The notes: generated from the letters alone by a model not told the origin. A stretch of DNA of 35,005 nt from Prolixibacteraceae bacterium (GCA_027858145.1 JAQIDF010000097.1:1-35005); one strand, 5' to 3'. Positions 1-35,005 are shown, counted from the stretch's first letter. A program made the numbers and translations.

Positions 1-910
1 CAAACCATTTTTCAATAGCATTAAAAGGCGTTTTTACATTAAGTTCTTTTCTTAAACTTCCGTGTCTTCGATAAAGTATGTAATACATCAAAAACTTTAA
101 TAGGTCTTTTTGCATTTCATCCTTATTATTATATTCGGTTAGCTTAACCGTGTTATTTTTAATAGTTCCGTTTGCTCTTTCAACCATACCGTTTGTTTTC
201 GGAGTTGCAGGTTTGGTAAGTCTATGTTCAATATTATTTTCATCACATACAACATCTAATTTAGATGGCTTTTGACAATAATGTCCCGTTTTAGATTTTA
301 TCAATTTGTTAGTAAATTCAAGACCGTTATCGGTAAGAACATGTGTAATTCCAAACGGAAAAAAGTCTAAACATTTGACCATAAAATATTCAGCATTTTC
401 AGATGTCTTAGCATCATATACTTCATAATACAAGGTTCTTGTAGCCCTGTCTATTGCTACAAATAGATAATATTTTACACCGTCAAATTTCGGCAAATAA
501 GTTACATCTATATGCAAATATCCAGGTTCGTATTCCTTAAACTTTTTGGCTTTATCTTTCTCTTTTTCCGGTACTTTATTTATTCCTTCGTGAACAAAAG
601 TCCTGTAAACAACACTTCTTGAAATACTGGGATTAGTCAGCAGAACCATATCCAGCACTTCATCTAAAGGCAGCCATGTAGATTGTCTTATTGATGAAAT
701 AAGTGTTTTCTCAAAGTCATTTAATGCATAATGGATCGTATGCGGTCTTGAGCTTTTGTCTTCAAATATTTCTCTGTTTTTCCATTTACTAACCGTTGGT
801 TCAGAAATTTCAAATTTGTTTGCGAGCATCAAATTTGTCAAATTGCTTTTATTTATGTCCAAACGTGTATGTATATTTGTCGTCGCGTTTGAGTGGTATT
901 CTTGCTTCAT
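1..910 (-). mobile_element. Partial DDE/rve-type insertion-sequence transposase (IS481/IS3-like), 3' end outside the window
   Basis: Reverse-strand reading from CAT at 908-910 is open to the window edge: MKQEYHSNATTNIHTRLDINKSNLTNLMLANKFEISEPTVSKWKNREIFEDKSSRPHT...EPGYLHIDVTYLPKFDGVKYYLFVAIDRATRTLYYEVYD...GITHVLTDNGLEFTNK...TNGMVERANGTIKN. HTH N-terminus plus D (HIDVTY), D (TDNG), E (MVERANG). Absent from the ORF track because it has no stop inside the window. Confidence 0.88.
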
Positions 911-962
911 ATTTTGTTTTTTAGAGAATTACAAAATTAAGCAAGTTATCATTTATAGTGAT

Positions 963-1021
963 ACTTCCCCCTTCCTTTGCTTCGTTCCGCTACGCTCCAC
1001 TTCGCAAAGGAAGGGGGAAGT
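963..1021. repeat. 18-bp perfect inverted repeat (acttcccccttcctttgc / gcaaaggaagggggaagt) with a 23-nt loop
   Basis: Arms at 963-980 and 1004-1021 are exact reverse complements. Confidence 0.85.
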
Positions 1022-1222
1022 TTTTCCATTAACAACGTGGTGAAACTTTCTACATATAAGTACTATTTAAACAGGTTAAGAGCAAAAAATACGTCAAACA
1101 GCTAATAAATTTTATTTTTGTGGTGATAAAAATCATATTTTATTGTTTTTCGGATGAAAAATGAACGTATTTATCAAAACCGAATAAAAATTTTCAATTC
1201 AAAATAATTTAACAACTTAACT

Positions 1223-4200
1223 ATGGCTAAACGTAACGACATCCACAAGGTACTAATTATTGGTTCAGGCCCCATAATAATAGGTCAGGCTTGTGAATTT
1301 GATTATTCCGGAACCCAGGCTTGTAAAGCGCTGAAAGCATTGGGGTATAAAATTGTGCTGGTTAATTCTAATCCGGCTACCATCATGACTGATCCATCAA
1401 CAGCCGATGTGACTTATATTGAACCCTTGAACGAATTTGCATTGACCAAAATTATTGAAAAAGAGCGTCCCGATGCATTGTTGCCCAACCTGGGCGGACA
1501 AACAGCATTGAACCTGTCATTAACGCTGGCCAATAAAGGAATTTTGGATAAATACAATGTGGAGGTCATCGGGGTTAACCTGAAAGCCATAGAAAAAGGG
1601 GAGGACCGTACCGAGTTCAAGAATTCCATGCTTTCTCTGGGCATCGATATGCCTGAAAGCAAGGCAGTGGAGACGGTGGAAGATGCGGAAGCGTTTGCTG
1701 CCGAACTGGGTTATCCGGTGGTGATTCGGCCTGCCTATACTATGGGGGGAACCGGTGGCGGACTGGTCTATAACCTGGAAGAATTGCGAACGATTGCTGC
1801 GCGTGGTATCGCGGCCAGTATGGTGAGTCAGATTCTGGTGGAAGAATCGGTCCTGGGTTGGGAAGAGCTGGAACTGGAAGTGGTGCGTGACTCCAAAAAC
1901 CAGATGATTACCGTTTGCTTCATCGAAAACGTGGATGCTATAGGTGTACATACGGGTGATTCGTTTTGTACGGCACCTATGCTCACCATCCCGGAAGAAT
2001 TACAGCAACGTCTTCAGGGATATGCTTACCGCATTGTGTCAGATATTGGCGTGATTGGCGGAACCAATGTGCAGTTTGCACACGACCCGGTGACCGACAG
2101 GGTGGTGGTCATCGAAATAAATCCGCGTACTTCGCGCTCATCGGCCCTGGCAAGTAAGGCCACCGGATTTCCTATTGCCTATGTTTCTGCTCTGCTGGCA
2201 GGTGGCCTCACGCTCGATGAAATTCCATACTGGCGAGATGGTTCGCTCGAAAAATATACCCCGGGAGGCGATTATGTGGTGGTGAAGTTTGCAAAGTGGG
2301 CTTTCGAGAAGTTCGACGGGCTTACCGATAAACTAGGCACACAGATGCAGGCCGTGGGTGAGGTGATGAGTATCGGTAAAACCTACAAAGAGGCTTTTCA
2401 TAAGGCCATCCGTTCGTTGGAGATAGACCGTTACGGACTGGGATTTGCAAAGGATTTTAATGACAAATCGCTCGACGAACTGATGGTGATGCTCAATGTT
2501 GCCACCAGCGAGCGTCAGTTTATTATGTATGAGGCTCTGCGCAAAGGTGCCGGTGTGGATGAACTGTTTGAAAAGACTTACATCAACCGGTGGTTCATCA
2601 CACAGATGAAAGAACTGGTTGAATTGGAAGAGAAAATATTATCGTTCAAAGGAAAGGAGCTGCCAGATGAGATCTTTATCCAGACTAAAAAGGATGGCTT
2701 TGCAGATAAATATCTGGCGCAGTTGCTCGGCATTACTGAAAAGGAAATCCGCGACAGGCGTAAAAAACTTGGGCTGAACGAGGCCTGGGAGCCGGTTCCG
2801 GTTAGCGGTGTGGCAGAAGATGCTGCTTATTACTACTCCACCTACAATGCTCCCAATAAAGTAAAGACCAGCGATAAGAAAAAAATCATGGTGCTGGGGG
2901 GAGGTCCCAACCGCATTGGTCAGGGGATTGAGTTTGATTATTGTTGTGTGCATGCCGCTTTTGCCCTCAAAGATGCCGGTTATGAGTCCATTATGGTCAA
3001 TTGTAACCCGGAGACAGTTTCTACCGATTACGATACGTCAGATAAACTTTATTTTGAGCCGCTGACTGCCGAAGATGTATTGAGTATCTATGAGCAGGAA
3101 CAGCCCGAAGGTGTGATTGTGCAGTTTGGCGGTCAGACCCCGCTGAACCTGGCCAAAGAATTGGAAGAAGCAGGTGTTAAGATCCTGGGTACGTCGCCGC
3201 ATACAATCGATTTGGCCGAAGACCGTGACCAATTCCGTCAGATTATGCAGAAACTGGAAATTCCGCAACCGGAGTCGGGTATGGCCAGTTCGTTGGATGA
3301 AGCACTCAAAATTGCCGACCGAATCGGTTACCCGTTAATGATTCGTCCTTCGTATGTATTAGGTGGTCGCGCTATGCGCATTATCCTCGATGAAGAAATG
3401 CTGGAGCAATACGTTAAGACAGCTACCATTGTGTCTCCTGATCGTCCATTGTTGATTGATAAGTTTCTGGAAGATGCCATCGAGGCCGAAGCAGATGCCA
3501 TTTCTGACGGTAAAGAAGCATTTGTTCCAGCAGTGATGCAACACATTGAATATGCCGGTATTCATTCGGGCGATTCGGCTTGTGTTATTCCTCCGGTAGT
3601 GATTCCTCAAAAGCACATCGACACCATGAAAGAATATACCCGTTGCATCGCGTTGGAGATGGATGTAAAGGGACTGATGAATATCCAGTACGCCATTTAT
3701 GATGATACGGTTTATATTATTGAAGCCAATCCGCGCGCATCACGTACCGTACCTCTGGTGTCTAAAGTTTGCGGGGTTTCAATGATACCCATTGCCACTG
3801 ATTTATTGTTGGGGAAAAACCTGAAATCATTTGCACTCAAAGAGAAAGTGTTTAAGCATTACGGAGTAAAAGAGGCTGTTTTTCCTTTTAATATGTTTTC
3901 AGAAGTGGATCCGCTGCTGGGGCCAGAGATGCGTTCTACCGGTGAGGTGCTTGGGCTGGCCGATAACTATGGAATGGCCTTCTTCAAATCTCAGGAAGCC
4001 ACCAAATCGGGACTTCCTATTGACGGTAATGTGCTGATTACCGTGGGTAACCGGGACAAAGACAAAGTTGTTGAGGTTGCCCGGGGTTTTCGGGATATGA
4101 ACTTTGGTATCCTTGCCACAAAAGGAACCTCTGCATTCCTGAAAGAGCATGGCATTGATTCGAAAAAAATCAAAAAAGTCCATGAAGGACGCCCCAATAT

Positions 4201-4426
4201 TGTAGATGCCATCAAAAACGGGGAGATACAATTGGTTGTGAACACCCCGGAAGGCAAGGAGAGTGAATACGATGATTCATACATCCGCAAAAATGCCATA
4301 AAGTATAATATTCCCTATATTACAACTACTTCTGCTGCTTTGGCTGCTACCGAAGGAATTCGTGAGCGGTTGAAAGGTGAATACAAAGTGAAGTCATTGC
4401 AGGATTATCATGCAGAAATAGAGTAG
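1223..4426 (+). CDS. carB: Carbamoyl-phosphate synthase large subunit
   Basis: 1067 aa with two ATP-grasp halves; VLIIGSGPIIIGQACEFDYSGTQACKAL and KKIMVLGGGPNRIGQGIEFDYCCVHA are diagnostic. Confidence 0.98.
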   Translation: MAKRNDIHKVLIIGSGPIIIGQACEFDYSGTQACKALKALGYKIVLVNSNPATIMTDPSTADVTYIEPLNEFALTKIIEKERPDALLPNLGGQTALNLSLTLANKGILDKYNVEVIGVNLKAIEKGEDRTEFKNSMLSLGIDMPESKAVETVEDAEAFAAELGYPVVIRPAYTMGGTGGGLVYNLEELRTIAARGIAASMVSQILVEESVLGWEELELEVVRDSKNQMITVCFIENVDAIGVHTGDSFCTAPMLTIPEELQQRLQGYAYRIVSDIGVIGGTNVQFAHDPVTDRVVVIEINPRTSRSSALASKATGFPIAYVSALLAGGLTLDEIPYWRDGSLEKYTPGGDYVVVKFAKWAFEKFDGLTDKLGTQMQAVGEVMSIGKTYKEAFHKAIRSLEIDRYGLGFAKDFNDKSLDELMVMLNVATSERQFIMYEALRKGAGVDELFEKTYINRWFITQMKELVELEEKILSFKGKELPDEIFIQTKKDGFADKYLAQLLGITEKEIRDRRKKLGLNEAWEPVPVSGVAEDAAYYYSTYNAPNKVKTSDKKKIMVLGGGPNRIGQGIEFDYCCVHAAFALKDAGYESIMVNCNPETVSTDYDTSDKLYFEPLTAEDVLSIYEQEQPEGVIVQFGGQTPLNLAKELEEAGVKILGTSPHTIDLAEDRDQFRQIMQKLEIPQPESGMASSLDEALKIADRIGYPLMIRPSYVLGGRAMRIILDEEMLEQYVKTATIVSPDRPLLIDKFLEDAIEAEADAISDGKEAFVPAVMQHIEYAGIHSGDSACVIPPVVIPQKHIDTMKEYTRCIALEMDVKGLMNIQYAIYDDTVYIIEANPRASRTVPLVSKVCGVSMIPIATDLLLGKNLKSFALKEKVFKHYGVKEAVFPFNMFSEVDPLLGPEMRSTGEVLGLADNYGMAFFKSQEATKSGLPIDGNVLITVGNRDKDKVVEVARGFRDMNFGILATKGTSAFLKEHGIDSKKIKKVHEGRPNIVDAIKNGEIQLVVNTPEGKESEYDDSYIRKNAIKYNIPYITTTSAALAATEGIRERLKGEYKVKSLQDYHAEIE

Positions 4427-4450
4427 CATCTATAAGAATTAAAACCAGAA

Positions 4451-4482
4451 GGGAACACCATTAATGTGGTGTTCCCTTTTTT
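4451..4482 (+). terminator. Rho-independent terminator after carB
   Basis: gggaacacca-ttaatg-tggtgttccc followed by a T-run (10-bp perfect stem). Confidence 0.85.
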
Positions 4483-4684
4483 AATTTTGCAAGAGGTGTT
4501 ATCGTAATCCGTATTTTAAAAAAAAATAATGCATTTGTGGTTATAGGCATGTGACCTTTCTGTGATTGAAAGCTAAAATGGTAAATATTGCTAAAATAAA
4601 TCACACTTTTACTTGCTATTTGAATTTAAAAGTGCTTATTTTGCGTTCTGTTTGAAAAAAGTGTTCGGAGTAAATCAATAAGAC

Positions 4685-4927
4685 ATGTCAAAAGTTTGTC
4701 AAATAACCGGAAAGAAAGTTGTAGTGGGAAATAATGTTTCTCACTCAAAACGAAGAACAAAGCGTAGGTTTTATCCTAATTTGTTCAAGAAGAAATTTTA
4801 CCATCCCGAAGAAGACCGTTGGGTTACATTAAATGTATCTGCAGCCGGTATTCGAACCATTAATAAAATTGGTTTAACAAAAGCACTTAAAAGTGCACGG
4901 GAAAAGGGTTTAGTTGCTAACATTTAA
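4685..4927 (+). CDS. rpmB: Large ribosomal subunit protein bL28
   Basis: [33 protein letters not shown]... typical L28. Confidence 0.97.
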
Positions 4928-4941
4928 AAGAAGTACAAGCA

Positions 4942-5130
4942 ATGGCTAAGAAATCAAAAGGGAACAGGATTCAAGTTATTTTGGAGTGCACAGAGCACAA
5001 AAATAGCGGTTTACCCGGTACATCACGTTATATTACAACTAAAAACCGTAAGAATACAACTGAGCGGTTAGAGTTGAAAAAATATAACCCGGTATTGAAA
5101 AAAGTTACAGTGCATAAAGAAATAAAATAA
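4942..5130 (+). CDS. rpmG: Large ribosomal subunit protein bL33
   Basis: [54 protein letters not shown]. Confidence 0.97.
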
Positions 5131-5137
5131 GTAAGAT

Positions 5138-5290
5138 ATGGCTAAAAAAGCAGTTGCATCATTACAAAAAGGAGCTGGTAGAGGTCACGCTAAAGTGATT
5201 AAAATGGTTAAATCCGAAAAGACCGGTGCTTATACTTTCGAAGAAAGTATTGTAACAAATGAAGAAGTTCAGGATCACTTTAAAAAGTAA
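5138..5290 (+). CDS. DUF4295 family small protein (50 aa)
   Basis: MAKKAVASLQKGAGRGHAKVIKMVKSEKTGAYTFEESIVTNEEVQDHFKK*, read directly from sequence; follows rpmB-rpmG as is usual in Bacteroidetes; too short for the ORF track. Confidence 0.9.
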   Translation: MAKKAVASLQKGAGRGHAKVIKMVKSEKTGAYTFEESIVTNEEVQDHFKK

Positions 5291-5311
5291 TTCCTGCAGA
5301 TGATATTTTAC

Positions 5312-5349
5312 AAAAAAAGCTTTTGCCATTTATGGTGAAGGCTTTTTTT
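5312..5349 (+). terminator. Rho-independent terminator of the rpmB-rpmG-DUF4295 operon
   Basis: aaaaaaagcttttgccat / atggtgaaggcttttttt hairpin with G-U pairs and T-run. Confidence 0.8.
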
Positions 5350-5531
5350 GTATGTTAAGGGCGTGAAATATAATAAATTGCTTGAATGTATTTTATATAT
5401 TGCTGTATATGTGTGGTTTGTGTGTGATTTTCATCTGAATTAATTAATTTCACACCCTAAATATTTATTTGTGATATATTGCATGGCTAATTTTTTAATT
5501 TCATTGAGTATATTGCAGCAAAATTAAAATC

Positions 5532-6485
5532 ATGGGTATTTTCGGAAGTTTTACATCGAAGAAAAAAGAGCGGCTCGATGAGGGATTGAGCAAAACCAAA
5601 GAAAACTTCTTTGGTAAATTAACACGTGCCGTTGCCGGTAAAACAAAGGTTGATGATGATGTGCTGGATAACCTGGAGGAAGTCTTAATTACCTCCGATG
5701 TAGGGGTTAATACAACCATCAAAATAATTGGACGTATCGAAGAGCGGGTATCACGTGACAAATACATGGGCATTAATGAGCTCAATGAAATTCTGAAGGA
5801 AGAAATTGCTTCGATGCTCGAAGAAAATAATACCGAAGATGTTTCCGGTTTTGATTTACCACAAACTGATGGCCCTTATGTAATTATGGTGGTTGGTGTT
5901 AATGGTGTTGGTAAAACCACCACCATCGGAAAATTAGCCTATCGCTTTAAAGAAGCCGGCAAAAATGTTGTTATCGGTGCTGCCGATACATTCAGAGCCG
6001 CTGCTATCGAGCAACTCGAAATATGGGCTCAGCGGGTTGATGTACCAATTGTCAAGCAAAAAATGGGCTCCGATCCCGCATCTGTTGCTTACGATACCGT
6101 TGCTTCGGCAAAGTCGCAGGGTGCCGATGTGGTAATTATTGACACTGCAGGACGTTTGCATAACAAAGTGAATTTGATGAACGAGCTATCTAAAATCAAA
6201 CGGGTTATGCAAAAAGTTGTGCCCGATGCCCCTCACGAAGTGCTTCTTATCCTCGATGGATCTACCGGACAGAATGCCTTTGAGCAGGCAAAACAGTTTA
6301 CAGCAGCTACCGAGGTTACGTCTTTGGCACTCACTAAGCTCGACGGAACAGCCAAAGGTGGCGTGGTTTTGGGTATATCCGATCAATTTAAAATTCCGGT
6401 TAAGTATATTGGTATTGGTGAAAAAATGGAAGATCTGCAAATCTTCCGACGCAAAGAGTTTGTAGAGACTTTCTTTAATAAATAA
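5532..6485 (+). CDS. ftsY: Signal recognition particle receptor FtsY
   Basis: GVNGVGKTTTIGKLAYRF, DTFRAAAIEQLEIWAQR, DTAGRLHNKVNLMNEL, TKLDGTAKGG: SRP GTPase motifs. Confidence 0.97.
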   Translation: MGIFGSFTSKKKERLDEGLSKTKENFFGKLTRAVAGKTKVDDDVLDNLEEVLITSDVGVNTTIKIIGRIEERVSRDKYMGINELNEILKEEIASMLEENNTEDVSGFDLPQTDGPYVIMVVGVNGVGKTTTIGKLAYRFKEAGKNVVIGAADTFRAAAIEQLEIWAQRVDVPIVKQKMGSDPASVAYDTVASAKSQGADVVIIDTAGRLHNKVNLMNELSKIKRVMQKVVPDAPHEVLLILDGSTGQNAFEQAKQFTAATEVTSLALTKLDGTAKGGVVLGISDQFKIPVKYIGIGEKMEDLQIFRRKEFVETFFNK

Positions 6486-6489
6486 AAAT

Positions 6490-7776
6490 TTGAAATCTAA
6501 AACGATAAATATAATAACACTGGGGTGTTCCAAAAACCTGGTCGATTCAGAACGCCTGATGCGACAACTTGAAGCTGCAGGATACATTGTTATATTCGAT
6601 AGTAACGAACCTTCTGATGTTGTTGTAATTAATACCTGTGGTTTTATCCTCGATGCCAAAGAAGAATCCATAGGGATGATTATGGATTATGTGGCTGAAA
6701 AAAGCGAAGGGGCAATTGAAAAACTTTACGTTATGGGTTGCTTGTCGGCACGATATCGTGATGATTTGAGTTCAGAAATACCTGAAGTTGACCGCTTTTT
6801 CGGAAAATTTGATTTCGATGATATAATCCAGGAGCTAGGTGTTCAAAAACGAAAGGATTTACTTTTCGACCGAAAGTTAACAACTCCTTCTCACTTTGCC
6901 TACCTTAAAATTGCTGAAGGCTGCGACCGCACCTGTGCCTTTTGTGCCATACCACAGTTTACCGGGAAACATAAATCAGTGACAATTGATGACCTTGTGA
7001 CAGAGGCTCGTATCCTTGCTCAAAAAGGAGTGAAGGAGCTGTTACTCATATCGCAGGAGCTCACATATTACGGCATTGATATCTATAAGTCACGTAAATT
7101 AACGGAACTGATTCGTGAGTTATCAAAAATTGACGGCATAGAGTGGATACGGTTGCATTATGCATATCCGGCAGGGTTTCCGCTTGATTTACTTGATGAA
7201 ATTGCACAAAATCCTAAAGTTTGTAACTATCTCGATATTCCTCTCCAGCATATTTCAACTTCAGTGCTGAAAAGTATGCGTAGAAATATTACAGAAGAAG
7301 AAACCCGTACGTTGGTTCGCGAAATACGTGAACGTGTTCCCGGAATCGCTTTGCGTACAACATTTATGGTGGGGCATCCGGGTGAGACAGAAGAAAAATA
7401 TCAAAAGTTGATTGATTTCATTAAAGAAGAAAAATTTGATCGTCTGGGGGTTTTTCCTTATTCGCATGAAGATGATACCCCGGGATATAAAAATGAAGAT
7501 ATTATTCCTCGGGAAGTTAAGGAAGAGCGGGCAGAAGAACTGATGAATATTCAACAGGCAATATCAGAGGAGATCGCTGCTAAAAAAGTTGGTTCAATTC
7601 AAAAAGTGCTTATCGATCGTCTCGAAGGAAATTATTTCGTAGGTCGTACACAGTTCGATTCGCCTGAAGTTGATGGAGAAGTACTTATAGAAGATGCAAA
7701 TCTTGAAATTGGTGCTTTTTACGATGTGACCATTACCAGTTCCGATATGTTTGATTTATACGGAATTGTGCAGTAA
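6490..7776 (+). CDS. rimO: Ribosomal protein uS12 methylthiotransferase RimO (TTG start)
   Basis: MKSKTINIITLGCSKNLVDSERLMRQL; radical SAM CDRTCAFCAIP; C-terminal TRAM domain. Confidence 0.96.
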   Translation: MKSKTINIITLGCSKNLVDSERLMRQLEAAGYIVIFDSNEPSDVVVINTCGFILDAKEESIGMIMDYVAEKSEGAIEKLYVMGCLSARYRDDLSSEIPEVDRFFGKFDFDDIIQELGVQKRKDLLFDRKLTTPSHFAYLKIAEGCDRTCAFCAIPQFTGKHKSVTIDDLVTEARILAQKGVKELLLISQELTYYGIDIYKSRKLTELIRELSKIDGIEWIRLHYAYPAGFPLDLLDEIAQNPKVCNYLDIPLQHISTSVLKSMRRNITEEETRTLVREIRERVPGIALRTTFMVGHPGETEEKYQKLIDFIKEEKFDRLGVFPYSHEDDTPGYKNEDIIPREVKEERAEELMNIQQAISEEIAAKKVGSIQKVLIDRLEGNYFVGRTQFDSPEVDGEVLIEDANLEIGAFYDVTITSSDMFDLYGIVQ

Positions 7777-7841
7777 TTAAACCATTCCTGTTTCTGCGTT
7801 GTTTAAGGTTCGTTCTTCGATGAAAATTAATCTTTCCTGAT

Positions 7842-8426
7842 ATGAACTTCTCGTTGGCTGGAAAATATTTTTATGGTTTGTACAGGAATTCACTTTGTGA
7901 CCTGTACATTAACACTTTCTCACAAAAGCCGGTAAGTCAGTATCACAATCGTAAAACTACATTGATATATTTCGACTCATTGTTTGAACATGGTTTTGGA
8001 GTGTTTGCCACGAAGGATCATCGTTTGTGCGGAGCATTATTAGCTGTACCTTTATCTTTAGATAAAAACCTGCCTGAAAAAATTGCAAAGAATTACGATG
8101 TTAATAAATCATTCTATATAGCTGAGATGATGGTCGATGAGTTATACAGGGGACAGGGTATTGGTCGTAATCTTATCATAAAATATTTCAATGAGTTAAA
8201 CACAAATTGCGTTACGCATGTTTTTATTAGAGTGTGGGGTAAGAATGCAACAGCTATTAAATTATATGATAAAATGGGATTTAAACCCGTAACCTCTGTT
8301 GTTCAGGCGGCATTAAGGGCCGATAAGAGTGGAATGCGTGATTTTAGAAAAACATATATGGTTAAAGAAAGCCAATACTACCTCAGTGCTTTTATCGTTT
8401 CTATGATAAATCAACTATATTTGTAA
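7842..8426 (+). CDS. GNAT family N-acetyltransferase
   Basis: AEMMVDELYRGQGIGRNLIIKYFNEL...VWGKNATAIKLYDKMGFKPV acetyl-CoA binding and C-terminal GNAT motifs. Confidence 0.85.
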   Translation: MNFSLAGKYFYGLYRNSLCDLYINTFSQKPVSQYHNRKTTLIYFDSLFEHGFGVFATKDHRLCGALLAVPLSLDKNLPEKIAKNYDVNKSFYIAEMMVDELYRGQGIGRNLIIKYFNELNTNCVTHVFIRVWGKNATAIKLYDKMGFKPVTSVVQAALRADKSGMRDFRKTYMVKESQYYLSAFIVSMINQLYL

Positions 8427-8445
8427 CTTCATTTAATTGAATAAA

Positions 8446-8964
8446 ATGGGTTTTAATAGATTCATATTAAAGGTGTTAGGGGTGGTTTTTTTTGTTGCTT
8501 TTGTTAGTATAGTGACAGTAAGTGCACAAAATCCCTATCAAAATGAGCTTTCTGTTCACGCTGACGACTCCATATCGACCGTTAAAAATGACAGTTTGTT
8601 CATGGCTTCCGGAACTTTAGATGGCGAGTGGTCGCATTTAACAATTAATTCAGATAAGCGGATTAACAAACTTCTGGAAATATCAGAAGAAGAAAACAAA
8701 CGCCGCGGAGGCATTTCGGGTTACAGGGTGCAGATATTTCAGGGAGAAAAAGATGAGGCATACAGTTATAAATCTGAATTTCTGAAGGGATATCCAGATT
8801 ATAAAGTGTATGTTCTTTTTAAAACACCCGATTTCAGGGTTCGCGTAGGAGATTTTAGGTCGCGTAGTGAAACTATCAAATTAAAATATCTAATAGAAAA
8901 AGATTTTCCGAATTCGTTTATCGTTGAAGATTTTATAAATTTTCCTGAGTTAAAAACGAATTGA
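8446..8964 (+). CDS. Secreted SPOR-domain protein
   Basis: Signal peptide (FILKVLGVVFFVAFVSIVTVSAQ) and SPOR-like GYRVQIFQGEKDEAYSYKSEFLKGYPDYKVYVLFKTPDFRVRVGDFRSRSE. ORF track begins at TTG 8437; ATG at 8446 preferred. Confidence 0.75.
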   Translation: MGFNRFILKVLGVVFFVAFVSIVTVSAQNPYQNELSVHADDSISTVKNDSLFMASGTLDGEWSHLTINSDKRINKLLEISEEENKRRGGISGYRVQIFQGEKDEAYSYKSEFLKGYPDYKVYVLFKTPDFRVRVGDFRSRSETIKLKYLIEKDFPNSFIVEDFINFPELKTN

Positions 8965-8996
8965 GGTAAAATCAAAGATTGAGGGGTTGAGTTGTT

Positions 8997-10898
8997 ATGA
9001 GTGAATTGATAAAACACGAGTGTGGTGTGGCAATGATACGTTTGCTAAAACCACTTGAATACTACAAAGAAAAGTACGGAACCTGGATGTATGGGTTGAA
9101 CAAGCTCTATCTTCTGATGGAAAAGCAACATAACCGGGGGCAGGATGGCGCCGGTGTCGCTTCTCTAAAAATAGATAATACACCGGGGCAGGAATATCTT
9201 GACCGTTACCGTTCGGTAAAGCCGAACCCGATTAAAGATACATTCGACCATATTTTTAAACATTACAAAAAGGCTGAAAAAAAGCATCCTGATGAGTTTG
9301 CTAACCCACATTGGGCAAAGGAAAACCTTGCGTTCGCGGCTGAGGCATATTTGGGGCATCTTCGCTATGGTACATTTGGCCGTAATTCGGTAGAGTTTGT
9401 ACACCCGATAATGCGTCAAAACAACTGGCGGTCACGAAATCTGGTGTTGGCAGGTAACTTCAATATGACCAATACCGATGAGCTGTTTGAGCGTCTGGTA
9501 GAGCTGGGGCAACACCCTAGTGCATATACCGATACCGTAACCGTGCTTGAAAAAGTAGGGCATTTTCTCGACCAGGAAAATGAACTGCGTTTCAGGCAAT
9601 ATAAAAACGAAGGATATTCAAACAGCGAAATATCACCGCTGATTGAACAAAACCTTGATGTTCAGCAGATACTTGAAAATGCCTCGCGCGATTGGGATGG
9701 TGGCTATGCTATAGCGGGTATGGTTGGCCACGGCGACTTATTTGCTACGCGTGATCCATGGGGAATACGACCAGCATACTACTATCATGATGATGAGATT
9801 GTTGTGGTTGCGTCTGAACGTCCGGTTATTCAAACAGTGATGAACGTGAAGCATGATACTGTGGAAGAAATTGAGCCGGGGCAGGTAATTATTGTGAAAA
9901 AGAATGGTGAGATTCGTAAAGAAATTGTTCGTGTGCCTCATCAACGAAAATCATGTTCGTTTGAGCGTATTTATTTTTCGAGGGGTAGCGACAGGGATAT
10001 ATATAAAGAACGCAAACAACTTGGCCGCTTATTATCGCCTTCCATACTCGAAAAAGTCAATTACAACTTCAATGATACTGTTTTCTCTTACATTCCGAAT
10101 ACAGCCGAGACGGCTTTTTATGGAATGATGGAAGGGGTGAGGGAGCATTTGCTCGATTGGAAAAAAGATCAAATCAAAGCCCTGAACGGAAATCTAACTG
10201 AAGAAAAAATTGCCGATATTATTGCTGTAGAACCACGCATGGAAAAAATAGCAATCAAAGATGTGAAACTCCGAACTTTTATTTCTGACGATAGTGGACG
10301 AAATGATTTAGTAGCACATGTTTATGATGTAACCTATGGCGTGGTTAAAAATAATGTGGATACCCTGGTGATAATTGATGATTCAATAGTTCGAGGCACA
10401 ACGCTTAAGCAAAGTATCTTGAGAATACTGGACCGCCTGAAGCCCAAAAAAATAATAATTGTGTCTTCAGCTCCGCAAATCAGGTATCCCGATTGTTACG
10501 GAATTGATATGGCAGAACTGGATAAATTTGCCGCTTTTAATGCCGCTATCGAACTAATCAAAGAAAAAGGCAAAGAGAAAATAATTGAAGAAGTATATGA
10601 AAAATGTAAGGCGCAGCGTAATTTACCAAAAGAAGAAATTGTAAACTACGTTAAAGAGATATACAAACCTTTCACTGCCGAAGAAATTTCTTCAAAAATG
10701 GCTCAGATTCTTAAGCCAGATGATTGTAACGCTGATGTTGATATTGTTTATCAAACCATCGAAAATCTCCATTCAGCATCACCAGACCATACCGGAGACT
10801 GGTATTTTACAGGAAATTACCCTACACCAGGCGGAAATAAGGTTGTAAACACTTCATTTTTAAATTATTACGAAGGGAAAGATGGTAGGGCGTATTAA
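8997..10898 (+). CDS. Long amidophosphoribosyltransferase (PurF-like, 633 aa)
   Basis: N-terminal Ntn glutaminase (HECGVAMIRLL, NRGQDGAGVASL, GHLRYGTFG, GGYAIAGMVGHGDLFATRDPWGIRPAYY) and PRTase signature VIIDDSIVRGTTLKQSIL. Confidence 0.88.
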   Translation: MSELIKHECGVAMIRLLKPLEYYKEKYGTWMYGLNKLYLLMEKQHNRGQDGAGVASLKIDNTPGQEYLDRYRSVKPNPIKDTFDHIFKHYKKAEKKHPDEFANPHWAKENLAFAAEAYLGHLRYGTFGRNSVEFVHPIMRQNNWRSRNLVLAGNFNMTNTDELFERLVELGQHPSAYTDTVTVLEKVGHFLDQENELRFRQYKNEGYSNSEISPLIEQNLDVQQILENASRDWDGGYAIAGMVGHGDLFATRDPWGIRPAYYYHDDEIVVVASERPVIQTVMNVKHDTVEEIEPGQVIIVKKNGEIRKEIVRVPHQRKSCSFERIYFSRGSDRDIYKERKQLGRLLSPSILEKVNYNFNDTVFSYIPNTAETAFYGMMEGVREHLLDWKKDQIKALNGNLTEEKIADIIAVEPRMEKIAIKDVKLRTFISDDSGRNDLVAHVYDVTYGVVKNNVDTLVIIDDSIVRGTTLKQSILRILDRLKPKKIIIVSSAPQIRYPDCYGIDMAELDKFAAFNAAIELIKEKGKEKIIEEVYEKCKAQRNLPKEEIVNYVKEIYKPFTAEEISSKMAQILKPDDCNADVDIVYQTIENLHSASPDHTGDWYFTGNYPTPGGNKVVNTSFLNYYEGKDGRAY

Positions 10899-11864
10899 TT
10901 AATGATTTACAATCAGCGAATTATCGTTCTTATTTAAAAGGTACGTTTCGATATGCCTGTCTTTTTTGGCTTCATAGATGTCGGCAATGGTTAATATGAT
11001 ACCGGTTTCTTCTACATTTCCAAAGTGATCGTTTACAGCAGTGCCAAAAGTTTTCATTGTTGGTGAAAGATTCATGTATGCATTAACAAGCGGCGGGATA
11101 TTTTCGCCATAATCACGTACAATTTTTGACAGGGTCTTGTAGTCTTTCTTAAAATTGTCGCCTTTGTATGAATCTTTAATCTCTGAGAAATCAATTTCCA
11201 GTCGATAGTCAGATTTTGGAAAAACCAATTCTTCATTGTCGAAAAAATGTTTTCTCAAGAAATATAAAATGTGGTTGCGGGCCGTTACATTAAAATGTGT
11301 GTACATGGTCACTTTCCCGAAGAAATATTTTATTTCAGGGTGGTCAACCGTGAGTGCACCTAATCCATCCCAAAGATTATCGAGGGCAAACAAGGCTTTT
11401 GCTCCGGCCTTGCTCGACTGGTATTCAGGCTGAACAAATGAGCGGCCAAGCTCCATGGTGTGTGGTAGATACTCTTCATTAAATTTGTCGGTAAAATGAA
11501 ACATGCGTGCCGTGGCCAGATTAGGCTCACCATCTTCATTGTAGCCAAGTTCGTTGCATAAGATATAACGGTATCCACCCAGAATTTCTTTAGAATCAGG
11601 ATCCCATACAATTAATTGTTTATATGGAGTTTGTGAAGTGTCGTATATATCAATGTCAATATCCTTTCCGGTGCCACCACCTGCCTGTCTGAATGTAATC
11701 TCTCTTAGCCGACCAATTTCTTTCATTGTGTTGGGCGAATCGTGTGCTGTGATGATGTATATTTTGTTTCCGCCTTTATTGGTGTCGCGCATGAACTTGT
11801 TGTCAGTTAGCTCAGCTTCAATAAGTTCTGTTGGTATTTTTGATATAATTTCTTTCATGATCAA
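10899..11864 (-). CDS. GNAT-like N-acyltransferase (hemolysin/OlsB/GlsB-like; glycine or ornithine lipid synthesis)
   Basis: GRLREITFRQAGGGTGKDIDIDIYDTSQTPYKQLIVWDPDSKEILGGYRYI...ELGRSFVQPEYQ: OlsB-like acyl-ACP N-acyltransferase pattern; downstream of an LPLAT gene in the same orientation. Confidence 0.72.
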   Translation of the reverse strand: MIMKEIISKIPTELIEAELTDNKFMRDTNKGGNKIYIITAHDSPNTMKEIGRLREITFRQAGGGTGKDIDIDIYDTSQTPYKQLIVWDPDSKEILGGYRYILCNELGYNEDGEPNLATARMFHFTDKFNEEYLPHTMELGRSFVQPEYQSSKAGAKALFALDNLWDGLGALTVDHPEIKYFFGKVTMYTHFNVTARNHILYFLRKHFFDNEELVFPKSDYRLEIDFSEIKDSYKGDNFKKDYKTLSKIVRDYGENIPPLVNAYMNLSPTMKTFGTAVNDHFGNVEETGIILTIADIYEAKKDRHIETYLLNKNDNSLIVNH

Positions 11865-11919
11865 TTTTCTTCAAAGAGTGCAAATATATAGCTAAATCAT
11901 CTGTATTGATACGTTTATT

Positions 11920-12756
11920 CTATTTTTTTGCCAATTCGTATGTTTGTTCTTTTATGTACTGTGCCCATTCTTTTGGGCGTTTTGTTTTATCGAAATTAGT
12001 AAAAGGTAAAGGCTTTCCAAAACGTATGGTAAAGGTTTTATTTTTATGTTTAAACATTTCGTCAACTAAAAACAGCATTTCAATATTGAATTTTATTTTT
12101 AAGAATTTACGTATGTTAGCCAGGTTGTAAAAACGATTGGTGTTACGACCACCAAAATGAATGGGCACTATGTCTAATTTATATTGAACAGCCTTTTGTA
12201 CAAAGTGTTTTTGCCATTCCAGATCTTTTATAATGCCATTTGTTTTACGTGAACATAATCCGGCCGGGAATATCAAAACCTGGTCGTCCGATTCATATAA
12301 TTCATCAACATGTTTTATAGAATCCCGGGCCTGGCCGCCAACCTTATTTACCGGTACAAACCAATCATTAAGCGGGGTGACAGCCATTAAAAAGTCGTTT
12401 ATTAAAACACGGGTGTTTCCGAATTTTTCGTTCAGTATTTTTAAAAGTAAAACACCATCAAGTCCACCAAGGGGGTGGTTCGAAACAAACATGTACCGAC
12501 CATCGGAAGGCAGATTTGCTTCGCCTTCAATATTGAATTTGATATTGAGCAGTTTTATGGCCTCTTCTACAAAATCGAGCCCTTTGAGGTGCCCGTGTTG
12601 TTGAAGAAAATCATTCAGCTCATCAATATGGAGAAGTTTTTCGAGCCAGCGATATACAAATTTGGGAAGCCTGTCGGCGAGCTTTTCGTTTTTGCTCCGT
12701 ACAAGTTCCTTAACATCAATTGGCTCTATTATACTCCCCAGTGTTTCCCCGGCCAT
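11920..12756 (-). CDS. Lysophospholipid acyltransferase family O-acyltransferase (PlsC/GlsA-like)
   Basis: VSNHPLGGLDGVLLLKILN (H-x4-D) and LIFPAGLCSRK acyltransferase motifs. Confidence 0.78.
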   Translation of the reverse strand: MAGETLGSIIEPIDVKELVRSKNEKLADRLPKFVYRWLEKLLHIDELNDFLQQHGHLKGLDFVEEAIKLLNIKFNIEGEANLPSDGRYMFVSNHPLGGLDGVLLLKILNEKFGNTRVLINDFLMAVTPLNDWFVPVNKVGGQARDSIKHVDELYESDDQVLIFPAGLCSRKTNGIIKDLEWQKHFVQKAVQYKLDIVPIHFGGRNTNRFYNLANIRKFLKIKFNIEMLFLVDEMFKHKNKTFTIRFGKPLPFTNFDKTKRPKEWAQYIKEQTYELAKK

Positions 12757-12865
12757 TTTTCAAAATTTAGCTTCGAAATGTAGTAATTTTTTTAAAAACA
12801 TGATAATTGTTGCTGTAAAATACACCCTTATAAACAAATTGTTGATAAGTTTTTTGGTTTTAATG

Positions 12866-12911
12866 GTGGAATAGAGTGGAATAAAGTGGAATAAAATTGT
12901 AATAAAGTGGA
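12866..12911 (+). promoter_or_regulatory. Putative MraZ operator: GTGGA repeats (four exact, one degenerate) at about 10-bp spacing
   Basis: GTGGA at 12866, 12876, 12886 and 12907; degenerate TTGTA at 12897. Located directly upstream of mraZ. Confidence 0.75.
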
Positions 12912-12927
12912 ATAAGTTATATTTTTG
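12897..12927 (+). promoter_or_regulatory. Putative Bacteroidetes-type promoter of the dcw cluster
   Basis: -7 box TATTTTTG at 12920-12927 (TAnnTTTG) with TTG at 12897-12899 about 20 bp upstream (weak -33 TTTG). Confidence 0.5.
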
Positions 12928-12948
12928 AATAAAATTTATAACAAGCAT

Positions 12949-13416
12949 ATGCCGGATTTCTCTAATCAATATCATGCAACTGTAGACGACAAGGGGCGCG
13001 TAGTGCTTCCTGCTGCCTATAAGCGTGAGATGGGAGAGGCTTTCAACAGGGTTTTTTCAATTGAAATAGACCCTTATGAGAAATGCCTGAACCTCTATCC
13101 GCTAAGTTCATGGGAGAAGCGACTGGCGTTTATTCGTTCACGTTTGAATGCGAATGATCCGCGGCATAGCAGGCTTCTGGATAAATTTTACCAAAGTTTT
13201 GTGAAGACAAATATAGCTGAAAACGGGCGGGTAAACATACCAAATTCGTTTCTCGATAAAATGGGAATCGACCGCGAAGTGGTTTTTACAGGACAGGGCG
13301 ACCGGATTAGGCTTTGGGAGGCTAAAGCATACGAAGCTGCCATGTTACCAGACGAAGAATATCCTGCATTATTCGAAGAGTTACTCGGTGGTGGCATGAA
13401 CCCCAACGAAACATGA
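12949..13416 (+). CDS. mraZ: Transcriptional regulator MraZ
   Basis: YHATVDDKGRVVLPAAYKREMGEAF and second AbrB-like repeat IAENGRVNIPNSFLDKMGIDREVVFTG. Track start TTG 12925; ATG 12949 preferred because the putative -7 box overlaps 12925. Confidence 0.94.
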   Translation: MPDFSNQYHATVDDKGRVVLPAAYKREMGEAFNRVFSIEIDPYEKCLNLYPLSSWEKRLAFIRSRLNANDPRHSRLLDKFYQSFVKTNIAENGRVNIPNSFLDKMGIDREVVFTGQGDRIRLWEAKAYEAAMLPDEEYPALFEELLGGGMNPNET

Positions 13417-13491
13417 ATAAAGCCTTTGGATTGATTTTTCAATACAAATGCACTAATGACCAATGACTAATTGACTAATGACTGTTGACTT

Positions 13492-14391
13492 ATGACTACA
13501 AACTACCACATACCGGTTTTATTAAACGAATGCATCGATGGTCTTGCCATTGAACCAGACGGGGTATATGTTGATGTAACCTATGGAGGCGGCGGTCATT
13601 CGGCAAAAATACTTGAAAAGCTTACTACGGGTAGGCTTATTGCTTTCGACCAGGATGTGGATACATTGGCAAATGTCCCTGATGACGAAAGACTGATATT
13701 TGTTCAGCATAATTTCAAATACCTGAAAAACTTTCTTGCGTATTATGGGATTGACCAGGTAGATGGTATTTTGGCCGACCTGGGGGTTTCGTCACACGAT
13801 TTTGATGAAGCAGGGCGAGGGTTTTCGTTCCGGTTTGATGGTGCATTGGATATGCGTATGAACCAATCAGGAGGGTTGACAGCTGCAACGGTTGTTAATG
13901 AATACGACGAAGCTGATTTGATACGGATTTTCAGGCAGTATGGCGAGCTGAAAAGTGCGCGAAGGGCTGCGGCTGAAATTGTTAAAGCCCGTGAAGAGAG
14001 TCTGGTTGAAACGACGACCGGTTTAAAAGAGGTGCTTGAAAAACTGGTGCCTCAAAAGGCATCATCAAAGTTTTTGGCAAAGGTGTTTCAGGCACTCCGT
14101 ATCGAGGTGAATGGCGAACTTGATGTTCTCCGCAATCTTTTAATCGATTCGCATGAAGTATTAAAGCCCGGAGGGCGTTTTGTTGTGATGAGTTATCATT
14201 CGCTTGAAGACCGCCTGGTGAAAAATTTCTTTCAGCGTGGCGGATTTGATAAGAATGTAGAAAAAGACTTCTATGGTAATCCGAAAACTAAGTTTAACAT
14301 CGTTGATAAGCTAATTGTGCCCGGCGATGAAGAAGTAGAAATGAACTCGAGGGCACGAAGTGCAAAACTGAGAATTGCAGAAAAAATATAA
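13492..14391 (+). CDS. rsmH: 16S rRNA (cytosine1402-N4)-methyltransferase RsmH (MraW)
   Basis: HIPVLLNECIDGL, DVTYGGGGHSAKILE, DGILADLGVSSHDFDEAGRGFSFRFDGALDMRM. Confidence 0.97.
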   Translation: MTTNYHIPVLLNECIDGLAIEPDGVYVDVTYGGGGHSAKILEKLTTGRLIAFDQDVDTLANVPDDERLIFVQHNFKYLKNFLAYYGIDQVDGILADLGVSSHDFDEAGRGFSFRFDGALDMRMNQSGGLTAATVVNEYDEADLIRIFRQYGELKSARRAAAEIVKAREESLVETTTGLKEVLEKLVPQKASSKFLAKVFQALRIEVNGELDVLRNLLIDSHEVLKPGGRFVVMSYHSLEDRLVKNFFQRGGFDKNVEKDFYGNPKTKFNIVDKLIVPGDEEVEMNSRARSAKLRIAEKI

Positions 14392-14729
14392 TGACAAAAA
14401 AAGGTAAACATAAAAAAGTAGGATTCCGGGAAGTGATTCTCGGAAGCGTGTTTCTTAATAAAGAAGTTATGCGCTGGTTGCCTTTTGTTGGTATGCTTGT
14501 GCTGATGGGGCTTGTAATGATATCGAACCGGTTTAAGGGTGAGAAAATATTACGTGAGCTTGTTGTGGTGCAGGAAGAAGTAAAAGAATTACGTTCAGAG
14601 TCATCCACTATTGAGGCTGAGCTTATGAACATGAGTCGTTATTCTGAGATTTTAAAAAGTGTAAATCGAAAAGGTTTGGGGCTAAAACAGCCAACCGAGC
14701 CACCGGTGAAAATAAAAATAGAGGAATAG
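14391..14729 (+). CDS. ftsL: FtsL-like bitopic cell-division protein
   Basis: Single TM (WLPFVGMLVLMGLVMI) plus short coiled coil; syntenic position between rsmH and ftsI; start overlaps rsmH stop. Confidence 0.75.
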   Translation: MTKKGKHKKVGFREVILGSVFLNKEVMRWLPFVGMLVLMGLVMISNRFKGEKILRELVVVQEEVKELRSESSTIEAELMNMSRYSEILKSVNRKGLGLKQPTEPPVKIKIEE

Positions 14730-14732
14730 TAT

Positions 14733-16850
14733 ATGGATTTACGTCGTATCATATTAGCACGTTACTCGTTGGTGCTGGCCTTTGTGCTGGTGTTCTCGGT
14801 TATGGTGGTAGGTCGTATTGTTTATATACAAATGTCAACCGGCGATAAGTGGGAGGGTAAATTGCAGACCCTTGAAAATAAAACCGAGGTGATTTATGGC
14901 GACCGGGGAAATATTTGCAGTGTCAATGGCCGGGTGTTGGCTACTTCGGTGCCGTTTTACGAAATACGTTTCGATCTTGCAGCCCCCGGGGTTGGCGAAG
15001 TGTTTAATGAACAGGTTGGTGCTTTGGCCGGTGAGTTGTCGAAAATTTTTGCTGACCGCACTGCCTGGCAGTTTAAATCTCAGCTGAAAAAGGCTTATCA
15101 GAAAAAAGAGCGTTACCATCTGGTTCATCCCCGAAAGGTTAATTACGATGAATTGAAACGAATTGAAGAGTTCCCGATTTTTAAGCGGGGGCCGTACAAG
15201 GGTGGGTTTATTGCCGAGCAGGAATACATCCGGTTTACCCCTCATGGAAACCTGGCTTATCGTACCATTGGACTGATGAATAAAGGGGCCTATGGCGGAA
15301 TGCTTGGGAGTATCGGTATTTCAGGTATCGAAGCCCAGTTTGAAGGGTACTTGCGGGGTGAAGAAGGGATAGCTGTCAGGCAAAATCTTTCAGGTCGTTG
15401 GGTGAATATCAGTACTGTTGAGCCGGAAAACGGGAATGACATTATAACGACAATCGATATTTATTTACAGGATGTAGTTGAAAATTCGCTTCGTAAGCAA
15501 TTGGTGAAAAGTGACGCGGAATATGGTACGGCAATATTGATGGAGGTTGAAACCGGTAAAATCAGGGCTATTTCTAATCTTACCCGCCAAAACGGTAATT
15601 ATGCCGAAACCTATAATTGGGCTATCGGCCACCAGGGATGCACTGAACCGGGCTCTACGTTTAAGCTTGTTTCATTAATGGTGGCGATGGATGAAGCAGG
15701 CGTTGATACTTCTGATGTGTATGATATTGGTGATGGTAAGTGGAAAATATACGACCGTACTATATATGATAGTGATTACGGATATGGTGAACATGGCGAT
15801 ATGACCGTGAAAGAGATTTTTGAGCATTCGTCTAACGTTGGACTGGCAAAAATAATTGAAGATCAATATGGGGATCGTCCGCGCGAATTTGTAGACCGGC
15901 TGTATAGCCTGGGGCTAAACCGTCCCTTGGGTTTGGGTTTCAGGGGTGAAGCTAATCCATCAGTTAAGTATCCTACCGATAAAAACTGGTGGGGAACTTC
16001 ACTTGCATACATTGCTCATGGTTATGAGGTTAAGTTATCTCCATTGCATGTGCTTTCGTTTTATAATGCAGTGGCCAATAACGGCAGAATGATGAAGCCG
16101 ATGTTCGTTGAGTCGGTGCAGGCCAACGGGAAAACAGTAAGTACGTTTAAGCCCGAAGTTGTTCGCAATTCAATATGTTCGGACGAAACCACCCGAAAGC
16201 TGCAGAGCATGCTCGAGGGGGTTGTTCTTAGGGGAACAGCCAGTCGGTTGCAGTCCGAATTGTATTCGTTTGCCGGTAAAACCGGTACAGCCAAAGTGCT
16301 GGATTCAGAATTGGGTTATGCGCACCGAAAATACAGGGCTTCATTTGCAGGGTATTTTCCGGCTGATAACCCAAAGTACTCATGCATTGTTGTGATTGCT
16401 GAGCCCCAAAAAGGCTCATTCTACGGCGGTTCGGTTGCAGGGCCGGTATTTCGCGAGATTGCTGACTGTGTTTATACTACCGATTTATCGCTTGATATTG
16501 CACAAAACAATGATAACGAAGATATAGAATTACCAAATGTTTTAAATGGTGATGCTAATCAAACTGTGAATGTTTTTAAAGAATTGAATATTCCGTATTC
16601 CGGAAATATAAAACAGGCCGACTGGGTTAAAGTGAACGAAAATAACCATAAAGCCGGTCTTGAACCTCATAGTGTTGAGAAAAACAAAATGCCCGATGTT
16701 TTAGGGATGGGGGCTGCCGATGCCATCTATCTTATCGAGCGGTCGGGTATGAAGTCAAAACTTAAAGGTGTGGGGAAGGTGCGGAAGCAATTTCCGTTGC
16801 CGGGAGCAAACTGCCGCGATGGACAGTTGGTATATCTTGACCTTGGATAA
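14733..16850 (+). CDS. ftsI: Penicillin-binding protein (FtsI/PBP2/SpoVD-type transpeptidase with C-terminal PASTA)
   Basis: PGSTFKLVSLMVAM (SxxK), SSN (HSSNVGLAK), KTGTA (AGKTGTAKVL); PASTA-like MPDVLGMGAADAIYLIERSGMKSKLKGVGKV. Confidence 0.93.
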   Translation: MDLRRIILARYSLVLAFVLVFSVMVVGRIVYIQMSTGDKWEGKLQTLENKTEVIYGDRGNICSVNGRVLATSVPFYEIRFDLAAPGVGEVFNEQVGALAGELSKIFADRTAWQFKSQLKKAYQKKERYHLVHPRKVNYDELKRIEEFPIFKRGPYKGGFIAEQEYIRFTPHGNLAYRTIGLMNKGAYGGMLGSIGISGIEAQFEGYLRGEEGIAVRQNLSGRWVNISTVEPENGNDIITTIDIYLQDVVENSLRKQLVKSDAEYGTAILMEVETGKIRAISNLTRQNGNYAETYNWAIGHQGCTEPGSTFKLVSLMVAMDEAGVDTSDVYDIGDGKWKIYDRTIYDSDYGYGEHGDMTVKEIFEHSSNVGLAKIIEDQYGDRPREFVDRLYSLGLNRPLGLGFRGEANPSVKYPTDKNWWGTSLAYIAHGYEVKLSPLHVLSFYNAVANNGRMMKPMFVESVQANGKTVSTFKPEVVRNSICSDETTRKLQSMLEGVVLRGTASRLQSELYSFAGKTGTAKVLDSELGYAHRKYRASFAGYFPADNPKYSCIVVIAEPQKGSFYGGSVAGPVFREIADCVYTTDLSLDIAQNNDNEDIELPNVLNGDANQTVNVFKELNIPYSGNIKQADWVKVNENNHKAGLEPHSVEKNKMPDVLGMGAADAIYLIERSGMKSKLKGVGKVRKQFPLPGANCRDGQLVYLDLG

Positions 16851-16886
16851 AAGTGAACACAAATTGCAACAGTTGAACAAGAACCT

Positions 16887-18344
16887 ATGATTAAATTAAA
16901 TGAATTAACGAATGAGCTGACGGTAACAGAGGTAGTTGGAAATGAAGAGGTGGAAATTACAGGCCTTGAATTTGATTCACGCGAAGTGGGCAAGGGGTCG
17001 TTGTTTGTTGCCGTGAAAGGAACCAATACCGATGGGCATCAATATATCAACAAGGCTGTTGATGCGGGCGCCGTGGCTGTTTTGTGTGAAATTATTCCTG
17101 ACGGGAAGGCCGAAGGCATAACGTATATAAAAACCAAAGACACTGCAATAGCATTGGGCCGGATAGCTTCAGCTTTTTATGGTTATCCGTCACAAAAAAT
17201 GAAACTTGTGGGTGTAACGGGTACCAACGGGAAAACAACCATTGCATCGCTTCTGCATCAAATGACCCTGAATATGGGGCACAAAGCCGGGCTTATTTCT
17301 ACCATAACTTACAAAGTGGGCGAAAACGAATATCCATCGTCGCATACCACTCCCGACCCATTAACCCTTAACCGGTTAATGAAGGAGATGGCTGATAGCG
17401 GCTGTGCGTATTGCTTTATGGAAGTGAGCTCTCACGCTATCCACCAAAAACGGATCGCGGGGCTTGATTTCGACGGCGCTGTTTTTACAAATATATCACA
17501 CGATCATCTTGATTATCATAAAACATTTGACGCTTACATAAAAGCCAAAAAGTATTTTTTCGATGAGTTGAAACCTCAAGCGTTTGCCTTGTCCAATATT
17601 GATGATAAAAACGGTTTGGTAATGCTTCAGAATACAAAAGCATGCAAGGAAACGTATTCTTTACGGAGTATGGCAACCTATAAAAATAAAATACTTGAAT
17701 CGTACTTCGATGGTACCCTTATGGCTATCGATGGTAAAGAGGTATGGACACATTTCGTTGGAAAATTTAATGCCTATAACTTACTTGCTGTGTACGGTGC
17801 AGCTTTATTGCTAGGGTTTGAACAAACCGAAGTATTGGTTGAAATAAGCAAACTGAAACCGGTAGCCGGGCGTTTTGAGGTGGTTCGCTCAACTGATGAA
17901 AAATTTGCAATAGTTGACTATGCACATACGCCCGATGCGCTTGATAATGTACTTTCAACAATTGCCGGTGTCAGAACCCGTAACGAAAATCTTATTTGTA
18001 TAGTTGGAGCCGGTGGTGACCGTGATAAAACAAAACGGCCCAAAATGGCGGCTCTGGCATGTAAATATGGCGATAAGATTATACTTACATCAGATAATCC
18101 GCGAAGCGAAAAGCCCGAAGATATTATTGAAGATATGAAAGCCGGGGTAGATGCTTTGAGCAATAAAAATACACTTGTAATTGTTGACCGCCGTGAGGCA
18201 ATTAAAACAGCTGTAATGTTGGCCCTGCCGGGGGATATTATTTTAATAGCCGGCAAAGGGCACGAGACATACCAGGAGGTCAATGGTGTAAGGCATCATT
18301 TCGACGATAAAGAAGAAGTGCAAAAAGCAATGGGAATCATTTAA
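16887..18344 (+). CDS. murE: UDP-N-acetylmuramoyl-tripeptide synthetase MurE
   Basis: VTGTNGKTTIASLLHQM, EVSSHAIHQKRIAGLDFDGAVFTNISHDHLDYH, DYAHTPDALDNVL, TSDNPRSEKPEDI (DNPR, meso-DAP type). Confidence 0.96.
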   Translation: MIKLNELTNELTVTEVVGNEEVEITGLEFDSREVGKGSLFVAVKGTNTDGHQYINKAVDAGAVAVLCEIIPDGKAEGITYIKTKDTAIALGRIASAFYGYPSQKMKLVGVTGTNGKTTIASLLHQMTLNMGHKAGLISTITYKVGENEYPSSHTTPDPLTLNRLMKEMADSGCAYCFMEVSSHAIHQKRIAGLDFDGAVFTNISHDHLDYHKTFDAYIKAKKYFFDELKPQAFALSNIDDKNGLVMLQNTKACKETYSLRSMATYKNKILESYFDGTLMAIDGKEVWTHFVGKFNAYNLLAVYGAALLLGFEQTEVLVEISKLKPVAGRFEVVRSTDEKFAIVDYAHTPDALDNVLSTIAGVRTRNENLICIVGAGGDRDKTKRPKMAALACKYGDKIILTSDNPRSEKPEDIIEDMKAGVDALSNKNTLVIVDRREAIKTAVMLALPGDIILIAGKGHETYQEVNGVRHHFDDKEEVQKAMGII

Positions 18345-18356
18345 TAAGCAAAAGCC

Positions 18357-19610
18357 ATGTTGTATCATTTATATGAATTAATAGAACATTTGGATATACC
18401 GGGACTGGGAATTATGCAGTATATTTCTTTCCGGGCTGCCGCGTCAATCATTACTTCGCTTATCATTACACTGGTTTTCGGTAAAAAAATTATTCGTTTG
18501 CTTCAGCGCATGCAAATTGGTGAAGAAGTACGCGATTTAGGACTCGAAGGCCAATTGCAGAAAAAGGGTACTCCAACAATGGGGGGGCTCATAATTCTTG
18601 CTTCAATTCTTATTCCCACATTGCTGTTTGCGCGTCTCGATAATATTTACATCTGGCTAATGATAATTACTACCGTATGGCTCGGAGTTATTGGTTTTAT
18701 AGATGATTATATAAAAGTGTTTAAAAAAGATAAAGAGGGGCTTGCCGGCAAATTTAAAATTCTGGGGCAGGTATCACTGGCGTTAATTGTAGGTGCTACA
18801 CTCTTCTTTAACGACGATGTTGTTGTACGTGAAAAGGTAAAAGATGCCGATGGTAAATATATAACCGAAGTCGTGGTTGACAACCTAACCGGACAGCGAG
18901 AGGTGCATTATAAAACCGAAGATGTAAAGTCGACACGCACAACAATCCCGTTTGTGAAAAACCAGGAATTTGATTATCGTTTTTTCGTAAGTTTTCTGCC
19001 TGACAGTTGGGAGGATGTTGCGGTCTGGATTTTTTATATACTGATAATTACATTTATTATCACTGCCGTGTCTAATGCTACCAATCTTACCGATGGTCTC
19101 GATGGCCTGGCGGCCGGTACTACCTCGATAAGCGGCCTTACTCTTGGTATTTTGGCTTATGTGAGCGGTCACGTTATTCTTTCCGATTATCTGAATATTA
19201 TGTATATCCCAAATATTGGTGAACTTACCGTGTTTGTGGCGGCATTTATTGGAGCAACAGTTGGTTTTCTTTGGTTTAATGCGTTTCCGGCACAAGTATT
19301 TATGGGCGATACCGGAAGTCTTGCGCTGGGCGGTATTCTTGCGGTATTTGCCATCATTATCCGTAAAGAAATAATGTTGCCAATTTTCTGCGGTGTACTG
19401 GTGGCCGAAAACCTGTCGGTGGTGTTGCAGGTGAGTTATTTCAAACACACTAAGCGAAAGTATGGTGTTGGGAAAAGAATTTTTTTGATGTCGCCATTGC
19501 ATCATCATTATCAGAAAAAAGGATTCCACGAATCAAAAATAGTAACCCGGTTTTGGATTATCGCCATTTTATTGGCTGTAATTAGTATTGTAACATTAAA
19601 AGTACGATAA
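18357..19610 (+). CDS. mraY: Phospho-N-acetylmuramoyl-pentapeptide transferase MraY
   Basis: [53 protein letters not shown]. Confidence 0.97.
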
Positions 19611-19615
19611 AAAGA

Positions 19616-20956
19616 ATGAGCGAACGATTGGTCATATTAGGTGCAGGTGAAAGCGGTGTTGGTGCTGCCATACTCGGTAAAGCAAAAGGCTTCGATGTCT
19701 TTGTGTCTGATATGGGAACCCTGAAAGACAGATACCGCGATGAGCTTAATGGTGCAGATATTTCCTTTGAAGAAGGCCGTCACTCAAAAGAGCTTATACT
19801 GAATGCATCGCTTGTGGTTAAAAGCCCGGGCATTCCCGATAACGTGTTCCTCGTTCGTGAATTGAAAAATAAAAGCATACCGGTAATATCGGAAATAGAA
19901 TTTGCCGGGCAATATACATCGGCAAAGTTAATTTGCGTAACAGGTAGTAATGGTAAAACAACCACGGCTACCATGATTTATGAGATGCTGAAACTTGGTG
20001 GGCTTAATGTTGGGCTTGGCGGCAATATCGGAGAAAGTTTTGCACGTCAGGTGGCCACTAAGAACTATTCGCATTACGTTCTTGAGCTAAGTAGCTTTCA
20101 ACTCGACGGGATGTTCGAATTTAAAGCGGATGTGGCTGTTTTGATGAATATTACACCTGACCATCTCGATCGTTACAATGATAATATGCAGGAATACATC
20201 AATTCGAAGTTCAGGATTATTCAAAATCAAACTGCCGATGATGTGTTTATATTTTTTGCCGATGACGAACTGATAGCACAAGAATTGAAAATGCGTGAAG
20301 CAACACAAATGCTGGCGCCATTTTCTTTCAACCCGGTTTTAACACAAAATGGAGCCTGGGTGGATAACGATAAAATGAAAGTAAAGTACAATAAAAATAA
20401 ATTTGAAATGACGATTTACGATTTAGCCCTTCAAGGCAAGCATAACCTTTCCAATTCTATGGCAGCAGCTATTGTTGGAAAAGTAGCGGATATCCGGAAT
20501 GAGTTCATACGCGAATGCCTCACAGGGTTTGCTGGTGTAGAACATCGTCTTGAGAAATACATTTCGGTGCATGGCATCGAATTTATCAACGATTCAAAAG
20601 CTACTAATATTAACTCTGCGTGGTATGCACTTGAGTCGATGGACAAACCTACAGTATGGATTGTAGGGGGTGTTGATAAAGGAAACGATTACAGCGAACT
20701 GACCGATCTGGTTAAGGATAAAGTAAGGGCAATAATCTGCCTGGGCAAGGACAATACGAAAATTGTAAATGCATTTTCAGGTGTGGTGCCTGATATTGTT
20801 GAAACGAATAGTATGGAACATGCTGTAAAATCAGCCTATTTTCTGGCCGAAAAAGGTGATGTTGTTTTGTTGTCGCCGGCATGTGCAAGTTTCGATTTGT
20901 TCAGCAATTATGAAGAACGTGGTAAAATGTTTAAAGAAGAAGTTAGGAATTTATAA
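19616..20956 (+). CDS. murD: UDP-N-acetylmuramoylalanine--D-glutamate ligase MurD
   Basis: VTGSNGKTTTATMIYEML, LELSSFQLDG, NITPDHLDRY, NDSKATNINSAWYAL, LLSPACASFDLFSNYEERG. Confidence 0.96.
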   Translation: MSERLVILGAGESGVGAAILGKAKGFDVFVSDMGTLKDRYRDELNGADISFEEGRHSKELILNASLVVKSPGIPDNVFLVRELKNKSIPVISEIEFAGQYTSAKLICVTGSNGKTTTATMIYEMLKLGGLNVGLGGNIGESFARQVATKNYSHYVLELSSFQLDGMFEFKADVAVLMNITPDHLDRYNDNMQEYINSKFRIIQNQTADDVFIFFADDELIAQELKMREATQMLAPFSFNPVLTQNGAWVDNDKMKVKYNKNKFEMTIYDLALQGKHNLSNSMAAAIVGKVADIRNEFIRECLTGFAGVEHRLEKYISVHGIEFINDSKATNINSAWYALESMDKPTVWIVGGVDKGNDYSELTDLVKDKVRAIICLGKDNTKIVNAFSGVVPDIVETNSMEHAVKSAYFLAEKGDVVLLSPACASFDLFSNYEERGKMFKEEVRNL

Positions 20957-20959
20957 CAT

Positions 20960-22171
20960 ATGAATAAGATATTTGGCATATTAAAAGGCGACCGTGTTAT
21001 CTGGTTTGTGCTGGTGCTACTGTCAATGTTTTCGTTGCTTGTAGTTTACAGTTCAACGGGTTCGTTGGCATACCGGCAAATGGAGGGAAATACCTTTTTC
21101 TACTTGTTTAAGCAGTTTGGTATGACACTGATCGGGTTTTTTGTTATCGCGCTTGTTGTTAATGTAATCCCGGTAAAGTTTATGTCGATATTTTCACCAC
21201 TGATGCTTATTGTGTCGCTCGTGTTTATTTTTATAGCACTTGTGTTGAATGTAGGAACGGAGGCAACAGGGCGTACATTTAGCCTGGGACCCATATCGTT
21301 CCAGCCTGCCGAACTTGCCAAAATATCGCTGGTGTTGTTTGTTTCGCGAATGCTGGCTAACAATCAGGATCAGGAAAAAAAACCATCGCGCCGGACTTTT
21401 TACTGGGTGTTAGGGGTAAGTGGTGTTACTTGCCTGGCAATTTCAATGGCGAACTTTTCAACGGCAGCTATTTTATTTGTTACCATTATGATTGTGATGT
21501 TTGTAGGCCGGGTGCCCATGAAGTATCTTCTCGCTACAATTGGCGCAGGTATAGCAGTAGTGGCGCTGTTTTATGTATTGGCATCGCATGTCGACCTTGG
21601 CCGTATCGATACTGTAAGGGGACGAATAGACCGTTTTTTTTATGGCGACCCGAATTCTGAAATAGGAATGACTCAGGCCGATTATGCCGAGATGGCTATA
21701 TATAATGGGGGGCGCTTTGGAACAGGCCCGGGTGGCAGCGAGGTTCGAAACCACATGGCAGCGGCATACAACGATTTTATTTTTGCCATCCTGATTGAAG
21801 AATATGGTTGGTTCAGCTTTTTAGTTGTGTTGGGTTATGTGATAATTGCAGCACGTTCGGGGGTAATTATCAATCAGAGCAAGCGAACCTTTCCGGCGTT
21901 TATGGTTGCCGGCCTGTCTTCGATGTTGCTATTGCAGGCTATGACCAACATGGGGGTTGCAGTAGGGTTGCTTCCTGTAACCGGACAAACACTACCGTGG
22001 GTCAGCATGGGAGGAACATCAACGATTTTTACCGCTGTGGCTTTTGGGTGCATCCTAAGAGCAAGCTATCAGAATAAAATTGAAAAAACAAACAATAAAC
22101 CACTTGTTGACCCGGCCGATGAAGTGCCTGAAGAGGATCAGGCTTTTGCCGAAGTAGGGGCTATTGATTAA
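20960..22171 (+). CDS. ftsW: Lipid II polymerase/SEDS protein FtsW
   Basis: Multi-TM SEDS family; GRTFSLGPISFQPAELAKISLVLF, NDFIFAILIEEYGW, LLPVTGQTLPWVSMGGTS. Confidence 0.95.
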   Translation: MNKIFGILKGDRVIWFVLVLLSMFSLLVVYSSTGSLAYRQMEGNTFFYLFKQFGMTLIGFFVIALVVNVIPVKFMSIFSPLMLIVSLVFIFIALVLNVGTEATGRTFSLGPISFQPAELAKISLVLFVSRMLANNQDQEKKPSRRTFYWVLGVSGVTCLAISMANFSTAAILFVTIMIVMFVGRVPMKYLLATIGAGIAVVALFYVLASHVDLGRIDTVRGRIDRFFYGDPNSEIGMTQADYAEMAIYNGGRFGTGPGGSEVRNHMAAAYNDFIFAILIEEYGWFSFLVVLGYVIIAARSGVIINQSKRTFPAFMVAGLSSMLLLQAMTNMGVAVGLLPVTGQTLPWVSMGGTSTIFTAVAFGCILRASYQNKIEKTNNKPLVDPADEVPEEDQAFAEVGAID

Positions 22172-22182
22172 AAGGAGTTGGT

Positions 22183-23292
22183 ATGGAGCAGAAATTAAAA
22201 ATAATAATAAGCGGCGGAGGTACCGGGGGGCATATTTTCCCGGCATTGTCGATTGCAAGTGCCATAAAAGAACTGGCACCCGATACCGAATTCTTGTTTG
22301 TGGGCGCCGAAGGTCGTATGGAGATGGAACGTGTGCCGGCAGCCGGGTACGATATTGTAGGACTTCCTGTAATGGGGTTTCCGCGTAAACCCGGGAGCAA
22401 GATGCTTACTTTTTTTCTCAAGTTACGGCAAAGCTTGAAAAAAGCACATGCAGTTCTGCGCGATTTTCAGCCCGATGTAGTAGTAGGTGTAGGTGGTTAT
22501 GCCAGCGGACCCGTTTTGCGGGCAGCGGCTAAAACAAAAATACCGACACTCATTCAGGAGCAGAATTCTTACGCGGGAATTACGAATCGCTTGCTGGCGA
22601 AAAAAGCCAGAAAAATATGTGTGGCTTACGATAATATGGATAAATATTTCCCGGCAGCCAAAATTGTTTTTACGGGTAACCCGGTCCGCAAAGAATTGCT
22701 CGAAGGGTTATCAAAGGTTGATGAGGCCCGCACTTTTTATAAGCTTGACCCGCATAAAAAAGTCTTGCTGGTAGTTGGTGGCAGTCTGGGGGCACGTACC
22801 ATCAACCAAAGCATGATGCACGGTTTGGAACAATTGAAAAATAGTAATATCGAAGTAATATGGCAAACAGGTAAGTTTTATTACGATTCGATTACAAAAG
22901 AGCTCGAAGGGAAAGAACTGCCCAACATTCATGTGCACCAGTTTTTATCGCGTATGGATCTCGCTTATTCTGTGGCCGATATGGTTATTTCGAGAGCAGG
23001 GGCCGGTACAATTTCCGAATTGTGCTTAATGAAAAAGCCTTCTTTTCTGGTGCCTTCACCCAATGTGGCCGAAGATCATCAAACCAAAAATGCACTGGCT
23101 TTAGCCGATAGAAATGCGGCAATAATGGTAACCGATAGTCAGGCTGTGGGGAAATTAGTACCCGAAGCTGTTGAGGCAATCCAAAAAGATGATTTACTGA
23201 TAGAATTATCACAAAATATTGAAAAAATGGCAAAGCCCGATGCGGCTGCCGATATTGCAAGAATGGTTATTGAATTAGCAAAACAAAAATGA
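22183..23292 (+). CDS. murG: UDP-GlcNAc:lipid I GlcNAc transferase MurG
   Basis: SGGGTGGHIFPALSIA, VGVGGYASGPVL, EQNSYAGITNRLL, SRAGAGTISELCLMKKPSFLVPSPNVAEDHQTKNA. Confidence 0.97.
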   Translation: MEQKLKIIISGGGTGGHIFPALSIASAIKELAPDTEFLFVGAEGRMEMERVPAAGYDIVGLPVMGFPRKPGSKMLTFFLKLRQSLKKAHAVLRDFQPDVVVGVGGYASGPVLRAAAKTKIPTLIQEQNSYAGITNRLLAKKARKICVAYDNMDKYFPAAKIVFTGNPVRKELLEGLSKVDEARTFYKLDPHKKVLLVVGGSLGARTINQSMMHGLEQLKNSNIEVIWQTGKFYYDSITKELEGKELPNIHVHQFLSRMDLAYSVADMVISRAGAGTISELCLMKKPSFLVPSPNVAEDHQTKNALALADRNAAIMVTDSQAVGKLVPEAVEAIQKDDLLIELSQNIEKMAKPDAAADIARMVIELAKQK

Positions 23293-24680
23293 TTGATTTT
23301 AACAACATATCGAACCTGTATTTTTTGGGCATTGGTGGCATAGGCATGAGCGCTTTGGCCCGATTTGCCAAAGCTCAGGGCAAAAATGTGGCCGGGTATG
23401 ATTTAACCCCGAGCCAGCTGACCAAAAAGCTTGAAGAAGAAGGTATTGCAATTCATTACTCCGATGATATCAATCAATTACCCAATACATATCAATCAGT
23501 CAATTCGCTGGTAGTCCGTACTCCGGCTGTCCCCGAATCACTTAACGAGTTTAAGTGGCTCTCCGACAGGGGTTACCATATTGTAAAACGGAGTGAATTA
23601 CTGGGATTTCTGACTACCGGCCACTATTGTGTGGCGGTAGCCGGAACTCACGGTAAAACATCGGTATCGACTATGATTGCTCATTTGTTGCATGAATCGG
23701 GTGTTGATGTAGGAGCTTTCCTTGGTGGAATTTCTCGTAATTTCGATTCCAACCTGGTATTGCCCCGGTCGCGAAACAGCATTATTGTAACTGAGGCCGA
23801 TGAGTATGACCGTTCATTTTTACAACTTAATCCGTCGTTATCGGTAGTTACATCGGTCGACCCCGACCACCTCGATGTTTATGGCGATTACAGCGCGGTG
23901 AAAGCCGCATTTGCCGAATTTGTGATGAAAACATGGAAAAACGGAAAGGTGCTGTTTCACAAAAAGGTGAATATTATGCACTACTTTTCGCATGATATTG
24001 ATGCTTGTTTTTATTCAATTGATGAAAAGGCCGATTATTGTATCAATAATCTAAAGATTGACAATGGTTCTTATGTTTTCGATTTGCTCACACCTTACAT
24101 GATTATTCATGATGTAAGAATGAACTACCCCGGAAGGGTAAATCTAGAGAACATGGTAGGTGCTGCCGCCGCAGCAATTATGGCCGGAGCCGACCCCATG
24201 GAGGTGCGTAAGGCTGTGGCTACGTTCAAAGGTGTTACACGACGGTTTGATGTGCGGGTTATATGCGGGGATGTTGTTTACATCGATGATTATGCACACC
24301 ATCCAGGCGAATTGAAAGCTACCATAGAATCGGTTCAGGAATTGTACCCTGATAAAAAAGTACTGGGTGTATTTCAGCCACATTTATACAGCCGCACAAA
24401 CGATTTTGCTGATGGATTCGCTGAAAGCCTCGATTTGCTTGATGAAGCTATTGTGCTCGATATTTATCCGGCACGCGAAGCGCCTATCGATGGGGTTAAT
24501 GCTGAAATGATTCTTGATAAAATGAATTTGAAAAAGAAGCGTACTGCCTCTTTAGATAATATTGTCGGTGTACTGAAAGAAAAAGAATTTGATGTGCTCC
24601 TGACCATGGGAGCCGGAAACATCGACCGCGTTGTTGGTGATGTTGAAAATATGTTGAATGCTAAATACAGAAAGCAATGA
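23289..24680 (+). CDS. murC: UDP-N-acetylmuramate--L-alanine ligase MurC
   Basis: YFLGIGGIGMSALARF, VAGTHGKTSVSTMIAHLL, EADEYDRSFLQL, DDYAHHPGELKATI. Confidence 0.97.
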   Translation: MIDFNNISNLYFLGIGGIGMSALARFAKAQGKNVAGYDLTPSQLTKKLEEEGIAIHYSDDINQLPNTYQSVNSLVVRTPAVPESLNEFKWLSDRGYHIVKRSELLGFLTTGHYCVAVAGTHGKTSVSTMIAHLLHESGVDVGAFLGGISRNFDSNLVLPRSRNSIIVTEADEYDRSFLQLNPSLSVVTSVDPDHLDVYGDYSAVKAAFAEFVMKTWKNGKVLFHKKVNIMHYFSHDIDACFYSIDEKADYCINNLKIDNGSYVFDLLTPYMIIHDVRMNYPGRVNLENMVGAAAAAIMAGADPMEVRKAVATFKGVTRRFDVRVICGDVVYIDDYAHHPGELKATIESVQELYPDKKVLGVFQPHLYSRTNDFADGFAESLDLLDEAIVLDIYPAREAPIDGVNAEMILDKMNLKKKRTASLDNIVGVLKEKEFDVLLTMGAGNIDRVVGDVENMLNAKYRKQ

Positions 24681-25429
24681 ACCGGGGGATGATATTGAAA
24701 ATATCTGGATTGATTGCAGTGGCCATATTTATTTTTGTGTCACTGGGGTTTGTGTCGTCCGAAAGGGAAAAGATTGCATGTAACAGTTTGCAGGTTGTTT
24801 TTAACGACCCGTATCAGTTTGTTACCAGTAATGCGGTTAAAGAACTTGTGCATGGCAGTGTGAAAGGTTTAAGCGGGTCGTTGATGGATACCATCGATTC
24901 GGAGCTGATTGAGGAAAAAATTGAGGAATTGGCCTGGATAAAAAATGCCGAGGTTTTTAAAGGGTATGGCCAAAGTGACAGCATACGTTTTGTTGGTGGG
25001 CTGAAAATATATTTAGAACAGGAAGTGCCGGTTTTAAGAGTTGTTGATGGTGCCGATGGTTATTACCTGAACAGCTTTGGTAAAAAAATACCGTTTTCGC
25101 TCACACATACCATGAATGTGCCTGTTTTTACAGGAGCAGTAAGTGATAGTCTGGTTCAAAAAGACTTGCTTCGATTTGTTGACGTAATATCACAAGACGC
25201 ATTTTTGTCTTCATTATTTCAGCAGGTTGATGTGCAAAACGATGGCGAACTGGTGCTGGTGCCACGTGTGGGAGACCATCTCATTATGTTCGGGAAGATT
25301 GAAAATATGGAAAAAAAATTCCGTAACCTTCAGGCAGTTTATAAAAAAGGCATGAACAACGGGAAGTGGAATAAATATAAAAGTATAACGTTGAAATATG
25401 AAAACCAGGTTGTTTGTACACTCAAATAG
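24677..25429 (+). CDS. ftsQ: FtsQ/DivIB-like cell-division protein
   Basis: Short cytoplasmic N-terminus, one TM, POTRA/FtsQ-like ectodomain; between murC and ftsA. Confidence 0.85.
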   Translation: MNRGMILKISGLIAVAIFIFVSLGFVSSEREKIACNSLQVVFNDPYQFVTSNAVKELVHGSVKGLSGSLMDTIDSELIEEKIEELAWIKNAEVFKGYGQSDSIRFVGGLKIYLEQEVPVLRVVDGADGYYLNSFGKKIPFSLTHTMNVPVFTGAVSDSLVQKDLLRFVDVISQDAFLSSLFQQVDVQNDGELVLVPRVGDHLIMFGKIENMEKKFRNLQAVYKKGMNNGKWNKYKSITLKYENQVVCTLK

Positions 25430-25452
25430 CCCGGGGACTAAATTAATACCCT

Positions 25453-26727
25453 ATGAGTGAACGAAATATTGTTGCAGCAGTTGATATTGGAACCAACACC
25501 GTGATATGCATAGTCGGGAACAAGAACGAAGAATGGAATAAAATTGATATTCTCGGACATTCGATGGTTGCTTCGGCCGGAGTGCGGCGTGGTGTGGTAT
25601 TTAACATCCGCGAGGTAGTAGCTTCGGTGAAAAATGCCGTTGATAAAGCAACGCGTGACCTCGATGTTAAGGTTCGTAAACTATATGTAAATGTTGCCGG
25701 ACAGAAACTACGTACCGTAGAAACCCGTTTGTCAAAAAACTTCGGGGAAAACAAAATAATACAAAGGGAAGATGTTCGTGAGCTTTTTCACAAGGCGAAG
25801 CATACCGAACCTGGTAATAATGAAAAAGTTTATCATGTTATTAACCAATCGTACACGGTTGATGGTGAAACCGGCATTCATAACCCTTGTGGGGCACCGG
25901 GAGCTGAGTTGGTGGCCGAGTACCGGCTGGTAATTGGGCCCAAAAGTTACGAAGAGTTGTTGCGTTCAGGGCTCGAAAAGGCCGGCTTTGAACTGGTACG
26001 GTGCATTGTCAACCCGGTGGCAGCTTCGGAGGCTGTTCTTTCTGCCGATGAAAAAGAGGCCGGGGTGGTTCTGGTTGATTTTGGTGGCGGTACAACATCT
26101 GTTTCGCTTTATTACGACAGTGTTTTGCGTCACCTCGGTATGATTCCTTTTGGAGGAAATGTGGTAACACACGATATTAAAGAAGGGTGCTCGATTGTAT
26201 TGCGCCAGGCTGAATCGCTTAAAGTGCAGTATGGCGCTGCAATGGGTGAGCAGGTGTCTGAAAATATGGTTGTTACAATTCCCGGTATTAACGGCTGGGA
26301 GCCTAAAGAAATATCATTCAAAAGCCTGGCATACATTGTTCAGGCCCGAATGGAAGAAATTGTTGAGAGTGTTTGTTACCAGATAGAAAAAAGTGGTTTT
26401 GTCGACACCCTTGGTGCCGGTATTGTGATTACTGGTGGAGGTGCAAAACTCGACAGTCTTACGAACCTGGTAAAATACAAAAGTGGCATGGATGTGCGTA
26501 TTGGCATCCCTGCAAATGGGATAGTCGATGAAAAAGACATGCCCGTGATGACCCCTCAGTATGCAACTGCATTTGGCTTATTGAAAAAAGCGGTATTCGA
26601 CACTAATGCGAACAACGACGAAGTGATTGTAAAGAAACCAAAACGGAAACTGTTTAAAGTTCAATCCGAGTCGATAATGCAACGTTTATCTTTGTTTTTT
26701 AACGAAGAAGAGGATTCAGAATTATAA
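25453..26727 (+). CDS. ftsA: Cell-division protein FtsA
   Basis: VAAVDIGTNTVICIVGNKN, VLVDFGGGTTSVSLY, VITGGGAKLDSL; C-terminal amphipathic tail SIMQRLSLFFNEEE. Confidence 0.96.
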   Translation: MSERNIVAAVDIGTNTVICIVGNKNEEWNKIDILGHSMVASAGVRRGVVFNIREVVASVKNAVDKATRDLDVKVRKLYVNVAGQKLRTVETRLSKNFGENKIIQREDVRELFHKAKHTEPGNNEKVYHVINQSYTVDGETGIHNPCGAPGAELVAEYRLVIGPKSYEELLRSGLEKAGFELVRCIVNPVAASEAVLSADEKEAGVVLVDFGGGTTSVSLYYDSVLRHLGMIPFGGNVVTHDIKEGCSIVLRQAESLKVQYGAAMGEQVSENMVVTIPGINGWEPKEISFKSLAYIVQARMEEIVESVCYQIEKSGFVDTLGAGIVITGGGAKLDSLTNLVKYKSGMDVRIGIPANGIVDEKDMPVMTPQYATAFGLLKKAVFDTNANNDEVIVKKPKRKLFKVQSESIMQRLSLFFNEEEDSEL

Positions 26728-26738
26728 AAACGACCGTT

Positions 26739-27974
26739 ATGTCAAAAGAATTACTCAATTTTAACAACGAGCCCGGAACAGCGGCTCACATCAAAGTTAT
26801 TGGTGTGGGCGGCGGTGGTGGTAATGCCGTAAACTACATGTGTCATCGGGGTATTACTGATGTAGGGTTCATGTTATGCAATACCGATTCACAAGCGCTC
26901 GATAACAGCCCCGTTGAAACATGTGTCAGGCTTGGCAATACCCTCACCGAAGGTCGTGGGGCCGGTAATATGCCTGAGCTTGGCCGTGAAGCTGCCGGTG
27001 AAAGCATTGATGAAATTCGTGCTTTGCTCGAAGGTACTACCGATATGGTTTTTATTACCGCCTGTATGGGTGGCGGGACAGGGACCGGTGCTGCACCTGT
27101 GATTGCCGAAGTTTGCAAAGAATTGGGTATCCTCACCATTGCCGTAGTTACGGTTCCGGCTAAATCTGAAGGTCGTAAGCGGTATAATCAAGCCATCGAG
27201 GGGGTAAATCAGATAAAGGAGCATGTTGACAGTCTTTTGGTTATCAACAACGATAAAATACGTGAAATTTATGGCAACCTGCCGGCTTCACAGGCTTTCT
27301 CAAAGGCCGATGAAATACTCGCAACGGCTGTTAAAGGTATTGCCGAGATTATTACTTTGCACGGCAGTATCAATATCGACTTTGCCGATGTGAGCACAGT
27401 GCTTACCGGAAGTCGTGTGTTTATTATGGGCACCGGATTTGCAGAGGGTGAAGGCCGTGCATATAAGGCTGTGGAAGAGGCGCTTGAATCGCCATTGCTC
27501 GATAGTAACGATATTTACGGAACCGATGAGATATTGCTCAATATAACTTCAGGCACCGACGAAATTACTATTGGCGAAATTGGTGATGTTATTGAATACT
27601 TACAGGAAAAAGCCGGTGACGATGCCAACATTATTTGGGGAAATGGTTTTGACGATTCCCTGGGCTCAAAAATTAGTGTGACCATTGTGGCTACAGGGTT
27701 CAAAACTAATCCTTCTGAAATATTACAGGAACAGGAAAAAGAACCCGAACAAAAAGTTGAACTCGAAATGCCTGAAGACAAAATTTTCATCAACGAGGAA
27801 GAAGAAGATGCCCCGGTAGCAAGTCGTGATGAAACGAAAGAAACTGGTAAGAAGAATAATGAAAAGAATAATCCTGTGCGAAAAAAATCCCGCAAAGATT
27901 CAAAGAAAGACGGATGGCTCAAACGACAATTTGAACTCTTTTTTGAAGAAAAAAGCGCCGATTTTGATGCTTGA
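26739..27974 (+). CDS. ftsZ: FtsZ paralog 1 (tubulin-like GTPase; lacks canonical C-terminal peptide, ends in a basic + amphipathic tail)
   Basis: [31 protein letters not shown]7 loop [12 protein letters not shown]-terminus [31 protein letters not shown]. Confidence 0.93.
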
Positions 27975-28038
27975 TTTTATGACCTCAAAGTGAATAGCTT
28001 AAACAAATGACAACACAACGATTTAAAAGAAATCAAAC

Positions 28039-29442
28039 ATGGAAAACAACGATATTTTAACCAATTTTCAACTGCCGGTAAACGAAGGTGGTATTATAAA
28101 AGTGATTGGTGTTGGTGGTGGCGGCGGTAACGCCGTTAACCATATGAGCCGTCGGGGTATTACCGATGTCGATTTTATGATTTGCAATACCGACTCGCAA
28201 GCACTGGCAAATAGTACGGTGCAAACAAAGGTTCAGCTTGGTTCTTCGCTTACCGAAGGTCGTGGAGCCGGAAACAAACCCGAGATAGGGCGTTGTGCAG
28301 CTCAGGAGAATATCGAAGATGTAAAAGCTGCCATTGGTGAGCGTACTAAAATGGTGTTCATCACTGCCGGAATGGGTGGTGGAACGGGTACCGGTGCCGG
28401 TCCTGTAATTGCCGAAGCTTGCAACGAACTTGGGTTGCTTACAGTGGGTATTGTTACCATTCCTTTCCGTAACGAAGGAAAACGCCGCATACAACAAGCC
28501 ATTGAAGGAATACAGGAAATGGAAAGGCATGTTGATTCGTTGCTGGTGATTAACAACGAACGCATTCGTGAAATGTATGGCGACTTTAAACTTTCGGAGG
28601 CTTTCTCGCGTGCCGATGATGTACTGGCTACAGCTGCTAAAGGTATAGCTGAAATTATTACTGTTCATGGTTATATTAATGTTGACTTTGCCGATGTTGA
28701 AACAGTAATGCGACAGAGTGGGGTGGCACTTATGGGCTCGGCTGTTGGTAAAGGCGAAAACCGTGCACTGGCAGCGGTTGAAGAAGCGTTGAATTCTCCT
28801 TTACTAAACAACAATAATATTGAAGGCGCTCAAAATATACTCTTAAATGTAACCTCCGGAGAGGAAGAAATTACGATGGATGAAATCGGGCAGATTACCG
28901 ACTATATTCAGGCACGTGCCGGTTACGACGCCGACCTGATTTGGGGTAATGGCATTGACGAATCGTTTGAAGGCGAAGTGTGTGTTACAGTTGTAGCGAC
29001 CGGGTTTAGCACATCTTCAATTCCTGAAGTGCTGGCCAATAAAAAGGTTGAAAAAACATATCATACCCTCGAAGATGAAAAGAAAGCCCAGTCGCGTGAA
29101 AACCTGAAAAAAGAGAAACCTGTTCAGGAAACATTTCAGTTCGACACACCAAAGCCGTCCGATGAGTTTGACAGTTTGTATAAAGGAGCCGGGAAAGCAC
29201 GTGATGAAGGAGTTGATGACCAGCCGGCACGCAAGGTGGAGTTTAATGTCGATTTTGCCGGTACAGAAGAGGAAGAGATTGAAAACCTTGAAAATATACC
29301 AGCCTATAAGCGACGGCAGATTAAAATGAAATCGAAACAAAAGAAAGAGCGCGAAGTTTCACGTTTCAGGCTTGAAAACGATGAGAATGATGAAATATTT
29401 TTAAATGAAAACAATAGTTATTTACACGATAATGTTGATTAA
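28039..29442 (+). CDS. ftsZ: FtsZ paralog 2 (canonical Bacteroidetes FtsZ with C-terminal peptide)
   Basis: [48 protein letters not shown]-terminal IPAYKRRQIK and NNSYLHDNVD. Confidence 0.96.
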   Translation: MENNDILTNFQLPVNEGGIIKVIGVGGGGGNAVNHMSRRGITDVDFMICNTDSQALANSTVQTKVQLGSSLTEGRGAGNKPEIGRCAAQENIEDVKAAIGERTKMVFITAGMGGGTGTGAGPVIAEACNELGLLTVGIVTIPFRNEGKRRIQQAIEGIQEMERHVDSLLVINNERIREMYGDFKLSEAFSRADDVLATAAKGIAEIITVHGYINVDFADVETVMRQSGVALMGSAVGKGENRALAAVEEALNSPLLNNNNIEGAQNILLNVTSGEEEITMDEIGQITDYIQARAGYDADLIWGNGIDESFEGEVCVTVVATGFSTSSIPEVLANKKVEKTYHTLEDEKKAQSRENLKKEKPVQETFQFDTPKPSDEFDSLYKGAGKARDEGVDDQPARKVEFNVDFAGTEEEEIENLENIPAYKRRQIKMKSKQKKEREVSRFRLENDENDEIFLNENNSYLHDNVD

Positions 29443-29477
29443 AAAGCCCCCTAAATCCCCCAACGGGGGACTTTTGG
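29443..29477. repeat. Intergenic C/G-rich inverted repeat (tccccc-aac-ggggga)
   Basis: aaaaagccccctaaatcccccaacgggggacttttgg; stem 29456-29461/29465-29470. Confidence 0.65.
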
Positions 29478-29532
29478 AGCGTTGTTTTCAGTGTTATACC
29501 CTTTTTACATAAAAACGAATAAAATTAATATT

Positions 29533-29982
29533 ATGAAGATTTTTGACGATGTAAACAATGGCATAAAAGAGGCTATGAAAGCCAAAGACAAAGTGAGGCT
29601 TGAAGCCTTGCGCAGTATAAAAAAGGTAATGCTTGAGGCCAAATCGGCAGCCGGTGCTTCGCATGAAATGAGCGACACCGATGCCATAAAAATCATTTCC
29701 AAACTGGCGAAACAAGGCAGTGATTCGGCCGATATTTATAAACAACAGAACCGGGAAGACCTCGCTCAGGAAGAACTCGATCAGGTCGCAGTTTTTGATG
29801 AGTTTCTGCCCGAAATGATGTCGGACGAAGATATCGTAACAGCAGTTAAAGCAATAATTGAAAAAACCGGTGCATCCGGCATGAAAGATATGGGAAAAGT
29901 GATGGGTGTTGCCACCAAAGAATTGGCCGGAAAGGCCGATGGCAAAGCCATCTCCGAAAAAGTTCGTTCACTGTTGCAATAA
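29533..29982 (+). CDS. GatB/YqeY domain-containing protein
   Basis: MKIFDDVNNGIKEAMKAKDKVRLEALRSIKKVMLEAK...DEFLPEMMSDEDIVTAVKAIIEKTGASGMKDMGKVMG. ATG at 29533 preferred over the track start 29482. Confidence 0.92.
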   Translation: MKIFDDVNNGIKEAMKAKDKVRLEALRSIKKVMLEAKSAAGASHEMSDTDAIKIISKLAKQGSDSADIYKQQNREDLAQEELDQVAVFDEFLPEMMSDEDIVTAVKAIIEKTGASGMKDMGKVMGVATKELAGKADGKAISEKVRSLLQ

Positions 29983-30007
29983 ACAAAAGTTTTAAACTTT
30001 TGGGTAG

Positions 30008-30036
30008 GCGCCACCGGGTTTTCCGGCGGCGCTTTT
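30008..30036 (+). terminator. Rho-independent terminator after the YqeY gene
   Basis: gcgccaccgg-gtttt-ccggcggcgc-tttt, one mismatch in the stem. Confidence 0.8.
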
Positions 30037-30206
30037 GCGTTATAAATCTAATTGCTGTTTAGTGCAAATAACGTCCGGTTCAAAATATTTCTTACCTGCT
30101 TAGCCTGACTTTACTTCCCGGAGAGCGGGCGGAGCTTATTTTTGACTAGTCCGCGATAGCTATCCTTTAGATTTTCCTAAAATATTGCAAAGCCCGACTA
30201 AGCATT

Positions 30207-30584
30207 CTATTCCATGTAGTTTTGCCATTCAACCAAAATGTATTTCGTTTTGCCATTTTCTGTTCTTTTAAGAAAGCCGTATTCGTAGCAAAATAGATAC
30301 ACATCGTTTTTCTTGTTTTTCCAGTAGTGGGTGAAAAACCCTGGATTGAAACCTTCCCTCTGTATTTTTTCAGCTCTGACCGTTGATTTGCCGGCCTTGT
30401 TAAAATCACGAAGTATTCGACGGTTCAATTTGAGTTGTTTGTCGATCTTTTTGAACAGCGAACTTTCCTTTTCTTTGTTGCGCAGGTAGTGATAATTGCT
30501 TTTACAATAGTCGCTACAGAATTTTTTATCTATTCGACCTTCGATGTTCTCTTTGCAGTTAAGGCATTGTTTGGTTTCGTTCAT
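30207..30584 (-). CDS. Zn-ribbon protein (DUF2116-like)
   Basis: MNETKQCLNCKENIEGRIDKKFCSDYCKSNYHYLRNKEK: CxxC...CxxxC zinc-binding pattern, basic remainder. Confidence 0.7.
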   Translation of the reverse strand: MNETKQCLNCKENIEGRIDKKFCSDYCKSNYHYLRNKEKESSLFKKIDKQLKLNRRILRDFNKAGKSTVRAEKIQREGFNPGFFTHYWKNKKNDVYLFCYEYGFLKRTENGKTKYILVEWQNYME

Positions 30585-30618
30585 AGTCGTAGATTTAAAC
30601 GTATAAATCTACGACTAT
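30583..30618. repeat. 15-bp perfect palindrome arms (atagtcgtagattta / taaatctacgactat) overlapping the Zn-ribbon start codon
   Basis: Arms 30583-30597 and 30604-30618 are exact reverse complements with a 6-nt loop. Confidence 0.85.
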
Positions 30619-30670
30619 TTTTGCGTTTGGCAACAATCTTATAGTAATTGGCATAAAAAACTCATTTATT

Positions 30671-31798
30671 ATGAAATCTTCCAGGCACATTAACTTAAAG
30701 CATTTGCTTATTGATAGTCAAAAATTTATTGGTTTGCAGTTTTATCAGGATCAGGCTCTTGAGGCAATGACAAAACAGTTGCCCAATGCTCAATGGAGTG
30801 AGGATTACCGAATGTATTATATCGCGAACAATCCATCAAATGTCAATTTAATCTTTAAAACGTTTAGAGGAACGGCATGGATTAACGGGAAATATTTTTT
30901 CACAAACAAAGCCATTCATAAAGGTGTAGAAGAGCCTAATCTTGAGAGTCTTAAGAAAAGAAAAGCGACTCCGGATGTGCGTTACTGCCCGGATTCATAT
31001 ATTCAGAAATTAGAAACTTGCCGTTACGCAGAAAACACAGCAAGAACCTACGTTTGCTGCTTTGAGAGATTTATTAACTATTACAAAGAATACGAATTGT
31101 TAAATATTGATGAGAAGATGATCAGGGATTATTTGTATTCCCTATTATCTCTCGGAATTTCTGACTCTTACCTGAACCAATCAATTAATGCCATTAAGTT
31201 TTACTACGAACTGGTAGAGGGTATGCCCAACCGTTTTTATTCGGTAGACCGGCCTCGAAAAAAGCAAAAGCTACCCAACGTATTGTCAAAGGAAGAGATA
31301 AAAAGTATGATTTACAATACACCAAACATTAAACACAAATGCATTGTGAGTATTTTGTATTCGTCGGGGCTGCGCAGAAGTGAAGTGATTAATCTGAACC
31401 TGCAGGATATTGACAGTAAGCGAATGGTTGTTTTTGTTAAAGGAGCAAAAGGAAACAAAGACAGATTAACGATTTTAAGTGAAAACGTTCTAAAAGATTT
31501 GCGACTTTATTATATGAAAAACAAACCCAGGGAGTTTTTGTTTGAGGGGCCCAAAAACAGACAGTACAGTGTTTCCAGTGTAGCTAACATTGTTGAGAAG
31601 GCAGGCAGGCAAGCAAGAATAAAAAAGAAAATTACTCCACACATGCTACGTCACAGCTTTGCCACCCATTTGCTTGAGGCGGGTGTCGACCTTCGCTATA
31701 TACAAAGTTTACTGGGTCACAGCAGTTCAAAAACCACAGAAATATATACTCATGTAGCCACTAATATAATAAAAACAATAAAAAGCCCGCTCGACTAA
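30671..31798 (+). CDS. Tyrosine recombinase/integrase (XerC/D-like; IntI-specific insertion not seen)
   Basis: SSGLRRSEVINLNLQDID (R), KGAKGNKDR (K), TPHMLRHSFATHLLEAG (HxxR), LLGHSSSKTTEIYTHV (H, Y); N-terminal SAM-like core-binding domain; ends IKSPLD. Confidence 0.92.
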   Translation: MKSSRHINLKHLLIDSQKFIGLQFYQDQALEAMTKQLPNAQWSEDYRMYYIANNPSNVNLIFKTFRGTAWINGKYFFTNKAIHKGVEEPNLESLKKRKATPDVRYCPDSYIQKLETCRYAENTARTYVCCFERFINYYKEYELLNIDEKMIRDYLYSLLSLGISDSYLNQSINAIKFYYELVEGMPNRFYSVDRPRKKQKLPNVLSKEEIKSMIYNTPNIKHKCIVSILYSSGLRRSEVINLNLQDIDSKRMVVFVKGAKGNKDRLTILSENVLKDLRLYYMKNKPREFLFEGPKNRQYSVSSVANIVEKAGRQARIKKKITPHMLRHSFATHLLEAGVDLRYIQSLLGHSSSKTTEIYTHVATNIIKTIKSPLD

Positions 31799-31861
31799 CA
31801 ATAATTATTTATAAATTAGTCCCGACATAAAAGGAATAAACACAATTGTTTTTACCCAAAT

Positions 31862-31870
31862 GTTACCCAC
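31862..31870 (+). other. Putative recombination core at integrase-proximal cassette boundary (GTTACCCAC)
   Basis: Exact reverse complement of GTGGGTAAC at 33488-33496 at the other end of the same cargo gene; extended match gttacccaca[a/g]taa. Confidence 0.6.
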
Positions 31871-31894
31871 AATAAAAATTTTGATACTGCAAGA

Positions 31895-33514
31895 ATGATT
31901 AGACTTTTAAAAAAAAGGAGAAATAAAGATTCACAAAACACTTTCGGCGATCTAAAAAATGACTCGTTCGATTTTGAGCAGATTAAAAAATATTTTGGTA
32001 AAAAAGATCATTCAAATTCGTTTCAATTATTAAGTGATAAAACTTGTAATGACCTAGATTTTGAGGAATTATTCATGTTCGTTGACAGAACAGAATCCAG
32101 GATTGGACAACAATTTTTATATGGCAAATTAAGGTCTATTCCTTATAGAAAAGAAGACAATTCTAAAAATGAATGGTTAATTCAAAAATTAAGTGAGGAT
32201 CTGGATTTTAGACTTTTCGTTCGAAAACAATTAAAAAAACTAAATAATCAAGATGCTTATTATATAACTTCAATCTTCCAAGAGGATCATGTAAAACCAC
32301 CAAAATGGTTTTTTGTTACAAGACTTCTGTCTTTTGCAAACATACTTTCATTACTCCTGTTATTTGTGACTGTTGATATGGTTTTCGTTATTGGAATTGT
32401 ATTTATAATCAATTTGATAATTCATTATTGGAACAAAAGAAACCTCTATCAATATTTAAATTCAATACCTCAGCTACTCAGGCTTAATAAAATTGCGAAA
32501 GAGTTGTTTAATAACAATCGGCTAAAAGACATTAATCCCGATCTTCTCAAATCTATCAGTATTCTGGAAAAAGTCAAACGAAGAATGTCGTTTTTCAATA
32601 TCGAAGCTAAATTCCAAGGAGACTTTGAGGCTGTATTTTGGGGAATAATGGAACTTTTTAAAATTCTATTTTTAATAGAACCAATCATATTATTTGGTGT
32701 ATTAAAGCAACTTGACTCAAAAAGAAAACAAATTGAAACGATCTTTCAATTTGTTGGTTATATCGATTCGTCACTTTCAATTGCTTCACTAAGAAAAGGT
32801 ACAGGTAGCTTTTGCTTACCGACAATTATTGAAACTAAAAAAACAATAAATGCACTCGAAGTTTATCATCCTTTAATCCCTGAGTGTATAAAAAACAGTA
32901 TTGAAGTCAAGAAAAAATCAATTCTTCTTACTGGTTCAAATATGTCTGGCAAAACTTCATTTATTCGAACAATAGCGATCAATGCAATAACTGGACAAAC
33001 ATTAAACACTTGTTTTGCAGATCAATTCTCAATGCCCAGAATGAGCATCTCTTCTGCTATAAGGATTAGTGATGATTTATTGAATGACAAAAGTTATTAT
33101 TTTGAAGAAGTACTCACAATCAAGGAGATGATTGACAAAAGCAATAATGAAATACCAAACTTATTCTTACTTGACGAGATTTTTAAAGGTACTAATACAA
33201 TTGAGCGAATTTCTGCTGGTAAGGCAGTCTTGTCTGCATTGACTAAAAATGAAAATATTGTATTTGTATCCACTCACGATATAGAATTAGCCGATTTGCT
33301 AAAGGATGAATTTGACTTGTTTCATTTCAGTGAGAAAGTAGACCATAAAACCGTTGATTTTGATTATAAATTAAAAGAGGGTAAATTAAAAAACAGAAAC
33401 GCTATCAGGATCCTTCAGATTAACGACTATCCTGAAAAGATTATAAACGAAGCTATTGAAATATCAAAAAAATTAGATGAAATTACTGTGGGTAACATTT
33501 TGCAAATTCCATAA
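31895..33514 (+). CDS. MutS-like ATPase with transmembrane segments (MutS-related protein), putative cassette cargo
   Basis: Walker A LTGSNMSGKTSFIRTIA, Walker B LFLLDEIFKGTNTIERISAG, switch FVSTHDIELADLL; hydrophobic LLSFANILSLLLLFVTVDMVFVIGIVFIINLIIHYW; N-terminal MutS domain I not seen. Confidence 0.82.
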   Translation: MIRLLKKRRNKDSQNTFGDLKNDSFDFEQIKKYFGKKDHSNSFQLLSDKTCNDLDFEELFMFVDRTESRIGQQFLYGKLRSIPYRKEDNSKNEWLIQKLSEDLDFRLFVRKQLKKLNNQDAYYITSIFQEDHVKPPKWFFVTRLLSFANILSLLLLFVTVDMVFVIGIVFIINLIIHYWNKRNLYQYLNSIPQLLRLNKIAKELFNNNRLKDINPDLLKSISILEKVKRRMSFFNIEAKFQGDFEAVFWGIMELFKILFLIEPIILFGVLKQLDSKRKQIETIFQFVGYIDSSLSIASLRKGTGSFCLPTIIETKKTINALEVYHPLIPECIKNSIEVKKKSILLTGSNMSGKTSFIRTIAINAITGQTLNTCFADQFSMPRMSISSAIRISDDLLNDKSYYFEEVLTIKEMIDKSNNEIPNLFLLDEIFKGTNTIERISAGKAVLSALTKNENIVFVSTHDIELADLLKDEFDLFHFSEKVDHKTVDFDYKLKEGKLKNRNAIRILQINDYPEKIINEAIEISKKLDEITVGNILQIP

Positions 33515-33622
33515 GGGGTTCAGTGGTATGCCAGCAGCGGTTTTCCGCTCATTCTCTCGTCATTACCATGACAGAGAATCACACGCAAACCCTTACGTAA
33601 CTTGCAATTTACCGTTATGGGC
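33488..33622 (+). repeat. Putative attC-like recombination site 1
   Basis: R''-like GTGGGTAAC (33488-33496), L''-like TTGCAA (33500-33505), imperfect palindrome including taaggggtt/aacccttac and attctct(c)gtca/tgacagagaat with an unpaired C, L'-like TTGCAA (33602-33607), R'-like GTTATGGGC (33614-33622). Confidence 0.65.
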
Positions 33623-33642
33623 TATAATAAAAAAATACACAT

Positions 33643-34875
33643 ATGATAGAATCTTACTTAATAGAAAGCGTACTTTCTTCTTTGTTTGACTTTTTGAAAA
33701 AGAAAGTTATAACAACACCTGCTGACAGAGCCAAATTTGATTTCATTATTAAAGATGATGACGGTAAAAAAATTGCAATCGAGGTAAAAGGACAAAATGT
33801 AACAATAAAAACACTTTTAAATATCGAACGTGCTCTTCAAGACTATAATGATATTGATGAGTTTTATTTAATCACTCCTGAAGAACCTCCCAAAGATTTT
33901 GAAAAACGGATAAAGAGCGTTTTCAAAGACTTCAAGATTGTAGTTCATTGGATGGGTATTAATCAATTCATTCAAAAACAGAATTTAGGCATTGAATTAA
34001 ATGATGATATTAGAAGTTCACTTTTAAATTTACAAGTTGCAGCTGTTACTTCCAAATTTGAGGATTATGACAAAAAGTTTATTGGTTCACATATAGGAAC
34101 CACAAACCTTACAGAGCACTTAAAACATAATATCCAGAATGTTAAAGAAGGGAAAGTTGATAGAACTAGTATTCTTTTTGGATTAAGAAGACAATTCCCA
34201 TATAGTACTATAGTTGAGCTAGAAAAAAAACCTGAAGAATTATCAAAGACTTTAAAGTTCGGTAAAAAATATGACGATGCAATTATCGTCCTAACTGACA
34301 TAAAGAATTTTTCGACATTGGTTTCCGTTTCCGACCCTGAGGAATTGAATGACCTGATGAGTAAATACTATACTAATGCACGAGAGTTAGTTTTTAAATA
34401 TGGGGGGATACTTGACAAATTTATTGGAGACGCAGTTTTGGCAATTTTTAATTATCCAATAAAGAACAAAATATCGTTTACACATGCGACAAAGTTTTGC
34501 GCCGAACTTATATTAATGGGTGAAAATATATTAAATGAATTTCAACGAAAACTTGACCAAGAGATTGAGACTGGAACCCGTGTAGGATTGGCAACCGGTC
34601 CTATTTATGCATTGAATATTGGAAAGGAAGATTTTGAAGTCACATTTATTGGAGACAAGATTAATTTTGCTGCTCGTCTAGAGAAAAACTGCGATGTAAA
34701 TGGAATTCTTATGAGTAATAGATTTTTTCATAAATTAGACGACAGCAATCACGATTTTATTGACAGAATTGAGAAGACTGAAAAAAAGATAGACCCTAAA
34801 GATGCAAAAGGACAAGTTGGTATTACAACAGCTTGGCAAATTCAAAGAAATCAAATGGAAAAGATTGTAGAATAA
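33643..34875 (+). CDS. PD-(D/E)XK nuclease-like domain fused to class III adenylate/guanylate cyclase domain, putative cassette cargo
   Basis: N-terminus FDFIIKDDDGKKIAIEVKG (D33, E47-x-K49); C-terminus IIVLTDIKNFSTLV, GGILDKFIGDAVLAIFNYP, RVGLATGPIYALNIG, VTFIGDKINFAARLE match class III cyclase motifs. Confidence 0.8.
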   Translation: MIESYLIESVLSSLFDFLKKKVITTPADRAKFDFIIKDDDGKKIAIEVKGQNVTIKTLLNIERALQDYNDIDEFYLITPEEPPKDFEKRIKSVFKDFKIVVHWMGINQFIQKQNLGIELNDDIRSSLLNLQVAAVTSKFEDYDKKFIGSHIGTTNLTEHLKHNIQNVKEGKVDRTSILFGLRRQFPYSTIVELEKKPEELSKTLKFGKKYDDAIIVLTDIKNFSTLVSVSDPEELNDLMSKYYTNARELVFKYGGILDKFIGDAVLAIFNYPIKNKISFTHATKFCAELILMGENILNEFQRKLDQEIETGTRVGLATGPIYALNIGKEDFEVTFIGDKINFAARLEKNCDVNGILMSNRFFHKLDDSNHDFIDRIEKTEKKIDPKDAKGQVGITTAWQIQRNQMEKIVE

Positions 34876-34883
34876 AAATTACA

Positions 34884-34980
34884 GCCCATAACAATTAGGT
34901 ACCAATCACACGTATGATCCCAGGGACTCTACTGTGATTGTGCCTGTGTTGCACCAAACCTAAAGGGGAATCGGAGCTGT
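34884..34980 (+). repeat. Putative attC-like recombination site 2 (R' end degenerate or outside the window)
   Basis: GCCCATAAC (34884-34892) is the exact reverse complement of GTTATGGGC at 33614-33622; TTAGGT (34895-34900)/ACCTAA (34958-34963); caatcaca (34903-34910)/tgtgattg (34933-34940). Confidence 0.5.
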
Positions 34981-35005
34981 GTAGTTTCAATCTTTTTGTT
35001 TTTGG

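Follow-up and report, generated by a model that had tools for sequence, protein, structure and literature searches.

Can a tyrosine recombinase other than the integron integrase IntI serve a cassette array? The question is raised by the 3' end of the window, by which we mean the whole stretch of 35,005 nucleotides of Prolixibacteraceae bacterium DNA that was analysed (GCA_027858145.1, JAQIDF010000097.1:1-35005). Integrons are defined by IntI, and the extra domain of this enzyme is regarded as a requirement for recombination at folded single-stranded sites. With a probability of about 0.85, we read the locus as part of an integron-like platform on the chromosome, run by a tyrosine recombinase that is not IntI; the mechanism is one that we infer.

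The locus and its core pairs

The original prediction had described a recombinase followed by two same-strand cargo genes, each bracketed by its own inverted 9-bp core pair, and all of these elements were found exactly where it had put them. The features are as follows.

30671-31798, plus strand: tyrosine recombinase, 375 aa (Pfam Phage_integrase, E 4e-42)
31799-31862, plus strand: putative attI-equivalent, with a predicted crossover between G31862 and T31863 (from the position of the matching GTT+N6 in relatives)
31862-31870, plus strand: 5' core of cassette 1, GTTACCCAC (exact pair, shuffles)
31895-33514, plus strand: cargo gene 1, MutS domain V-type ATPase, 539 aa (Pfam MutS_V, E 1e-24)
33488-33496, plus strand: R''-type core of cassette 1, GTGGGTAAC (exact inverse of 31862-31870)
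33494-33616, minus strand: attC-like hairpin site of which the bottom strand folds, 120 bp from AAC to GTT (folding, covariance model)
33614-33622, plus strand: R'-type core, which is also the 5' core of cassette 2, GTTATGGGC (exact pair, shuffles)
33643-34875, plus strand: cargo gene 2, class III nucleotidyl cyclase, 410 aa, with an N-terminal NOV_C-like region
34884-34892, plus strand: R''-type core of cassette 2, GCCCATAAC (exact pair, shuffles)

When the short stretches concerned were shuffled with their dinucleotides preserved, a 9-bp pair arose by chance in 4/4000 cases for gene 1 and in 3/4000 for gene 2. The ORF of cargo gene 1 extends 18 nt beyond the R'' core of its cassette, and cargo gene 2 is labeled PycC-like (Pycsar cyclase) by PADLOC. 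Between the two genes, positions 33494-33616 fold better than shuffles, with a z score of -4.9 for the bottom strand and -2.9 for the top strand. The same interval is recovered by covariance model R2, built on 39 sites from other genomes with the window left out (72.8 bits, E 2.3e-17), as its sole significant match in 35 kb. The first cassette has both its core pair and a hairpin; for the second, we detected the core pair and no 3' hairpin. The window is an entire contig, which terminates at 35005, and the 113 nt that remain 3' of the second R'' core gave no hairpin either by folding (z -0.8) or with R2 run with filters off. Support for a 3' site in cassette 2 comes only from its core, the contig end hides further sequence, and the window contains one complete hairpin. 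Its genome has 26 such sites over about 20 contigs, plus a second recombinase on another contig (C124). No second copy of the ftsZ of the window contig was found on another contig of the genome; the window contig is therefore unlikely to be foreign.

Arrays and cassette movement in relatives

Among 141 genomes from the family of Draconibacterium orientale, the recombinase was found in 78 (E <= 1e-60). Many of the matches lie at contig ends and are directed off the contig, as would be expected of assemblies that break at repeats. 3' of the recombinase are runs of short same-strand ORFs with 120- to 180-bp repeats between them, and the further core pairs that had been anticipated between downstream ORFs were found in abundance in these relatives' arrays. 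At 20 same-family loci, the 6 nt after the start GTT were identical (6/6) to the inverted 6 nt before the end AAC of the same cassette in 81/109 consecutive site pairs, with a mean of 5.0/6, as against 2.1/6 for the same-hairpin partner and 2.1/6 for shuffled pairings (highest shuffle mean, 2.5). The rule that each cassette carries its own core, which had been drawn from the two pairs in the window, is thus upheld in relatives, and most of the exceptions appear to be sites that were overlooked or called wrongly. One locus (L067) has 12 consecutive cassettes. Altogether, we could set the bounds of 229 cassettes, whose median length was 1,049 bp; the longest ORF was co-oriented in 219 of them, and the cargo in the sampled relatives is mixed.

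An attI-equivalent had been proposed beside the recombinase. Where the array of a relative could be read, a GTT+N6 matching the end core of the first cassette does in most cases lie at a like position, 46 to 99 nt past the end of the recombinase match. The first core lies 46 to 79 nt behind the recombinase match in Xanthomarina, Winogradskyella, Polaribacter and strain ALC-1 (Flavobacteriaceae), and the first cassette differs in each of these. Indeed, the first cassette after attI was different in every relative checked, which bears out the cargo variation that had been foreseen. Just upstream of the attI-like GTT is a palindromic element whose sequence is conserved among several Flavobacteriaceae.

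Movement of cassettes can be followed in a complete chromosome (G037), where the stretch of sites recognized by covariance model R1 spans at least 64 kb. Cassettes of 1,059, 1,018 and 1,258 bp recur there at 100% identity over distances of 4.4, 20 and 21 kb; a 1,491-bp cassette recurs 44 kb away at 99.9% identity. In these duplicates, identity stops 0 to 4 nt from the boundary of CC and GTT on both sides, and the neighbors are different. At the level of sequence comparison, the copies show that cassettes have been duplicated and reshuffled with breakpoints at the CC-GTT boundary, and these are the ends that the cassette reading of the window had called for. No R1 site was found within the short flanks examined around gene 1 homologues (loci L260 to L270). 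The window-type system is widespread in Bacteroidota, with arrays of tens of kilobases.

The window by itself has two genes only, and it might be argued that these are fixed chromosomal genes separated by repeated intergenic elements, such as terminators or REP-like repeats, with cores that agree by coincidence. An Rfam search of the region gave no match, however, and the cargo is patchy, as had been predicted, with gene 1 in 14/399 Bacteroidota genomes and gene 2 in 1/141 same-family genomes. Exact core matches are seen in dozens of cassettes, and the duplicated cassettes have exact ends. The fixed-gene reading, to which we assign next to no probability, is refuted by the core-match statistics (81/109) and by these exact-ended duplicates.

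Site anatomy and the partner recombinase

Among 154 sites with a verified core, the spacing from AAC to GTT was 117 to 124 nt in 128 and mostly ca. 178 to 186 nt in the others. On the bottom strand, the layout is AAC/GTT, an unpaired spacer (6 to 8 nt on one side and 4 nt on the other), a 16-bp stem and a large terminal loop; AACG is invariant. RNAalifold analysis of 40 diverse bottom-strand sites gave the 16-bp stem, with compensatory changes in 13/16 pairs, and 96.6% of cells (including the three AAC/GTT pairs) were paired, versus 37 to 51% when slid by 1 to 3 columns. Two of the stem pairs are invariant G-T wobbles (40/40 and 39/40 sites), and bulged single bases on the L'' arm occur in 2/40. 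Such a wobble reads as an A-C mismatch on the top strand, and the mismatches between the arms there included 311 A-C and 5 G-T. Of 151 sites, 139 were more stable on the bottom strand; dereplication left 84 sites, of which 74 showed this preference (p 3e-13).

Much of this is reminiscent of integrons. Canonical attC sites are likewise bottom-strand sites with an unpaired central spacer and a G after AAC (PMC2727003), and the window's class shares with them the bottom-strand hairpin, the unpaired spacer, a variable terminal structure and the G beside AAC. Also in common are a recombinase with an adjoining attI-like site and co-oriented one-gene cassettes, large chromosomal arrays, an inverted core present at both cassette ends and breakpoints at GTT (at a resolution of 0 to 4 nt). 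The window's core, however, is a 9-bp GTTN6 in which only GTTR is conserved (150/154 cores), and it does not conform to the RYYYAAC / GTTRRRY of IntI integrons; GTTRRRY, the type of core that the original prediction had proposed to look for, fits 12/154. Further, extrahelical bases mark the strand in IntI integrons, whereas the window's class has invariant G-T wobbles, and the window-type recombinase gene differs in usually being co-oriented with its cassettes. Neither R1 nor R2 matched a class 1 integron array.

A different alternative is double-strand exchange of the Xer/dif type (as in pdif modules), which would act on inverted flanking sites with 6-bp central regions that must match. The core varies over exactly 6 nt, and the recombinase resembles XerA/XerD; both would suit such an exchange. 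Against it, the breakpoints fall at the CC-GTT boundary, and a 120-bp covarying hairpin with strand asymmetry would have no role. Moreover, because duplicated cassettes neighbor different N6, identity of N6 between partners was unnecessary, which disfavors Xer/dif exchange, and we regard it as improbable. In addition, pdif modules have 28-bp dif-like XerC/XerD sites and rely on the host XerCD, whereas window-type arrays have covarying hairpins of 117 to 186 bp and a dedicated neighboring recombinase.

The recombinase itself consists of an N-terminal extension of ca. 105 aa, a SAM-like domain and a catalytic domain in which R235, K260, H324, R327, H350 and Y359 are present. Its structure model (pLDDT 85) has XerA and IntI4 as its best PDB matches, although matches in this whole-model search are dominated by the catalytic domain. 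Nearest in both sequence and fold is archaeal XerA (structures 4a8e and 5hxy), with IntI4 less close in sequence; the match to NF040815 is just above the cut-off. Alignment with IntI4 splits into two pieces with ca. 43 extra IntI4 residues between them, and the spacing from KDR to HxLRH is 61 to 62 in 53 recombinases of the window's kind versus 103 in 11 IntI. The 41-residue IntI insertion is therefore absent, as had been claimed. In a quick maximum-likelihood tree, the IntI sequences grouped in a single clade (99), to which the recombinases of Bacteroidota cassette arrays did not belong. The enzyme thus departs from IntI in lacking the additional domain (I2) near patch III and in its position outside the IntI clade. 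It departs from Xer/XerA, which its catalytic domain most resembles, in forming its own Bacteroidota clade with an extra N-terminal domain. Escudero et al. tied the I2 domain of IntI to the accommodation of extrahelical bases (PMC4792948). In the window's system, this domain and extrahelical bases are absent together.

Could the adjacent recombinase nonetheless be a bystander, the array being a cluster of ordinary attC sites whose cassettes a canonical IntI moves in trans? The arrays do resemble integrons, and true IntI is encoded in 48/150 genomes of a phylum-wide Bacteroidota sample. However, no IntI was found in the window's own genome, and within the family IntI occurs in 5/141 genomes versus 131/141 for the sites. 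Across the phylum sample of 150 genomes, sites follow the recombinase (OR 10, p 1e-9), even among IntI-negative genomes (OR 9.9), and not IntI (OR 0.85, p 0.73). The recombinase also adjoins the first cassette in one genome after another, and the failure of R1 and R2 to match a class 1 integron array and the poor fit of the cores to GTTRRRY point the same way. We therefore consider movement by IntI in trans very improbable. At the strict cut-off, 29/73 site-bearing genomes of the phylum sample have no recombinase match, and 10 recombinase-bearing genomes have no sites of the window's class; thus, the partners are not strictly one-to-one.

How might the non-IntI platform operate? A cassette consists of one gene, or a small number of genes, followed by a hairpin site at its 3' end. 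To judge from the site anatomy, the recombinase would cut the folded bottom strand of this site between G and TT, and the cut strand would be joined at the GTT of attI or of another site. Presumably, one strand exchange only takes place, and replication completes the joint, as in integrons. In the excised circle, N6 would pair with its inverted copy from the 3' end of that cassette; such pairing may explain why N6 is particular to a cassette yet identical at both of its ends. We propose that the strand is marked by the invariant wobbles and not by extrahelical bases; this would fit a recombinase without the I2 domain, which holds extrahelical bases in IntI.

Kinship with rAID and wider meaning

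Of the systems already described, the nearest to the window's is one of gut Bacteroidales, recombinase-associated acquired interbacterial defence (rAID), which was reportedly first described in 2019 by Ross et al. Because IntI, the R-box consensus and extrahelical bases were looked for and not found, the platform falls outside the IntI integrons, although, as far as its sequence features go, it functions as an integron does; it is related to rAID, from which it differs in sites and cargo. We think it rather likely that it represents a second integron-like lineage across Bacteroidota, independent of IntI and descended from a XerA-like recombinase. In this view, the lineage would have a hairpin class of its own, where G-T wobbles take the place of extrahelical bases and I2 is not required, and rAID would be a reduced branch. 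Current integron finders, which seek IntI and canonical attC, would overlook such a lineage. Surveys have recorded almost no complete integrons in Bacteroidetes, with one in Salinibacter ruber (PMC9024848), and we found no published report of the window's system in the open-access literature, a search by which an existing paper could be missed. A widespread Bacteroidota platform that appears to do the job of an integron without IntI or extrahelical bases would serve as a natural experiment on the requirements of single-strand cassette recombination. It may also be a source of mobile genes, both accessory and defensive, that has been overlooked, and it suggests a route by which rAID defence islands could gain or lose immunity genes. 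Three things lay beyond the view of the original prediction: the long, covarying hairpin of the bottom strand, the wide spread of the system in Bacteroidota and the rAID kinship.

rAID comprises a recombinase, co-oriented genes and conserved intergenic motifs (PMC12247911). It shares with the window's system a homologous recombinase (ca. 44% identity, residues 97 to 373), co-oriented short genes and conserved intergenic motifs. The sites differ, those of rAID being 42- to 45-nt hairpins with the 8-nt core TTANNNNN and window-type sites measuring ca. 120 or 180 nt. So does the cargo: orphan T6SS immunity genes in rAID, a MutS-type ATPase and a PycC-like cyclase in the window, and a mixture in its relatives. 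A Bacteroides ovatus plasmid carries the homologous recombinase (44%), a row of T6SS immunity genes and the 42- to 45-nt hairpins. By the core rule, the one island examined suggests that rAID may be the same type of cassette array as that of the window: in this B. ovatus rAID island, the 8-nt end cores matched 8/8 in 9/12 consecutive pairs and 7/8 in one more, and the two remaining pairs involve a doubly called site.

Architecture and orientation of the recombinase

The recombinase of the window carries a conserved N-terminal extension of ca. 105 aa with the motif WSxTxxCWYI, for which we found no Pfam match and, from a structure prediction, no fold assignment. Considerably longer recombinases (658 to 718 aa) were encountered at loci L086 and L089 to L094. 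The coordinates of the extension and of one long example are as follows.

Window 30671-30985 (+): N-terminal extension of the recombinase
Natronoflexus L094 9419-11446: recombinase of the 658- to 718-aa class

In L093 and L094, the two of these that were read through in full, the protein consists of two tyrosine-recombinase modules in tandem, the first of which is apparently degenerate; cassette arrays lie behind both genes as well. In one other family (G186:C44, G178:C33, G257:C7, and G269:C7), the recombinase gene and its array occupy opposite strands, a layout shared with classical integrons, and these proteins are ca. 280 aa long and lack the N-terminal extension. True IntI with its additional domain, called by TIGR02249 above the cut-off, was found in 48 of the 150 Bacteroidota genomes searched.

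attI-like regions and plasmid-borne arrays

The stretch separating the recombinase from the first cassette in L067 (11130-11215) is strongly palindromic (z -6.3). Its upstream arm includes, in inverse orientation, the core of that cassette, a core being the short sequence repeated inverted at cassette ends. The system also occurs on plasmids of Chondrinema, Persicobacter, and Chryseobacterium (L251, L252, and L253), where sites of R1, our model of the attC-like hairpins, lie downstream of the recombinase; two of these arrays contain group II introns. A Bacteroides ovatus plasmid (NZ_CP081918) bears a rAID island (L254 12000-20300), with an attI-like core directly behind the recombinase and short hairpins (42 to 45 nt) of the form TAAC...CCATTA; the 8-nt cores of these hairpins agree at both ends of each gene unit.

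Other genes of the window

The second cassette gene (33643-34875, +) encodes a PycC-like cyclase whose N-terminal region is NOV_C-like, and it is possibly an unusual Pycsar-type anti-phage protein. Elsewhere, 26739-27974 and 28039-29442 are tandem FtsZ-like genes, 60% identical to each other.
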